The position numbers were made by a program, and so were the translations under genes. From positions 1 through 61,722 of the forward strand of contig JAPPJZ010000007.1 in the NCBI GenBank assembly GCA_028874365.1: a stretch of 61,722 nt of DNA, written 5' to 3'. The notes beneath the pieces are model-generated. The model searched no databases, was not told the origin of the DNA, and saw nothing but the letters and a program-made list of their open reading frames with translations. Shown piece by piece: positions 1 through 61,722 of the stretch. The DNA comes from Chloroflexota bacterium. Lineage in GTDB: Bacteria; Chloroflexota; Dehalococcoidia; Bin125. Numbering within the stretch: position 1 is the stretch's first letter; every line of letters starts with the position of its first letter.

Positions 1-110
1 TGTAATCAGGGTACAGAATTCCTATCTGGTTGTCAACCTTTAGGATTCATTCCCTATCGAATGGCTCAACTCACCGGCTTCACCAGATTGACTCCGAATT
101 GCGGGATCGG

Positions 111-140
111 AAAGGGGCCGTCCTTTCGGACGGCCCCTTT
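111..140 (-). terminator. Strong intrinsic terminator hairpin after the binding-protein gene
   Basis: There is a perfect 13-bp inverted repeat (111-123 with 128-140) around a 4-nt loop. Read on the minus strand the loop is GAAA, a stable GNRA tetraloop, and the stem ends in a TTT run. It lies about 25 nt after the stop codon of the minus-strand solute-binding protein gene. The stem is symmetric, so it could also stop transcription entering from the left on the plus strand. Confidence 0.8.
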
Positions 141-165
141 GCACTAAGTGCCGAATGTTGCCGGT

Positions 166-1389
166 TTAGCGGTACGGCAGCGCGTAGAGGATGCCACCGG
201 TGCCGACAGGACAGTTGCTCTTGTCCTCGGACGCCAGGGCGTTCAGCGAGCAGGCTCGCGGAACCGCGTCGCCCACGTTGTTGGCGTAGATTTCGCCGTA
301 GTTGCCGACTTCAGCGATCGCGCGCTGGATGAACTGCGCGCCAACTGAATCGAAGCCAAGGGTCGAGACTTCGCCGCCCTCGAAGGAGACGCCGAGCAAG
401 CGCGCGACGGCGGTGTTCGGCGGGTTCGCGGCCATAGCGGCGACGTTGGCCTGGGTGATGCCCATCTCTTCGGCAGCGATCAGACCGTGAACGACCCAGT
501 TGACGATGTCTTTCCACTCCGAGTCGTAGTCGCGGACGCCAGGAGCCAGCGGCTCCTTGGAGATCAGCTCACCGAGGATGACAAAGTCGCTGGCGTTGTC
601 GAGCACGCCGATGCGCGATGCGAGGTTGGACTGGTCGGCGGTCCAGACGTCGCAGCGGCCGGCGAGGAACGCGTCCTGCGTTTCCTGGTCAGAGCCGCCA
701 AGCGGCGTGTAGCTCAAGCCGAGGTCGGTGAAGTGGTCGGCGAGGTTCTGCTCGGTAGTCGTGCCGGACTGGACGCAGATCGTGGCGCCTCCCATGTCGG
801 CGGTCGAACCGATGCCCGAGCCGGCGTGGACTGCGAAGCCCTGACCGGTGTAGAACGTGGTCTGTGCGAAGTCGACGGCGAGTTCGCGGTCGCGCGACGC
901 GGTGATCGTGGTGGTTCGAATCAGAACGTCGATGTTGCCGTTGGCCAGCAGCTCGAAGCGTGTCGAGGCGTCGGAGGCGTCAACCAGCTCGAGGTCGACT
1001 TCCATCGCGCGGGCGATCGCCTTACAGAAATCGACATCAAAGCCGACGACCGTGCCATCCGGCTCGCGGAATCCGAACAGCGGCTGCGTTTGCTTGACGC
1101 CGCACAAGAGCACGCCGCGGTCCTTGACCAGCTGCACGGTGTTTTCGCGCGGCTCGCCGGAGACCTGCGCCGGCTGGTCTTGTTGCTGCTGTTGCTGTTG
1201 CTGAGGCTGAGCGGCCTGCGGTTGCTCCTGCTGTTGTTGCATCTGCTGGACCTGCTGGTCCTGCGCTTGCGCCTGCTGATCTTCCTCGTCGGACGTACAG
1301 GCCCCGATGACGGCGCCAGCGACGAGTGCGGCGCCGGCGAAGAGCAATGCGCTCGTCAGCCTGCGCCCCTTCAGTGTTGGAAATCTCAT
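166..1389 (-). CDS. Amino-acid ABC transporter substrate-binding lipoprotein (AapJ/BztA-like)
   Basis: A 407-aa extracytoplasmic solute-binding protein of family 3 (PF00497 type) that would capture polar or general L-amino acids for an ABC importer. The N-terminus has basic residues, a hydrophobic segment and a lipobox-like IGAC with Cys31, so it is probably a membrane-anchored lipoprotein. Residues about 35-72 form a Gln-rich linker encoded by CAG/CAA repeats. The binding domain follows, with GVLLCGVKQTQPLFGF, VVGFDVDFCKAIA and SRDRELAVDFAQTTFYTGQG, typical of AapJ. The ATG at 1389 is preferred because GGAAAGG lies upstream; a TTG at 1410 is in frame. No permease or ATPase gene is adjacent, so its partners are elsewhere. 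A hairpin terminator follows. Confidence 0.9.
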   Translation of the reverse strand: MRFPTLKGRRLTSALLFAGAALVAGAVIGACTSDEEDQQAQAQDQQVQQMQQQQEQPQAAQPQQQQQQQQDQPAQVSGEPRENTVQLVKDRGVLLCGVKQTQPLFGFREPDGTVVGFDVDFCKAIARAMEVDLELVDASDASTRFELLANGNIDVLIRTTTITASRDRELAVDFAQTTFYTGQGFAVHAGSGIGSTADMGGATICVQSGTTTEQNLADHFTDLGLSYTPLGGSDQETQDAFLAGRCDVWTADQSNLASRIGVLDNASDFVILGELISKEPLAPGVRDYDSEWKDIVNWVVHGLIAAEEMGITQANVAAMAANPPNTAVARLLGVSFEGGEVSTLGFDSVGAQFIQRAIAEVGNYGEIYANNVGDAVPRACSLNALASEDKSNCPVGTGGILYALPYR

Positions 1390-1439
1390 AGCTATGGCCT
1401 TTCCTTTCAACGCCTGCTACGTGCCGTCGTTCGGCATTT

Positions 1440-1465
1440 CGCTACTATTCGCGGAGTATACACAG
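1440..1465 (-). promoter_or_regulatory. Possible -10 element upstream of the binding-protein gene
   Basis: On the minus strand a TATACT hexamer (plus-strand 1455-1460) lies about 70 nt upstream of the chosen ATG. I see no good TTGACA-like -35 at 16-18 nt, so this is a weak candidate based only on the -10 match. Confidence 0.2.
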
Positions 1466-1520
1466 GTAAGAGCACGGATCTGACACACACCTGCACTCCG
1501 ATGTCCTCGAATTCGGCCAG

Positions 1521-2741
1521 TTACCGCTTGGCTTCCGGCACCTCGAAGTTAAACAACCGCGCAGCGTTCAACCCCAGGATCTTGGCACGTTCCTCGTCCG
1601 TGAGATCGCCCATCGTGCGCTCGATCGCCGCGGCTGAGTGGGGCCAGGAACCCTCGTGGTGCGGATAGTCGTTCGCCCACAGCAGGTTGTCGATCAGGTC
1701 ATACTTGCGGGCCAGGTCGATACCCGGACCGTCGTCCTGGAATGAACCGAAGCAATGGGCGCGGTAGTAGTCCGAGGGCAGGCCCTCGAGCTTGGGGAAG
1801 GCCCACATGTGGTGCTTGTGGTACGCCTCGTCCATCGCGGTCAACGCCCACGGAATCCAGCCGATACCCGCCTCGATCGTTCCCGCTCGCAGTCCCGGGA
1901 AGCGCTGGAAGACGCCCGAGGCGCACATGTTGATCACCGGCTCCATCGTCATCGCCAGTGAGTGGAACACGTAGTTGGTGACTGCGCCGCCATTGCCGCG
2001 CGCGCCGCGCGGGTCGCGTCCAGTGGAGACGTGGAACGTAATCGGCAGGCCCACCTCTTCGACGGCCGCCCAGAGTGGGTCGAACTCGGGCAGGTTGTAG
2101 TTGCGGGAGTCCTCGCCCGTCGGTCCCCAGACCGGCTTGGCCGGGAACGAGAAGCCGCGGAAGCCGCGCTCGGCCGAGCGCTGGATCTCGGCGATCGCGC
2201 CCGGGATGTCGCCGGTGGCGACACAGGCCAGCGGCGACGAACGGTCGTAGGTGTCGCCGAACGTCTCCCAGGCCCAATCGTTCCAGGCGCTGCACATCGC
2301 GTTGGCGAAGACCGGGTCGGACGTGGCCCACATCGAGAGCCCCTTGTTGGGGAAGATGATCTCCGCGTCGACACCGTCGCGGTCCATGTCGCGGACGCGC
2401 TCCTCTGGATACGCGTTGCCATGCTTGTCGCGGACCAGGTCTTCACCGGCCAGCTTCAAGTCGCGGATCTTGGTCGGGCGGTGACCCTCGGTCACCTGCC
2501 AGCGGACGCCGTCCTCGTCAACTTCGATGCGCGGCAGCCGGTGACGGTACTGCTCATCGACGCGGCGTTCCCACAGATCGACCGGCTCGTGCACGTGGCA
2601 ATCGGCCGAGACCATAAAGTACTTGTTCGGATCGCCAGGACGCGCCGTGCGTGTCCAGCCCTCAACGCCCGGGGTCACCGTGCGGTGTTCGGGGATCTCA
2701 TATCCAACCGGGTCAGCCGATGCTCGTTCAGCGGTAACCAT
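1521..2741 (-). CDS. Amidohydrolase family 2 metalloenzyme (PF04909-like)
   Basis: A 406-aa TIM-barrel amidohydrolase of the ACMSD/amidohydrolase_2 type, predicted to hydrolyse or decarboxylate a carboxylated substrate using a divalent metal. Visible signatures are an early SADCHVHEP (HxH metal motif), ITFHVSTG in the middle of the barrel, an EAGIGWIPW segment, and a late WANDYPHHEGSWPHS carrying the conserved Asp. The ATG at 2741 has AAGGA 7 nt upstream; in-frame GTG/ATG codons at 2780/2777 lack this. The substrate is unknown. A paralogue of the same family lies at 50567-51763, with the same GIGW...MDE/D segment. No signal peptide is seen, so it is cytoplasmic. Confidence 0.88.
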   Translation of the reverse strand: MVTAERASADPVGYEIPEHRTVTPGVEGWTRTARPGDPNKYFMVSADCHVHEPVDLWERRVDEQYRHRLPRIEVDEDGVRWQVTEGHRPTKIRDLKLAGEDLVRDKHGNAYPEERVRDMDRDGVDAEIIFPNKGLSMWATSDPVFANAMCSAWNDWAWETFGDTYDRSSPLACVATGDIPGAIAEIQRSAERGFRGFSFPAKPVWGPTGEDSRNYNLPEFDPLWAAVEEVGLPITFHVSTGRDPRGARGNGGAVTNYVFHSLAMTMEPVINMCASGVFQRFPGLRAGTIEAGIGWIPWALTAMDEAYHKHHMWAFPKLEGLPSDYYRAHCFGSFQDDGPGIDLARKYDLIDNLLWANDYPHHEGSWPHSAAAIERTMGDLTDEERAKILGLNAARLFNFEVPEAKR

Positions 2742-2935
2742 GCGCAATTCCTTCCAGGCAGGGTCATACCGTGCCATCACTCGATAGTCATCCAGAGTCT
2801 AGCTGACCTATTGAAGGCGAGAACGGAGCCGCCCACGCCCCGCACTTCTGGGCCGGCCGACAACGCGCCTGCGGCGCGGCTGCTCGTAGCGGGTTCTCAA
2901 TGTTCGATCTCACGAACGGATCGAGGACGGCGGCC

Positions 2936-3304
2936 TCAAATCGGCAAGATCCGGACCCGGCTTCGGTGGGTGTCGACCACAACCAAGGCTCCGGCGATCA
3001 AGTCGGCCTCGTGTTGTTCAAGCGCTGCGATGACTGGACCTTCCATGGCCGGGGGTAGCGCATCTTCATTGCGAACTTGCAGGACGCTCGGGCCGTTGTC
3101 GTGCGATAGCGCCAGCATCGTCCCGAAGTCCAGGTCATGAGTGAACACGACGAGTTGTCGTGAGGCTGCCCAGTCCATGATCTCCTTGTCGCTGGCTCTT
3201 GGGTCGCCGACATCGGACCAGTGCGTCGCCTGCCAGCCGTGCTGCTGGAGCACCGCAACCCATTGGGGCGACAGGTTCATATCGACGAGCAGACTCGGCC
3301 TCAT
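2936..3304 (-). CDS. DUF5615 PIN-like toxin
   Basis: A 122-aa protein resembling the DUF5615 (Mut7-C/PIN-like) family, a presumed RNase toxin. The N-terminal LLVDMNLSPQ and central VFTHDLDFG carry the acidic residues expected at the metal site. Its ATG (3304) overlaps the stop of the upstream DUF433 gene as ATGA, which implies translational coupling; an in-frame start at 3343 would lie inside that gene and is unlikely. DUF433/DUF5615 pairs are common in Chloroflexota and cyanobacteria and are regarded as type II TA modules. Toxicity here is inferred from family and layout. Confidence 0.8.
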   Translation of the reverse strand: MRPSLLVDMNLSPQWVAVLQQHGWQATHWSDVGDPRASDKEIMDWAASRQLVVFTHDLDFGTMLALSHDNGPSVLQVRNEDALPPAMEGPVIAALEQHEADLIAGALVVVDTHRSRVRILPI

Positions 3305-3531
3305 GACGCCGAAAGAGGTACCTCCCGCTCCTCCAGCCGCCACGCCGCGTAGGCCAGAGATTGGTCGATGTCCTCCGATTCCAGATACGGGTACGCCTCA
3401 AGGATTTCGGATGCTGAGCGCCCAGCTGCCAAGAGGCCGACAACAGTCCCGACAGTGACCCGCATCCCACGGATGCACGCTTTGCCGCCCATCACATTGG
3501 GGTCGACGGTAATCCGGTCCATTGACTTCAT
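3301..3531 (-). CDS. DUF433 antitoxin-like DNA-binding protein
   Basis: A 76-aa DUF433 family protein. The signature is clear: MDRITVDPNVMGGKACIRG, then a helix-turn-helix-like segment (TVGTVVGLLAAGRSASEIL) and EAYPYLESEDIDQSLAYAAW. It is first in a two-gene operon, with a 4-nt overlap to the DUF5615 gene. The family is expected to neutralise the toxin and perhaps autoregulate. GGGG lies about 7 nt upstream of the ATG at 3531; an alternative ATG is at 3522. Confidence 0.85.
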   Translation of the reverse strand: MKSMDRITVDPNVMGGKACIRGMRVTVGTVVGLLAAGRSASEILEAYPYLESEDIDQSLAYAAWRLEEREVPLSAS

Positions 3532-3676
3532 GGCGGTCCCCTTCGGTGGCAGCCACGCTTCGGAGGTTCAGTGTAATCAGCATTGTTGCGGGACCGAGCC
3601 GTCTGGAATCGCTTCTTACTTCTCCCTGGCTCCCAGGGAAAGAGGGGCGCAGGGCCGCGAGTGTTTCAGCAATCAG

Positions 3677-3988
3677 CTATTGCTGCAAGAGATCCAACCG
3701 CGAATGCGGACCCGGGTGGTCGTAATCGAGCGAGATCGTCTCAATCACGCCACTGTGAGGCAGCGGCAGGTCGATGTACTCGGGATCTAACCCCTCGGAT
3801 GGCCAGAACCGCAGCCGCACACCTACGGCTTCGTCGGGCGGCTCGTGCGTAGTCTCCGCCGCGCCGCGGCCGGAGTGAAACCAGTCACCCTCGGTCTCGC
3901 CGTCGCCGACCAGCCAAGAGCCGAACCAGGGCATCGGCTGGCCGAAATCGGAGGTCTGCTCGTGCCAGACGATCTTCAACGATGACAT
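3677..3988 (-). CDS. Hypothetical protein, 103 aa
   Basis: A small soluble acidic protein that I do not recognise. It starts MSSLKIVWHEQTSD and is rich in Trp, Pro and acidic residues, with no signal peptide or membrane segment. It begins only 3 nt after the stop of the enoyl-CoA hydratase gene on the same strand, so it is probably the second gene of that operon and may be expressed by coupling. The 145 bp downstream of it (3532-3676) holds a 7-bp inverted repeat (3623-3639) but no clear terminator. Confidence 0.6.
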   Translation of the reverse strand: MSSLKIVWHEQTSDFGQPMPWFGSWLVGDGETEGDWFHSGRGAAETTHEPPDEAVGVRLRFWPSEGLDPEYIDLPLPHSGVIETISLDYDHPGPHSRLDLLQQ

Positions 3989-3991
3989 GGC

Positions 3992-4864
3992 TTACGTATC
4001 CGTGAAGTTCGGTCGGCGCTTTTCCGAGAACGCCTTGGGGCCCTCGATCGAATCGTTCATGCCTTGCAGGTTCTGCTCGATCGCGGCGCCGAACTGCTGC
4101 GCCATCAGCGGTTCCATGTAGTAACCGCGGTACAGCGCCTGCTTCATGTTGCGCACCGCACGCGGGGCCAGGTACAGCATGCGCCGTGCGTAGGTGAGCG
4201 CCGTCTCCAGCAAAATCTCCTGAGGCACCACGCGCTGGACCCAGCCAAGCTGGTGGCAGCGTTCGGCGTCATATTGGGTGTCGCCCCAGAGCGTGAGCTC
4301 CATCGCTGACCCGAGTCCGATCTGCCGGGTCAAGGGAACCATCCAGCCCGCGCCGCCCATGTTCCAGCGCGCCTCGGCGATCCCAACCTTCGCTTCCTCC
4401 GACATGATCCGGATGTCACACTGCATCGCGAACATGAACCCGCCCGCCACCGCCCAACCGTTGATCGCGGCGATCGTCGGCTTCCACAGATTGAGCGCCT
4501 CGGAGAGCGGCACCGCGCTCTTGCGCCGATCGGGGACATGAACCGGCGAGGGCCGTCCCTCGCGCTCGGCCTCGCGAGTCGCCGCGGTGTTGATCAGGTC
4601 GGCCCCGGCGCAGAATGCGCGTCCAGCGCCCGTGAGCACGGCGCAGCGCGCATTCGGATCGTCGCGGTACTCGACGAAGGCGTCGTACAGCGCCTCGCCC
4701 AGACCATCGCCGATCGAGTTCAATCGGTGCGGCCGATTGAGAGTAATCAGATAAATCCCGCCATCCTCAAGCTTCTCGACCTTCACCACCGGACCGAACG
4801 TCTCCTGCGGCGTCGATCGATTGTGCTTCGCCGGGTCGTAGGTTTCGTACTGTTGCTCGGCCAT
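3992..4864 (-). CDS. Enoyl-CoA hydratase/isomerase (crotonase) family protein
   Basis: A 290-aa crotonase-fold enzyme that would hydrate or isomerise an enoyl-CoA. Signatures are the N-terminal ITLNRPHRLNSIG, the oxyanion-hole segment GAGRAFCAGADL and the second oxyanion region INGWAVAGGFMFAMQCDIRI, followed by EARWNMGGAGWMVPLTR. Catalytic identity is uncertain: the Glu pair used by hydratases is not obviously complete, so isomerase or hydrolase activity remains possible. The ATG at 4864 begins MAEQQYETYDPAKHN; the open frame extends upstream but has no homologous sequence there. It is divergent from the carbonic anhydrase gene, with 109 bp between them. Confidence 0.88.
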   Translation of the reverse strand: MAEQQYETYDPAKHNRSTPQETFGPVVKVEKLEDGGIYLITLNRPHRLNSIGDGLGEALYDAFVEYRDDPNARCAVLTGAGRAFCAGADLINTAATREAEREGRPSPVHVPDRRKSAVPLSEALNLWKPTIAAINGWAVAGGFMFAMQCDIRIMSEEAKVGIAEARWNMGGAGWMVPLTRQIGLGSAMELTLWGDTQYDAERCHQLGWVQRVVPQEILLETALTYARRMLYLAPRAVRNMKQALYRGYYMEPLMAQQFGAAIEQNLQGMNDSIEGPKAFSEKRRPNFTDT

Positions 4865-4973
4865 GGTCTCGTCCCCGTGCTGTCGGCATGTGTGTTGGGC
4901 AGAGCGCCGTCCGTCGACGTTCGCACGATAATCTACCGTCGGAGCCCACACGGAACGTCGGAGTCGAACCGCA

Positions 4974-5588
4974 ATGGCAGATCTCGGCAACGGACAATCA
5001 CCGATCGACATCAGCGATTGGAACGAGTCCAGAGAAGCGGTGCCCGAATTCGCATACTGCACCGATGCATCCAGGGTCGAGCGTGTGCAGGGTCTGCCGA
5101 TGATCCATTTCAATCGCGGCAGTGAACTGTCGCTCCGTAAAGAGCGTTTCCGGCTGCTCCAGCTCCATTGGCATACGCCTGCAGAGCACACGATTGCAGC
5201 GGAGGAGTTCGTTGCCGAGGTTCATTTCGTCCACATCAGTCAGGGGGACGAACTGCTCGTCGTCGGCGTCGTCTACCAACTTGGCGACCGGGACGAGGGC
5301 CTGCAACAGATCATCGATCAAACCCCTGCGGCCGGTCAGGAGCACGGCGTTGTCCCCTCCCTCTCGGCGGCCGACCACGTACCGCAATCGGACGGCTTCT
5401 ATCACTACACCGGCTCACTCACCGCAGCGCCCTTCAGTGAGCCAGTCCAGTGGTACGTGGCGCGGACGACTAAGACCGTCTCGCAACGACAGGTCGAGCA
5501 GCTCCAGGCCCTGACCGCAGGTCCGAACGCGCGCGCGCTGCAGGAGCGCAACGAGCGAACCATCGTCTGTGTTGGTTGCGTCAGCTAG
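4974..5588 (+). CDS. Alpha-class carbonic anhydrase without a signal peptide
   Basis: A 204-aa alpha-carbonic anhydrase that interconverts CO2 and bicarbonate at zinc. It shows QSPIDI (8-13), LLQLHWHTPAEHT with zinc ligands His65 and His67 and the Glu71 equivalent of CA II Glu106, AEVHFVH with the third ligand His84, and YHYTGSLTAAPFSE, where Thr150 matches Thr199 of CA II; the next Thr is Ala. Bacterial alpha enzymes are usually exported, but this one begins directly with the domain and has no signal peptide, so it looks cytoplasmic. GGAG lies about 9 nt upstream of the ATG. The C-terminus ends in a short Cys-containing tail (VCVGCVS). Confidence 0.85.
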   Translation: MADLGNGQSPIDISDWNESREAVPEFAYCTDASRVERVQGLPMIHFNRGSELSLRKERFRLLQLHWHTPAEHTIAAEEFVAEVHFVHISQGDELLVVGVVYQLGDRDEGLQQIIDQTPAAGQEHGVVPSLSAADHVPQSDGFYHYTGSLTAAPFSEPVQWYVARTTKTVSQRQVEQLQALTAGPNARALQERNERTIVCVGCVS

Positions 5589-5644
5589 CCGGGCATCACC
5601 GCTACCATCGATCCATCCCAGATCACCTACGGCGAGCGACCAAC

Positions 5645-7177
5645 ATGCCACCTCAAGTCAGCACCTCTCTTGGCAAACTGCAAGGTGTGGAGGACGACGG
5701 TTGTGTCGTCTTTCGCGGCATTCCCTTCGCCCAACCCCCGGTCGGCGAGCTGCGCTGGCGACCTCCCGAGCCGATGGATCCGTGGGACGACATCCGCGAC
5801 GCCACGGAGTTCTCCGCCTCAGCAATGCAGCGGCAGGTATCTGGAGACATCGGCGACCTGATTGGCATTCCCGCGCAGACGCAGTCCGAGGATTGCCTCT
5901 ACCTCAATGTCTGGACCCCGGCCTGCGACGACCGCAAGCGACCCGTGATGGTCTGGATTCACGGTGGAGGCAACACGGTCGGATCAGGCACGCAGCCCCG
6001 CATCAACGGCCGCAAGCTCGCGTTGACCGGCGACGTCGTGGTCGTGACGCTGAACTACCGGCTCGGTGTCCTGGGCTGGATGCACGCGCCAATCCTCGGC
6101 GCCTACGGAAACGAGGGGCTGCTCGATCAGACCGCCGCGCTGTTCTGGGTCCGACGCGAGATCGAGGCCTTCGGCGGCGACCCGCAGAATGTGACAGTCT
6201 TTGGCCAGTCGGCGGGCGGATTCGACATCGCCCACCTGATGGCCATGCCCGCCGCCACCGGCGCGTTCGACAAGGCCATTCCCATGAGCGGCTCGCTGAT
6301 CTACACGATCACCAAGGTCGAGGCGCGCGCAGTGGCCGAGCGATTCCTGATGCGGTTCGGAGGCTGGGAAGATCCGGAGCGAATGCGCGCCGTCAGCGCC
6401 GACGACTTGCTCGACTACCAGGCCGAGCTCACCGGCGGTGGATTCGGCGGAGCGAGGTTCGGTCCCGTGGCCGACGGCTACTCGCTCGGCCTCGATGCCG
6501 AAGCGCGGATCGGCGCGGGCATCCAAACCAGGGGCATGCCGCTGATGATCGGCCATACGAAGGACGAGTTCAATCTGTTCACGGCCGCCGCCCAGGCCGA
6601 ACGCGCGATGACCGACAACGACCTCCTCGCCGCAGCCACGGCCCCGTTCGGCGGAATGCGCGCCGCCGAGGGTATCGACCGCTACCAGCGGGCGCGAGAC
6701 GCACGCGGCGAGCCGACCGACAACCACTCGGTCTGGAACGCGATCATGACCGACTCGATGTTCCGCATACCTGCAGTCCGGACGGCCGAGGCGCAAGGTC
6801 GGCACACCGACGGCGTCTGGAGCTACCGCTTCGACTATCCCTCGCCCGCTCAGGACGGCAAGCTTGGCAGCTGCCACTCGCTCGACATCCCCTTCATCTG
6901 GGGCACCTACGAGGTCGAAAACATGAAGCGCTTCTGCGGCGAAGCTTCGCCCGAGCTGGCCGCGCTGTCCGAGACCATGATGCAGACCTACCTCGCGTTC
7001 GCAAAGACCGGAAACCCCAACAACGATCATCTCCCCGACTGGCCGACCTACAGCCCGGACGACCGCGCCGTGATGACGCTCAACCATGCCTGCGAAGTCA
7101 TCAACGCTCCCGGAGACGAAGAGCGAGACTTCTGGGCCTCGTTGGCTCCGCGCGAGCTGTCCAGGGTCGGCGGATAA
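5645..7177 (+). CDS. Type B carboxylesterase (alpha/beta hydrolase)
   Basis: A 510-aa carboxylesterase/para-nitrobenzyl esterase family hydrolase. Landmarks are FRGIPFAQPPVGELRW (23-38), SEDCLYLNVW (81-90), the oxyanion HGGG (106-109), and the nucleophile Ser189 in FGQSAGG (the classical motif has Glu before Ser; here it is Gln). The acid is probably in GHTKDEFN and the base His in CHSLDIPFIWGTYE. The ATG at 5645 gives the usual N-terminus; an in-frame ATG at 5576 adds 23 residues that overlap the previous gene. No signal peptide. The LLM gene starts 32 nt downstream, so the two are probably co-transcribed. Confidence 0.9.
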   Translation: MPPQVSTSLGKLQGVEDDGCVVFRGIPFAQPPVGELRWRPPEPMDPWDDIRDATEFSASAMQRQVSGDIGDLIGIPAQTQSEDCLYLNVWTPACDDRKRPVMVWIHGGGNTVGSGTQPRINGRKLALTGDVVVVTLNYRLGVLGWMHAPILGAYGNEGLLDQTAALFWVRREIEAFGGDPQNVTVFGQSAGGFDIAHLMAMPAATGAFDKAIPMSGSLIYTITKVEARAVAERFLMRFGGWEDPERMRAVSADDLLDYQAELTGGGFGGARFGPVADGYSLGLDAEARIGAGIQTRGMPLMIGHTKDEFNLFTAAAQAERAMTDNDLLAAATAPFGGMRAAEGIDRYQRARDARGEPTDNHSVWNAIMTDSMFRIPAVRTAEAQGRHTDGVWSYRFDYPSPAQDGKLGSCHSLDIPFIWGTYEVENMKRFCGEASPELAALSETMMQTYLAFAKTGNPNNDHLPDWPTYSPDDRAVMTLNHACEVINAPGDEERDFWASLAPRELSRVGG

Positions 7178-7209
7178 ACTCAAACCAACACAGGAAAGGC
7201 TTCACACCC

Positions 7210-8307
7210 ATGAAAATCGAAACCGGATTCGGCGGCGGCTGGCTCGGCGGCATCGCCGAGCAGGTGAAGGCGCTCGAGGCCCGCGGCTTCGACTCCATCG
7301 TCGTACCCGAGACCAAGCACAACTCGCTCTTCCACATGATGCTCGCGGCGGAGCACACCGAGCGAGTCGAGATCTCCTCCTCGGTCACGATCGCCTTCCC
7401 GCGCACGCCGATGATCATGGCCCAGGCCGCCTGGGATATGCAGGAGCTCTCCAAGGGCCGGATCAACCTCGGGCTGGGCAGCCAGGTCAAGGGGCACAAC
7501 GTCCGACGCTTCGGCGGCACCTGGTCGCCGCCCGCCAAACGCATGGAGGACTACATCAACATGATGCGCGCCGTCTGGCACTCCTGGCAGACTGGCGAGC
7601 GTCCCGAGTACATCTCCGACAACTACACCTACACGCTGATGACCCCGATGTTCGATCCGGGTCCGATCCCGTACGACCCGCCCAAGATCTCCCTGGCCAA
7701 CGTCGGCCCGCTGATGGCACAGGTCGCCGGCGCCTGCGCCGACGGACTGCGCCCGCACGGATTCATGACCCACAAGGTGATGATGGAAACCGTGATTCCC
7801 AACGTGGAGAAGGGTGCCAGGCGCGCCGGCCGCACGCTCGATGACATCGACCTCGGCGTCGGCGGATTCATGGCATTCGGCGAAACCGAGTCCGAAGTCG
7901 AACAGTCGATCGACGGCCTGCGCCGCGCGATCTCCTTCTACGGCTCAACGCGCTCCTATCACCACATCTTCGAGGCGCATGGCTTCGACTCCTTGGGCAT
8001 GCAGCTGCACGAACTCTCGCTCAAGGGCGAGTGGGACAAGATGGCCGACGCCGTCAACTTCGAAGTCGCCGCAGAAATGGCGCACGCCACCACATGGGAC
8101 GACCTGCCCAAGTACGTCAACAACAACCTCAGCTACGCCAGCCGCATCGGCCTGGGTCAGTACGTCCGCCAGCAAGAAGAAGGCCGCAGCAGCTTCGGCT
8201 ACCCCGGTTCCCGAGACGGTCACGCACCGCCAACCCTGACCGAGGAGCGTCTGACCTGGCTGATGGACGAGCTTCGCCCACTGGGCGCAAATCCGATAGT
8301 GGATTAG
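7210..8307 (+). CDS. LLM-class flavin/F420-dependent oxidoreductase
   Basis: A 365-aa luciferase-like TIM-barrel oxidoreductase, probably using F420 or FMN. It has the class features AEQVKALEARGFDSIVVPE near the N-terminus, ISSSVTIAFPRTPMIMAQAAWDMQELSKGR and NLGLGSQVKGHNVRRFG, and a late domain with FGETESEVEQ. It resembles the TIGR03617-type F420-dependent group; the substrate cannot be told. GGAAAGG lies about 10 nt before the ATG. The frame stays open far upstream through the esterase gene in another frame, but that is a chance opening. A second LLM protein is at 57627-58694. Confidence 0.9.
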   Translation: MKIETGFGGGWLGGIAEQVKALEARGFDSIVVPETKHNSLFHMMLAAEHTERVEISSSVTIAFPRTPMIMAQAAWDMQELSKGRINLGLGSQVKGHNVRRFGGTWSPPAKRMEDYINMMRAVWHSWQTGERPEYISDNYTYTLMTPMFDPGPIPYDPPKISLANVGPLMAQVAGACADGLRPHGFMTHKVMMETVIPNVEKGARRAGRTLDDIDLGVGGFMAFGETESEVEQSIDGLRRAISFYGSTRSYHHIFEAHGFDSLGMQLHELSLKGEWDKMADAVNFEVAAEMAHATTWDDLPKYVNNNLSYASRIGLGQYVRQQEEGRSSFGYPGSRDGHAPPTLTEERLTWLMDELRPLGANPIVD

Positions 8308-8448
8308 CCACCCACCCGGATCCGTCATAACCGCGCTTACCGCGGGTAGCTCGCCGCTTTCTGTACCAACGCCTGTCCAGAACGCGGCAATCTGCCCGCT
8401 AGGAGCGCGGCGATGGCGAGTCTGAGCAATGAAGTCTGAAGCAGTCAC

Positions 8449-9228
8449 ATGTCCGATCCGTACCAAGCACTCATCGACGACCTCGTCGCCGAGCAGCGTT
8501 ACCTCGACGCCCAACTCGCCGATCTTCCAGATGAAGTCTGGCAGAACGACACGCCCTGCCGAGGCTGGATGGTCCGCGATGTCATCTCCCACCTCGCCGA
8601 GGTCGATGAGTCGGCCACGAACGTGGCGAGCGGCGCCTCGCGCTCCATGTCCGGCGGCGAGCGCTCCGAGGACGGCACCCGCTCGACCCTGCAGGACAGT
8701 TCGCGCCATATGACTCGCGTCCAGCTCGTCGATTGGTGGCGCGCCGCCCGCGATCGGATGGAAGTCGCTCTGCGCGCCCGTGACGGACGCGATCGCCTGC
8801 CCTGGGCCGGACCGCCGATGAGCGCCCGCTCGTTCGCCACCGCCCGCCTGATGGAGTGCTGGTCGCACGGGCTCGACGCGCTAGACGGCGCGGGAGTCGA
8901 GCCGATCCACTCCGATCGGCTGCAGCACGTCGCCCATCTCGGCTTCATCACTCGAAACTTCGCCTATCAGACACGTGGTATGGAGCCGAACACCGATCCG
9001 CTCAGGATTGAACTCGTCCTCCCATCGGGCGCCGGCTGGTCGCGTGGCGAAGATGATGCCCCGAACCTGATCTCAGGATCTGCGGTCGACTTCTGCCGCG
9101 TCGCGACCCAGCGAGTCCACTACAGGGACACAGGTCTCAGCTACACGCCGGGCGCGGCCGAAGAGTTCCTCCAGGTCGCCCAGGCCTTCGCCGGCCCGCC
9201 CGGGGAAGGTCGTCCGCAACGCAGTTGA
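8449..9228 (+). CDS. TIGR03084-like metal-binding / mycothiol-dependent isomerase fold protein
   Basis: A 259-aa protein with a DinB-like four-helix N-terminal domain of the maleylpyruvate-isomerase superfamily. The signature WQNDTPCRGWMVRDVISHLA contains a likely metal-ligand His, and a second motif LMECWSHGLDALD carries another His and Asp. The overall pattern matches TIGR03084-type proteins. Members use or bind a metal and some need mycothiol; which applies here is unknown. The Shine-Dalgarno is weak. It stands 141 bp after the LLM gene on the same strand and may be in the same transcript. Confidence 0.8.
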   Translation: MSDPYQALIDDLVAEQRYLDAQLADLPDEVWQNDTPCRGWMVRDVISHLAEVDESATNVASGASRSMSGGERSEDGTRSTLQDSSRHMTRVQLVDWWRAARDRMEVALRARDGRDRLPWAGPPMSARSFATARLMECWSHGLDALDGAGVEPIHSDRLQHVAHLGFITRNFAYQTRGMEPNTDPLRIELVLPSGAGWSRGEDDAPNLISGSAVDFCRVATQRVHYRDTGLSYTPGAAEEFLQVAQAFAGPPGEGRPQRS

Positions 9229-9575
9229 CATCCGCGTTTGCGCCAACCCCAGCCGATCGCCGCCTCGCCAGTTGCATAGCATGTATGTTCGTATACGATG
9301 GCTCAACCGACGCATTCAGGGGTAGAACGGCGATTTCCTGGTGACCGACCGCATCACTGGATCCGACCATCCTCCCTTACCACGGCTGACAAAACCTGAC
9401 CATTCTGACCACCCGCGATCTGGCGATCTCCAGCGCTGCGCGGGCTCGGAGCCGACCTCTTTTCGTAGCGGGCCGAGAAGAAAATGTTCGCCTGACCACC
9501 CGTCAACCACTCGCCGGAACCGACCATCCTTCCGTCGACTGCACCGTAATCCGATCCCGAGTTAGCCTGCCGCAG
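9229..9575 (+). other. 347-bp gene-free region with GACCA repeats and a possible promoter
   Basis: I found no convincing gene here. A possible sigma-70-like promoter is TTGCAT (9272-9277), 16 nt, TACGAT (9294-9299). Five direct copies of GACCA start at 9365, 9398, 9407, 9494 and 9522, two of them within the longer CCGACCATCCT. They might be binding sites controlling the CoA-transferase genes that follow, or only compositional noise. Confidence 0.3.
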
Positions 9576-10814
9576 ATGCTCTCTCCTTACCGAATCATCG
9601 ACCTCACCGACGAGCGCGGCGTCCTCGCCGGACAGATGCTCGCCGACCTCGGCGCCGACGTGATCCAGGTCGAGCCGCCGACTGGATCGACAGGGCGTGG
9701 CATCGCACCCTTCTTCGCCGACCATCCCGGCGAATCGATCTACTGGGCCGCCTACACGAGAGGCAAGCGCGGCATCACCTGCGATCTCAGCGCCCCCCGC
9801 GGACGCGACCTGCTCCTCCGCCTTCTCGAGACGGCGGATTTCCTCATCGAATCCTCCGACATCGGCGTAATGGCCGAGCTCGGTCTGGACTACGAGGCCC
9901 TGCACGAGCGGTTTCCGAAACTGATCTACACATCGATCTCGGCATTCGGCCAGACCGGCCCCAAGGCGCACTACGTCGGCTCAGACCTCGCCATCTGGGC
10001 CGCCGGCACCCCGCTGCTGATGAGCGGCGACGACGATCGGGCGCCCGTCCGGATTTCCCAGCCGCAGGCCTGGGGACACGCCTCCGGCGACGCCGCCGGC
10101 GGCTCGATGCTGGCCCTACATGCCCGCCACCAGTCCGGGCGGGGACAACACGTCGACATCTCGGCGCAAGTGTCGGCCGCCCAGGCGACCCTGGCGCAGG
10201 TGTTGGCCCACCAGCTCGGAGCGGCCGACCCCGAACGCTACGGCGGAGGCGTCAAGATTCGAGGCCAGGCGATCCGCGGCACGGCCGACGTGGCCGACGG
10301 CTACATCGTGTTGCTGATGGGGCCCGGACCGGCGGTCGGACACTTCGCCAACCACGCCGTCAAGTGGTTGGTCGACATCGGCGCGGCGGAGCCGGAGCTG
10401 TTGGACGAAGACTTCGTTACGTACGCGGATCGCGCCGCGACCGGTAAGGCGGACCCAGCGCTGTTTCCCCGCATTCAGGACATCATGCGCGATGCCGTCG
10501 CCACCCGCACTAAGCAGCAGATGCTCGACATCTCGATCGAGTACGACCTGCTGCTTGCCCCGGTGCTCGACATCGTCGACCTCGGCAACAGCCCGCAGCT
10601 CGGGCATCGCAGCTTCTGGCAGGAGCTTGAGCACACCGACGGCCGGCGCGTTACGTATCCGGGGCCGCCGCTGAACATCCTCGTCGATGGAGAACAACAG
10701 GGCATATGCAGACGTCCGCCTCCGGAACTGGGTCAGCACAACGCTGAGGTGTATACCGAACTGGGGCTGAGCTCGGTCGACATCGACCGCCTGCGGTCGG
10801 AGGGCACAATATGA
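9576..10814 (+). CDS. CaiB/BaiF (class III) CoA-transferase, Asp-lacking subunit
   Basis: A 412-aa class III CoA-transferase. The fold is clear: YRIIDLTDERGVLAGQMLADLGADVIQVEPP at the start, KRGITCDLSAPRGRDLLLRL, and SGRGQHVDISAQ. Aligned by eye from the GRGQ motif back to Frc Asp169, the catalytic position is Trp166 (QAWGHASGDAAGG); the nearest acid is Asp172, six residues away. That suggests a non-catalytic or atypical subunit. Its stop overlaps the start of a second CoA-transferase gene as ATGA, so the two products are probably made in equal amounts and may form a heteromer. No clear ribosome binding site is visible before the ATG. Confidence 0.85.
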   Translation: MLSPYRIIDLTDERGVLAGQMLADLGADVIQVEPPTGSTGRGIAPFFADHPGESIYWAAYTRGKRGITCDLSAPRGRDLLLRLLETADFLIESSDIGVMAELGLDYEALHERFPKLIYTSISAFGQTGPKAHYVGSDLAIWAAGTPLLMSGDDDRAPVRISQPQAWGHASGDAAGGSMLALHARHQSGRGQHVDISAQVSAAQATLAQVLAHQLGAADPERYGGGVKIRGQAIRGTADVADGYIVLLMGPGPAVGHFANHAVKWLVDIGAAEPELLDEDFVTYADRAATGKADPALFPRIQDIMRDAVATRTKQQMLDISIEYDLLLAPVLDIVDLGNSPQLGHRSFWQELEHTDGRRVTYPGPPLNILVDGEQQGICRRPPPELGQHNAEVYTELGLSSVDIDRLRSEGTI

Positions 10815-12031
10815 CGCTGCCCGATGGCGTCGGACCGCTGGCCGGGGTCAAGATCCTCGACCTCAGTTGGATCGTGGCCGGACCAACCGTCGGTCGGGCG
10901 ATGGCCGACTACGGCGCGACAGTCATCAGGGTGGAGTCCCCGGCTCGTGTGGACACCGCGAGAGTCGTGGGCCCCTTCCACGGCGAGGAGCCCGGCGTCG
11001 AGAACTCCGGCCTGTACGGCAACGTCAACGCCGGCAAGTGGGGGCTAACGCTCGACCTGCGTGTGCCGGGTGGCCAGGACATCTTCCGCCGACTCGCCGT
11101 CTGGGCGGACATCGTCTGCGAGTCGTTTACCGCTGGCGTACTCGCTCGTTGGCAGCTCGACTACTCCCATCTGCGCGAACTCAAACCCGAGCTGATCATG
11201 CTCAGCAGCACCCTGCTCGGCCAGAACGGTCCCTACAACCAGGTCAGCGGATTCGGCAGCCAGGGAGCCGGCATGGCCGGCATCCAGGATCTCGCCGGCT
11301 GGCCCGATCGCGCCCCGGCCGGGCCCTTCGGTCCGTACACCGACTATCCCGCCCCGCGCTTCGCCCTGACCGCGCTGCTGGCCGCACTCGACCATCGATA
11401 CCGCACCGGCGAAGGCGTCTTCATCGATCAGGCCCAGGCCGAAGGCAGCATGCAGCTGCTCGCTCCCGCGTTGATCGATTACAAGAACGGCGGACCGGCG
11501 CTCGAGCGCCGCGGCAACGACGATCCCCAGATGTGTCCCCACGGCGTCTATCCCTGCTTCCTGCCCGATGGTCGCGAAGAGTCCTGGGTCGCCCTCGCTG
11601 TAGCGACGGACGAACAGTGGTCTCGCCTCGCCGACCTGCTCGGCGCCGACGGTTCGTTGTCATTCGAGCAGCGTCGGCAACGGCAGCCGGAGATCGATGC
11701 CGCCTTGAGCGGGTGGACATCGAGCCGTTTGGCAGCAGCGGTCGAGGAAACCCTTCAGGCCGCCGGCGTCTCCGCCCATCGCCTCTCCACCACGGAGGAC
11801 GCCGCCAACGACCCGCAACTCGCCCACCGCAACCACTTCCGACGCCTCCCACATTCCCTCCACGGCGAGACGGTGGTTGAGGGTCCCCGCTACATCCTCT
11901 CCGACACACCGATCCAACCAGCCCGACCCGCACCGCAGTACGGCGAACACAACGTACTCATCCTGAAAGATGTGCTCGGGCTAAGCGAAGCCGAGATCGG
12001 CGAACTCGCTGCGTCAGGCGCGCTGAGCTAG
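10811..12031 (+). CDS. CaiB/BaiF (class III) CoA-transferase, canonical subunit
   Basis: A 406-aa class III CoA-transferase moving CoA between organic acids through an aspartyl-CoA thioester. It has VKILDLSWIVAGPTVGRAMADYGATVIRVESP, KWGLTLDLRVPGGQD and RTGEGVFIDQAQAE. Asp178 in YTDYPAPRF aligns with catalytic Asp169 of formyl-CoA transferase. Its ATG overlaps the previous gene's stop (ATGA), indicating a coupled two-gene unit. It ends convergently with the GMC gene, the two stop codons sharing the palindrome CTAG (12028-12031). The substrate is unknown. Confidence 0.9.
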   Translation: MTLPDGVGPLAGVKILDLSWIVAGPTVGRAMADYGATVIRVESPARVDTARVVGPFHGEEPGVENSGLYGNVNAGKWGLTLDLRVPGGQDIFRRLAVWADIVCESFTAGVLARWQLDYSHLRELKPELIMLSSTLLGQNGPYNQVSGFGSQGAGMAGIQDLAGWPDRAPAGPFGPYTDYPAPRFALTALLAALDHRYRTGEGVFIDQAQAEGSMQLLAPALIDYKNGGPALERRGNDDPQMCPHGVYPCFLPDGREESWVALAVATDEQWSRLADLLGADGSLSFEQRRQRQPEIDAALSGWTSSRLAAAVEETLQAAGVSAHRLSTTEDAANDPQLAHRNHFRRLPHSLHGETVVEGPRYILSDTPIQPARPAPQYGEHNVLILKDVLGLSEAEIGELAASGALS

Positions 12032-13584
12032 ATCTCCGCCGTCATCCAATCGGCGATACGTTCACCGATCATCATGCACGTGAAGTTGGTGTTGGCACGC
12101 ACGATCGTCGGCATGATGCTGGCGTCGGCAACGCGAAGGCCTTGGACGCCATGCACTCGACCTTCCGTGTCAACCACCGCTGTCGAGCTGTCGGGACCCA
12201 TCGCACACGTGCAGGTGGGGTGGGCCATGCTGGTCGTGGCCTGGTGAATCCACTCGTCCAGGCGATCGTCGTCGTCAATCGTCTCCTGATCCAGGTCGAA
12301 CGCACCGCTGTGATACTGCGCCAGCGCCGGCGTCTGTGCGAGTTGCCAGGCGATGCGGGTGCCCTCTCGCAGGCGCTCACGATCCGACTCGTCTTCGTCG
12401 AACCTCAAATCAATCACCGGCTGTTCGCGATAGTCCGCACTCGCGAGCGTGATCGAGCCATAGGAGTTGGGCAGCTGCACCCCGGGAGCGATACCAAAGA
12501 CCCACTGCGCCTCATCGCCCTCCGCTCCCTTCCAGGCGCCGAACCACGAGCCTGGCTCGCGCAACACATGTCCGAGCAGGTACACCTGCATGTCGTTGAA
12601 CTCACCGGTAGCCGACGTGTAGCGGAGCAAGGTTTGAATGATCGGACTCTGAGGATCAACCGCCCCCGGCGTGGGACGCAGCATCAGCGGCGTCATCGCA
12701 TGGTCCATGAGACGCTTGCCGACGCCCGGCAAGTCGACTTCCGACGGAATTCCCAGCTCGGACAACTCCGCGGCCGGACCGACGCCGGAGCGCAACAGAA
12801 TCGCCGGACTCATGATCGCTCCGGCCGAGAGCACGATCTGGCGAGCATTGACACGTTGCAACTCGCCGTCGCACTCTACCGACAGCCCAACAGCGCGGCC
12901 GTCCTCGAACAACACGCGGTCAACCAGGCAGCCGCCCCTGATCGTCAGATTCAGCCGGTTGCGCGCCCGCGAGAGGTAGCCCATGTTCGCCGACCAGCGA
13001 GTCCGGAACTCCGGCCCGTCGCGGTTCATCGCCGCTGTCGAGATTCCCGTGCTCTGCGGATCGTTCTGATCGTTCGTCTCTTCAAACCCAAGCGCAACGC
13101 ACGCGTCGTAGAAGCCTCGTTGCAGTCGATCAATCTCGTCCAGCCGCCATCGGCGCACCGGTATCGGGCCGTTGTGGCCGTGAAAGTCGCCGCCTTCGTC
13201 CTTGTCGTCCTCGATGCCGCGGAAGAACGGCAGGCAGTGCTCCCACGACCATCGCTCGTCGCCGGTCATCGCGGCCCAGGTGTCGTAGTCGGCTGGCGCT
13301 CCGCGAATCGCTACGCCGGTGTTGACCGCAGACGATCCTCCGACCAGTTTGCCGCGGGGCATGGGCTGTTCCCGCTGCGGCACGAACGTGGCGTTCAATC
13401 CCCAGTCGTGCCGTTCCACTCACGGCTCGTGGATGCTTCTGATATCGAACGGAAGCTCCTCCAGCGTCCGATAGTCGGGACCGGCGTCAAGCAGCAACAC
13501 CGATCTCGACCGGTCCTCGCTCAGCCGGCTCGCCAGAACCGCGCCCGACGATCCTGCTCCCACAATGACGACGTCATAATCCAT
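12028..13584 (-). pseudogene. GMC-family FAD oxidoreductase interrupted by an in-frame TGA
   Basis: This is a choline dehydrogenase/glucose oxidase type flavoprotein gene of 518 codons from the ATG at 13584. The N-terminus [20 protein letters not shown] is a full ADP-binding motif, but codon 55 (13422-13420) is TGA where the tandem paralogue has Ser ([11 protein letters not shown] against HEP-stop-VERHDWG). After it, 463 codons remain open and well conserved, including [38 protein letters not shown], the His-bearing [13 protein letters not shown] and [13 protein letters not shown] right after the stop has no ribosome binding site and would give a protein lacking the FAD-binding strand. A recent nonsense mutation or a sequencing error fits best. 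Confidence 0.8.
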
Positions 13585-13723
13585 CGGGTCTCTCCTCAAC
13601 CGCGAGGCCGAGGCTAGAACATTCGAGAGGCAGTCGGCGCCTACGGAATCAAGCTCAGTCGAGGCTGTCGTGATTAGCGGGCGTTGAACGTTGCGGCTTC
13701 GATTCGTTGGTGCTCGACGCCGA

Positions 13724-15289
13724 TCAGCCCTCCGCGGACATCCACTCTGCGACGCGTTCGCCCATCATCATGCAGGTGAAGTTGGTGTTCGCTCGGACCA
13801 GCGTCGGCATGATCGAGCCGTCGACGACCCTGAGATTCTCGACCCCGTGAACGCGTCCTTCGCTATCGACCACCGCGCCTTCAGACGGGTCGGGGCCCAT
13901 CGGGCAGGTGCACGTTGGGTGGGCCATGCTGGTTGCCGTGGCGTGGATCCACTCGTCCAGCTTCTCGTCGTCCTCAACAGTCTCCTGGTCGATGTCGATC
14001 GCGCCCTGGTGGAACGAACTCAACTCGTCGGAGTGAGCCAGATTCCACGCGAGCCGTGCGCCTTCACGCAGGCGCACGCGATCCCCCTCATGCTCGTCAA
14101 ACTTCAGGTCGATCTGAGGATGCTCCGTGTAGTCCGCGCTCTGCAGGGTCACCGAGCCGAACGAGTTTGGCAGCTGCACCCCCGGTGCGATACCCCAGAC
14201 CCAGTCCGACTCTGGCGCCTGCTCATCTTCTCCGACCCAGGCGCCGAATCTCGCTTCCGGACCAATCAGGATATGGCCGAGCAGATACACCTGCATGTCA
14301 TTGAACTCACCCGTCGCCGAGGTGTAACGCAGGAGTGTCTGCGCCAGCGGTCGGTCGGGATCAACCGTTCCCGGAGTGGGCCAGAAGAGCATCGGCGTCA
14401 TCGGATGATCCATCAGGTGCTTGCCCACGCCGGGCAGGTCGACGACCGACGGGATGCCCAACTGCGCCAGTTCCTCGGCCGGACCGACGCCGCTGCGCAG
14501 GAGGATCGCCGGACTCATGATCGCCCCGGCGCAGAGCACGATCTGCTTGCCTCGGACCTCCTGCAGTTCGCCGTCGCATTCGACGGCGAGACCGACGGCG
14601 CGACCATTCTCAAAGAGGACTCGATCGACCAAACAGTGCCCTCGCACGGTCAGGTTGAGCCGGTTGCGAGCCTGTGAGAGGAAGCCAAGATTCGCCGACC
14701 AGCGCGTCATCCGGCCGGGGCCGTCGCGATTCATCGCGAGCGGCGAGATGCCGGTCGATTCGGGGTCGTTCTGGTCGTTCGTTTGCTCGAAGCCAGAGGC
14801 GACGCAGGCATCGTAGAAACCCCGCTGAACGGGCTCCATCTCGTCGAGCGTCCAGCGTCGAACGGGTATCGGGCCGCCCTGACCGTGGAAGTCGCCGCGC
14901 TCGTCCTTGTCGTCCTCAATGCCGCGGAAGTAGGGCAGGCACTCCGACCAGGCCCAGCGATCGTCGCCGGTCATCTCCGCCCAGACGTCGTAGTCGCCGG
15001 GCGCGCCACGAATCGCGACCCCGGTGTTGACGGCCGAAGAGCCGCCGACCAGCTTCCCTCGCGGCAGCGGAGCATCGCGTCCCGGCACGAACGTCGCATC
15101 GAAGCCCCAGTCGTGTCGCACGACCGAGGGCTCGTGGATGCTATTGATGTCGGAAGGAAGCGCGTCGAGTGATGCATAGTCCGGTCCGGCGTCGAGCAAC
15201 AGGACCGATCGTGAGCGGTCCTCGCTCAACCGGGTCGCCATGACCGCGCCCGACGATCCGGCCCCCGCAATGATGACGTCGTATTCCAT
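13724..15289 (-). CDS. GMC-family FAD-dependent oxidoreductase
   Basis: A 521-aa flavoprotein predicted to oxidise an alcohol. It has the N-terminal FAD motif [20 protein letters not shown], the GMC signature in [20 protein letters not shown], a second motif [18 protein letters not shown], and the C-terminal catalytic region with [13 protein letters not shown] and [14 protein letters not shown]. The ATG at 15289 has GGGGAG 5 nt upstream; a GTG at 15304 is a less likely start. It is a close tandem duplicate of the interrupted gene that follows. It lies 24 nt after the last of three MFS genes on the same strand, which suggests one transport-plus-oxidation operon. Confidence 0.92.
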
Positions 15290-15313
15290 CCGACTCCCCT
15301 TCACTCGAGTTGC

Positions 15314-16630
15314 TCAGTCGCGAGCCTGAGGGTAAGACATCGACGGCTGTCGCTGGTCAACGTCCGGTGGGTCGTCCGGCAGTCTGGGACGCGTCGCCAA
15401 TGCCAACCAGGCCAGACCGCTCGCCGTCCCGATGCCGGCCACCAGGAACGGCAGCGCCCAGCCGTCGCTGACATCGCGCAGCGCGCCGGTTAGCAGGCTC
15501 CCTCCGGCCGAGTAAACCATCATCACCACCGAGGCCCAGCCCATGATCTGTCCGATGTTTGCAGCGCCGAAATAGTCGGCGCGCAACGTATTGATGTTCG
15601 GACCGCGACCGCCCCAGGCGGTCCAGTGCAGGATCGCGCCGAGGATGATCATCGGGAACGAATCGGCGATCGCGAGCACGACCGCCGCCGCGGCGTGTCC
15701 CGCCAGGCACATGGCGATGATCACCCGTTTCGAGATGACGTCACCGGCATAGCCACCGATTAGTTGGGCGGCGATCTGACAGACCGTGCCGATCACGATC
15801 GCAATTGCAGCGTGGCCCGGCCCCAATCCGTCGATCTCGCCCACTCGCAAGACGAAGAAACCGCTCACCGCCGCAACCATCAGCAGCGGCGATCCATGGG
15901 CGAACGACAGCGCCCAGAACGAGCGCGTGCGCAGCGCCTCGCGGGTCGTGAAATCACGGCGCTGTTGAATGGGCGGAGTCGGCGCGTCCGGCCTCGCGAC
16001 CGTCGCCGCGCGCGCCGGCTCGGGCAGTTCTCCCCTATCCGACGGCCTGACAATCAGCGTGGCAATCAGTTGACCCGCGACAAACAGCAGGACTCCGGAT
16101 CCAATCGAGGTAGCGCGCCAACCGACGCCGTCGATCAGAAATGAGATCAGCGGCGCGGTGAAGCTGCCGATTGCCAGGCCCGTCATCAGATATCCCATGG
16201 CCCGAGCGCGAGTGCGCTGGAACCAGTGCACCACCGCAACCGTCAGCGTCATGAAACCGCCAACCCCCGCACCGATCGAGACGATGAAGTAGAAGATGAA
16301 GAACGTCGCCTGGTTGGTGATGAAGCCAAACAGGATCAAGCCGAGCGCGGTGGAAGCGATGCCGAAGCGCATCATCATGCGCGGACCGAAGCGGTCGATC
16401 GCCCAGCCCTGAAGCGGCCCAAGCGCGCCCGCTTCAATCCGCGTCATCGCCAGGGCGATGCCGAACAGCGTTGCCGACCACATGAACTCGTCCTGCAGCG
16501 CAGCGACGTAGAAGCCGGTGGCGTGCATGACTAGGCCGCCGAGCAGGATCTGAACGACGATCCCGCCGGAGACGATGTACCAGCCGAAGAAGGCGCGACC
16601 CGTGGCGAAGCGGCGCAGCACTCCGATCAA
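15314..16630 (-). CDS. MFS transporter (monocarboxylate/OFA-like), paralogue 1
   Basis: A 438-aa major facilitator with about 12 hydrophobic segments. It opens with FFGWYIVSGGIVVQILLGG, as do its two upstream paralogues, and has the loop GALGPLQGWAIDRFGPRMM between early helices. The central cytoplasmic loop (about 200-235) is basic and Pro-rich and includes DFTTREALRTRSFWALS, also shared by the paralogues. The family includes organic-anion and monocarboxylate carriers; the substrate is unknown. The start is uncertain: TTG at 16630 or GTG at 16621. Gaps of 24 nt on each side suggest operon transcription with MFS 2 and the GMC gene. Confidence 0.88.
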   Translation of the reverse strand: MIGVLRRFATGRAFFGWYIVSGGIVVQILLGGLVMHATGFYVAALQDEFMWSATLFGIALAMTRIEAGALGPLQGWAIDRFGPRMMMRFGIASTALGLILFGFITNQATFFIFYFIVSIGAGVGGFMTLTVAVVHWFQRTRARAMGYLMTGLAIGSFTAPLISFLIDGVGWRATSIGSGVLLFVAGQLIATLIVRPSDRGELPEPARAATVARPDAPTPPIQQRRDFTTREALRTRSFWALSFAHGSPLLMVAAVSGFFVLRVGEIDGLGPGHAAIAIVIGTVCQIAAQLIGGYAGDVISKRVIIAMCLAGHAAAAVVLAIADSFPMIILGAILHWTAWGGRGPNINTLRADYFGAANIGQIMGWASVVMMVYSAGGSLLTGALRDVSDGWALPFLVAGIGTASGLAWLALATRPRLPDDPPDVDQRQPSMSYPQARD

Positions 16631-16654
16631 CGTAGCGTGCGCCCGGACACAGGC

Positions 16655-18007
16655 TCATGCGCCTCCGGGTCGGTTTGGACGAGACACGGCGATGAGTCGC
16701 GCAGAGCCCGGCGTCAGTTGCCTCGCTGCAGCCACAACCCGGGCAAGTGGCGGCTGTGTCGCCATCGCGACCCAGAGCAATCCCGAGCCGGCCCCAATGC
16801 CGACGACGAGGAAGCCCAGCATGAAGTCGCCGGTCACGTCGCGAAGCGTGCCGACAATGATTGAGCCGGCCACCATGAACAGCATCATCACGGTCGAGGA
16901 CCAGCCCATGATCTGGCCGAAGGCGGACGTGCCGAAGTAATCGGCGCGCAGTGCCGTGATCAATGGTCCTCGCGCGCCCCAGGCCAGACCATTGATCACC
17001 GAACAGAGCATGACCAGCAGGTAGCTGTCGGCGATCCCGAGCAGCACGCCGGCCGCGCCGTGACCGACCATGCAGAAGAGCAAGATCAGGCGCTTCGAGA
17101 TCACGTCACCCAGATATCCCATCGTCAACTGACCGACGAGTTGGCAGGCAGACATCACGAGCCAGGCCAAGCCGGCGTCCGCAGCCGAGAGGCCTTCGAT
17201 CTCCTGCACGCGTGTCGCGAAGTAGACCATCATCCCTGATACGACCATGAGCGGTGCGCCGTGCGCCAGAGAGAGAGCCCAGAACGAACGCGTGCGCAAC
17301 GCCTCGCGAGCCGTGAAATCGCGATGTCGGTATGAACTCGCCGTCCTGGCTGCCGAGGATCCTGCCGATTGCGACCCCGCCTTAGCCGGGGCCGGACCGC
17401 CGTCGGGCTCCATGCCCATGTCTCGTGGATGCCGTACGAACAGCGAGGACAGCGCAAGCCCGACCACCAACAGCACAACCCCGGTACCGAAGGCCGTCCA
17501 GCGCCAGCCGACCGCGTCGATCAGCACGCCCACGACCGGCGCGAAGAATCCGCCCAGGCCGAAGCCCATCGCCATGAATCCCAGCGCGCGCGACCGGAGC
17601 CGCTCGAACCAGGTCACGGTGACCACGGAGATCGTCATGAAGCCGCCGACAGACGCCCCGATCGAGATCAGGAAGTAGAAGCCGATGAAGCTGCCTTCGT
17701 CCCACAATCTGCTGAACGCCAGCATGCCAACGGCCGTGAAGCCGACGCCCCAGCGGATCATCGTCTTCGGACTGAACCGATCGATCAGCCAGCCCTGGAG
17801 CGGCCCCAGCACACCGCTCTCCACCCGTGTCAGCGTGAAGGCGAACGCGAACAGCGACGCCGACCACAGGTACTCCGCCTTGAGTTCGGCCACGTAGAAG
17901 CTGAAGGAATGGAAGACCAGCCCGCCGATCAGCATGTTGATCACCATGCCGGCGGCGACGATGTACCAACCGAAGAACAGGTTGCGCGGGTTCAGGCGCG
18001 AGCGCAT
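16655..18007 (-). CDS. MFS transporter (monocarboxylate/OFA-like), paralogue 2
   Basis: A 450-aa inner-membrane major facilitator and the middle member of a tandem triplet. It begins with ATG at 18007 and LFFGWYIVAAGMVINMLIGG, has ESGVLGPLQGWLIDRFSPKTM between helices 2 and 3, and DFTAREALRTRSFWALSLAHGAPL after the central loop. Late helices carry WGARGPLITALRADYFGTSAFGQIMGWSS, a segment nearly identical in all three copies. This points to recent duplication followed by divergence of the substrate site. It is probably co-transcribed with the flanking MFS genes (gaps 28 and 24 nt). Confidence 0.9.
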   Translation of the reverse strand: MRSRLNPRNLFFGWYIVAAGMVINMLIGGLVFHSFSFYVAELKAEYLWSASLFAFAFTLTRVESGVLGPLQGWLIDRFSPKTMIRWGVGFTAVGMLAFSRLWDEGSFIGFYFLISIGASVGGFMTISVVTVTWFERLRSRALGFMAMGFGLGGFFAPVVGVLIDAVGWRWTAFGTGVVLLVVGLALSSLFVRHPRDMGMEPDGGPAPAKAGSQSAGSSAARTASSYRHRDFTAREALRTRSFWALSLAHGAPLMVVSGMMVYFATRVQEIEGLSAADAGLAWLVMSACQLVGQLTMGYLGDVISKRLILLFCMVGHGAAGVLLGIADSYLLVMLCSVINGLAWGARGPLITALRADYFGTSAFGQIMGWSSTVMMLFMVAGSIIVGTLRDVTGDFMLGFLVVGIGAGSGLLWVAMATQPPLARVVAAARQLTPGSARLIAVSRPNRPGGA

Positions 18008-18035
18008 TGGCCCAGTATCAGGTATCCCGCAGCGA

Positions 18036-19424
18036 CTACCGTTCGATGCCCGAGCGCTGAGTGGCGGAACGCGCAGAAGGGTTCGCGGCCGGTCGGTTTG
18101 GTCGGAACATGGCGATCGGCTGCGCCCTGCTCAGCGGGCCACTGGCGCCGATAACTCGCACGCCTGGCAATCGCGGCCGTCCCGACATGCCAACCCAGAG
18201 CACTCCGCTCAAGGCCCCGACCCCCAGCACCACGAAGGGAACGGTGTAACTGCCGGTGGCGTCGAACAGGACGCCCGAGAGGAATCCGCCGATGGTCATG
18301 AAGGTCGACATCACGATCGACGACCAACCCATGATCTTGCCGAAGTTGGACGCGCCGAAATAGTCGGCGCGCAGACCGGTGATCAGGGGGGCGCGCGATC
18401 CCCAAGCCAGACCGTTGATGATCGCTGCCAGCATCACCACCTCGAACGAGCCGGCAAAGGCGAGCATCACCGCTGCGCCGGCGTGGCCGAACATGGCCGG
18501 AATCAGCAGCGCCCGCTTGGAGAAGCGGTCGCCCATGTAGCCCATGCCGACCTGGCCAATAAGCTGCGCGACGTTCATCGCCGTGTATGCCAGGCTGGCG
18601 TGGACAACCGTGAGGCCCTCAATCTCAATCACCAGTGACGCGAAGTGGACGAAGACGCCCGAAACCACGAGCAGCGGAGCGCCGTGCGCCAGAGCCAGAC
18701 CCCAGAACGCCTTCGTCCGCATCGCCTCGCGAACAGTGAAGTCACGGTGGCGGAACTCATTGCCCTGTTGCAGCACTCGCGACGCTGAACCATCCACCGG
18801 GGGTGGTTCACCGTCTTTCATCAACCCGCGATCCTGCGGTCGGCGGACGAACAACGTCGCCAGAATCTGGCCAACGACGAACAGGATGATTGCGGAGGCG
18901 ATCGCCGTGTTGCGCCAGCCGAAGTCCTCGATCAGCCAGCTCACAAGCGGCGTCATAAACCCGCCCAGCGCAAATCCGGTCGACATGAAGCCGAGCGCAC
19001 GGGATCGCTTGCGCTCGAACCAGGTCACAACGGCAACCGAAACCGTCATGAAGCCGCCGACCGACGCTCCGATCGCGACGACGAAATAGAAGCCGATGAA
19101 CGTCGCCTGGCTGTTGAGCTGTGAGAACGCCAACAGACCAATGAACGTGGAGAGCAAGCCGAAGCGCATCATCGTCTGCGGACCGAAGCGGTCGATCAGC
19201 CAGCCCTGTATGGGGCCGAGCACCCCGGATTCGATGCGCGTGATCATGAACGCCACGCCAAACAGCGTGGCCGACCACATGAACTCGCTCTTCAACTCCG
19301 CGACGTAGAAGTTGAACGAGTGCATCACCAGGCCGCCGGACAGCATGTTGATCACGATGCCGCCGGCGACGATGTACCAGCCGTAGAAGATCTTGCGGTC
19401 GGATCCGAAGAGCGCGGGCAGCAC
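18036..19424 (-). CDS. MFS transporter (monocarboxylate/OFA-like), paralogue 3
   Basis: A 462-aa major facilitator, first in the inferred minus-strand MFS-MFS-MFS-GMC-GMC operon. It begins MLPALFGSDRKIFYGWYIV from a GTG at 19424 with AGGAGG 10 nt upstream, the clearest ribosome binding site of the three. The shared segments ESGVLGPIQGWLIDRFGPQTM, DFTVREAMRTKAFWGLALAHG and GLRADYFGASNFGKIMGWSS are present. About 12 membrane segments are seen. A 204-bp divergent region separates it from the cyclase gene and should contain both promoters. Confidence 0.9.
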   Translation of the reverse strand: MLPALFGSDRKIFYGWYIVAGGIVINMLSGGLVMHSFNFYVAELKSEFMWSATLFGVAFMITRIESGVLGPIQGWLIDRFGPQTMMRFGLLSTFIGLLAFSQLNSQATFIGFYFVVAIGASVGGFMTVSVAVVTWFERKRSRALGFMSTGFALGGFMTPLVSWLIEDFGWRNTAIASAIILFVVGQILATLFVRRPQDRGLMKDGEPPPVDGSASRVLQQGNEFRHRDFTVREAMRTKAFWGLALAHGAPLLVVSGVFVHFASLVIEIEGLTVVHASLAYTAMNVAQLIGQVGMGYMGDRFSKRALLIPAMFGHAGAAVMLAFAGSFEVVMLAAIINGLAWGSRAPLITGLRADYFGASNFGKIMGWSSIVMSTFMTIGGFLSGVLFDATGSYTVPFVVLGVGALSGVLWVGMSGRPRLPGVRVIGASGPLSRAQPIAMFRPNRPAANPSARSATQRSGIER

Positions 19425-19628
19425 GCGGAGTCTTCCTCCTGGAGCCTCCTATGCCCGCTGAGCGCCGTCCGATGCCTGATAACGCGCTCTCGGTCGGCTC
19501 GAATCGGAACAGGTGACCGTCGGTCACTGTATCCGCCACCGACCTGATGGTCTGCGCTCTGGCATACTGCCTGCCGATCGCATAGCGCACCGAAACGCAG
19601 CGACCGCTGCCTGGAAAGGAACCAAACG

Positions 19629-20564
19629 ATGGCCACTCAGACCGGAAATCGCGCCGATGTCGATGCGATGGCGCAGGAGCTCTCCAACTGGGGTCGCTGG
19701 GGACCCGACGATGAGCGCGGCGCGCTGAACTTCGTCACCCCGGAGGTCTCGGCCGCGGCGGCCGCGTTGGTCTCGGAAGGGGTGACGGTGAGCTGCGCCC
19801 TTGAGCTGGCCAAGACGCCCGCCGCCGACAATCCGACGCCGGTGACGCACTTCATGACCGGCGCGGGCGATGTCAGCGGTCAAGCCGCCATTCGCGGCCT
19901 GGAAGCCACCGGTGACGGGTTCATGATCTCGCCCCATGGCATGGCCAACACCCACATCGACGCGCTCTGCCACATCCTCGACAACGGCAAGATGTACAAC
20001 GGGTTCCCTGCTTCGGATGTGCTTTCGACCGGCGCAGCCAGGAACTCGATCATGGCGCTCGAACACGGCATCTCCACCCGCGGCGTACTGCTCGACATCG
20101 CCCGATTGAAGGGCGTCGACTGGCTCGAACTGGGTGACGGCATCTCGGTCGATGACCTCGAAGCGGCGGAAGCGGCGCAGGGCGTCACCGTGCGCTCCGG
20201 CGACATATTGCTCGTGCGCACCGGACGCGACTCTCGCCGAGAGGCGGAAGGAGCTTGGCTGCCGTTCAGCGGCATGGCCGGACTGCTGATGGAGACGCTC
20301 CCCTGGATCCGCGAGCGCGAAGTCGCAATCCTCGGTTGTGACGGCGTCTCCGACGTGGTGCCCTCGAACATCGAGGACTCGCCACTACCCATTCACCACA
20401 TCATCATCACCTACATGGGCGTCCACCTGATCGATAACGCCCGGTTGGGGCCGCTCGGGGACGCATGCGCCCAGCGCAATCGTTGGGAGTTCCTGCTCAC
20501 CATCGCCCCGCTGCGTCTGGTCGGTGGGACCGCCTCGCCGATCAATCCAATCGCGATGTTCTAG
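19629..20564 (+). CDS. Cyclase family metal-dependent hydrolase (PF04199, kynurenine formamidase-like)
   Basis: A 311-aa protein of the cyclase/kynurenine formamidase family, which hydrolyses amide or ester bonds with bound metal. The motif HGMANTHIDALCHI (His103, His109, Asp111, His115) is a variant of the family HGTHxDxPxH. Other features are the opening NWGRWGPDDERGALNFVTPE, typical of the longer bacterial subgroup, and GDILLVRTGRD. AAAGGA precedes the ATG. It lies 24 nt upstream of a double CoA-transferase gene with a strong ribosome binding site, so the two probably act in one catabolic route. Confidence 0.88.
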   Translation: MATQTGNRADVDAMAQELSNWGRWGPDDERGALNFVTPEVSAAAAALVSEGVTVSCALELAKTPAADNPTPVTHFMTGAGDVSGQAAIRGLEATGDGFMISPHGMANTHIDALCHILDNGKMYNGFPASDVLSTGAARNSIMALEHGISTRGVLLDIARLKGVDWLELGDGISVDDLEAAEAAQGVTVRSGDILLVRTGRDSRREAEGAWLPFSGMAGLLMETLPWIREREVAILGCDGVSDVVPSNIEDSPLPIHHIIITYMGVHLIDNARLGPLGDACAQRNRWEFLLTIAPLRLVGGTASPINPIAMF

Positions 20565-20588
20565 TTCTGACTCCGTAGGAGGTCAACA

Positions 20589-23153
20589 ATGCCCGACGCA
20601 CAGCCCCTCCGCGGCGCCGTCATCCTCGATCTGTCGGACGAGCCGATGATCAGCGCCGGACGCTACCTGGCCGACCTCGGCGGTCGCGTGGTGCGGGTTG
20701 AGTCTGCAAACGGCGATCGGATTCGCCGGACCGGACCGTGGGTCGATGGCGATGCCGGCGACGAGCGAGCGCTTCGGCATTTGCTCTACAACCAGGGCAA
20801 GGAGTCGCTCGCACTCGACCTCGACGCCACTGAATCATGGGAAATCATTGAGCAGCTCGCGACGCGGGCGGATGTCGTCATCGCGCCGATGGAGAAGTCT
20901 CCGATGGCGGCTCGCTGCATCCTGCGGCTGCATGAGGCGGCACAGCGCGACGAGGGACCATCGCTGATCGATGTCGTCTTTCGCCGCAACGATCCCTCGG
21001 AGCAGGTGACCGACCTGATTGCGATGGCCGCCGGCAGCCAGCTCGTCTGCAACGGGTTCCCTGACATCGCGCCCGACTATCCCGCCGGAAAGCTGGGCTA
21101 CAAGCAGTCGTCCAACCTGGCGGTCGCGGCGGCAGTGGCGTCGATCTATCAGCGGGCGCGGGGCGGACCTGCAGTCTCATCGACGATTTCGTTGCAGGAG
21201 GCGGTCATCTCGACCATCATCCAGGCTGCGAACCCGAATCTCTACAACTGGCACGGAATGGTCGCCGAACGTACCGGGACGGGCGGCCTCAGATATCCGA
21301 TCGTCGGTCGAGGTCCGGGCTCGTTCGAGTCGGGCGAGTTTGAAAGCGGCGAGATCGTCTTCATCGACACGCCCGGCGTGACCTTTGAAACCGCCGACGG
21401 ACTCTGGGTGACGTATCTGCAGTCACCCACGAATCTGACCTGGGAGGCATTTCCCGAGTGGTACGCGGAGGTCACCGATGACGATCAGCTCATCGGGGAG
21501 CCGTGGAGCGAGCCGTCTTACCGGATTACGCACCAGGTGGAAATGCAGGAGTTCGTCACTCGATTCTGCAAAGCGCAAGCGAGAGATGCGCTGATCGAGC
21601 GCGCGCAACGAAACACGGATCTCGCGCTGCCAGTCCAGACCGGGCTGGATATCGCCGCTGACGAGCATCTACACGAACGCGGCTTTTTCCCTCAAGTCGA
21701 GCATCCGGTTCTCAACCGAACGTTGCCGCTGCCACGGACTCCGTATCGGTCCACAGGCCTCGAGACCATTCCTCGTCCCGCTCCCGGCCTGGGAGAACAT
21801 TCGGCCGCCGTCCTGCGTGACCTCGGCGGCTGCCCGGACAGCAAGATCACCGAGCTGATCGACCGCGGCGTCGTCAAAGGCGAACGACCCAACGGCCAGG
21901 CTCGGTCCGATGCGTTTGTGCGCTCGCCGATTGCCATTGAGCCGCGACCCGCCGCCAGGCTGCCGCTCGAGGGCGTCCGCGTGCTCGACTTTTGCTGGAT
22001 GGCGGCCGGACCGTTGATCACCGAAATGCTGGCCAACCTGGGCGCCGACGTGATCAAGATCGAATCCGTCTCAGGCATCGACACGGTCCGGGAGTTCTCC
22101 CATCCGCCCCAGGGCTTCACGATCGACACGGGCGCGTTCTTCAACGACACCAACACCGACAAGCGGTCACTGACCCTGAATCTGCATCACCCGAAGACGC
22201 GCGAGTTGATTCTCGAGATGCTGCCGCACTTCGACCTGGTGACGAACAACTTCGCTCCGGGAGCGATGGAGAAGTTCCACCTCACCTACGACGAACTGCG
22301 CGAGCACAAGCCGGACCTGATTTACGCCTCATTCCCGGTCATGGGCACCTTCGGGCCGAAATCGTCATACCGAGGGATCGGCAACGGTGTGACGGCGCTT
22401 TCGGGCGTTGCCGGGCACACTGGGCAACCCGATCGCGCCCCGATTGGCATCGGCACGCTGCACACCGACTTCACCCTCGCGCCGATCGCCACTTCCCTAT
22501 TGATTGCGGCGCTCATTCACCGCGAACGAACCGGCGAAGGACAACAGATCGAGATCGCTCAGTACGAGGCCGCCGTTCACCTGCTCGACCACGAGTTGAT
22601 GGACGCGCTGATCAACGGCAACGACACGCCAAGGATCGGCAATCGCTCCGCGGAGTATTGCCCCCACGGCCTGTTCCCGGCATCGGGCGAAGACTCCTGG
22701 CTAGCCGTCGCCGTCCGCGATCGATATGAATGGCGAGAGCTATGCGATCTCATCGGGCGCGATGACCTCGCGGAACGGGAGGACCTGCTCACGCTCGAGG
22801 GCCGCAAGGCGGCCGAGGACGAACTCGAAGCGGCGCTCTCCCAATGGTCGGCGCAGCATGAGGTCTGGGAAGCGTCCGCGATGTTGCAGAGCCGAGGCAT
22901 TCCGGCTTCACCGGCTGAAACCGCGGCCGACCTGGCCGTCCACGACAAGGGCGCCGAGGACCTGTTCTTCCGCTACGACCGCGGCGAGGTGCCGTTCATC
23001 ACCCAGCACCAGCCGTTCACCTGGAACGGCGAGCGCTTGGGCACGAGACCGTCACCGGGCCTGGGCGAGCATTCGGAAGAGATCCTCAAAGGCGAGTTCG
23101 GCGTCGATGACGAACGCTACGTCGAACTGCTGATCGCGCTGGTTATCTACTGA
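20589..23153 (+). CDS. Double-domain CaiB/BaiF CoA-transferase (fused)
   Basis: An 854-aa protein made of two class III CoA-transferase units: about 1-425 and 458-854, where ordinary members are about 400 aa. Unit 1 starts GAVILDLSDEPMISAGRYLADLGG; unit 2 starts GVRVLDFCWMAAGPLITEML and has RTGEGQQIEIAQYEA. By-eye alignment to Frc puts Asp627 (HTDFTLAP) of unit 2 at the catalytic position but Tyr171 (LGYKQSSNLA) in unit 1. Unit 1 is therefore probably structural, mimicking the interlocked dimer within one chain. AGGAGGT lies just upstream of the ATG. It follows the cyclase gene and ends 13 nt from the convergent glnB stop. Confidence 0.88.
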   Translation: MPDAQPLRGAVILDLSDEPMISAGRYLADLGGRVVRVESANGDRIRRTGPWVDGDAGDERALRHLLYNQGKESLALDLDATESWEIIEQLATRADVVIAPMEKSPMAARCILRLHEAAQRDEGPSLIDVVFRRNDPSEQVTDLIAMAAGSQLVCNGFPDIAPDYPAGKLGYKQSSNLAVAAAVASIYQRARGGPAVSSTISLQEAVISTIIQAANPNLYNWHGMVAERTGTGGLRYPIVGRGPGSFESGEFESGEIVFIDTPGVTFETADGLWVTYLQSPTNLTWEAFPEWYAEVTDDDQLIGEPWSEPSYRITHQVEMQEFVTRFCKAQARDALIERAQRNTDLALPVQTGLDIAADEHLHERGFFPQVEHPVLNRTLPLPRTPYRSTGLETIPRPAPGLGEHSAAVLRDLGGCPDSKITELIDRGVVKGERPNGQARSDAFVRSPIAIEPRPAARLPLEGVRVLDFCWMAAGPLITEMLANLGADVIKIESVSGIDTVREFSHPPQGFTIDTGAFFNDTNTDKRSLTLNLHHPKTRELILEMLPHFDLVTNNFAPGAMEKFHLTYDELREHKPDLIYASFPVMGTFGPKSSYRGIGNGVTALSGVAGHTGQPDRAPIGIGTLHTDFTLAPIATSLLIAALIHRERTGEGQQIEIAQYEAAVHLLDHELMDALINGNDTPRIGNRSAEYCPHGLFPASGEDSWLAVAVRDRYEWRELCDLIGRDDLAEREDLLTLEGRKAAEDELEAALSQWSAQHEVWEASAMLQSRGIPASPAETAADLAVHDKGAEDLFFRYDRGEVPFITQHQPFTWNGERLGTRPSPGLGEHSEEILKGEFGVDDERYVELLIALVIY

Positions 23154-23166
23154 TCGCCTTATTCTA

Positions 23167-23508
23167 TCAGAGCCCCGCGCGCCCGCTTTCGCGGGTGCTA
23201 ACGCGGACGGCCTCCTCAACGTCCGTGACGAAAATCTTGCCGTCACCGGTGTTGTCGGTGCGGGCGCCGGCGATGATCGCGTCGATCGCCGGCTCCACGT
23301 TGAAATCCGAGATCACGGTGATGATCTTCACCTTCGGAATCATGTCGACGGTGTAGAACTGTCCGCCCCTGCCCGCCTGCACGATGCCCCCCTGGTAGCC
23401 GTGTCCGGCGACCCGTTCTACGTGCAGACCGGTGATGCCCGCCTCGATCAGCTGGCGCTTGACCGGTTCCAGCGCTTCCGGCCGGATGATTGCTTCGATC
23501 TTCTTCAT
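23167..23508 (-). CDS. glnB: PII nitrogen regulatory protein
   Basis: A 113-aa PII signal protein that senses ATP/ADP and 2-oxoglutarate and would regulate the neighbouring ammonium channel. It starts MKKIEAIIRPEALEPVKRQL. The T-loop has Gln in GYQGG and Tyr in GRGGQFYTVDMIPK, matching the uridylylated Tyr51 region of E. coli GlnB but one residue longer by my count. The B-loop TDNTGDGKIFV is intact. Its ATG overlaps the amt stop as ATGA, so the two are translationally coupled. AGAGG lies upstream. The symbol glnB rather than glnK is a choice; being next to amt argues for a GlnK role. Confidence 0.93.
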   Translation of the reverse strand: MKKIEAIIRPEALEPVKRQLIEAGITGLHVERVAGHGYQGGIVQAGRGGQFYTVDMIPKVKIITVISDFNVEPAIDAIIAGARTDNTGDGKIFVTDVEEAVRVSTRESGRAGL

Positions 23509-24806
23509 GACAGCAACCTCTTCAGCGCTTCTGTTCCGCCGGGAATTTCCTCGTCGATCGTATCGCTGGCGTCCCAACCGAATCCGATTTCATCGTATTC
23601 GTATGCCGCCTCGTTGTGTTCGCTACGGTCCAGCCCGATCATCTCGTCGGTCTCGCTTACGCGTAGAGGCATGAATTTCTGGATAACCCAGAAGATGGCG
23701 GCCGAGAGGACGAACGACCACGCGAGGGCCGCGAGGATTCCAACGATCTGGCGCCAGAGCAGGTCGGCGCTTCCGCCGATCGCCCCATCAACGCCGCCGA
23801 TCTCCGCCACCGCGAAGAGTCCAGTCGCGAAGGCTCCCCACATACCGCACACACCGTGGACGGCGAACACGTCCAGCGTGTCGTCCATGTCACGCCAGTT
23901 GTGCAGCGCGCGAATGGCGAAGAAACCGAGGACCGCGGCCACGACGCCGATTGCAAGGGCGGGGAAGAAGTTGAGGTAGCCGTCCGTCGCCGGCCATTGG
24001 CCCACGAATCCAGCGGCAGGGGTGATCGCGACCAATCCGGCCACGGCGCCGGTCGCCGCGCCGATGATCGACGGGTGACCCGTGTACCTCCAGGAAAGCA
24101 GCGTCCAGGCGACAAGACCACCTGCCGCAGAGATCTGCGTCTGGACGAACGCGTTGACCGCGCCGCCGTCGGCCGCGAGGGCTGAGCCGGCGTTGAAGCC
24201 GAACCAGCCGAACCAGAGCAGTCCGGCGCCAATCACGACCTTGGACACGTCATGCGGCCGCGTCTCGGCGACGGAGTCGCGGCGGCGCCCGACGAAGAGC
24301 GCACCGGCCAGCGCAGCGGCGCCGGCGTTGATGTGCACCACCGTGCCACCCGCGAAGTCAGCCGCCCCCAGGTCGAGCAGCCAGCCGCCCTCAGCCCAGA
24401 CCCAGTGGCAGAGCGGGGCGTAGACGATCGTGATCCAGGCCACGGTGAAGACCAGCAGCGCCTTGAACGAAATGCGTTCGACGAACGCGCCGGTGATCAG
24501 TGCCGGTGTAATGATCGCAAACATCAGCTGGAAGGCCATGAACAGCAGACCGTCGCCCTCGAGCCCTCTCAGGCCGAAGACGGTCAGATTGCCGACAAAG
24601 CCGCCGATGTCGGTGCCGAAGGCCAGTGAGTAGCCCCAGAGCACCCAGACCACCGTCGCCACGCCGATCATGACGAAAGACTGCATGATCGTCGCAGCAG
24701 CGGATTTGGTGCGAACCAGCCCCGAGTAGAAGAAGGCGAGGCCCGGCGTCATCAACAGCACGAGCGCTGCCGACGTCAACAACCAGGCAGTGTTTCCGGA
24801 ATCCAT
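23505..24806 (-). CDS. amt: Ammonium transporter (Amt/Mep/Rh family)
   Basis: A 433-aa membrane channel for ammonium with about 11 transmembrane helices. It begins MDSGNTAWLLTSAALVLLM and then TPGLAFFYSGLVRTKSAAAT, the family start pattern. The segments GGTVVHINAGAAALAGAL, GAGLLWFGWFGFNAGSAL and VFAVHGVCGMWGAFATGLFA contain the conserved pore His residues and the Amt signature. The ATG at 24806 has AGGGG 6 nt upstream; a TTG at 24812 is unlikely. The cytoplasmic C-terminus ends just before glnB. It is first in the amt-glnB operon and divergent from fabG. Confidence 0.95.
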   Translation of the reverse strand: MDSGNTAWLLTSAALVLLMTPGLAFFYSGLVRTKSAAATIMQSFVMIGVATVVWVLWGYSLAFGTDIGGFVGNLTVFGLRGLEGDGLLFMAFQLMFAIITPALITGAFVERISFKALLVFTVAWITIVYAPLCHWVWAEGGWLLDLGAADFAGGTVVHINAGAAALAGALFVGRRRDSVAETRPHDVSKVVIGAGLLWFGWFGFNAGSALAADGGAVNAFVQTQISAAGGLVAWTLLSWRYTGHPSIIGAATGAVAGLVAITPAAGFVGQWPATDGYLNFFPALAIGVVAAVLGFFAIRALHNWRDMDDTLDVFAVHGVCGMWGAFATGLFAVAEIGGVDGAIGGSADLLWRQIVGILAALAWSFVLSAAIFWVIQKFMPLRVSETDEMIGLDRSEHNEAAYEYDEIGFGWDASDTIDEEIPGGTEALKRLLS

Positions 24807-24964
24807 ACGCAACCCCTATTTCCGGGCGCAGTTGACATAGAGAGGCTAGATCAACGGTGACGCGCCCGTCCGCAGTACCAGTCCACGTAGTGTCGCCGAG
24901 CGGCGTCTGGTGCTGGTTACAGGCGTATGAATTCGCCGCTCGGATCGGTGATAGCCTCGTGCCC

Positions 24965-25729
24965 ATGGTTGACTCCGAAGCACTTCCGCTCTCTGGTGAG
25001 GTGGCGCTTGTGACCGGCGCCTCACGCGGGATCGGCCGCGCCATCGCCCTTGAACTCGCCGCGCAGGGCGCCGACATCGGCGTCAACTACACCTCCTCCG
25101 CCGAAGCGGCCGAGCAGGTAGCGCGGCAGATTCGCGAACTGGGCCGCGGCGCATATGTCGCCCAGGCCGACATCTCCGACTCCGATGCCGTCTCGGCGAT
25201 GACCAAGGCAGTCACCGCGGAGCTCGGCGCGCCTACGATTCTGATCAACAACGCCGGCATCACCCGCGACACGCTGGCGATGCGGATGAAATCGGCCGAC
25301 TGGGATGCCGTCGTCGGGACCAACCTGACCGGCTCGTTTCTGACCACCCAGTCGGTCCTGCGGGGAATGCTGCGTGCGCGCAAAGGTCGAATCATCACGA
25401 TCGGCTCAGTAATCGGAACCGTCGGCAATGCGGGACAGGCCAACTACGCGGCCGCCAAGGCTGGCCTTGCAGGCATGACTCGCTCACTCGCGCACGAGTT
25501 GGGTTCCCGCGGGATCACGGTCAATCTGGTGGCGCCGGGGTTCATCCAAACCGACATCACCGCAGACCTATCGGAGGACGTGATCAGCAGCGTGATGCAG
25601 CGAATTCCCCTGGATCGACTGGGCGAACCGACTGATGTCGCGCCACTGGTCGCATTCCTCGCTGGACCTGGCGGGGCCTACATTACGGGACAGGTGATCC
25701 ACGTGGACGGCGGAATGGTGATGGGCTGA
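24965..25729 (+). CDS. fabG: 3-oxoacyl-ACP reductase
   Basis: A 254-aa SDR reducing beta-ketoacyl-ACP with NADPH in fatty acid elongation. It has [12 protein letters not shown] (17-28), NNAG (95-98) and the complete tetrad Asn120, Ser148, Tyr161, Lys165 in [14 protein letters not shown]. The GFIQTDIT and [16 protein letters not shown] segments match FabG closely. The ATG at 24965 is chosen because the region upstream to 24857 carries no family sequence. It leads the fab operon fabG-fabD-fabF-fabF-acpP. Its stop overlaps a possible small ORF (TGATG). Confidence 0.92.
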
Positions 25730-25908
25730 TGGCCTCTTCGTGCGGCGATTCGCTTCGTTCGCGCACCCGTATTGTTCGCCAAGCCGCAGAGCGTGCCGCT
25801 TATGAACCAATCCTGGCTGCAGAGTCGGTAGAATTAGCCAGCACCGATCCAAACCGGCGTCGCATCACCGACGCGGTTGGATGGCAGGAGCCGAGATGGA
25901 AACGCTGA
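25729..25908 (+). CDS. Possible small protein, 59 aa, between fabG and fabD
   Basis: An ATG overlapping the fabG stop (TGATG) opens a 59-codon frame that ends 13 nt inside fabD. The product starts [18 protein letters not shown] and is basic, with Arg at both ends. I do not recognise it; it is not RpmF (L32), which often neighbours fab genes. In its favour are the coupled start and that it fills the only sizeable gap in the cluster's first part. Against it are its short length and lack of a known family. It may be only a chance opening. Confidence 0.25.
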   Translation: MASSCGDSLRSRTRIVRQAAERAAYEPILAAESVELASTDPNRRRITDAVGWQEPRWKR

Positions 25909-26936
25909 CCCAATCAGAGGAAGCCGCGGATGAACCGCCAAGTGGCGAGCATCCGGCGCTGACGGATGACGACTACGCCCTACTCTTCCCCGGACAGGGT
26001 TCACAAACAGTTGGCATGGCGAGCAAGGTGCTCAGCGTCTACCCCGACGCTGAGCAATGGTTCACCCGTGCCAACGAGGTCCTCGACTATGACCTCTTCC
26101 GATTGATCGAGCATGGGCCAAGCGAGCGGTTGAACGAGACCACTCACTCGCAGCCGGCGATCTTCGTCGCCTCGGTCGCCTGGCTGGAGGCATTGCGGAC
26201 GAAGTGGGAGCGCGCCGGGCGGCCGCTGACCCCCACGCTGGTCTCCGGTCACAGCATGGGACAGATCACGGCGATGCTCTCCGCGAGGGCCGTTGATTTC
26301 GACGAAGCCCTGAACCTGGTCCGGCAGCGCGCCGAGATCATGCACGCCGCCGACAACTTGCGGCCGGGCGGCATGGCATCAATCATCGGATTGCGCGATC
26401 GCGTCCTCAGGCGGCTGGTCGGCGAGGCATCGGACGAAGGCACCCTGGTCGTCGCCAACGACAACTGCCCCGGTCAGACCGTCGTCTCGGGCGACGAGGC
26501 GCCGTTGCGCAAAGTGATGCGCTTGGCCGACGAACAGGGGGCACGGCGTGTCGTACGCCTGCCCATCTCGATCGCGTCGCACTCTCCGCTCATGGCTGGC
26601 GCTCAGGCGCACTTCTCCGAAGCCGTCAACGCCGTGCACTGGCGCGACCCCGTCGTGCCGGTGGTCAGCAACATTTCAGGCAGCCTGATGCACACCGGCG
26701 AGCAACTCGGTCACGAACTGTCCGAGGCCTTGACCGCGCCGGTGCAATGGCAGAAGGCGGTCAAGACCATGGCAGCGCAGGGATCGACCTTGTTCGTCGA
26801 GGCCGGGCCTGGCGATGTCCTCTCCAAACTCGTCCGCCGAATCTCCCGCACCTCCTGGACGTTCCCCCTGTCCGACGACGACCACGGCCTCTCGAAGCGC
26901 GACTACCCGGACAAGAGCGACGGGATCCCCAAGTAG
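25896..26936 (+). CDS. fabD: Malonyl-CoA:ACP transacylase
   Basis: A 346-aa malonyl transferase that loads malonate from CoA onto ACP. It has FPGQGSQ (31-37), the nucleophile Ser120 in SGHSMGQ (GHSLGE in most FabD), and His229 in IASHSPLM. An acidic N-terminal extension of about 25 residues precedes the domain. The C-terminal tail after SKLVRRISRT is also longer than usual. ATG 25896 has AGGAG 5 nt upstream and is preferred to ATG 25881. Its TAG stop overlaps the GTG start of fabF1 by 1 nt (TAGTG). Confidence 0.92.
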   Translation: METLTQSEEAADEPPSGEHPALTDDDYALLFPGQGSQTVGMASKVLSVYPDAEQWFTRANEVLDYDLFRLIEHGPSERLNETTHSQPAIFVASVAWLEALRTKWERAGRPLTPTLVSGHSMGQITAMLSARAVDFDEALNLVRQRAEIMHAADNLRPGGMASIIGLRDRVLRRLVGEASDEGTLVVANDNCPGQTVVSGDEAPLRKVMRLADEQGARRVVRLPISIASHSPLMAGAQAHFSEAVNAVHWRDPVVPVVSNISGSLMHTGEQLGHELSEALTAPVQWQKAVKTMAAQGSTLFVEAGPGDVLSKLVRRISRTSWTFPLSDDDHGLSKRDYPDKSDGIPK

Positions 26937-28207
26937 TGGCCTCGAACGCTTCCTCGACTGCGCGCCGAGTCGTCATTACCGGCGTCGGAGCCGTCACACC
27001 CGTCGGTAACGACATGCCGACCACGTGGCGCAACCTGATCGAGGGTCAGAGCGGCGTCGGTCGAATCCAGCGGTTCGATCCGGAAGACTGGGGCGTGAGA
27101 ATGCCGGTCGCCGCTGAAGTCAGAGACTGGGATCCTGAACCGCTGCTCCCCGACGCCAAGGCCTTGCGCCACATGGACCTCAACACGCAGTACGGCATGG
27201 TCGCCGGACTGGAAGCATTGAACGACTCCGGCCTCGAGATCAACGAGGACAACCAGCACCGCGTCGGGATCATCTTCGGTTCCGGCGGCGGCGGCATGGA
27301 GCTCGTCACGCGTTGGCAGGACACGCTGGTCAATCGCGGCGCCCGTCGCGTCTCTCCCTTCGCGATGCCCAACCTCATCGCCGATGCCGCGTCCGGGCAC
27401 CTGTCGATCGCGACGGGCGCAACCGGGCCCAACTACTCGCCGACCTCCGCCTGCGCAACAGGGGCCAACGCGGTCGCCGACGGTCTACTGCACATCAAGG
27501 CCGGACGTGCCGACGCACTCCTGGTTGGAGGCTCGGAAGCAATCATCCTGCCGCTCTTCCACATCTGCTTCGAGCGCATGGGCGTGCTCGCGACGCCGGC
27601 CGAGCCGTTGACCGCATCGTGCGCGCCGTACGACCTGCATCGCAACGGGTTCGTCCCGGGCGAGGGCGCGGCGGCGATGATGATCGAGGATCTCGACCAC
27701 GCCCTCGATCGCGGCGCGCCGATCTACGCCGAGGTCGTCGGTGGCGGTTCGGCCAATGACGCTCACGACATCGCACAGCCGGAGTCGCACGGACGGGGAC
27801 TGATGGTCAGCGTGCAACAGGCGATGCAGGAGTCAGAGATTGATCCGGACAGCGTCGGTTATGTTTCTACTCACGGCACCGCGACCCGACTCGGAGATCA
27901 AGTCGAGGTGACCGCGATCAAGCGGATGTTCGGGTCGCATGCCGACGAACTGGCGATATCGTCGATCAAACCCGCAACGGGTCACATGATGGGTGCGTCG
28001 GGCGCACTGGAAGTGATCGTTTCCGCCATGGTGCTGAAGGAAGGCCTTGCTCCGCCGACACTCAACTACGAGACGCCGGATCCGGAGTTGGATATCGACG
28101 TGATTCCCAACCAGGCGCGTGAACTGAACACGGAAGCCGCGCTCTCGTTCTCGGTCGGATTGGGCGGACACAACGCTGCCGTCCTGTTGAAGCGTTTCGA
28201 CGAGTGA
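26936..28207 (+). CDS. fabF: 3-oxoacyl-ACP synthase II, copy 1
   Basis: A 423-aa ketosynthase that condenses acyl chains with malonyl-ACP. After VVITGVGAVTPVGND comes the full Cys-His-His set: Cys173 in SPTSACATGANA, His313 in STHGTATRLGD and His350 in KPATGHMMGASG. The start is GTG 26936, overlapping the fabD stop. The gene overlaps the next ketosynthase gene by 4 nt (GTGA). The His313 region (STHGTAT, usually NAHGTST) departs slightly from the norm, so its chain specificity may differ from copy 2. Confidence 0.92.
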   Translation: MASNASSTARRVVITGVGAVTPVGNDMPTTWRNLIEGQSGVGRIQRFDPEDWGVRMPVAAEVRDWDPEPLLPDAKALRHMDLNTQYGMVAGLEALNDSGLEINEDNQHRVGIIFGSGGGGMELVTRWQDTLVNRGARRVSPFAMPNLIADAASGHLSIATGATGPNYSPTSACATGANAVADGLLHIKAGRADALLVGGSEAIILPLFHICFERMGVLATPAEPLTASCAPYDLHRNGFVPGEGAAAMMIEDLDHALDRGAPIYAEVVGGGSANDAHDIAQPESHGRGLMVSVQQAMQESEIDPDSVGYVSTHGTATRLGDQVEVTAIKRMFGSHADELAISSIKPATGHMMGASGALEVIVSAMVLKEGLAPPTLNYETPDPELDIDVIPNQARELNTEAALSFSVGLGGHNAAVLLKRFDE

Positions 28208-29478
28208 GCGCACGCAGCCGAGCAACCGAACGTCCGCCCGAAGAGCGCATCGTGATCACCGGAATTGGACCGGTGACCCCGATCGGCGTGGGGGTCGACG
28301 CATTCTGGACGTCGCTGACGCACGGCCGCTCAGGTGCACGCCGGGTGCCTGATCTGGTTGATGCGGGGCTGAAGGTGCAGATCGCCGCCGACATCCCCGA
28401 CTTCGATCCGTCCGACTACATGGAAACCAAGTCCGCGCGCCGCATGGCGCGATTTGCGCAACTCGCCGTAGCCGCTTCCCGGCTCGCCGTCGAAGACGCT
28501 GGACTGGACCTGACTGCACACGATCCCGAGCGCGTCGCCGCCGTGATCAACACAGGCGGCGGCGGCGTGACGACGATCTCCCAACAGACCGAAGTCCTGA
28601 ACAGCAAGGGGCCTGGACGGGTCTCGGCGATGTTTGTGCCGATGATGGCGGGCAATATGGCCTCCTGTCAGGTCTCGATCCAGCTCGGACTGCGCGGACC
28701 GGCGTTGACCTCATTGGCCGCCTGCGCAGCCAGCATCTATGCCTTCATTGACGGCAGACAGCTGTTGCTCGGCGGCGAGGCTGACCTGGCCCTGACCGGC
28801 GGGACTGAATCGAATGTCTCGGCGCTCGGCATCTCCGGGCTGGCAAATATGCAAGCGCTGTCACGCCGCAACCACGACCCCGAAGCCGCATCTCGCCCGT
28901 TCGACAGGGATCGCGATGGCTTCGTATTCGGCGAGGGCGCCGTGGTCTGCGTCACCGAATCGCTCGCCTGTGCACGCGAGCGTGGCGCGCGAATCTATGC
29001 CGAGGTGCTGGGCGGCGGTCGGACGGCTGATGCCTATCACATCACGGCGCCCGACCCGGACGGGGACGGCGCGGCCCGCGCGATGTCGACAGCGCTGCGC
29101 AATTCGGGACTAAACCCGGACGAGATTGGCTACATCTGCGCGCACGGCACCTCGACTCCACTCAACGACGCAATTGAGACACGCGCGATTCGAACCGTGT
29201 TCGGCGATCACGCCGACCATCTCGCGGTCTCCTCGGTCAAGTCGATGACCGGCCACTTGATGGGTGCCGCTGGCGCGCTGTCCGGCGCGGCGACGGCGCT
29301 GGCGCTCTACCACGGCGTGTTGCCGCCGACGATCAACCACGAGACGCCCGATCCCGATTGCGACCTCGATTATGTGCCCAACGAAGCGCGCGATTGTGGC
29401 TTGAATGTCGCCCTCGTCAATGGCTTCGGCTTCGGTGGACAAAACGGGGTGGTGGCGCTCTCGCGGATTGAGAACTGA
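28204..29478 (+). CDS. fabF: 3-oxoacyl-ACP synthase II, copy 2
   Basis: A 424-aa second ketosynthase, about as long as copy 1. It has [13 protein letters not shown], Cys174 in [14 protein letters not shown], His314 in [11 protein letters not shown] and His351 in [12 protein letters not shown], so the catalytic triad is complete; it is not a chain-length factor, which lacks the Cys. The start is GTG 28204 inside the GTGA overlap with copy 1, implying equal expression and perhaps a heterodimer. The acyl carrier protein gene follows after 70 nt. No fabH is seen in the window, so either copy might also cover initiation in part. Confidence 0.92.
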
Positions 29479-29548
29479 GCGCTTACCCTCCAACTACCAG
29501 CACGCCGACATCTGACAGCCCGCTGTTCAGTTTGACGGGAATCGCCAT

Positions 29549-29812
29549 ATGTCCGACGACACCAGCCTGTTCGACTGCGTGGCGACCCTCGTCGCCGACC
29601 AACTCCGTCAACCGCTGGAGAACATCACCGCGGACGCACACTTGATCGATGACCTCGACGCGGACTCGCTCGACATCGTCGACCTGACCATCGCCGTCGA
29701 GGAGGAGTTCTCAACCGACGATATCCAGCTTGAGATCCCCGAAGAGGACGCGGCAGAGATTCGCACCGTTCAGGATCTGATCGACTACCTGACGAACGCC
29801 GGCATCGAGTAG
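29549..29812 (+). CDS. acpP: Acyl carrier protein
   Basis: An 87-aa acidic carrier protein that holds growing acyl chains on 4'-phosphopantetheine. Ser40 in DLDADSLDIVDL is the prosthetic group site. The four-helix pattern is intact (FDCVATLVADQL, LDIVDLTIAVEEEF, IRTVQDLIDYL). It lies 70 nt after fabF2 and 2 nt before the cupin-like gene. Its content and position fit the primary fatty acid synthase ACP. Confidence 0.94.
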   Translation: MSDDTSLFDCVATLVADQLRQPLENITADAHLIDDLDADSLDIVDLTIAVEEEFSTDDIQLEIPEEDAAEIRTVQDLIDYLTNAGIE

Positions 29813-29814
29813 AA

Positions 29815-30114
29815 ATGCCCCTGCATCGCATCACTGCGAGCGCAGGAGGCGCGATCAACGCAGCCGCATCCGAGCTTGCGTCCGAAGCAATCAGGCTTCC
29901 GGCCGGGCAGCGCGCGCTCAATCGCCAGACCAACGCGGCGACGGCGCTGATCGTTGCGGAAGGCGAGGTGGCGATCGGCACCCTGGACGACAATGCCACG
30001 CTCAAGGCAGGTGAGGGTGTTCTGCTCGAACCAGATTCGCCATACTCGCTGATCGCGGAGGCCGACTCGCTGGCGTTGCTTTTCTCGGTGCCGACCGATG
30101 GCGGCGACGCCTAG
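29815..30114 (+). CDS. Small cupin-like protein
   Basis: A 99-aa protein with a probable single cupin barrel: EAIRLPAGQRALNRQT, ALIVAEGEVAIGTLD, LKAGEGVLLEPDSPYSLIAEAD and ALLFSVPT follow the beta-strand/turn spacing of cupin_2. The metal-binding His residues of classical cupins are not evident, so it may not bind metal. It begins 2 nt after acpP and is surely co-transcribed with it; a role in acyl metabolism is only inferred from that. It ends convergently with truB, the two stops sharing CTAG (30111-30114). Confidence 0.65.
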   Translation: MPLHRITASAGGAINAAASELASEAIRLPAGQRALNRQTNAATALIVAEGEVAIGTLDDNATLKAGEGVLLEPDSPYSLIAEADSLALLFSVPTDGGDA

Positions 30115-31028
30115 CTCGCTGCGAGCACTTTCTCGGGCTGCCAGGTGGCTGCGCTGAGTTCATCCCGACGGAGCACAGCGGCCACCTCGTTGTCGGCGTT
30201 GAGCGCGAGGGCTCGGTCCCAGCCGTCGACGGGAGCATGCCGGATTTTCTGTCCCCGTTTGATGCGCTGCAACTGCTCGCCCTGCAGGTGAAAATGGGGC
30301 CAGTCCGGGAACAGCTCGGCCGGCGACTCCGACATAGCCCAGATGTCGCCTGCCTCGGCGGCCGCCGCCAGCGCTTCCGGCGAATGACCATCGCTCGCCA
30401 GGCGATCACCGATCCTGGTCCGGCGCATCTCGACCACGTGCGCGCCGCATCCAAGCGCCTCGCCCAAATCGCGTGCGATCGCACGGACGTACGTTCCGGT
30501 GCTGACTGACATCGCCAGGCGGACAAGTGGCAGATCGATGTCCGTCACGTGCAGCTCGTGGATCGTGACCGCGCGGGCATCGATCTCGACATGCTCGCCG
30601 GCCCGAGCCGAACGATACGCGGCAACGCCGTCGCGTTTCACCGCGCTGAACTGGGGCGGCACCTGTTCGATTTCGCCGCGGAACTGTCCCAGCACCGCGT
30701 CGATTTCCGCCGCGGTCAGTGAAGGCACCTCGGCCGTCGAAATCACCTGGCCGTCGCTGTCATCTGTGTCGGTGGCCTGACCGAGCAGGACGGCAGCCTC
30801 ATACGACTTGCGGTACGGGGCGAGGTACTCGTTGAGTCGGGTTGCCGCACCGACGAAGATCGGCAACAGCCCGCTGGCCAGCGGATCGAGCGTGCCTCCG
30901 TGGCCAACCCGACGCAAGCCGGTCCATCGTCGGACGTCCCGCACAATGTCGTGCGAAGTCGGACCAGTCGGCTTGTCCACGAGAAAAACGGCACCCGGGT
31001 GATGTGCCTCCTTGCGCCGCCGGCTCAT
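30111..31028 (-). CDS. truB: tRNA pseudouridine-55 synthase
   Basis: A 305-aa TruB that makes pseudouridine 55 in the T-loop of tRNAs. It has FLVDKPTGPTSHDIVRDV, the catalytic Asp48 in GGTLDPLASGLLP, and GTYVRAIARDLGEALGCGAHV. The ATG overlaps the rbfA stop (ATGA). It is last in the proS-nusA-infB-rbfA-truB direction of transcription. The C-terminal region (about 220-305) resembles a PUA-type RNA-binding domain in length. The usual downstream ribF and rpsO are absent here. Confidence 0.95.
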   Translation of the reverse strand: MSRRRKEAHHPGAVFLVDKPTGPTSHDIVRDVRRWTGLRRVGHGGTLDPLASGLLPIFVGAATRLNEYLAPYRKSYEAAVLLGQATDTDDSDGQVISTAEVPSLTAAEIDAVLGQFRGEIEQVPPQFSAVKRDGVAAYRSARAGEHVEIDARAVTIHELHVTDIDLPLVRLAMSVSTGTYVRAIARDLGEALGCGAHVVEMRRTRIGDRLASDGHSPEALAAAAEAGDIWAMSESPAELFPDWPHFHLQGEQLQRIKRGQKIRHAPVDGWDRALALNADNEVAAVLRRDELSAATWQPEKVLAAS

Positions 31029-31453
31029 GAATCGCGTCCGCTACCTGGAAGTGCGCGGATGCGCTCCTGGATCTCGGCGGAGCCGGCGATCCGAGGATCA
31101 AGCTCGAACGTGGGCCAGGGCACGCGCTTCAGATGCAGGCGCCTCCGGATCGTTCGGTGAATGAACGGGGCTGCATGATCGAGGGCGTCGATCGCATCGG
31201 CGGCGCTCTTCGCCTGCGCCTCTGCGGCTGCGCTGGGCGCCGACATCACAGAGACATACACCCGGGCGTTGCGCAGATCCCGAGAGGCGCGAACCTCCGT
31301 AACACTGAGCAACGCCACGTCGAGACGTGGGTCCTTGAGTTCGCGAGACACGACCTCCGCGACGGTGTCACGCAGCAAGTCGTTGACGCGTTCCATGCGG
31401 TCCACGCCGCCCGCGTCACGGGTCGCGCCGAATGGTCGTGTGTTTCGTGCCAT
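31025..31453 (-). CDS. rbfA: 30S ribosome-binding factor A
   Basis: A 142-aa RbfA, which helps mature the 16S rRNA 5' end in the 30S subunit. Signatures are MERVNDLLRDTVAEVVSRELKD at the start, LLSVTEVRASRDLRNARVYVS in the KH-like core and IRRRLHLKRVPWPTFELD at the end. It lies 14 nt after infB and overlaps truB by 4 nt. The product is slightly longer at the C-terminus than the minimal family. Confidence 0.94.
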   Translation of the reverse strand: MARNTRPFGATRDAGGVDRMERVNDLLRDTVAEVVSRELKDPRLDVALLSVTEVRASRDLRNARVYVSVMSAPSAAAEAQAKSAADAIDALDHAAPFIHRTIRRRLHLKRVPWPTFELDPRIAGSAEIQERIRALPGSGRDS

Positions 31454-31467
31454 CTGCGCTGCCCGAA

Positions 31468-33327
31468 TCAGCGCGCGACGTTGCGGATTTCGCCCCCCTG
31501 GACGATCCGCGACTGTGTCTCGATGTGGAAGAACTCGAGTTGGTCGCCCGCCTCGAAGCCGTCGTAGCGCGCCAGCGCCACGCCAAACTCCTGTCCCGCG
31601 TCGACCTCCTGCACCGAGTCCTGGAATCGGCGCAGGCTTGAGATGTGAGATTCCGCGATCTGCTCTCCGCCGCGGTACACGTGGACCTGCGCATCGCTGC
31701 GGATCGAGCCGTCGAGCGAGCGGCAGCCGGCAATATTGCCAAGGCCGCGAATCGGGAAGACCTGCAGCACCTCTGCGTGTCCGTCGACGACCTGCATCTG
31801 GACCGGCTCCAGCAGGCCGCTAATCGCCGCCTCGACCTCTTCGATCACGTCGTAGATGATCGAGTAGGTGCGAATCTCGACGCCTTCTTGCTCGGCCAGG
31901 CGCTCCGCGCCGGGCTCGACCGGCGTGCTGAACGCAATCACCAGCCCCTCGGAGGCGAGCGCCAGATTGACGTCCGCGACGGAAACCGGCCCCGCCGCGG
32001 CGTGAATCACCTTGACCGCAACTTCCTCGTTCGAGAGCTGCTCCAGCGAATCGCGCAATGCCTCGACCGAGCCCACGACGTCGGTCTTTACGATCAGGTT
32101 GAGCGCCGATACGTCGCCCCGGGAAATCTCGCCGAAGAGCGCATCCAGCGTGGCCGAGTGCTGCACCTGCGCATCCCGAGCCTCGCGCTCTCGTCGCGCC
32201 CGCTCGTAGACGCGCTTCGCCTCGCGGTCGCTGGCGGCAACACGGAACGGATCACCGGCATCGGCAACATCATGCAGTCCCAGCACGACGACCGGAGTCG
32301 ACGGGCCGGCCTCGCGGATGCGCTTGCCGACAAAGTCGGTCATGGCCTTGATTCGTCCCCACGTCTGCCCGACCAGCACCGGGTCGCCCTGGCGCAGCGT
32401 CCCCTTTTGCACCAATAGCGTCGTTCGCGGTCCCTGGCGTCGGTCGAGCTCGGCTTCCAGCACGACTCCGGCCGCCAGGCGATCTGGATTGGCGGAGAAC
32501 TCTGAGATGTCCGCGACCAGCAACAGCGTGTCGAGCAGATCGGTCATGCCGTCACCGCGCGTCGCCGAGACCGGCACCAGCGGCACGTCTCCGCCGTACT
32601 CCTCGATCTGCACGCCGACATCGGCGAGCGCCGCCTTGACTCGGTCAGGGTTGATGTTGTCGAGGTCCATCTTGTTCAGGGCCACGACATACGGCACACC
32701 GGCGGCGTGGATGTGATCGATCGCTTCCCGCGTCTGCGGCATCACGCCGTCATTGGCCGCCACGACCAGGATCGCGATGTCGGTCGCATGCGCGCCGCGC
32801 GCACGCATCTCGGTGAACGCGGCGTGGCCGGGCGTATCGATGAAGGTGAGCAGCCGGTCCTTGGCAGTCGCCTGATATGCGCCGACCTGCTGCGTGATGC
32901 CGCCCGCCTCGCCTTCGGCGACATTTGCATCGCGGATGTAGTCGAGCAATGACGTCTTGCCATGGTCAACGTGGCCGAGCACCGCCACAACCGGCGGACG
33001 ATCACGCAGGCTGGCCGGATCCTCTTCCTCTTCCTCCGGCGCGCCGAGAATGTCGATCGTCGAGGGCGCTTCCACTTCCTCGACGACATCGCCGGCTTCC
33101 TCAGGATCGAAGCCGCGATCCATGGCCACGATCGCGGCCGTGCCGTAATCGAGCGTCTTCGACACGTCGGCCATGATGCCGTTCGTCATCAGTGTTTTGA
33201 TGATGGCGACGGGCGTCTCGTTGAGCAGGTCCGCGAGTTCCCGCACCGTAAGTGTGCGAGGAATCGAGACCGTGTTCTCGGCCTCTGTCTGGCTCTGGGG
33301 TTGTCGAATGGTCTGTTGTGTCGCCAT
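31468..33327 (-). CDS. infB: Translation initiation factor IF-2 (short form)
   Basis: A 619-aa IF-2, the GTPase that brings fMet-tRNA to the ribosome. An IF2_N-like helical segment (about 22-60) is followed by an acidic linker with EEEEE, then the G domain with GHVDHGKT (118-125), DTPGH (164-168) and NKMD (218-221), then the EF-Tu-like domain II and IF-2 C-domains. It is shorter than E. coli IF-2 (890 aa) because the N-terminal region is minimal. GGAG lies 7 nt before the ATG. It is in the conserved nusA-infB-rbfA order, but no ylxR gene is visible in the 193-nt gap to nusA. Confidence 0.96.
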
Positions 33328-33520
33328 GGGATTCTCCGATTAATCAGGGTATGTCAATCGCGCTCGTGACGGCTGTCGCTTACGAACGCTGCGCCGCAGT
33401 CGGCCACAGCGTCCCGTTGATGGCACCGACGACGCAAAGGCGGACATTGGAATCCTTCGCTCTGCGCGGGGCTGGAACCCGCGTGCTCGACAGACGGGAG
33501 GGCGATACGAACAGCGAGGT

Positions 33521-34993
33521 CTAGAATTCTTCCTCGTACTCCATGTACTCGGCGTACGGATCTTCTTCGAGACCCTCGTCGGTCTCGTGGTACCGCGGTC
33601 GCCGACGACGACGATCGCGTTGCTGCTGTTGTTCCTCCTCGCGGCGGAGCAGCTCCTCGCCGAAGCGAATCTGTCCGTCATCGCGAGCCGCCGGCGCAAG
33701 CTCCGTTGCCTGCAGGACCGGTTCGAGTTCCGGCTCTTCCTCGACAACCTCAGGCTGTGCCTGCGGTTCCGGCGCTGGAGTGGCGACCTCAACTGGCGGC
33801 GGAGGCGGCGGCGCCGAAACCGGCGGTTCGACTCGTGGCTCAACGCGCGGTGCGGCGCGAACCGGCTCCGCCTCAACCACCGGCTCGGGCTCGATCGCAA
33901 TCTCCTCCTGCGGAGCAAACGGGCCGCGACCTTCTTGCTGAAGACGTTCAGCTACCGTCTGCGGCTTGATGTCGATCCGGAATCCCGTCAGTCGGGCGGC
34001 CAGACGCGCGTTCTGACCCTCGCGACCGATCGCGAGGCTGAGCTGCATGTCGGGCACGGCGCACTCGGCCGTATTGGTCTCCTGGTCGATCCGCACCGCC
34101 AGAATCTGGGCCGGGCTGAGTGCATGCTCGACAAACCGGCGCGGATCGCGATCCCACTGGATCACATCCACGCGCTCACCGTGGAGCTCGTTGACGATGT
34201 TCTGGATCCGCATCGCGCGCATGCCGATGCAACTGCCGACCGGGTCGACGCCCGACTGGCGCGACCACACCGCAATCTTGGTTCGGTGTCCGGGCTCACG
34301 GGCGACGCCTCGAATCTCGACAACACCGCGCATGATCTCGGGTACTTCAAGTTCGAACAGGCGGCGCACGAACTCGGGCCGTGAACGTGAGATCACGATC
34401 TGCGGTCCCTTGTTGGCGCGCAGCACCTCAACCATGATTGCCTTGACCCGCTGACCCGTGCGATAGCGCTCCATCCGCACCTGCTCCTGTGCGGGCATCA
34501 CGGTCTCCGTGTGATCGCTCAGTTCGACAATCACCTGGTGCGGCTCGACGCGCTGCACATCGCCGCTGACGATCCCGCCTTCTTCGCCCGAGTACTTCGA
34601 GAACACCGCCTCGCGTTCGGCCTCGCGCAGCGCCTGAAGGACGACCTGCTTCGCGGTCTGCGCCTCGATCCTTCCGCCCACGTTGTCGACATCGTGATTC
34701 TCCCGCAGCGTCGAGCCGATGCTCACGCTCGGGTCGCTGAGCCGCGCGCGTTCGAGTTCGATTTGCAGGTCCGGGTCGGCAATGTCTTCCTCAATCTCGA
34801 CGACCTCGCGCTCCGACCAGACCTCCATGCTGCCGTCGTACCGGTCAATCTTGACCATCACGTTGCCGGGCAGCTCGTAGCGCCGCTTGACCGCGGCGGC
34901 CATGCCGCGCTCAACCGCGTGGAAGATCACCTCGTCATCGAGATTCTTGTCGGAGTGGAGCTGCTTGATGGCAAGCAGGAAGTCAGTTTTCAT
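33521..34993 (-). CDS. nusA: Transcription termination/antitermination factor NusA
   Basis: A 490-aa NusA controlling RNA polymerase pausing and termination. It begins MKTDFLLAIKQLHSDKNLDD; the N-terminal domain, the S1 domain (SGDVQRVEPHQVIVELSDHT) and two KH domains (PVGSCIGMRAMRIQNIVNEL and LAIGREGQNARLAARLTGF) are all seen. Unlike many homologues it has a low-complexity tail: PPPPPPV and acidic stretches, a Gln/Arg-rich block (QQQQRDRRRRR), and a final DPYAEYMEYEEEF. The reading frame is open upstream of the ATG at 34993, but homology starts there. rimP, usually upstream, is absent; proS lies 172 nt upstream instead. Confidence 0.95.
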   Translation of the reverse strand: MKTDFLLAIKQLHSDKNLDDEVIFHAVERGMAAAVKRRYELPGNVMVKIDRYDGSMEVWSEREVVEIEEDIADPDLQIELERARLSDPSVSIGSTLRENHDVDNVGGRIEAQTAKQVVLQALREAEREAVFSKYSGEEGGIVSGDVQRVEPHQVIVELSDHTETVMPAQEQVRMERYRTGQRVKAIMVEVLRANKGPQIVISRSRPEFVRRLFELEVPEIMRGVVEIRGVAREPGHRTKIAVWSRQSGVDPVGSCIGMRAMRIQNIVNELHGERVDVIQWDRDPRRFVEHALSPAQILAVRIDQETNTAECAVPDMQLSLAIGREGQNARLAARLTGFRIDIKPQTVAERLQQEGRGPFAPQEEIAIEPEPVVEAEPVRAAPRVEPRVEPPVSAPPPPPPVEVATPAPEPQAQPEVVEEEPELEPVLQATELAPAARDDGQIRFGEELLRREEEQQQQRDRRRRRPRYHETDEGLEEDPYAEYMEYEEEF

Positions 34994-35165
34994 GCGGCTG
35001 TCTTCTTGTTCGGAGACCCTGCGTAACGCTGTGCCCTGTGAGTTGTGCTCTGTGATCCGTGCGTGTCGCGCAGGATCAGACAGGGCAGCCCGACCCCCAC
35101 CCGACATCCACGATCTGACTATACACGCCCGCTCGGTCCTGAACGGCGTCTGTATCAAGTGGGCG

Positions 35166-36875
35166 TCAGCCGTCGAGCGACGCCAACGCCTCCTGCGCGG
35201 CCGTGACGGCATCGTCGATTGGAACGGATGAAGACTCCGCCGCGTGCCGCAGTTTGAGCTCAATCTGTCCCTGCCGGAGCCCGCGCGCCCCAATCGTGAT
35301 CCGCAGCGGTGCGCCCATGAGATCGGCATCGTTGAACTTCACCCCGGCACGTTCATCGCGGTCGTCGGTCAGCACGTTCAGACCTAACTGCGCCAGCTCG
35401 GCCTCGATCGACGCCACCGCCGAGCCGACGTCGTCACTCCCACCAAGCGGGACGATGTGCACGTCGTAGGGAGCGATGCTGCGCGGCCAGATGATGCCGA
35501 GATCGTCGTGGTTGGCCTGCACGGCAGCAGCCATCAGCCGTTCGACGCCAATCCCGTAGCAGCCCATGATCGGCGTGCGACGTTCGCCGTCGGCGTCGAG
35601 GAACGTGGCCTCCATCGGTTCGGCATAGCGGGCGCCGAGCTTGAAGATGTGGCCCAGTTCGATGCCGCGTCTCATTTCCAGTGCGTCGTCACATTCCGAG
35701 CAGGTATCTCCCGGCTGGGCCATGCCGATGTCGGCCACGGTGGCCGCCGTCCAGTCGCGGCCGTAGGTGACGTTGCGCGCGTGCATCCCGACACGATTCG
35801 CCCCGGCCACCAGACCACCCGCATCTACGACGCTGGGATCAGCGATCACTCGCGCCGGATCGACCCCAATCGGAGACGCATATCCGGCGACCCAACCGGC
35901 CTCTTCCACTTCCTCTGGCAGTAGCGGCCGGGCCTCCAGCGCGTCCAGCGCATTGATCAGCTTGAGTTCGTTGACTTCCAGGTCGCCCCGGATGACCGCG
36001 AACGTCGGTTCGCCGTCGACCAGGAAGAAGGCTGCCTTGGCGGTCGATTGCGCGGGAATGCCAAGGAAGTTGGCCAGTCCTTCAATCGTCGTGACGCCGG
36101 GCGTCTCGACGTCCTCCAGTTCGCCGACCGTTCCGGCCGCTTCGCGCGGTGTGAATTCCGCCCGCTCCTGATTGGCCGCATAACCGCAACACGAACAGAG
36201 GATGATGTTGTCCTCGCCGATCTCGGTCAGGAAGATGAACTCCTCCGACTGCTTGCCGCCGATCGCGCCAGAATCTGCCTGTACGGCCACGACCGGGACG
36301 CCGCAGCGCTCAAAGATGTTGTAGTAAGCCTGCCGCATCGCGTTGTAGTTGAGCTGAAAGGCGTCGTCGTCCACATCGAATGTGTAGGCGTCTTTCATGA
36401 TGAACTCGCGCACCCGCACCAGGCCGCCTCGCGGCCGCGGTTCGTCGCGGAATTTGGTTTGCATCTGGAAGACGCTCTGGGGCAGATCGCGGTAGGACTG
36501 GACGACTTTACGGAAGAGGTCGGTGACCGACTCTTCATGCGTTGGTGCGAGGACCATCGTGCGATCGCGGCGATCCTTGAGATTGAATAGCACCGGACCG
36601 TACGAGTCGGCCCGTCCCGACTCCTCCCACAGCTCGCGTGGCTGGATCGCCGGCATGCGCATCTCTTGCGATCCGGCCGCAACCATCTCCTCGCGGATGA
36701 TCTGCTCGATCTTGAGCAGCGTCGTCCAGGCCGGAGGCAAGAACGAGTAGACCCCGGCAGCAAGCTGGACGATCAGACCACTGCGCAGCAGCAGCTGATG
36801 GTTGGCCGAGTCCGCGTCCGCCGGCGCCTCGCGCAAGGTGCGGCCAAACAATCCGGACATTCGAGCGACAGGCAT
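35166..36875 (-). CDS. proS: Prolyl-tRNA synthetase, bacterial type
   Basis: A 569-aa class II synthetase that charges tRNA-Pro. Motif 1 lies in LLKIEQIIREEMVAAGSQEM, motif 2 in KFRDEPRPRGGLVRVREFIM and motif 3 in GCYGIGVERLMAAAVQ. The INS editing domain, which clears Ala-tRNA-Pro, lies between motifs 2 and 3 (about 225-390), and the anticodon-binding domain follows. The length matches the E. coli-type enzyme (572 aa). The ATG is at 36875. It heads the minus-strand translation operon, with a small membrane protein gene 41 nt upstream on the same strand. Confidence 0.96.
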   Translation of the reverse strand: MPVARMSGLFGRTLREAPADADSANHQLLLRSGLIVQLAAGVYSFLPPAWTTLLKIEQIIREEMVAAGSQEMRMPAIQPRELWEESGRADSYGPVLFNLKDRRDRTMVLAPTHEESVTDLFRKVVQSYRDLPQSVFQMQTKFRDEPRPRGGLVRVREFIMKDAYTFDVDDDAFQLNYNAMRQAYYNIFERCGVPVVAVQADSGAIGGKQSEEFIFLTEIGEDNIILCSCCGYAANQERAEFTPREAAGTVGELEDVETPGVTTIEGLANFLGIPAQSTAKAAFFLVDGEPTFAVIRGDLEVNELKLINALDALEARPLLPEEVEEAGWVAGYASPIGVDPARVIADPSVVDAGGLVAGANRVGMHARNVTYGRDWTAATVADIGMAQPGDTCSECDDALEMRRGIELGHIFKLGARYAEPMEATFLDADGERRTPIMGCYGIGVERLMAAAVQANHDDLGIIWPRSIAPYDVHIVPLGGSDDVGSAVASIEAELAQLGLNVLTDDRDERAGVKFNDADLMGAPLRITIGARGLRQGQIELKLRHAAESSSVPIDDAVTAAQEALASLDG

Positions 36876-36916
36876 CTCAAGATTCCCAGTATCGACGTGA
36901 CATTGCAGCGACGATA

Positions 36917-37228
36917 TCAGCGATCACGACGAGCCCACCGAGCGAAGCGCTGTCCGAGATCGAAGGCGTCCCAAACCTGGAAGCTCAGCCAGCCTGCGAC
37001 ACCCGAGCAGATCACGGCGCTGATCATCGACACGCCGATGCCGAGCTGATTGTCGAGCCCGGCGAGTGGCACGAGGGCCCCGCCGCCGATCCCGCCCAGT
37101 AACGCAAAGGGCGCGGCCCAGAGCGCTCCGCGCGCTCGTCGAGGCAGGCTCAGCGCGATCCAACTCAACATGGACAACAGCGACCAGGTGGCCACGAACA
37201 AGATCAGGAAGATCACGCTAACCAGCAC
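36917..37228 (-). CDS. Small membrane protein, 103 aa
   Basis: A protein with three likely membrane helices: VSVIFLILFVATWSLLSML, WAAPFALLGGIGGGALVPL and IGVSMISAVICSGVAGWLS, separated by a basic loop (LPRRARGA), with a basic C-terminus (RFARWARRDR). I recognise no family. The start is GTG 37228. It lies 41 nt upstream of proS on the same strand and 47 nt from the divergent ispG gene, so it may share the promoter region of the translation operon. Confidence 0.6.
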   Translation of the reverse strand: MLVSVIFLILFVATWSLLSMLSWIALSLPRRARGALWAAPFALLGGIGGGALVPLAGLDNQLGIGVSMISAVICSGVAGWLSFQVWDAFDLGQRFARWARRDR

Positions 37229-37275
37229 GTATCAACGGTACGATGCACGTGATCGGCTGAGGAGAGGCGGCATCG

Positions 37276-38433
37276 ATGGCGGAGACGATTCAGCTCACCG
37301 GCGACCTGCGCCGCAACCCGACCCGCGCCGTGCAAGTGGGCGACGTCACGATCGGCGGCGGCAACCCGATCGTCGTCCAATCAATGGCGGCCACGAGAAC
37401 GCAGGACATCGAAGCCACGGTCCGACAGGTCAAGCTGCTCGAAGCCGCCGGCGCGGACCTGGTGCGCGTCGCGGTCGACTCGCGCAAGGACGTTGAAGCA
37501 CTAGCCGCCGTGCGCGAACAGACGGAGGCGCCGCTCTCCGTCGACCTGCAGGAGAACTATCGGCTCTGCACCCAGGTCGCGCCGTACGTCGACAAGATCC
37601 GCTACAACCCCGGGCATCTGCACCACCATGAGAAGTCGAAGTCGGTGCGCGACAAGGTCTCGTTCATCGCCGAGACCGCAGCCGAGCACGACTGCGCCAT
37701 CCGCGTCGGCGTCAACTGCGGGTCGCTCGATCCGCGGATGCTGGAGCGCTATCCGGACGACCACGTCTCGGCAATCGTGGCCTCGGCCTCCGAGCATTGC
37801 GGGCTGCTGGACGAGCTTGGATTCGAACGGTACGTCGTCTCGCTCAAGGACTCGGACTGGAAGCAGGTCGTTGAGGTCAACGAGAAGTTCGCCGCCGAAC
37901 GCCCTGACGTGCCGCTGCACCTGGGCGTCACTGAGGCGGGCATGCCTCCGGAGGGCGTAATCAAGACGCGTGTGGCGTTCGAGCAGCTCGTCACTCAGGG
38001 CATCGGCGACACCGTTCGCGTTTCGCTGACAGTGCCGTTTGACGACAAGGGCATGGAGATCGATGTCGCACGCGGGATCCTTGCGGATATCGCCGCCGGC
38101 CGCTTCCGTTCGGTGCCGCTGAAGTTCGACGAGGGCCTGAACATCATCTCCTGCCCGTCCTGCTCGCGAGTCGAGAACGAGAAGTTCGTCGACCTGGCCC
38201 AGGACGTCAAGGCGATGACCGAGTACGCCTCGGACTACGACGTCACGATCGCCGTGATGGGCTGCCGCGTGAACGGCCCCGGCGAGACCGACGACGCCGA
38301 CCTCGGCCTCTGGTGCGGCCCGCTGGCCGTCAACCTGAAGCGGGGCGAGGAGTCGCTAGGTCACTATCCCTACGACGAGATCCTGCCTCGGCTGAAGCGC
38401 GAGTTGGACGAGATCATCGCTGGGCAGACCTGA
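37276..38433 (+). CDS. ispG: 4-hydroxy-3-methylbut-2-en-1-yl diphosphate synthase
   Basis: A 385-aa IspG (GcpE), which converts MEcPP to HMBPP in the MEP isoprenoid pathway using a [4Fe-4S] cluster. The cluster ligands Cys293 and Cys296 (SCPSCSR) and Cys330 ([10 protein letters not shown]) are present. The N-terminal TIM barrel shows [17 protein letters not shown] and [17 protein letters not shown] precedes the ATG. The length is that of ordinary bacterial IspG. With uppP nearby it supplies the polyprenyl route for cell envelope synthesis. Confidence 0.95.
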
Positions 38434-38473
38434 GCTGTCATGGGATCTATCGATTGACACGGCATCTCAGGTC
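38427..38473 (+). repeat. Inverted repeat at the ispG stop (possible terminator/attenuator)
   Basis: An 8-bp perfect inverted repeat, GACCTGAG (38427-38434) with CTCAGGTC (38466-38473), encloses a second pair, TGTCA (38436-38440) with TGACA (38455-38459), around a 14-nt loop. The ispG stop lies in the left arm. No U-tract follows, so it is at best a weak terminator or an mRNA-stabilising structure. Confidence 0.35.
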
Positions 38474-38789
38474 TCAAAGCCGCACAGCACCACCAGCGCA
38501 GAGGCGGACGCAACCAACGACTACACCACTTGGTCCAACCCCTGAAGACCTGGAGGAGTACGGCAGAATCGACGACGACGATCCGACCATTGGAGTGACG
38601 TTGGACACTGATGTCACTATTGCGAGAGTCGAACTCACCTTCGACCAGGTTCACCAGCTCGTGGAGGCCGGTCGGCTCATCGGAGAGCCTCCCATCACCT
38701 TCATCCGCAATGCGGCGATGGCTCGGGCGGAGGAAGTGCTGGCCTCGCAGCCGGAGCGGGCAGATTCGCCAGCCGCAGGCGGCAGCTAG
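38454..38789 (+). CDS. Antitoxin-like small protein (start uncertain, possibly degraded)
   Basis: The C-terminal 70 or so residues look real: PEDLEEYGRIDDDDPTIGVT, VELTFDQVHQLVEAGRLIGE and PPITFIRNAAMARAEEVLAS have the pattern of small antitoxin-like proteins with a ribbon-helix-helix-like helix near the end. No ATG precedes this part in frame. Candidate starts are TTG 38454 (111 aa, with an odd basic N-terminus) and GTG 38595 (64 aa, losing part of the conserved-looking region). The original start may have been lost. No partner toxin is adjacent. It ends convergently with the redoxin gene, the two stops sharing CTAG (38786-38789). Confidence 0.4.
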   Translation: MTRHLRSQSRTAPPAQRRTQPTTTPLGPTPEDLEEYGRIDDDDPTIGVTLDTDVTIARVELTFDQVHQLVEAGRLIGEPPITFIRNAAMARAEEVLASQPERADSPAAGGS

Positions 38790-39763
38790 CTGTCGACGTC
38801 CACTACCAACGGGACACCGCTCAGGTCTCGGCCGACCGCTTGCAGCGCCGCCCGGATCTCGCGTTCCGTGCGCTGGTAGCGGCCTTCGCCGATGTGTCGG
38901 TAGCGCAGACCCATAGCTGCCTCATCTGTGGGGCCGATCAGGTACTTGGCCGGCCACCAGCGGTTGCGATAGGCGCGCCAGGTGCGAGCGTTGTTGTCCA
39001 GCGGCACCGAATAGTCGATGCCGTATCGCGCGATGGCGTCGCGAATCCGCTCGGGATCCTCCTCGTACGCGAACTCCGGTCGATGGACCCCGAGGATGAT
39101 GAGCCCGTGCTCCCGGTACTTCTCGTCCCAGGCGGTGAGATAGGGGAGCGTGTTCTGGCAGTTGTAGCAGCCGAAGGTCCAGAAATCGATCAGGACGACA
39201 TTGCCTTTGGCCAGCTCGCGAGCGATGGTCGTCGGCTCGCCGTTGAGCCAGCCGACCAGACCGATGAGGTCCGGCGTAGTCGCCGCGGCGCGGATCGCCG
39301 CTGCCCCGGCGAGCAAGCGACGTTCATCGGCCGATTCAGGGTCTTGCAGCTGTTCAACCACGACGGCTCGGGTCCGATACCAGCTCCCCGGGTTGGCCGC
39401 CGCCGGCAGGATTGAGCGTCGCGGCATGACGTTGACGCCCTCCAGACGCAACCCGAACTCCGTGCGCCCGTCGCCGAGGCGACGCGCAATCACCAGCGTC
39501 TCGAACCCGTTGACGTCAATCGGCGAACTGACGATCCAGTTGGCATGCTCAATCGTCGCTCGAAGGAAACGGGCCGTCGGAAACCGGGCGCCTCGCGCGG
39601 TCTGCACACCGAACTCGATTCGGCCGCTGTCGTGCAGTCGCGCCCGAACCTCAACAGAGAAGGTGGGAACGGGGTCGGCAGCCGAAGCGACTCCATGCAG
39701 GAACGCTGCGCATAACACTGCCGCGAATACGGTGGGCAGCGCCAGGCGCCTCGTCCGGGTCAT
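38786..39763 (-). CDS. Secreted DipZ-like redoxin with two N-terminal DGR-EFG modules
   Basis: A 325-aa exported protein. A signal peptide (RRLALPTVFAAVLCAAFLHG, ending near VASA) is followed by two tandem modules (about 37-84 and 89-137), each with (D/S)GR-(I/T)-EFG and a later Pro-x-x-(R/S) segment. A thioredoxin fold then starts near 185: VVLIDFWTFGCYNCQNTLPY gives the redox pair Cys199/Cys202, followed by LIILGVHRPEFAYEEDP, close to the redoxin domain of mycobacterial DipZ. It probably handles thiol exchange outside the membrane; the N-terminal modules may bind a partner or the wall. The same modules occur in the protein at 52873-53694. Confidence 0.8.
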   Translation of the reverse strand: MTRTRRLALPTVFAAVLCAAFLHGVASAADPVPTFSVEVRARLHDSGRIEFGVQTARGARFPTARFLRATIEHANWIVSSPIDVNGFETLVIARRLGDGRTEFGLRLEGVNVMPRRSILPAAANPGSWYRTRAVVVEQLQDPESADERRLLAGAAAIRAAATTPDLIGLVGWLNGEPTTIARELAKGNVVLIDFWTFGCYNCQNTLPYLTAWDEKYREHGLIILGVHRPEFAYEEDPERIRDAIARYGIDYSVPLDNNARTWRAYRNRWWPAKYLIGPTDEAAMGLRYRHIGEGRYQRTEREIRAALQAVGRDLSGVPLVVDVDS

Positions 39764-39780
39764 CGCTTAGGTCGCATGGT

Positions 39781-40446
39781 TCAACTGCCGAACCTCGCGC
39801 CGTCGAACCGATCGATGGTGGTGAAGCCGTCCACCGGACCTCGCTTGAGTCTGGTCAGTTGCTTAACCGGTTTGCCGATCGGCAGGAACGCCGCGATCGC
39901 ATAGTGGTCGGGCAGACCGAGGATGGGTTTGAGCTCCGGTTCGTTGGCGATCGGAATCGTGGTCAGCGTGCCGCCGAACCCCTCGTTGCGCGCCATCAGC
40001 AGGATGCTCCAGACAAACGGGTAAATCGAGCCGCCTGAGATCACGCCGACTCGGTCCAGTTCCTTGTCGACCGATGCAACCACGCCGAGGTCGACCACGA
40101 TCGCTAGCAGGACCGGCGCTTCGATGTACGGGTCCATCAGCCTCCTCGGCGTGGGCAGACTGGCCGCCGATTCGTCAGTGACGGACGAGGGGAACGCCGC
40201 ATTCCAGGGACCCTCGCCGGCCTGCTGCATCGCCATGTAGCGCTTGGCCGGACGCTCCGCGGCCTGGGCGATCGCCGCGCGAGTCTCCGGGTCGCGGACG
40301 ACGATCACATGCCAGCCCTGGCGATTGCCACCCGAGGGCGCGAAGCGGGCATGCTCGAGCATGCGCTCGATCGCTTCGTCCGGCACCGGGTCGTCGGTGA
40401 ACTGTCGGGCAGCGAAGGTGGTGCGGATGACCTCGGTGATCTCCAT
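39781..40446 (-). CDS. Nitroreductase family protein
   Basis: A 221-aa FMN-dependent NAD(P)H oxidoreductase of the nitroreductase fold. The start VIRTTFAARQFTDDPVPDEA is the family RSxRxF-type FMN phosphate site, with FAPSGGNRQGWHVIVVRDPE next. The C-terminal part has GVISGGSIYPFVWSILLMAR and GFGGTLTT, typical of the family, and ends in GFTTIDRFDG. No signal peptide. It sits 17 nt upstream of the redoxin gene on the same strand, so the two may be co-expressed. The substrate is unknown. Confidence 0.88.
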   Translation of the reverse strand: MEITEVIRTTFAARQFTDDPVPDEAIERMLEHARFAPSGGNRQGWHVIVVRDPETRAAIAQAAERPAKRYMAMQQAGEGPWNAAFPSSVTDESAASLPTPRRLMDPYIEAPVLLAIVVDLGVVASVDKELDRVGVISGGSIYPFVWSILLMARNEGFGGTLTTIPIANEPELKPILGLPDHYAIAAFLPIGKPVKQLTRLKRGPVDGFTTIDRFDGARFGS

Positions 40447-40486
40447 GTCGGCTCCTACAGTGAGTTAACTCCAGAGCGGAGTCTAC

Positions 40487-41302
40487 GTGAGCATCCTCGA
40501 AGCAATCGTCCTCGCCATCGTCCAGGGACTGACCGAGTTCCTGCCAATCTCGTCGAGCGGACACCTGGTCCTCGCGCGATGGCTGTTCGGCTGGGACGAT
40601 CCGGGGCTCGATTTCGATGTGGCCGTGCACATCGGGACGTTGGCCGCCATCCTCTTCGCCTTTCGCCGCGAAGCCTGGGCCATTCTGAGCGGACTGCGAG
40701 CGGACGAAGGAACGGTGGAGGGATTGAGCCCGCGACGCCTGATCTGGTTGGGCATCATCGGTACGATTCCGATCGTGATCGTCGGCGGATTCTTCTACGA
40801 GACCCTCCAAGACGAACTGCGTGACGCCACAACGGCCGGAGCGTTCCTGTTGGTGACCGGAGCCATGATTGCCGGCGCGGAGTGGCGGTTGCGCCGATCC
40901 GCCGCGCCCGCGTCGCTGAATGTCCTCGACGAGCGCCGTTCACTCGCAATCGGTATCGCCCAGTGCCTGGCGATTCTGCCTGGAATCTCACGCTCCGGGA
41001 CGTGCATGGTCGCCGGCATGGCGATGGGCCAGAGCCGGGAATCGGCCGCTCGCTGGGCGTTCTGGCTCGCGATTCCCGCCCTCGCCGGAGCCGGGATCCT
41101 CGCAGTCGCAGCACTGATCGACGAGCGCGGGTCCGTTGAAGCCGTCCCGCTCATCGTGGGAGCGCTCGTCTCGTTCGCAACCGCGCTGATCGCCATCAAG
41201 ACGCTCCTCTGGCTCGTCCGCGGACGCTCCCTAATCCCGTTCGCCGCCTACTGTCTCGTCGTCGGCCTTGCCGTGTTGGTAGCCCGCGCAGCCGGTGCCT
41301 AG
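40487..41302 (+). CDS. uppP: Undecaprenyl-diphosphatase (BacA/UppP)
   Basis: A 271-aa integral membrane phosphatase that recycles undecaprenyl diphosphate for peptidoglycan synthesis and gives bacitracin resistance. The catalytic motifs are QGLTEFLPISSSGHLVLA near the N-terminus and GISRSGTCMVAGMAMG in the second half, each in a re-entrant segment. About eight membrane segments are seen. The start is GTG 40487, 40 nt from the divergent nitroreductase start. It ends convergently with the carboxylase gene, the stops sharing CTAG (41299-41302). Confidence 0.95.
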   Translation: MSILEAIVLAIVQGLTEFLPISSSGHLVLARWLFGWDDPGLDFDVAVHIGTLAAILFAFRREAWAILSGLRADEGTVEGLSPRRLIWLGIIGTIPIVIVGGFFYETLQDELRDATTAGAFLLVTGAMIAGAEWRLRRSAAPASLNVLDERRSLAIGIAQCLAILPGISRSGTCMVAGMAMGQSRESAARWAFWLAIPALAGAGILAVAALIDERGSVEAVPLIVGALVSFATALIAIKTLLWLVRGRSLIPFAAYCLVVGLAVLVARAAGA

Positions 41303-42867
41303 GGCCGCACCCCGTACAGCGGCTTCGACTCCAGCTCGTGCGGCAGAACCTTGTAGGCGCGCTCGACGAACTGCTGGAGGTAGCTCCGCGTCTTGCGTGG
41401 ATCGATGATCTCCTCGATCCCGAACGTCTCCGCGGTCAGGAACACGTTACGCAGCTGCCGCAGATCGGCTTCGATCTCTTCGCGCTTCGCTTCGGGATCG
41501 GGTGCGTTGGCGATCTCTCGGCGGTAGGCCGCGTCGACGCCGCCTTCGATCGGGATCGAGCCCCATTCGCCCGACGGCCAGCCGAGCCGGTAGTTGAGCC
41601 GCTTAGGATTGCCGGTCGCCATGCCGGCCATGCCGTAGCACTTGCGGATCACGATCGTCAGTTGCGGCACCGTGGCTTGCAGTCCGACCCAGACCGCACG
41701 CATGCCCGAACGGAGCGTGCCTTCGCGCTCGGCCTGCTCGCCGATCATGAATCCGGGGACATCAACGAGGTAGACGATCGGGATGTGGAAGTAGTTGCAC
41801 AGCTCGAGGAAGTGGGTCTGTTTGTCCGAGCCGTCACGGTCGAGCGCGCCGCCGTTCTTGAGCGGGTTGTTGGCCACGATGCCGATCGGCAGGCCGTCCA
41901 CGCGAGCCAGCACCGTGATCACCGAGTTGCCCCAGTGCGGCTTGACCTCGAAGTAGTCGCCGCCGTCGACCACCGAGCGGATCAGCTTGTACATCGAGTA
42001 TGGCCGCCGCGTGTTGCGTGGCACCAGGTCGATCAGCTTTTCGCCCGCGCCTTCCGGCGCATTGACCGCGGGCGCGGCGGGCGGCAGCTCGTTCACGTTG
42101 TCGGGCAGGTAGGAGAGCATCGTGCGGATCTGATCGAACGCGTCGAGCTCGTCCTCGGCCTCGTTGTCGATGCACCCGGACGTGTGCACGTGGACCTGTG
42201 ATCCGCCCAGCGATTCGTTGGTCACGTCGTGGCCGATGCCTCGCTTCACCACCGGCGGTCCGGCGGCGAACATGGCCGAGCGGCCCCGCGTCATCACGCT
42301 CCAGTGGACCATCAACGCCCGGCCGGCCGGTCCGCCGGCGATCGCGCCGAGCACACCGGCCAGAACCGGCACGTTGCGCATCGCCTCGATTGAAGTGACG
42401 AAGTTGGTCCCGCCGTTGGGCAGATAGGTGGTGCCCATCCTCTTGGTCGCACCGACATTCGCGCCGGCCCCGTCGATCAGCAGGATCAGCGGAACCTTGT
42501 ACTCGACCGCCAGGTCCTCACAGAATCCGCCCAACCCGCCCTTGGAGCGCTGCATCGGAAAGAGGGCCGAGCCGCCCTGGATGGTGAAATCTTCCCCGCC
42601 GATCGCGACAGTCCGACCGTCAATCTTGCCCAGCCCCATCACATACGACGCCGGAGTGAAGTCGACCAATTCGCCTTCGTCGTACTCGCCGAGACCGGCC
42701 AATGCGCCGACCTCGTGAAACGAGCCGGGATCGAGCAGCCCGTCAATCCGCTCGCGGACGGTCAGCCGTCCCAGCCGGTGCTGTCGATCGATTCGGTCAG
42801 GAGTGCCGCCGCGATTGGACAGTTCCGTTCGCCGACGCAGTTCTTCAACTTCCGGTTCCCAGACCAT
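41299..42867 (-). CDS. Acyl-CoA carboxylase, carboxyltransferase subunit (PccB/AccD5-like)
   Basis: A 522-aa carboxyltransferase that transfers carboxyl groups from biotin to acetyl-, propionyl- or related acyl-CoA. It shows RLGRLTVRERIDGLLDPGSF, FTIQGGSALFPMQRSKG, IDGAGANVG and, in the second half, PIGIVANNPLKNGGALDRDG and VYLVDVPGFMIGEQAERE. Both crotonase-like halves are complete. The biotin carboxylase/BCCP partner is not in the window. Substrate choice (propionyl-CoA or 3-methylcrotonyl-CoA-like) cannot be settled by eye. The ATG is at 42867; no other gene is in its transcript nearby. Confidence 0.9.
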   Translation of the reverse strand: MVWEPEVEELRRRTELSNRGGTPDRIDRQHRLGRLTVRERIDGLLDPGSFHEVGALAGLGEYDEGELVDFTPASYVMGLGKIDGRTVAIGGEDFTIQGGSALFPMQRSKGGLGGFCEDLAVEYKVPLILLIDGAGANVGATKRMGTTYLPNGGTNFVTSIEAMRNVPVLAGVLGAIAGGPAGRALMVHWSVMTRGRSAMFAAGPPVVKRGIGHDVTNESLGGSQVHVHTSGCIDNEAEDELDAFDQIRTMLSYLPDNVNELPPAAPAVNAPEGAGEKLIDLVPRNTRRPYSMYKLIRSVVDGGDYFEVKPHWGNSVITVLARVDGLPIGIVANNPLKNGGALDRDGSDKQTHFLELCNYFHIPIVYLVDVPGFMIGEQAEREGTLRSGMRAVWVGLQATVPQLTIVIRKCYGMAGMATGNPKRLNYRLGWPSGEWGSIPIEGGVDAAYRREIANAPDPEAKREEIEADLRQLRNVFLTAETFGIEEIIDPRKTRSYLQQFVERAYKVLPHELESKPLYGVRP

Positions 42868-42942
42868 GATTCGCTCCAGACCCTGGCATACGCTGGGCTG
42901 AGTCTACGTTGCCATTTGGGATCATCCGAAGGTTTCATCGTC

Positions 42943-43188
42943 ATGCCAGGATTCCGCAATCGCCTGCACGAACAGCTCGCCAGACGCACGGCTCGCGACG
43001 CGTTTCGCAAGGCCGGTCCCGCCGCGGCCGAGGTGACCGTGCGCTGCGACGTGACCGATGTCACGTTCACGTCCAGCGACGAGGACGACCTGTGCGCACA
43101 GCTCGAGGCGCACTACAAGTCCGCCGAGTACCGCCGCGCCACCAACGTCACGATTGACAAACAGCGCGCGCTCCGCGAACAGCGGTGA
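42943..43188 (+). CDS. Hypothetical protein, 81 aa
   Basis: A small basic protein starting MPGFRNRLHEQLARRTARDA, with a middle segment of alternating hydrophobic residues (EVTVRCDVTDVTFTSSDEDD) and a helical end (LEAHYKSAEYRRATN). I do not recognise it. The frame is open further upstream (to 42715) over the antisense carboxylase gene, so the start is chosen at the first ATG clear of that gene. It lies 49 nt before the double CoA-transferase gene. Confidence 0.45.
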   Translation: MPGFRNRLHEQLARRTARDAFRKAGPAAAEVTVRCDVTDVTFTSSDEDDLCAQLEAHYKSAEYRRATNVTIDKQRALREQR

Positions 43189-43237
43189 CTGGGTACCGGG
43201 CGGCATCTACCCTGCCCGCAGGATGGGAGCGGGCGAG

Positions 43238-45661
43238 ATGACCACCGCGCTTGACGGACTGCGAGTCCTCGACATCTCGCAGGGGCTGGCTGCGCCGTTC
43301 GCCGCCAAGCTGTTGGGCGATCTCGGCGCAAACGTGATCAAACTGGAGCCGCCCGAGGGCGACTCGGCTCGGCGACGCGGCCCCTTCGCAGGATCGGAGG
43401 ACATCGAGGCCTCGGCGCCGTTCCTCTACGCCAACACGTCCAAGCGCAGCGTCGTCATCGATTCGTCGAATACGGATGATCTCGCGCTCCGGGTGCGCCT
43501 GCTTGACTGGGCTGACGTAGTCATCTCGCACGAAACCGAGCCATCCCTGTCCGCCCGTGGCCTTGGCTACGAAGCGCTGAAGGCGCGGAACCCTCGAATT
43601 GTGCTGACGACCGTCACCGGTTTCGGCTCCGACGGACCCTACGCCGATTGGCAGTGGAACCATCTCACGGCGGGAGCGCTGGGCGGATTCACGTATCTCT
43701 GTGGTCGCGAGGATCGCGAGCCGCTGCAGCTCGGGGCTTCGGTCACCGAGACGCTGACCGGCGCCTACGCCGCCGTTGCCACGCTGATCGCTGTCCATGC
43801 GGCACAGGAGCACGGTCGCGGTGACCACGTGGATGTCTCGGTGATCGAAACCGCCGTGAATGCGGCGCTGCTGCCTGTCCAGCGCTACGACTACACCGGC
43901 AGCAGCGGCGCGCGCCGCGCCGACATCGGCCCGTCGCCCTCGTTCATCCTGCCGACGTCCGACGGATACGTGGGCGCCAATGTGCTGACCCAGGCTCAGT
44001 GGGAGATGCTCTGCCAGTTCTTCGGCAAGTCGGAGTTCATCGAAGATCCGCTGTTCGCCGACGGCTGGGCGCGAATGGAGAACTCTCGAGACCTGGCCAC
44101 CCAACTGGCCGAGCAGACGCGGTCGCGCACCGCCGAAGACGTCTTCCACGACGCCCAGACCTGGCGCATTCCCTTTGGCCTGATCCCGACCATGTCGGAC
44201 GTCATGAACCTGCTGCCGCATCGGGAGCGCGAGTTCTTCCTCGACTTCGAACATCCACGCGCCGGCCGAGTGCGCATGCCGGGGATTCCCTGGATGTTCG
44301 GCGACGAACGGCCGCTCGGGACGCGAACCCCGTTACTCGGGGAACACACCGACGACATCGCCACTGCTTCCCTCTCCCCCCGCTCCACGGCGGGAGATGC
44401 CGCAGCCGGAGCGGAGCTCCCCGATCGCCCTCTCGAGGGACTCCGCGTAATCGACCTCTCGATGTTTATGTCGGGTCCGATGACTTCTCTGGTGTTTGCG
44501 GATGGCGGTGCCGACGTGATCAAGGTCGAGTCGGTGCAGCGGATCGACGGCTGGCGGGCGGGCGGTGCGACCGAGGACTTCTGGTGGGAGTGGGCGCCGC
44601 AGTTCAACTGGGTCAACCGCAACAAGCATGGGATCACGCTGAACCTGACCGATCAGCGCGGCTCCGACACAATCCGACACATGGTCAAAGACGCCGACAT
44701 CCTCGTCGAGAACTACACGCCGCGCGTGATGGGCAACTTCGGCCTCTCCTACGAGGAGCTGCGCCAGATCAATCCTGAGTTGATCATGATCTCGATGCCC
44801 GGCTTCGGCCTGACCGGCACATGGTCGCACTACACCGCGTTCGCCAACACAACCGAGCAGATGTCGGGCCTGCCGCACCTGACCGGATACGCCGACGACC
44901 AACCGATCTTCAGCGGCACGACCGGCGGCGATCCGCTGGCCGGGGTTATGGGCGCGCTGGCGCTGCTCTCGGCGCTGGAGCGGCGGCGTCGCTTGAATGC
45001 GCAGGGCGAGCCTGGCGGCTGCCATATCGATCTGTCGCAGACTGAGACGGCCACGTCGTTCACCGGCGAAGCGGTCACCGCGTATTCAGTCTCAGGCAGT
45101 GACCCCGGCCGCGTCGGCAACTACCACCCGCGAATCGCGCCGCACAACACCTATCCCTGCCAGGACGAACAGTGGATCGCGATGGCCTGCGAGACCGACG
45201 AACAGTTCGCCGACCTCGCACGGCTGATGAGTCGGGACGACTGGATCGAGCGCTACGCCGCGTTTGCCGACCGCGACGCGGCCCGCGGTGAGATTGATGC
45301 CGAGATCGGTGAGTGGACCCGCGACCGCGATGCCCGGCAACTCATGCGCGAGCTGCAAGGCCTGCGGATCCCCGCCGGAGCCGTCTACGAGGGCCGCCAG
45401 CTGCTTGAAGACCAACACCTGCAGGCGCGCAACTTCTTCATCACACAGGACCACACCTACGCAGGCGCTCGCCGCTATCCGTTGCAGCCCTACCGCTTCG
45501 CCAATTGGGCCGGCCCCGAGATCGATCGCCCCTCGCCAACGCTCGGTCGTGACACCCGCGAGGTTCTGGCTCGGTTGACCGCGCTGACCGAGACCGAGAT
45601 CGATCAGATGGAAGCCGACGACGTGATCGGCACGATTCCGCTCGGCGAACGCGGCGACTAG
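43238..45661 (+). CDS. Double-domain CaiB/BaiF CoA-transferase (fused), second copy
   Basis: An 807-aa protein with two class III CoA-transferase units: about 1-372 and 397-807. Unit 1 has LRVLDISQGLAAPFAAKLLG and HGRGDHVDVSVIE; unit 2 has LRVIDLSMFMSGPMTSLVF and GGCHIDLSQTETA. By-eye alignment to Frc puts Glu171 (VTETLTGAYA) at the catalytic Asp position in unit 1 and Asp565 (GGDPLAGVMG) in unit 2. The linker (about 373-396) is low complexity. GGGAG lies 8 nt before ATG 43238; an ATG at 43223 is possible. A FAH-family hydrolase gene follows 39 nt downstream, suggesting a joint catabolic role. Confidence 0.88.
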   Translation: MTTALDGLRVLDISQGLAAPFAAKLLGDLGANVIKLEPPEGDSARRRGPFAGSEDIEASAPFLYANTSKRSVVIDSSNTDDLALRVRLLDWADVVISHETEPSLSARGLGYEALKARNPRIVLTTVTGFGSDGPYADWQWNHLTAGALGGFTYLCGREDREPLQLGASVTETLTGAYAAVATLIAVHAAQEHGRGDHVDVSVIETAVNAALLPVQRYDYTGSSGARRADIGPSPSFILPTSDGYVGANVLTQAQWEMLCQFFGKSEFIEDPLFADGWARMENSRDLATQLAEQTRSRTAEDVFHDAQTWRIPFGLIPTMSDVMNLLPHREREFFLDFEHPRAGRVRMPGIPWMFGDERPLGTRTPLLGEHTDDIATASLSPRSTAGDAAAGAELPDRPLEGLRVIDLSMFMSGPMTSLVFADGGADVIKVESVQRIDGWRAGGATEDFWWEWAPQFNWVNRNKHGITLNLTDQRGSDTIRHMVKDADILVENYTPRVMGNFGLSYEELRQINPELIMISMPGFGLTGTWSHYTAFANTTEQMSGLPHLTGYADDQPIFSGTTGGDPLAGVMGALALLSALERRRRLNAQGEPGGCHIDLSQTETATSFTGEAVTAYSVSGSDPGRVGNYHPRIAPHNTYPCQDEQWIAMACETDEQFADLARLMSRDDWIERYAAFADRDAARGEIDAEIGEWTRDRDARQLMRELQGLRIPAGAVYEGRQLLEDQHLQARNFFITQDHTYAGARRYPLQPYRFANWAGPEIDRPSPTLGRDTREVLARLTALTETEIDQMEADDVIGTIPLGERGD

Positions 45662-45700
45662 CCTGCATGCGATCCTTCTGACGAACGAGAGGAGCGCGCA

Positions 45701-46585
45701 ATGCGCTTGGCAAGCTTTTCCTTTGAGGACACCCCGCGTGTCGGCGTGGTCGTCGACGATGAAATCGTCGACCTCTACCTGGCCGAGCCCGAAGCGCCGA
45801 CCGACATGTGCGCGTTCCTCGCGCTGGGCGAGGAAGGCCGGGTGATGGCCGAGTTCGCGGTCGAGCGCGGTGGCAACCGGCGGCCGCTCTCCGATGTCGA
45901 TTTGCTCGCTCCAGTCCCGAATCCGCGCAAGTTCCTTGCGGTCGGGCTCAACTACGGCGACCACATCGCCGAGACCGGCGCTCAGAAGCCGAGCATGCCG
46001 ACCATCTTCACCAAGCAGGTGAGCTGCGTGCAGCGACCGGGTGGCGGCGTCCACATTCCGCTGGCATCGAAGAATGTCGACTACGAGGGCGAGCTCGGCA
46101 TTGTCATCGGCGAGGCCTGCCGCCACGTCACGGCCGACGAGGCCGAATCGGTGATCGCCGGCTACACAATCGTCAACGACGTCTCGGTGCGCGACTTCCA
46201 GCGTCACACGCCGCAGTTCACGATGGGCAAGTCATTCGACACCCACGGCCCCGTCGGACCGGTGATCGTGACCGGCGACGAGCTGGGCAACCCCCACGTG
46301 CTCGACATCCAGACCCACGTCAACGGCGAGCTGCGCCAGGACTCCAACACCAAGCACCTGATCTTCAACTGCTACGACATCGTGGCGTATGTCACCCAGG
46401 CGATGACCCTCGAGCCGGGCGACATCATCGCCACCGGCACCCCCTCAGGCGTCGCCGCGGCCATGACGCCGCCCCGGTGGTTAGTCGCGGGGGACACGGT
46501 GAGTATCACGATCTCAGGGATCGGGACGCTGGAAAACACGTGCGTGCCGGAGCCCGAGGCCTCGGGGGACGACGAGCGTCACTAG
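45701..46585 (+). CDS. Fumarylacetoacetate hydrolase (FAH) family protein
   Basis: A 294-aa FAH-fold enzyme; members hydrolyse, decarboxylate or isomerise oxo-acids with Mg or Mn. The metal site is seen in VDYEGELGIVIG (Glu129, Glu131) and Asp160 of IVNDVSVRDFQ, with KFLAVGLNYGDHIAE before it and DIIATGTPSGVAAAM at the end. The N-terminal small domain (about 1-70) is typical of the YcgM/HpcE-like group. GAGAGGAG precedes the ATG. It lies 39 nt after the fused CoA-transferase gene and is probably in its operon. Confidence 0.9.
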   Translation: MRLASFSFEDTPRVGVVVDDEIVDLYLAEPEAPTDMCAFLALGEEGRVMAEFAVERGGNRRPLSDVDLLAPVPNPRKFLAVGLNYGDHIAETGAQKPSMPTIFTKQVSCVQRPGGGVHIPLASKNVDYEGELGIVIGEACRHVTADEAESVIAGYTIVNDVSVRDFQRHTPQFTMGKSFDTHGPVGPVIVTGDELGNPHVLDIQTHVNGELRQDSNTKHLIFNCYDIVAYVTQAMTLEPGDIIATGTPSGVAAAMTPPRWLVAGDTVSITISGIGTLENTCVPEPEASGDDERH

Positions 46586-46626
46586 GCGCACTCACCGTCG
46601 TTCCCGCGAAGGCTAGAACCCGACCC

Positions 46627-46884
46627 TTACCGTCGGCTTATGATTCGCTCGTACTCATCATGGCGGCCGATCCAGAACCAGACGTAGTCCTCTCCCTCTC
46701 TCAAAGCCACAGCGCGATGATCGCGGTCAACCCGTACCGTCCAGTACTCGCCGGCTTTCTTGATACGCAGCGATCGGTGCGACGAGTTCTCTCTGAGCAA
46801 CTGAAAGCTGCGATCCGCCGATTGCTGAATCGCTTGCGACAGTTCCCGGTAGGCGATCCAGAAACTTGGTAATGCTCGATGCAC
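46627..46884 (-). CDS. RelE/ParE-superfamily toxin
   Basis: An 85-aa protein of the RelE/ParE fold. The core HRSLRIKKAGEYWTVRVDRD followed by HRAVALREGEDYVWFWIGRH and DEYERII is the family pattern, with a His-Asp-Glu-Tyr end. It begins with GTG directly after the antitoxin TAG (0-nt spacing), so the two are coupled. Whether it cleaves mRNA (RelE/HigB) or poisons gyrase (ParE) cannot be told by eye. The FAH gene ends 41 nt away on the other strand. Confidence 0.8.
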   Translation of the reverse strand: MHRALPSFWIAYRELSQAIQQSADRSFQLLRENSSHRSLRIKKAGEYWTVRVDRDHRAVALREGEDYVWFWIGRHDEYERIISRR

Positions 46885-47121
46885 CTATGACTGCTCAGCG
46901 ATGGGCAGGTCGATCAACAAACCGTTCTCCTCGTCCTCCATCGCCTCAGCCACCAGAAAGTCGAGTTTTCCCGCTCTTGAGTCAGCAGCGATCTGCCGAT
47001 CCCAGTCCTCCCAGGCGTCTTCACACTCGATCATCCACTCGTGCAGTCGACCGCGATCTTCGCTGGAAAGCGACACAATCGCTTGCTGAATCTCTTCGAC
47101 AGTCAACATGTTTGCCACCAT
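46885..47121 (-). CDS. Antitoxin of the RelE/ParE-type module (PF09720-like)
   Basis: A 78-aa acidic protein upstream of the toxin. MLTVEEIQQAIVSLSSEDRG resembles the addiction-module component family, and WDRQIAADSRAGKLDFLVAE is the usual toxin-wrapping region. No clear DNA-binding domain is seen. The start is ATG 47121 or ATG 47109 (MLTVEE). Together with the toxin it forms a two-gene minus-strand operon in the normal antitoxin-first order. Confidence 0.8.
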   Translation of the reverse strand: MVANMLTVEEIQQAIVSLSSEDRGRLHEWMIECEDAWEDWDRQIAADSRAGKLDFLVAEAMEDEENGLLIDLPIAEQS

Positions 47122-47186
47122 CCCGCTGTGGCCTCGGCCGGGCCGCTTACGTCATCGTAGCGAGAGCACGGCTCGTTTGGCCGGCG

Positions 47187-47786
47187 CTACTTGAGCGCCT
47201 CCGCGACGGGCGGCCAAATCCGAGCCAGTGCCGGCGTGCTGCCCGGCGGAGTCGGGCGCGCGCTGTAGAAACGATCCTCAGGTCTCGTGTAGAGCTGCAC
47301 CAAGGTCGGACCATCGGCCGCCAATAGCTCGTCGATCGCTGAATCGAACTCCTCGGCATCGCCGAAGGACACAGTCTGCGCGTAGCCGGCGCCTTCGGCC
47401 ATTCGGGCAAAATCGACCTGTTGCTGAGACGGCAGCGGCTGTGAGCCGCTCGTCTCGTAGACGCCGTTGTGGATCACGATGTGCAGGAAATTCGTCGGTG
47501 CCGCGCCGGCGATCGTGCCCAGCGAGCCAAGCTGCATCATCAGCGACCCGTCACCATCGATCACCCAGACATCGCGATCGGGTTGCGACAGCGCCACGCC
47601 AAGCCCCAGGGTCGACGCGCCGCCCATGAATCCGATGCAGGCCAGGTTGAGGTCGTGCGGCGACTTCTGCCGCCACGCCCCATTGGCCGTCATCGTGCCG
47701 ACCACCACTTGCTGTTCGCGGCGACGGGCAAGCACGTCAAGGGCGGCGTCGAGCGACATTCGCTGAACTGCGGTGTTGTCAGTCAT
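47187..47786 (-). CDS. ThDP-dependent decarboxylase, PP-domain subunit (ComE-like)
   Basis: A 199-aa subunit carrying the diphosphate-binding domain of a thiamine diphosphate enzyme. The ThDP motif is GDGSLMMQLGSLGTI (from Gly78) ending at Asn107 (IVIHNGVY). It resembles the beta subunit of sulfopyruvate decarboxylase (ComE) and the C-terminal part of phosphonopyruvate decarboxylase, with GFMGGASTLGLGVALSQPD as a shared segment. Its ATG overlaps the stop of the PYR subunit gene as ATGA, so the two subunits are made together. The substrate (sulfopyruvate, phosphonopyruvate or another 2-oxo acid) is undetermined. Confidence 0.82.
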   Translation of the reverse strand: MTDNTAVQRMSLDAALDVLARRREQQVVVGTMTANGAWRQKSPHDLNLACIGFMGGASTLGLGVALSQPDRDVWVIDGDGSLMMQLGSLGTIAGAAPTNFLHIVIHNGVYETSGSQPLPSQQQVDFARMAEGAGYAQTVSFGDAEEFDSAIDELLAADGPTLVQLYTRPEDRFYSARPTPPGSTPALARIWPPVAEALK

Positions 47787-48289
47787 GATGTCGTTGTTCC
47801 TACCAGCAGAGCGACAGGACCGTTGCGCTCCGCCGCCTCGTCGAATGCCTTCGCGACGTGATGCAGGTCGTCCGGTCCGTCGAGCAGGTGCGATGGGATG
47901 TCCAGTGTCTCCAGCAACGGCCGGCAAAGCCGAACCATCGAGGAGCCGTCCTGCTCCGGCTCGAGCTCCGGGTCACGCCCCAGCAAACCGATCAACAGCA
48001 CGATCGGGAAGTGACCATCGAGGGCAACGCCGCGCAGATTGTTGACCGAGGCGTAGAGCCCCGCATGTTGGATCTGCATCATCGGCCGGCGACCGCCGAT
48101 GATCAGTCCGGCCGAAACCGCAACGGCCTCATCCTCGGTCGAGCAGTGAATCGTGCGAATTTCTTCGTCGTCCATCAGCAGGTCGAGCACCGTACGCTGA
48201 TGCGTGTCGGGCACGAGGACCACGTCTTGCACGCCCGCTCCACGGATCGCCGCGAGCAACTGATCCGCTGGTATTGACTGCGCCGTCAT
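47783..48289 (-). CDS. ThDP-dependent decarboxylase, PYR-domain subunit (ComD-like)
   Basis: A 168-aa subunit with the pyrimidine-binding domain. Glu52 in CSTEDEAVAVSAG is the residue that activates the ThDP aminopyrimidine. The segment MMQIQHAGLYASVNNLRGVA is characteristic of sulfopyruvate/phosphonopyruvate decarboxylases. GGAGG lies 6 nt upstream of ATG 48289. It is first in a two-gene operon with the PP subunit. Split PYR and PP subunits are the normal ComD/ComE layout. No phosphonate or sulfonate gene is adjacent to confirm the pathway. Confidence 0.82.
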   Translation of the reverse strand: MTAQSIPADQLLAAIRGAGVQDVVLVPDTHQRTVLDLLMDDEEIRTIHCSTEDEAVAVSAGLIIGGRRPMMQIQHAGLYASVNNLRGVALDGHFPIVLLIGLLGRDPELEPEQDGSSMVRLCRPLLETLDIPSHLLDGPDDLHHVAKAFDEAAERNGPVALLVGTTTS

Positions 48290-48340
48290 AGGCTGCCTCC
48301 AACAACTCAGCGACCCTCGAACGGCGCTGAGCCGAACGCC

Positions 48341-49435
48341 ATGAATGATACCGACGCCCCCACCGATCAGACAGACGACCCGGCAGACGAACAGGCCGGC
48401 GAGCTACCGGACGAGAATCCCAACCGTCCACGCGAATATCACGGCGCGCGGACGGTAATCGCCGGCGCTGGGGTCGTGATTGCGGTGGCGGCCGCGCTCT
48501 GGCTGACGTTGCTGCAGCCGTCCAACGGCGGCGGCGAGGGCGTCGTCGATCTGCCGGTATGGCTGCCGACTGAGGGCCGAGAGGTCGGCTCCGATATCGG
48601 CGATCTGGCCCCGGACTTCGATCTCGAAACGGTCGACGGCGGACGCTTCCGCCTCTCCGACTGGCGCGGACAGCCTGTGCTGATTAACTTCTGGGCCTCC
48701 TGGTGCGGTCCCTGCCGCCGCGAGGTTCCCGCCCTGATCCGCGCGCTCGAAAAGCACCAGGCGACTGGCTTCACCGTCGTCGGAGTCAACATCGAGGAAT
48801 CCACATCGGTCGCGCAGAACTTCGTCAGCGAATTCGGCATTGAGTACGCCGTGCCAATGGACTTCGATGGCGCCGTGTTCCGCGCCTACGGCGGAGGCGG
48901 ACCCAGCGGCCCCCCGCGTTCCTTCTTCATCGATCCGGACGGCACAATCGTGCGTATCTGGACCGGCCAGGCCCCGGATGACATCGTCGCGGAGCACACC
49001 CGCGACTTCGCGGAAGCCTATGCGACCAACCGCGTCGGACAATTGCCCGGACTGAAATCGCCGCCGCCCGTCGAGCGCGAAGCGGAGTTGAGCGTTGGCG
49101 TGCAAATCGGCGAACTCGCTCCTGACATGCTTCTATCGCCCAAGCTGGATCCGGATGGAGTTTGGCTGCTGAGCGCGCAACGGGGCCGAACCGTCACCAT
49201 CGCCATCGTGCCGCCGGGCTGCATGCGCTGCGGACGTGCCGTCGGCGCAGATGACGACGCGACCCAGGGTGCAATCATCCTGCTTGGCGGAACGGACGAT
49301 GACCAGGAAACAGAGCGGCTGGAACTCGCCTGGTCGCCCGACGTCGGTCGGCTCTTCGCCCCCAACGGCGACCTACAGTTGATTCAGATAGACGAGCGCG
49401 GCGTGATCGTCAGCATTTCTGGAATGCTCGAGTAG
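48341..49435 (+). CDS. Membrane-anchored TlpA-like thioredoxin with a second degenerate domain
   Basis: A 364-aa protein with an acidic cytoplasmic tail (1-35), one membrane helix (about 38-58) and an external thioredoxin domain. Residues 86-215 run IGDLAPDFDLETVDGGRFRL, then FWASWCGPCRREVP with Cys122/Cys125. A second region from about 256 repeats the plan in shortened form: IGELAPDMLLSP, LLSAQRGRTVTIAIVPPGCM and Cys294-x-x-Cys297. It probably reduces or shuffles disulfides outside the membrane, for example in cytochrome maturation. The Leu dehydrogenase gene follows after 18 nt. Confidence 0.88.
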   Translation: MNDTDAPTDQTDDPADEQAGELPDENPNRPREYHGARTVIAGAGVVIAVAAALWLTLLQPSNGGGEGVVDLPVWLPTEGREVGSDIGDLAPDFDLETVDGGRFRLSDWRGQPVLINFWASWCGPCRREVPALIRALEKHQATGFTVVGVNIEESTSVAQNFVSEFGIEYAVPMDFDGAVFRAYGGGGPSGPPRSFFIDPDGTIVRIWTGQAPDDIVAEHTRDFAEAYATNRVGQLPGLKSPPPVEREAELSVGVQIGELAPDMLLSPKLDPDGVWLLSAQRGRTVTIAIVPPGCMRCGRAVGADDDATQGAIILLGGTDDDQETERLELAWSPDVGRLFAPNGDLQLIQIDERGVIVSISGMLE

Positions 49436-49453
49436 ACGACAGCGAGGTCACCG

Positions 49454-50500
49454 ATGGCCCAGTTCCGCACAATCATCAAGCACGGTTTCGAAGAGGTCGC
49501 CCACTGGCGCGACTCCGAAGCGGGGATCGAGGCAATCTGCGCGATTCACTCAACCGCTCGCGGCCCCGCGATCGGTGGCACCCGCTGGCAGCCGTACGCG
49601 GACGCCGACGCGGCATTCGAAGACGTGCTCCGTCTCTCCGAGGCGATGACGCTGAAGTCCTCCGCGGCGAAGCTCCCATTCGGCGGCGGCAAAGCCGTCG
49701 TCATCGGCGACCCCGCGAACAAGACCGAAGCGCAACTGCGCAGCTACGCCGAGTTCGTCAACGAGTTCGAAGGACGCTATCTCACCACCACCGATGTCGG
49801 CACCACCACCGACGAGATCGATCAACTGTCACGGTGGACCTCGCACATCGTGGGAACCTCGCCCGCGCTGGGCGGCTCAGGCGACACCTCGGCCCTGACA
49901 TCGGTCACCGTGCTCAACGGGATCTACGCCACGCTCGAAGCGCTCGACGGTGACCCAGGTCCGGCCGGCAAGACCATCGTGGTCGTCGGCGTGGGCAAAG
50001 TCGGCTCTAAGGTCGCGCGCTCCCTGGCCGAGGACGGCGCACGCGTCCTGCTCGCCGACATCCGCGCGATCGCCGCGGCCGCGCTGGCCGCGGAAATCGG
50101 CGCAAACACGATCTCGGTGGACGAGGCGTATGTCGCACCCTGCGACATACTCTCGCCCAATGCACTGGGCGGCGTCTTCGGCGACGAGACGATTCCCGCC
50201 TTGCAGTGCCGAGCCATCTGCGGCGGCGCTAACAATCAACTGGTCCGCGACCCTGAAGACGCCGCCCTGCTGGCCGAGCGAGGCATCCTCTACGCACCCG
50301 ACTACGTCGTCAACTCCGGCGGGGTGATTTCGGTCGCGCAGGAAGTCGCCGGTTGGAGCCACGAGCAGGCCGTCGAGCACGCCGAAGGCGTCTTCGAGAC
50401 CACGCGCGCGATCTTCGAGCTGGCCCAGCGCCGCAGGATCACAACGGCCGACGCCGCCCGCGATTTCGCCTTGTCGCAGATCCCGATGCCTGCATCCTGA
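49454..50500 (+). CDS. Leucine/valine-type amino acid dehydrogenase
   Basis: A 348-aa enzyme of the Glu/Leu/Phe/Val dehydrogenase family, which deaminates a branched-chain amino acid to its 2-oxo acid with NAD. Lys68 and Lys80 (TLKSSAAKLPFGGGKAVVIGDP) fall at the same numbers as the catalytic lysines of Bacillus leucine dehydrogenase. The Rossmann domain has VVGVGKVGSKVA, followed by ILSPNALGGVFGDETI. The length fits Leu dehydrogenase better than Glu dehydrogenase. GAGG is upstream of the ATG. Leucine or valine use is inferred, not proven. Confidence 0.9.
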   Translation: MAQFRTIIKHGFEEVAHWRDSEAGIEAICAIHSTARGPAIGGTRWQPYADADAAFEDVLRLSEAMTLKSSAAKLPFGGGKAVVIGDPANKTEAQLRSYAEFVNEFEGRYLTTTDVGTTTDEIDQLSRWTSHIVGTSPALGGSGDTSALTSVTVLNGIYATLEALDGDPGPAGKTIVVVGVGKVGSKVARSLAEDGARVLLADIRAIAAAALAAEIGANTISVDEAYVAPCDILSPNALGGVFGDETIPALQCRAICGGANNQLVRDPEDAALLAERGILYAPDYVVNSGGVISVAQEVAGWSHEQAVEHAEGVFETTRAIFELAQRRRITTADAARDFALSQIPMPAS

Positions 50501-50566
50501 CCTCTCGCTCCAACTGACCCGATACCATGCAGGTGATCCACCCGGAGAAACCCGCAGGAGCACCTC

Positions 50567-51763
50567 ATGTCCCTCACCGTGCATGGCATTCCCGTCATCG
50601 ACATCGACTCTCACTACACCGAGCCGCCCGACCTCTGGACCTCGCGCGCGCCCGCCAAGTACAAGGACGCCGTCCCGCACATCGTGCTCAACGATGAAGG
50701 CCAGCAGCGCTGGCAGGTGCTCGACGACATCGACTTCGGCCCGCCAGGCTTCACCGTCGTCCGCGAAGACGGCACCAAGGAATACGGCTCAATCTCCCTG
50801 GCCAGCTTCGACGAGATGTCGAAGGCCGCAACCGATCCCAAGGCGCGCCTCAAGCTCCTCGACCAACTGGGCATCGCCCAGCAGATCGTCTACCCGAACG
50901 TCGCCGGCTTCGGCTCGCAGAACTTCGTCAAGATCGAAGACCACGAGCTGCGCAACGTCTGCTGCACCGTCTACAACGACGCGATCGCCGAGTTCCAAGC
51001 CGAGGGTGAAGGCCGCCTCTATCCGCAGGGCCTGGTGCCCTTCTGGGACATTCCCGCCGCGGTCGACGAGCTACAGCGAATCAAGGACCTCGGCATGACG
51101 GGGATCACGATGTGCGACACCCCCGAAGCCTTCGGCCTGCCGCACCTCGGCGATCCGGCCTGGGACCCCTTCTGGGACACCTGCCAGGACATGGAGATGC
51201 CGGTCAACTTCCACATTGGCGCCGGCGCCGGCGTCGCCGACAAACTGCTCTGGCCCGGCTACGGTCCGCAGCGATCGTTGGCGCTGATCTCGATCAGCCT
51301 GTTCATCACCAACTTCAAGGTGATCATGAACCTGATCTTCTCCGGCCTCTGCGAGCGCTACCCGAACATCAACTTCGTCTCCGTCGAGTCGGGCATCGGC
51401 TGGGTGCCCTTCCTGCTCGAAGCGATGGACTACCAGTTCGAAGAGACCGTCCCGACCGAGCGTGAAGGCCTCACGATGAAGCCGTCGGAGTACTTCCGGC
51501 GCCAGATCTTCGCCTCCTTCTGGTTCGAGGACTTCGGTCCGCGCGCCACGATCTCCGCGATCGGCGAAGACAACGTGATGTTCGAGACCGACTTCCCCCA
51601 TCCCACCTGCCTCTACCCGAGAGCCCAGGAGCACATCACCGAGGTCCTCACCGACCTCGACGAGGGCATCCGCGAGAAGGTCCTGCGCACCACGGCAGAG
51701 CGCATCTACCACCTGCCGCCCGCCCCAGCCTCGATCTACGAAAGCGCCGCCGCCGGCGGCTAA
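50567..51763 (+). CDS. Amidohydrolase family 2 metalloenzyme, second copy
   Basis: A 398-aa TIM-barrel amidohydrolase related to the protein at 1521-2741. It starts IPVIDIDSHYTEPPDLWTSR, where the family HxH is DSHYTE, so the second metal His appears replaced by Thr. Later it has MPVNFHIGAGAGVAD, FVSVESGIGWVPFLLEAMDY and MFETDFPHPTCLYP with the conserved Asp and His. With one metal His missing, activity may differ or rely on other ligands. AGGAG precedes the ATG. A terminator hairpin follows at 51797-51821. Confidence 0.86.
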   Translation: MSLTVHGIPVIDIDSHYTEPPDLWTSRAPAKYKDAVPHIVLNDEGQQRWQVLDDIDFGPPGFTVVREDGTKEYGSISLASFDEMSKAATDPKARLKLLDQLGIAQQIVYPNVAGFGSQNFVKIEDHELRNVCCTVYNDAIAEFQAEGEGRLYPQGLVPFWDIPAAVDELQRIKDLGMTGITMCDTPEAFGLPHLGDPAWDPFWDTCQDMEMPVNFHIGAGAGVADKLLWPGYGPQRSLALISISLFITNFKVIMNLIFSGLCERYPNINFVSVESGIGWVPFLLEAMDYQFEETVPTEREGLTMKPSEYFRRQIFASFWFEDFGPRATISAIGEDNVMFETDFPHPTCLYPRAQEHITEVLTDLDEGIREKVLRTTAERIYHLPPAPASIYESAAAGG

Positions 51764-51796
51764 CTGCCGAATCGGTCAATCGCCGTCGCGCGTGTA

Positions 51797-51821
51797 GGGG
51801 CGACCCTTGTGGTCGCCCTTT
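51797..51821 (+). terminator. Intrinsic terminator after the amidohydrolase gene
   Basis: GGGCGACC (51798-51805) and GGTCGCCC (51811-51818) form an 8-bp stem with a 5-nt loop, followed by TTT. It lies 34 nt after the amidohydrolase stop and before the SDR gene, which should therefore have its own promoter. Confidence 0.7.
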
Positions 51822-51903
51822 CGCGTACCTTCGCGGCAAGCGGACCGGCCAACCGGCTGCCCGTGCTGCGGAACGACAGAACAGACGAAATGGAGGTCCC
51901 CAT

Positions 51904-52665
51904 ATGCCCGGAAGACTCGAAGGCAAAGTCGCCATCGTCACCGGAGGTGGCGCCGGGATGGGCGCGGCCGAATGCCGACTCTTTGCCCGCGAGGGCGCGG
52001 CGGTCGTAATCGCCGACCTGTACGAGGAGGGCGGTCGCGAGGTCGAAGACCAGATCCGATCGGCCGGCGGCGTCGCCAACTTCGCCAGGATGGACGTCAC
52101 GGCGGAGGAGGAGTGGAACGCCCTGCTGACCTCCACGCTCGACGCTCACGCCGGCCGACTCGATGTGCTGGTCAACAACGCCGGCCTCTCGTCGACCGTA
52201 GTTGACGACCCCAACTCGACGGAGGGCTGGCACCGGATCATGAATGTCAACGCCACCGGCGTCTTCCTCGGCACCAAGTTGGGCGCCGCAGCCATGCTCG
52301 CCGCCGGCAATGGCGGCTCGATCGTCAACATCTCCTCGATCTACGGCTTCGTCGGCTCCGAGGCCGGTCACCCCGCCTATCACGCCTCCAAGGCCGCCGT
52401 TCGCAACTTCTCCAAGGCCATGGCCGTCCGACTTGGGCCCCAGGCCATTCGCGTCAACACGGTCCACCCCGGCTTCATGCCGCCCATGCGCTCCAGCATC
52501 GGCATGTCCGAGGAGATGCGCGCCCGGCTGGTCCGGGCGATACCGCTGGGTCGGACCGGCGAGGTCGATGAGGTGGCCAACGGCGTGCTCTTCCTCGCCT
52601 CGGACGAATCGTCCTACGTCACCGGCGCGGAGCTGAAGATCGATGGCGGCTTCCTCGCGCGCTGA
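51904..52665 (+). CDS. Short-chain dehydrogenase/reductase
   Basis: A 253-aa classical SDR: cofactor motif TGGGAGMG (13-20), Asp38 after the second strand (VVIADLYEEG) indicating NAD(H) preference, NNAG (91-94), and the catalytic Ser144/145, Tyr159 and Lys163 in YHASKAAV. The C-terminus has VTGAELKIDGGFLAR. GGAGGT lies upstream of the ATG. It is similar in length to cyclopentanol or 3-alpha-hydroxysteroid dehydrogenases; the substrate is unknown. Confidence 0.9.
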   Translation: MPGRLEGKVAIVTGGGAGMGAAECRLFAREGAAVVIADLYEEGGREVEDQIRSAGGVANFARMDVTAEEEWNALLTSTLDAHAGRLDVLVNNAGLSSTVVDDPNSTEGWHRIMNVNATGVFLGTKLGAAAMLAAGNGGSIVNISSIYGFVGSEAGHPAYHASKAAVRNFSKAMAVRLGPQAIRVNTVHPGFMPPMRSSIGMSEEMRARLVRAIPLGRTGEVDEVANGVLFLASDESSYVTGAELKIDGGFLAR

Positions 52666-52872
52666 CGAAGCCTCAACCACTGCCGGAGTTGTTGACATAT
52701 CGAGGCGCCCTTGAGAAAGTGACAGCAGCGCCAGTCGATCGAGAGGCGTTCGTTAGACGAGCGCAAAATCAGTCATTGCGTCTGGATGGCTGGGGGCAAC
52801 CTGCGGACGCCGCGATAAACTGTCGTCAAGTAACTCCCACCACGGCGGGTGCGGGGCAAGGAGGAGCCGGGA

Positions 52873-53694
52873 ATGCGAACCATCTCGTCTGAAGGAGCGG
52901 CGGCACGCTGGATGATCCGTCTTGCTCTCGTGACCGCTCTGCTGGCGTTACTCGTCTCGCTGACTCCGGCGCTTGACGCGCAGGAACGACCCCCCGGACC
53001 GCAGGTGTTCTTTGGCAAAGACGCCACCGCCTACGCCGGATCGGAGATCAAGGTCTTCAATCAAGCCGGCGTCGAGATCAGCTCGGGCGGAGAAGGCACC
53101 GGCATCATCGGCAACGACGGAAACTGGTGGGTGCAGATCAGCCTGGACGATGCCACGAGGGCCAAGCTGCGGATCGTGTCTGCCTCCGGTGACCGCGAAA
53201 CCGAGCTGCTGGATCTGATCGAGTTCGACCTCAAGGAAATCTCAATTCGAGACTTCTCTCCGGTGTCGACATCACCCAGTCAGCCGTCGCAGGCCTCGAT
53301 TTGCGGCGCGCCAAAAGACTCCTCAGCGACCAACCTGGCAGGGGCGGGCGAAACGCTCTCGGTCCGCATCATTGCCCGGCGAGCTGCCGATGGCCGTATC
53401 GAATTCGGCATGCGCGGCCCGGACGGCGAAGACATCCTGCCGCGAGCTCGCTTCTTCCCGGCCGACGGTCCCGGCCACAGTCGCTATCTACGAAGCACGC
53501 CCATCGACTTCGGCGGCGGATTCCAGGGTCGGATCATCGCCTGTCATGTCGAAGCGGACGGACGAACCGAGTTCGGCTTCCGTGTGGCGGGGTACGACGA
53601 CATCTTCCCGCGAGCCCGCCTCTTCCCCGCAACCGGTCCCGACCACAACCGCTTCTTGCGCAGTTCCGTGATCGAGATCGCCAGGCCGAGATAG
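52873..53694 (+). CDS. Secreted protein with two DGR-EFG modules
   Basis: A 273-aa exported protein of unknown function. The signal peptide (IRLALVTALLALLVSLTPAL, cleaved near LDA) is followed by a beta-rich domain (about 44-115: VFFGKDATAYAGSEIKVFNQ and GIIGNDGNWWVQISLDD) resembling carboxypeptidase-regulatory/Ig-like folds. After a Ser/Pro linker come two modules (about 163-213 and 219-270): ADGRIEFGMRGPDGEDILPR then ARFFPADGPGHSRYLRSTPI, and ADGRTEFGFRVAGYDDIFPR then ARLFPATGPDHNRFLRSSVI. AAGGAGG lies upstream of ATG 52873; a GTG at 52849 is a weaker start. The modules match those in the redoxin at 38786-39763. Confidence 0.75.
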   Translation: MRTISSEGAAARWMIRLALVTALLALLVSLTPALDAQERPPGPQVFFGKDATAYAGSEIKVFNQAGVEISSGGEGTGIIGNDGNWWVQISLDDATRAKLRIVSASGDRETELLDLIEFDLKEISIRDFSPVSTSPSQPSQASICGAPKDSSATNLAGAGETLSVRIIARRAADGRIEFGMRGPDGEDILPRARFFPADGPGHSRYLRSTPIDFGGGFQGRIIACHVEADGRTEFGFRVAGYDDIFPRARLFPATGPDHNRFLRSSVIEIARPR

Positions 53695-53719
53695 CCCGAG
53701 CGATCCAGATCACCCATCG

Positions 53720-53747
53720 ACCGCCCACTCCTCATCGAGTGGGCGGT
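53720..53747. terminator. Bidirectional terminator-like hairpin between convergent genes
   Basis: An 11-bp perfect inverted repeat, ACCGCCCACTC (53720-53730) with GAGTGGGCGGT (53737-53747), has a 6-nt loop. It lies 26 nt after the secreted-protein gene and 11 nt after the end of the convergent MFS gene. No long T-run follows in either direction. Confidence 0.65.
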
Positions 53748-53757
53748 CTGCTCTCCT

Positions 53758-55110
53758 TCACCAGATTCGCTTCTGCGACGCCGTGCGCGCGGCGGGATTG
53801 GTCCTCGGCGTGATCAGACGGGCCACCCGCCGCACCAGCATCTCCAACGGCAATCGGCGCTTCGCCGGCAAGCGCAGCATCATGCAGAGAATCGCCGAAC
53901 CAGCCCAGAACGCCGCGCACGTGTAGAAGGCGTAGTCGTAGCTGCCGATCAGGTCGTATGACAGCGCCACGGCGATCGGCGTGATGGCGTTGATTCCCAT
54001 CGCGATAGGAAAGCCGATGCTGCGTACCGCGCCCAGATACCGCCGACCGAAGTACTCCGCCCAGAACATGTCCTGGATCGGGATGTTGCCCCCGATCCCG
54101 AAACCCATCACCGCCAGCGCTCCGGCGATCAGCCACCAGTCCCCGCTCGGCGCGGCCTGAATCACCAGTACGAAGCCGAATGCGCCCAGCGCAAACGACG
54201 CGAATCCGACGATCCGCGTATCGAACTTGTCCAGCATCCAGCCCCACGGCGGCTTCGTCAGCATCGACATCAACGAGAACGCCGCCACAGCGCCCGCCGC
54301 CTCGACAGAAGTGAAGCCGTGCTCCCTCAGATACAGCACGCCGTTCAGCAAGATCGCGAAGATCCCGACCACCGAGATACCGAAGATGAGCACGATCAGG
54401 TAGAAGCAGCTCGTCCGCAGTGCCTCGCCGCGAGTCAGCGACGTTTCTTCGTCATGGCGACCTGCTTCGATCTGTTGCCGCGTGAGCTGCGTGGGGCCGC
54501 CGTCGGGCAGCATCCCATAGTCCTCGGGACGGCGGCGCATGAGCAGGGCCGCCGGAATCAGGATGGCCGCGAGACAACCCGCCAACACCATCCAGGCGGT
54601 TCGCCATCCCAGAGGCTCAATCAAGACGCCCGCCGTGAACGTCGGCCAGAAGAACCCCGCCATCGAGACGCCCATCGATGTCCAGCCCAACGCCTGTCCT
54701 CGCTTGGCCACAAACCACTGGGAAACGGCAATCGAGACAACCAGGAATCCCGCCACCGAGGCCGACGTGACCAGGAACACGCCACGGATCAGGACGTACT
54801 GCCAGTACTCCTCGACCTGGCTCATGAAGAACAGCGCCGGGATACAGATCACCGCAGCCGACAGCATGATCGGACGCGCGCCGAAGCGATCGATCCTGGG
54901 GCCCAGCGCCAGCCCGATCACCATCAACAGCGCCTGGCCAATCGAATCGGCTGCGAAGAACTGTGTTCGTGACCATCCGAACTCTTCAATGAACTCCGGG
55001 GCGAAAACAGCCACAACCGAAGTCTGCACGCCGACCGTCACAAACTGAGCGACAAACGCCGCCGCCACGACGACCCAGCCGTAGAACACCGGCCGGCCGA
55101 ACAGGGTCAT
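53758..55110 (-). CDS. MFS transporter (monocarboxylate/OFA-like), paralogue 4
   Basis: A 450-aa major facilitator. It starts MTLFGRPVFYGWVVVAAAFV, the same opening plan as the triplet at 15-19 kb, but is more distant. It has IGLALGPRIDRFGARPIMLS between helices 2 and 3 and RGEALRTSCFYLIVLIFGIS after the central loop. About 12 membrane segments. ATG 55110 is chosen; upstream open frame lacks homology. An SDR gene lies 46 nt upstream on the same strand and probably shares the transcript, suggesting uptake followed by oxidation of an organic acid or alcohol. Confidence 0.88.
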   Translation of the reverse strand: MTLFGRPVFYGWVVVAAAFVAQFVTVGVQTSVVAVFAPEFIEEFGWSRTQFFAADSIGQALLMVIGLALGPRIDRFGARPIMLSAAVICIPALFFMSQVEEYWQYVLIRGVFLVTSASVAGFLVVSIAVSQWFVAKRGQALGWTSMGVSMAGFFWPTFTAGVLIEPLGWRTAWMVLAGCLAAILIPAALLMRRRPEDYGMLPDGGPTQLTRQQIEAGRHDEETSLTRGEALRTSCFYLIVLIFGISVVGIFAILLNGVLYLREHGFTSVEAAGAVAAFSLMSMLTKPPWGWMLDKFDTRIVGFASFALGAFGFVLVIQAAPSGDWWLIAGALAVMGFGIGGNIPIQDMFWAEYFGRRYLGAVRSIGFPIAMGINAITPIAVALSYDLIGSYDYAFYTCAAFWAGSAILCMMLRLPAKRRLPLEMLVRRVARLITPRTNPAARTASQKRIW

Positions 55111-55156
55111 GAGCGGCTTTGGGCTTCGACGAATCGAATAGCTGCGCGGAGCTGCA

Positions 55157-56011
55157 TCATTCCTGCGGAATCTCGATGCCCAGCGCGTCGAACATGCGCT
55201 GCATATTCTCGCCAAATTCGTCCTGGCGCGGGCGACCCAGCGTCAACCCACCGTCAACGATCAGCGCGTGACCGGTCACGAACGTCGAGTCGTCGCTCGA
55301 GAGCCAGAGCGCGGCGTGCGCGATATCCGATGGCCGGCCCGAGCGCTGGATCGGCTGCGCCTGTCCCATCACCTCGGCCATCGCCTCGACCGTCTTATCG
55401 GCGTCCTCCGCCGACAGACCCAGCGATTTACCGAAGATCGGCGTCGCAATCCCACCCGGGCAGATGCAGTTGACCCGGATATTGTGCTCGCCCAGCTCAT
55501 ACGCGGCGACCTTGGTCAGATGCACGACCGCGCCCTTGGCGACGCTGTAGATCGCCGGTCCATTACCGGCGCTCACGCCGGCGATGCTCGCCGTGCTGAC
55601 GATCGCGCCGCCGTCACCCTGAGCGATCATCGCCCGGGCAGAATGCTTGATTCCGAAGAACACGCCCTTGAGCAGACCGCCCATCGTCAGTTCGTACTCG
55701 TCCTCCTCCACCTCGGTGACGCCGCCCAACGCCCCTGCATACCCGGCGTTGTTGAAGATCGCGTCAATCCGCCCGTAGCGGCCGATCGCATGGGCCACAG
55801 CGCCCTGGACCTCGCCCTCAATCGAAACATCCGCGTGCACGTAGGTCGTGTCGCCGCCAATCGATTCGACCAGCGCGTGTCCCCGTTCATCCTGGATGTC
55901 GGCCACGACGACGCGACCACCCTCCTCGGCAAACAGGCGCACCGAACCCTCGCCAATGCCGCTCGCGCCGCCCGTGATCACCGCCACCTTGCCCTCGATC
56001 CGTCCTGCCAT
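55157..56011 (-). CDS. Short-chain dehydrogenase/reductase with altered tetrad Asn
   Basis: A 284-aa SDR. The cofactor motif TGGASGIGEGSV (13-24), Asp38 in VVVADIQDERG (NAD type), NNAG (87-90), Ser142, Tyr155 and Lys159 (AIYSVAKGAV) are present. Where most SDRs have the tetrad Asn (NLKG), this one reads GGLLKGVFFG, so the Asn seems lost. A C-terminal extension of about 25 residues ends in ALGIEIPQE. ATG 56011 gives the usual MAGRIEGKVAVITGG start. It is first of a likely two-gene operon with MFS paralogue 4. Confidence 0.88.
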   Translation of the reverse strand: MAGRIEGKVAVITGGASGIGEGSVRLFAEEGGRVVVADIQDERGHALVESIGGDTTYVHADVSIEGEVQGAVAHAIGRYGRIDAIFNNAGYAGALGGVTEVEEDEYELTMGGLLKGVFFGIKHSARAMIAQGDGGAIVSTASIAGVSAGNGPAIYSVAKGAVVHLTKVAAYELGEHNIRVNCICPGGIATPIFGKSLGLSAEDADKTVEAMAEVMGQAQPIQRSGRPSDIAHAALWLSSDDSTFVTGHALIVDGGLTLGRPRQDEFGENMQRMFDALGIEIPQE

Positions 56012-56126
56012 GATGCTCGCTCCGCCCCATGTGGTTGCTTCGTGTGTGCGTAGGATACGCACGGACCCGGCTTGGGCGACTCCCTAGACTGCGCAAGCCT
56101 CAAGGCAACGGAGCAGGAGCAGACAC

Positions 56127-56870
56127 ATGGTCGACCGACTGAAGGACAAAGTCGCACTGATCACCGGCGGATCGCGCGGCCAGGGCGCAGCGGAAGCAGA
56201 ACTGTTCGCCGCGGAAGGCGCCCAGGTCGTCATCGCCGACGTACTCGACGCCGACGGCGCCGAAACCGCGGCGAAGATCGGTGATGCAGCCACATATCAC
56301 CACCTCGATGTCACCGACGAAGACGCCTGGCACGCCCTCGTCGCAGAGATCGTCGAGCAGCATGGCAAGCTCGACGCGCTGATCAACAATGCCGGCATCT
56401 TCCGCAGCGCTCCGATCGTCGAAATGACGATGGAGACCTATCGCGAGGTGACCGACATCAACCAGATCGGCGTCTGGCTAGGAATGAAGGCCGTCGGTCC
56501 GCAGATGATCACCCAGGAGTCCGGCTCGGTGGTCAACATCTCCTCGACAGCCGGATTCCGAGGTGCCGCTGGGTCAATCGCCTACACCGCCAGCAAGTTC
56601 GCCGTCCGCGGCATGACCAAGGTCGCCGCCCGCGAGTGGGGCCGCTACAACATCCGCGTCAACAGCATCCACCCCGGCCCAATCGACACGATGATGCTCC
56701 ACCAGGTCCCCGGCTTCGACGCCGACAGCGAACGCTTCCTCCGCAACACCCCGCTCAGACGAGCCGCCGACCCGTCCGAAGTCGCCTACCTCGCCCTCTA
56801 CCTGGCCAGCGATGAATCCAGCTTCAGCACCGGAGCCGAGTTCATCGTCGACGGCGGCGGCTTGGCCTGA
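56127..56870 (+). CDS. Short-chain dehydrogenase/reductase
   Basis: A 247-aa classical SDR: TGGSRGQGAAEA at the cofactor site (13-24; Gly-x3-Gly-x-Gly with Gln where Ile is usual), Asp38 for NAD, NNAG (87-90), Asn112 (DINQIG), Ser139/140, Tyr153 and Lys157 (YTASKFAVRG). It ends STGAEFIVDGGGLA. It resembles 3-alpha(or 20-beta)-hydroxysteroid dehydrogenases, but the substrate is unknown. GGAGCAGGAG precedes the ATG. It is divergent from the previous SDR and ends 9 nt from the convergent HAD gene. Confidence 0.9.
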   Translation: MVDRLKDKVALITGGSRGQGAAEAELFAAEGAQVVIADVLDADGAETAAKIGDAATYHHLDVTDEDAWHALVAEIVEQHGKLDALINNAGIFRSAPIVEMTMETYREVTDINQIGVWLGMKAVGPQMITQESGSVVNISSTAGFRGAAGSIAYTASKFAVRGMTKVAAREWGRYNIRVNSIHPGPIDTMMLHQVPGFDADSERFLRNTPLRRAADPSEVAYLALYLASDESSFSTGAEFIVDGGGLA

Positions 56871-56879
56871 TTCCGGTGC

Positions 56880-57596
56880 TCAGGCCAACAACTGCCGAGA
56901 CAGGTCGCCGAAGTCGGTCGCATTGACCGTGAACGACGGATCCGGCGACATATCGGGATCGTTCCCCGCGCCGCGCTCGGTTGCGACCGGCACGTAGGCC
57001 GTCGGCATCCCCGCCCGAGCAGCCGCCTGCAGGTCCCCCTTGTGCGCCGCGCACATCATCACCTCGGAAATGTCCAGACCCAGGTACTTCGCCGAGGCGT
57101 GATAGGCCTCCGGCTCCGGCTTGTAGTGACCCAGGAACTCGCAGGACAGAATCCCGTCCCAGCTGATCCCGTTGTGCTTGCTGCAATCGACCGCGATCGC
57201 CCACGACATCACGGTCAACACCGTCACCTTGTAACGCGAACGCAGCGCCTCCAGGCACTCTGCCGATCCCGGCCACGCGTTCATCCGATGCCAGACCGTG
57301 TTGAGCTCGTCTCGTTCGCTCGGGTCGAGCTTGAGCTGCGGATGCGCCTCCATCACCTCGTCCAGCACGCGCCGATGCAGCTGGTCGGCATTCAGCCAGG
57401 GCAAGTCACCCCGACGCACCAGTTGCAGCCGCTTGAACATCGTGAACCGCCACATGTTGGTGAATGCCGCCGCGTCCAGCTCGACCCCCTGAGCCTCCGC
57501 GATCGCCGACACCTCGCCCTTGATCGTGTGATGCCAGTCGAAGATCGTCCCACCGATATCCCACGCCAGCGCCTTTACGTTGCCCAGTTCGCTCAT
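56880..57596 (-). CDS. HAD-family hydrolase (haloacid dehalogenase type II-like)
   Basis: A 238-aa HAD hydrolase. Motif I is AWDIGGTIFDWH with nucleophile Asp13; the DxGGT form lacks the second Asp used by phosphatases, as in L-2-haloacid dehalogenases (DxYGT). Motif II is probably VLTVMSWA, motif III YKPEPEAY with the Lys, and motif IV is the segment with HKGDLQAAARAG. The cap domain lies between (about 25-100). Dehalogenase activity is possible but not shown. An LLM gene lies 30 nt upstream on the same strand. Confidence 0.85.
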   Translation of the reverse strand: MSELGNVKALAWDIGGTIFDWHHTIKGEVSAIAEAQGVELDAAAFTNMWRFTMFKRLQLVRRGDLPWLNADQLHRRVLDEVMEAHPQLKLDPSERDELNTVWHRMNAWPGSAECLEALRSRYKVTVLTVMSWAIAVDCSKHNGISWDGILSCEFLGHYKPEPEAYHASAKYLGLDISEVMMCAAHKGDLQAAARAGMPTAYVPVATERGAGNDPDMSPDPSFTVNATDFGDLSRQLLA

Positions 57597-57626
57597 GTCC
57601 AGCTCCAGTTCCGCTCCATCAATCGC

Positions 57627-58694
57627 TCAGGAGATCGAGGCTAGCTGCTCTCGCACCCTGGGCAGAATCTCCCGAGCGACGCGAACCGTGTACCCATCTT
57701 CCGAGTCATCCGGCGCCGGCGGATTGGGAATCGGATGCAGCACCACGTGCTCAAACTCAATCCCGTCCGAAGCGGCTCGACTGAGCACCTCAACCAGCTG
57801 CTCCGCCACATCGTCCGCAGTCCCCCGCAAGCAAAAGGCGTCCACGTGCGCCTCGCTCAGAAAATCAACCGCGCGCCCCGCCTTGAGCAGGTCGGGATCG
57901 TGATGAAAGTCCGGCCAGACCCCGGATTCGCGCTTCAACACTTCCGGATCCGGTCCACTCCACCTCAGACCCGACGGCTCAAACAGCATCGGCGAGTACT
58001 CGTAGTACCCCGCCGCCATCGCCTTGCCCATCGTCAGCGCTTCTTCAGGATCGTCCACGAGAACGGTGTGAAAAATAATCCCAAGCGGAATCGAGAGCGG
58101 ATCCCGACCGGCCTCCTCGGCGCCCTTGCGAATCCGAGCGACCGTATCGGCAATCGTCGCCTGATGCGTCCCCACCCGCATGAACACCCCATCGGCGACC
58201 CGCCCACCCATCTCCAGCGTGCGCGGTCCACCGGCCGTCAACCAGACCGGCACCGGACGATGAAACGGCAGATACGATGGCCGTTCCGCCCCCACTTCCA
58301 CTTCTTCGCCCGCAAGCAACCGACGCATCAGGACGATCGCGTCCTCCATCTCCGCAACGCGCGCCGGACGCAACCCGCTCAGCCGCACCGCCGTGTCGCC
58401 GGCGCCGATGCCCAGCGAGACCCGTCCGGGCGCCAGCTCGTCAATCGTCGCAATCGACGACGCCGTCACCGACGGATGCCGCGTGATCGGGTTGACAATC
58501 AACGTCCCGAGCTGAATCGACTCCGTCGCCTGCGCCGCTGCCGCGAGCAGGACGTACGTGTCACGCCGCCGTAGCTGCGAGTCGGGCAACCAGGCACAGT
58601 CCCAGCCCAGCGCTTCAATCCGCGCGACATCAACCGCGAACCGAGCCGGAGAATCGGCGTCCTGTCGGTTGATGCCAAACTTCGGTACGCGCAC
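57627..58694 (-). CDS. LLM-class F420-dependent oxidoreductase, second copy
   Basis: A 355-aa luciferase-like monooxygenase-fold protein. Features: IEALGWDCAWLPDSQLRRRD near the start, SIQLGTLIVNPITRHPSVTA, and GRVSLGIGAGDTAVRLSG, then RPVPVWLTAGGPRTLEMGGR in the middle, all typical of F420-dependent methylenetetrahydromethanopterin-reductase-like enzymes. The start is GTG 58694, 6 nt after the deacylase stop, so it is co-transcribed with the deacylase and HAD genes. The substrate is unknown. Confidence 0.9.
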   Translation of the reverse strand: MRVPKFGINRQDADSPARFAVDVARIEALGWDCAWLPDSQLRRRDTYVLLAAAAQATESIQLGTLIVNPITRHPSVTASSIATIDELAPGRVSLGIGAGDTAVRLSGLRPARVAEMEDAIVLMRRLLAGEEVEVGAERPSYLPFHRPVPVWLTAGGPRTLEMGGRVADGVFMRVGTHQATIADTVARIRKGAEEAGRDPLSIPLGIIFHTVLVDDPEEALTMGKAMAAGYYEYSPMLFEPSGLRWSGPDPEVLKRESGVWPDFHHDPDLLKAGRAVDFLSEAHVDAFCLRGTADDVAEQLVEVLSRAASDGIEFEHVVLHPIPNPPAPDDSEDGYTVRVAREILPRVREQLASIS

Positions 58695-58700
58695 TCCGCG

Positions 58701-60410
58701 CTACACCGACGTCAACACCTGACCCGTGGTCACGCCGGTCGGCTCGCCGTCGCGCATGGTGATGCCGCCGTTGACGATCGACATGTGGTAACCCTTGGCC
58801 TTCTGCACCAGCCGGCGCTGACCGGCCGGCAGATCGTGCTCGACCGTGGGCCGCTCGGGACCCACCGTGTCGAGGTCGAAGAGAATCATGTCGGCCTTGT
58901 ACCCGCGACGCAGCAGGCCGCGATCGGGCAGCTCCCACGCAGTCGCCATGTCCCAGGTCAGGTACTTGATGCCCTGCTCCAGCGTCACCTCGCCCGAGTT
59001 GCGCACCCAGTGCGACAGCACGTGCGTCTGCAGCGACGAGTCCATGATCTGCGACACGTGCGCGCCGCCGTCCGAGAACGTCACCAGCGAACGCGGCTCA
59101 CGCATGATCTCCAGCACCGTGTCCTGGTTCTCGTTGGCCAGCGGCACCATGTACAGCGTGTCCAGCGCCTGCTCGACGCCGACGTCGATCATCGTCTTGA
59201 CCGGGTCCTCCTCGCGTTCGCGCGCGACCTCGCCCAGACGGCGGTTCGGCGTGCCGTCGACGTGATCGAGGATGAACACCCAGTCCCAGTCCGATGGCTT
59301 GCGCGCCTGTGCCGGCATCACTCGGGAGAAGTCCTCCTCCTCGGTGTTGGCGATATGCACGAGCTGCTCCACGACGTCCGGATCCTGCAGCAGCGTCATC
59401 TGCTCGTCCAGCGGCCGCTTGCGGATGTCGCGCCACATCGAGAGCCGGTCGAACGGCATCTCCGTCCGCCACGACCAGTTGGTGCAGAGCTCGCGCGAGT
59501 GCGCCTGGCCAAACATCCGGCCGCCCTCGCCCGCCGCTTCCTGCGCGCGGTCGAAGAACCGCTTCCAGGTACCCGGCTCCGCGCGACGGCTGTGCAACGC
59601 CGGGAAGAACATCGGCCGGCCAGAGTCGATCGCCAAGTCGCGGAAACGTCGTTCGTAGTGATTCGGATCGTCCGGATCCTGGCCCATCGTCGGCTCGCCG
59701 CTGATCTCCACCACGCCGCGATTGATTTCGCTCAGCGCCATCACCAGCTGCCGCACCTCGTCCCAGCTCGCCAGCCGCGACGGCACCGGCGCGCCCTCGC
59801 GCGTCTTGTGTGCCGGTGACCGAGTGGTCGAGAGACCCATCCCGCCCGCCTGCACGCCCTCCTTGAGGATCTCGGCCATCTGGCCAATCTCATCGTCCGA
59901 TGCCGGATCGGTGAACGCCCGCTCGCGCATCACGTAGGTGCGCAGCGCCGTATGCCCCACGTAGCCGCCGTAGTTCAAACCTTTGGGCTTGTCCTGCAGG
60001 AACTGCATGAACTCCGGGAAGGTCTGCCAGGTCCAGTCGACGCCGACCCGCTGCGCGGCAGCCGGGATGTCCTCGACCGCTTCCAGCGTCCGCATCAGTA
60101 TGTCCTGGTCGTCGGGATGACAGGGCGCCAGCGTGAACCCGCAGTTGCCCATGATCACCGAGGTCACGCCGTGGTAGCAGCTCGACGTCCCATACGGATC
60201 CCACGAGATCTGCGCGTCGAAGTGCGTGTGCCCGTCAATGAAGCCCGGCGACACAATCAGCCCGCGAGCGTCGACCTCCTCCGTCCCCTTCTCCGCAATT
60301 CGACCAATCGATGCAATCCGGTCGCCCTCGATCGCAATGTCCGCCTGGTACCGAGGAGCCCCGGAACCATCCACAATGGTCCCGCCCCGGATCACGATGT
60401 CGTAGGTCAT
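58701..60410 (-). CDS. N-acyl-D-amino-acid deacylase family amidohydrolase
   Basis: A 569-aa amidohydrolase of the D-aminoacylase/dihydroorotase-like group. The beta-sandwich start MTYDIVIRGGTIVDGSGAPR, the metal motif GFIDGHTHFDAQ (His61, His63), the subgroup motif VIMGNCGFTLAP, HSRELCTNWSW and FSDGGAHVSQIMD with the catalytic Asp are all seen. It would remove acyl groups from a D-amino acid or a related amide. The length is somewhat greater than classical D-aminoacylases (about 480). ATG 60410 is preferred over TTG 60416. It is first of the deacylase-LLM-HAD operon. Confidence 0.9.
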   Translation of the reverse strand: MTYDIVIRGGTIVDGSGAPRYQADIAIEGDRIASIGRIAEKGTEEVDARGLIVSPGFIDGHTHFDAQISWDPYGTSSCYHGVTSVIMGNCGFTLAPCHPDDQDILMRTLEAVEDIPAAAQRVGVDWTWQTFPEFMQFLQDKPKGLNYGGYVGHTALRTYVMRERAFTDPASDDEIGQMAEILKEGVQAGGMGLSTTRSPAHKTREGAPVPSRLASWDEVRQLVMALSEINRGVVEISGEPTMGQDPDDPNHYERRFRDLAIDSGRPMFFPALHSRRAEPGTWKRFFDRAQEAAGEGGRMFGQAHSRELCTNWSWRTEMPFDRLSMWRDIRKRPLDEQMTLLQDPDVVEQLVHIANTEEEDFSRVMPAQARKPSDWDWVFILDHVDGTPNRRLGEVAREREEDPVKTMIDVGVEQALDTLYMVPLANENQDTVLEIMREPRSLVTFSDGGAHVSQIMDSSLQTHVLSHWVRNSGEVTLEQGIKYLTWDMATAWELPDRGLLRRGYKADMILFDLDTVGPERPTVEHDLPAGQRRLVQKAKGYHMSIVNGGITMRDGEPTGVTTGQVLTSV

Positions 60411-60470
60411 GCTCAACTCAATCCATCGAACGCTCAGGTTCCACCCATGCTAACCAATCACGATCTCAGT

Positions 60471-60583
60471 TCCCCGACTTGATCGGGGACCAGTCCCACC
60501 CCTCCCCGCTCTCTCGCCCCTTAGCGATCACCGCGGTCCTCTCTCCCCTTGCGGAGCGGAGGAAGATGTCACGGAGTGACATC
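60471..60583. repeat. Gene-free stretch with two short palindromes (interspersed-repeat-like)
   Basis: TCCCCGA (60471-60477) pairs with TCGGGGA (60483-60489), and GATGTCA (60565-60571) with TGACATC (60577-60583). The intervening text is pyrimidine-rich and of unusual composition for this window. The look is that of genome-interspersed palindromic elements (REP-like). A single copy in the window cannot prove it. It fills the gap between the deacylase and the HicA-like gene. Confidence 0.35.
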
Positions 60584-60639
60584 AGGGAGCGAGGATGGTG
60601 CTCAGTCAAACGATACCGCACCGACGACATGATTGGTCG

Positions 60640-60876
60640 GTGAGAGAGCGGCACTCGAAGAAGGAGATCGAGGATGCGCTGCGGGAGGCTGAGCGGCTTG
60701 GCTGGCAGGTCGAGCGCCTTCGCGGACGCCAACATCGTTGGGGGCGCCTGCCGTGCCCACAACCGAGTCGTGAAGGCTGCCGACCGAAGTCGATCTGGTC
60801 GACACCCAGGAATCCCGGCCGGTTCGCGCAAGAAATCCGCGCCGCAGTGGATTCATGCCCGCACTGGCAGCGATAG
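60640..60876 (+). CDS. HicA-like small protein of a TA-type pair
   Basis: A 78-aa basic protein. SKKEIEDALREAERLGWQVE, then HRWGRLPCPQ, CRPKSIWSTPRNPGRFAQEI and RAAVDSCPH match a family of small HicA-like proteins with a conserved SIWSTPRNP-type motif, found beside the type of gene that follows. A GTG at 60640 is the best start (VRERHSKKEIE); an earlier ATG at 60595 adds residues from the repeat-like region. It is 9 nt upstream of its presumed partner. Whether it is a toxin is inferred from size and layout. Confidence 0.65.
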   Translation: MRERHSKKEIEDALREAERLGWQVERLRGRQHRWGRLPCPQPSREGCRPKSIWSTPRNPGRFAQEIRAAVDSCPHWQR

Positions 60877-60885
60877 GGTTACATC

Positions 60886-61302
60886 ATGACCATCTGGCGA
60901 TTCTCCCTGATCATCGACGGCCCGAATCTCGACAACGACGAGCTGCTCGACGCACTGTTCGAGGCCGGCTGTGATGACGCGTTGTTCGGTGGCGCCAACG
61001 GCGTCCAGTGCGCCGATTTCCACCGCGAGACGGATCAGGTCGAGGACGCGGTGTTGTCGGCCATCGCTGCCGTCGAGAGCGTCGATGGGCTACAGGTCGT
61101 GGAGTTACTCGAACGAGTACCGGTATCGGACGACGAAGGCCTCAAGCGGTCCGAACAGACGCCCGACGCGGATGCGCAAATGTTCACCGCTCTCGCGCGC
61201 GCGGTCGAAGCCCGACGTGAGCTGCGCAAGACCCCCGCCGACGGCCGCGCTCGGATCGGCCGGTTCATTGGCGCGTCTGGAGCGGCCGCGGCTGGAGCCT
61301 GA
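60886..61302 (+). CDS. Partner protein of the HicA-like gene (putative antitoxin)
   Basis: A 138-aa protein whose first 70 residues fit a known partner family: IWRFSLIIDGPNLDNDELLD, ALFEAGCDDALFGGANGVQC, ADFHRETDQVEDAVLSAIA and VESVDGLQVVELL. Homologues I recall continue with a helix-turn-helix, but here the second half (about 83-138) is Ala/Arg-rich and carries no evident DNA-binding motif, so the C-terminus may have diverged or been replaced. It begins 9 nt after the HicA-like stop and would be the antitoxin or regulator of that module. Confidence 0.6.
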   Translation: MTIWRFSLIIDGPNLDNDELLDALFEAGCDDALFGGANGVQCADFHRETDQVEDAVLSAIAAVESVDGLQVVELLERVPVSDDEGLKRSEQTPDADAQMFTALARAVEARRELRKTPADGRARIGRFIGASGAAAAGA

Positions 61303-61363
61303 GACTGCGTTGGCGGTGTCGGACTTCGCCGTTTCCCTCCGCCATTGCACAAGGAACCTCCAA

Positions 61364-61722
61364 ATGGTCAACCGTTCACCCCTGATCCTCCCGCCCGGCG
61401 CCGTTCCGACCGCGCCAACGCCGACGCCGTCCGGCCCGCCGTTCGACCGCGACTTCTTCGAGTCCGTCCTGCCCAGCGCGATCCAGTCCTACTGCTCGCA
61501 GGTCTCATGCACGATGCCCCTGGTCCAACTCTTCACCGCCGACGGCGCCCGCCACTACATCCGAGCCATCTCCGGCGTCACCGACCAATGGGTCGCCCTC
61601 CACACCCAGGAAGAACTCAACGAGCAGCCCGTCCAGGTCTTCATCCCCTACGCCACCGTCATCCGAGTCGAAATCCACCCCGGCCTCAGCCCCGACCTCC
61701 GCCGCTTCGGCTTCCTCACCGA
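61364..61722 (+). CDS. Hypothetical protein, 3' end outside the window
   Basis: A partial gene of at least 119 codons open to the window edge. It has AAGGA 9 nt before ATG 61364. The product starts MVNRSPLILPPGAVPTAPTP, a Pro/Thr-rich segment, then a compact domain: FFESVLPSAIQSYCSQVSCT, ARHYIRAISGVTDQWVALHT and PVQVFIPYATVIRVEIHP, whose alternating pattern suggests a small beta-barrel. I do not recognise the family. No signal peptide or membrane segment is seen in the visible part. Confidence 0.65.
   Translation, partial: MVNRSPLILPPGAVPTAPTPTPSGPPFDRDFFESVLPSAIQSYCSQVSCTMPLVQLFTADGARHYIRAISGVTDQWVALHTQEELNEQPVQVFIPYATVIRVEIHPGLSPDLRRFGFLT

Follow-up and report, generated by a model that had tools for sequence, protein, structure and literature searches.

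Exported proteins of certain Dehalococcoidia and of one Acidimicrobiia family share a module of about 50 residues that apparently belongs to no named family, is predicted to be all-beta, and may serve to retain or bind its carrier proteins at the cell surface. The preliminary description of this DNA had presented the module as a C-terminal repeat. That holds for P0001, the gene in which the module was noticed, but most carriers have it just behind the export signal, on varied exported proteins. P0001 is thus an exception among the module genes, with its module pair C-terminal, behind an Ig-like domain.

P0001 (52873-53694, + strand) lies in the 61,722-nucleotide stretch of contig JAPPJZ010000007.1 analyzed here (the window) and encodes a 273-aa exported protein made up of a signal segment, an Ig-like domain, a linker and two module copies. 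A Shine-Dalgarno sequence, AAGGAGGAG, was read directly at 52858-52866 (+), with the ATG start six bases downstream. Hydropathy and sequence place a signal segment at residues 1-36 (52873-52980, +), with a hydrophobic core at residues ~14-30 and a possible cleavage site, LDA-QE. The N-terminal domain (52981-53268, +) is weakly Ig-like: the Pfam profile Big_6 gave a sub-threshold match to P0001 alone (E 0.078, residues 52-103, outside both modules) and matched 7 of 12 orthologues (best E 3.2e-4). A Ser/Pro linker separates this domain from the module pair, with copy 1 at 53356-53511 (+; profile A1, E 2.2e-21) and copy 2 at 53521-53679 (+; profile A1, E 7.9e-17). The two copies share 59% identity across 49 aa (BLASTP, E = 8e-17). 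The export signal, Ig-like domain, linker and tandem repeat of the preliminary description were all recovered, the Ig-like domain as a weak match, while its LPRAR motif is found in copy 1 and reads FPRAR in copy 2.

In the order, 18 of the 20 genomes gave homologues of the N-terminal half of P0001, of which a few were weak matches. All 16 homologues that were fully read have a pair of module copies, in some cases strongly diverged, showing that the C-terminal pair layout is kept across the order. In orthologues at six loci (L117, L123, L124, L127, L128 and L129) copy 1 has diverged strongly, e.g. RARVYPSSEDP...RSIEFNLSVDG, and copy 2 retains more of the module pattern. PPC-type proteins likewise have two copies at their C-terminal end, and a profile search of the class found two-copy sets in several further Dehalococcoidia families. 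It is only a suggestion that the C-terminal pair is the older form of module use.

A six-frame search of the window with a profile of the two P0001 copies matched one other protein, P0002 (38786-39763, - strand). This 325-aa exported protein consists of a signal peptide, a pair of module copies (39512-39664 and 39356-39505, both -; profile A1, E 8.8e-18 and 5.6e-18) and an AhpC-TSA/thioredoxin-like domain at residues 176-278 (38930-39238, -; Pfam E 1.2e-6, over the cut-off). The P0001 and P0002 pairs account for the four copies that had been counted in the window.

The module consensus is approximately VRIxARxLxDGRxE[FV]ALQ, a variable loop, then WGERxLPxxRF[LF]PAxxxxGRWLxSSPx[VIL]. Conserved structural positions, in single-copy numbering, are G17, P33, P39 and W48, and conserved charged or polar positions are R8, D16, R18, E20, Q24 and R36; P0001 departs from these with Tyr at position 48 and Arg at position 24. 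AlphaFold2, supplied with 42-47 homologues, returned confident models for both the pair (pLDDT 87.6, pTM 0.80) and the single copy whose modeling had been proposed earlier (pLDDT 89.7, pTM 0.70). Both models are all-beta without a helix; the core hairpin makes its turn at the conserved DGR, and short strands near LPxxRF come after it. The beta-hairpin anticipated from the sequence is therefore there as one long hairpin, but it does not describe the whole module, since short strands are also present and the copies of a pair seemingly complete each other. Strand 1 of the pair model begins four residues before its counterpart in the single-copy model, every copy of the pair ends in a strand, and these modeled strand extents suggest that the last strand of each copy pairs with the first strand of the other.

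The module could not be assigned to any known family, as the preliminary description had also found. When 47 module sequences were compared one by one with Pfam and NCBIfam, none reached a cut-off, and the best E-values of 0.02-0.04 came from single members. The Big profiles of bacterial Ig-like domains did not match the module; Big_6 matched the P0001 N-terminal domain only. Module profiles searched against PDB sequences returned matches at noise level; the best with profile A1 was a PLL lectin (E 0.099), which no longer appeared with the larger profile A4. Foldseek searches with the pair and the single copy recognized no family (best E 0.25 and 0.47), and VIA-align 2 found no convincing solved structure for either (best Z 5.6 and 3.4). 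The tandem pair showed weak fold similarity to the C-terminal domain of FAIM (2kd2; Z 5.6, rmsd 3.0 over 72) and to the Sulfolobus S-layer protein SlaA (7zcx; Z 5.4, rmsd 3.6 over 102), but such Z-scores are at the level of common arrangements, and the best Foldseek E for any chain was 0.25. The lack of structural matches in these lists does not show that the fold is new. No description of the module was found in the open literature, a search that most subscription papers fall outside.

Several DUF1508/YegP structures ranked high for the single copy, so this family (PF07411) was also compared by profile. Three of its entries were within the first 20 Foldseek rows, all with E above 1, and its beta meander overlays 25-31 residues of the module at 1.4-2.5 A (6q2z, 2k7i and 3bid; Foldseek E 1.2-3.3). 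The profile comparison showed no similarity: hhalign of A4 against 13 DUF1508 segments gave a probability of 0.2% with one column aligned. DUF1508/YegP domains also have a helix packed on the meander, unlike the helix-free module models, and PF07411 had no match in the source genome.

Searches of the contigs of the source assembly (3.12 Mb, 96% complete) with sequences and profiles showed that the module is abundant in this genome. The P0001 query matched 22 places, and profile A1 (19 rows) matched 40 places at E <= 1, of which 28 were near full model length with E < 1e-12. Reading of the open reading frames gave 28 module genes, including two that frameshifts appear to have disrupted. These two (L148, contig C30:13560-13731, and L149, contig C56:5253-5397) are split over two overlapping frames and are either frameshifted pseudogenes or assembly errors. 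The profile search of Chloroflexota advocated in the preliminary description thus extended the module from the window to the whole genome and, as described below, to most of the order.

The position of the module is close to fixed. In 24 of the 26 ORFs that have a clear N-terminal hydrophobic segment, the first module begins no more than 40 residues past it, with a median gap of 10.5, and the module is similarly close in 20 of 24 Acidimicrobiia proteins and in 37 of 41 named loci. Because most of the proteins have signal-peptidase-I-like sites between the hydrophobic segment and the module, and lipoboxes are rare, cleavage of the signal is likely in many of them, as judged by a simple motif rather than a trained predictor. 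Module proteins of the source genome are mostly single-copy and those of Acidimicrobiia mostly carry pairs. One 533-aa ORF (L084) has three near-identical consecutive copies at residues 55-232, which suggests a recent duplication.

The cargo attached to the module is diverse yet of types that work outside the cytoplasm. Pfam searches of the source genome identified Peripla_BP_4 domains in nine module proteins (one just below the cut-off), with a tenth assigned by paralogy, as well as four trypsin-like domains (Trypsin_2, one within a broken gene), Peripla_BP_6, Cu/Zn superoxide dismutase (Sod_Cu), AhpC-TSA, Cache and PPC; several module proteins had no named cargo domain. Acidimicrobiia cargo included RCC1 propellers and an Amidase_3. 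The Peripla_BP_4 fusions lie on contigs C30, C46, C60, C69, C78 and C80 (paralogue loci L151, L154, L155, L157, L158, L159 and L161), and BPD_transp_2 permeases lie on C2, C9, C14 and C50. The fusions look like orphans because none shares a contig with such a permease, and the ten paralogues are possibly surface receptors or scavengers and not transporter parts. The Peripla_BP_6 fusion on C2 adjoins two permeases.

Some cargo is common to both phyla. A C-terminal domain in proteins of the same layout is 53% identical over 89 residues between the source genome and an Acidimicrobiia-family MAG (E 1.5e-25), and RCC1-type cargo of Acidimicrobiia is 44% identical over 520 residues to that of a Chloroflexota MAG (L082). 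The former domain, found behind the module at L008:1189-1755 (-) and L165:1524-2381 (-), has no Pfam match and centers on SLGCPxxGxxYAxVVxPGYRLVF. An Acidimicrobiia-family MAG (L163, G421:C41:1000-15500) has an array of three genes, each encoding a signal peptide, two to three modules and an RCC1-type propeller.

The taxonomic distribution of the module is narrow. Among 400 genomes sampled across the phylum, with 16 candidates scored per genome, the sole credible carriers were the genus of the source genome and one other genome with four matches; weak matches in G045, G272 and G145 appear to be due to chance, off-frame or fragmentary. A search of 393 genomes of the class Dehalococcoidia, also with 16 candidates scored per genome, found the module in 40. 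Within the order it was present in 18 of 20 genomes, including all 15 of good quality, at 3-47 copies each. Outside the phylum, all nine genomes of one Acidimicrobiia family had 6-44 copies, compared with 5 of 148 genomes sampled from the order to which that family belongs. Long contigs and presence in every member make contamination unlikely as the source of the copies in this family. One of its genomes (G555) has 17 divergent copies on a single 1.7-Mb contig, mostly in two gene clusters (C2:1627473-1633750 and C2:1680731-1687946). Contamination could account for the four copies in a gammaproteobacterial MAG and the six in another 'Acidimicrobiia' MAG (L088). No match came from viral contigs or plasmids, so nothing points to carriage by phages or plasmids. 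A tree of 128 modules, weakly resolved and built from few columns, grouped them by lineage, with 15 changes of the Dehalococcoidia label compared to 43 in shuffles, indicating expansion mostly within lineages.

All 40 named loci with the module come from MAGs. The bin125 source is the sponge Aplysina aerophoba (PMC5649159), the jk18x bins originate from Ircinia sponges (PMC9531527), and by our own reading the prefixes RHO, COS, IRC and APA fit the Rhopaloeides, Coscinoderma, Ircinia and Aplysina of an earlier survey (PMC8163846). Association with marine sponges is thus well supported for the matches traced in this way, which leave out SB06xx, p16x63 and CATQGW, and is probable for the remaining carriers. 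Eukaryotic-like repeats such as ankyrin, WD40, FN3 and cadherin are enriched in sponge symbionts and suspected of a role in host association (PMC8163846, PMC9531527). Since the module is absent from Pfam, the Pfam-based survey (PMC8163846) could not have counted it.

A small module on unrelated exported cargo, at a near-fixed place by the signal and in high copy number in lineages that seemingly have a common habitat, fits what is expected of a unit for retention, targeting or binding. Our favored model is that the module is an extracytoplasmic accessory unit, a standard part of exported proteins in certain Dehalococcoidia and Acidimicrobiia, normally placed between the signal or anchor segment, which it directly follows, and the working domain. 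In this position it would hold or orient ligand-binding domains, proteases, redox enzymes and propellers on the cell surface or within the surrounding material, a form of retention that would resemble the use of SLH, LysM or choline-binding modules. We give surface retention or binding about an even chance of being correct; from the observed position and cargo we infer the binding and its benefit, and the extracellular binding proposed in the preliminary description is plausible. The module showed no homology to one whose binding function is known, and proteins with an uncleaved anchor would not require further retention. Because the modules of P0001 and PPC-type proteins are C-terminal, the N-terminal place is not obligatory. 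These same C-terminal pairs could not serve as N-terminal spacers, which weakens the alternative that the module is a self-folding spacer or export helper that offsets cargo from the membrane or aids folding at the translocon and binds nothing. The short module that folds alone in the model, its fixed position beside the hydrophobic segment and the functional unrelatedness of the cargo would all suit such a helper. The conserved R8, D16, R18, E20, Q24 and R36 exceed what a spacer needs, however, and the likely signal-peptidase sites lie upstream of the module, so we regard this alternative as unlikely.

The strand extents in the models raise the prospect that copies pair through exchanged edge strands, such that single-copy proteins dimerize and tandem pairs close on themselves. 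The earlier start of strand 1 in the tandem model and the terminal strand of each copy look as if exchanged, and the predominance of pairs in Acidimicrobiia and of single copies in the source genome agrees with this idea. The exchange is drawn entirely from modeled strand extents, however, and oligomerization leaves the presence of a common module on so many cargoes unexplained, and we regard it as improbable. Exclusion of peptidoglycan as the ligand on the grounds that Dehalococcoidia lack it was rejected when all 20 genomes of the order proved to have 3-4 Transpeptidase (PF00905) genes; with these penicillin-binding-type transpeptidases, peptidoglycan stays a candidate. Of greater interest is a possible sponge ligand, in which case the module would bind mesohyl matrix or glycan and act as a host-association tag by which symbionts of at least two phyla deploy secreted proteins. 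The traced carriers are sponge symbionts from two phyla that have cargo in common, and most other Chloroflexota lack the module, as do most members of the Acidimicrobiia order. Habitat is traced for only part of the carriers, however, the modules group mostly by lineage, and superoxide dismutase and thioredoxin-like cargo require no host ligand, so we consider a host tag rather unlikely.

Accessory modules of surface proteins are well known. SLH, LysM, CWB2 and choline-binding modules are small units carried at one chain end by unrelated exported proteins, singly or in tandem and many per genome. The module described here likewise lies close to one end of exported proteins whose cargo is unrelated, but differs in lacking a Pfam match to any of these, in usually following the signal segment directly, and in being confined to few lineages. 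This one appears to be undescribed. Its presence 20-47 times per genome, on ligand-binding domains, proteases and redox enzymes, in two phyla with an animal habitat in common directs attention to how these uncultured bacteria meet their extracellular surroundings. With a profile of the module one could group exported proteins that are now likely filed as hypothetical, and because the module is small and expressible, it offers a direct test of what symbiont surface proteins grip in the sponge.
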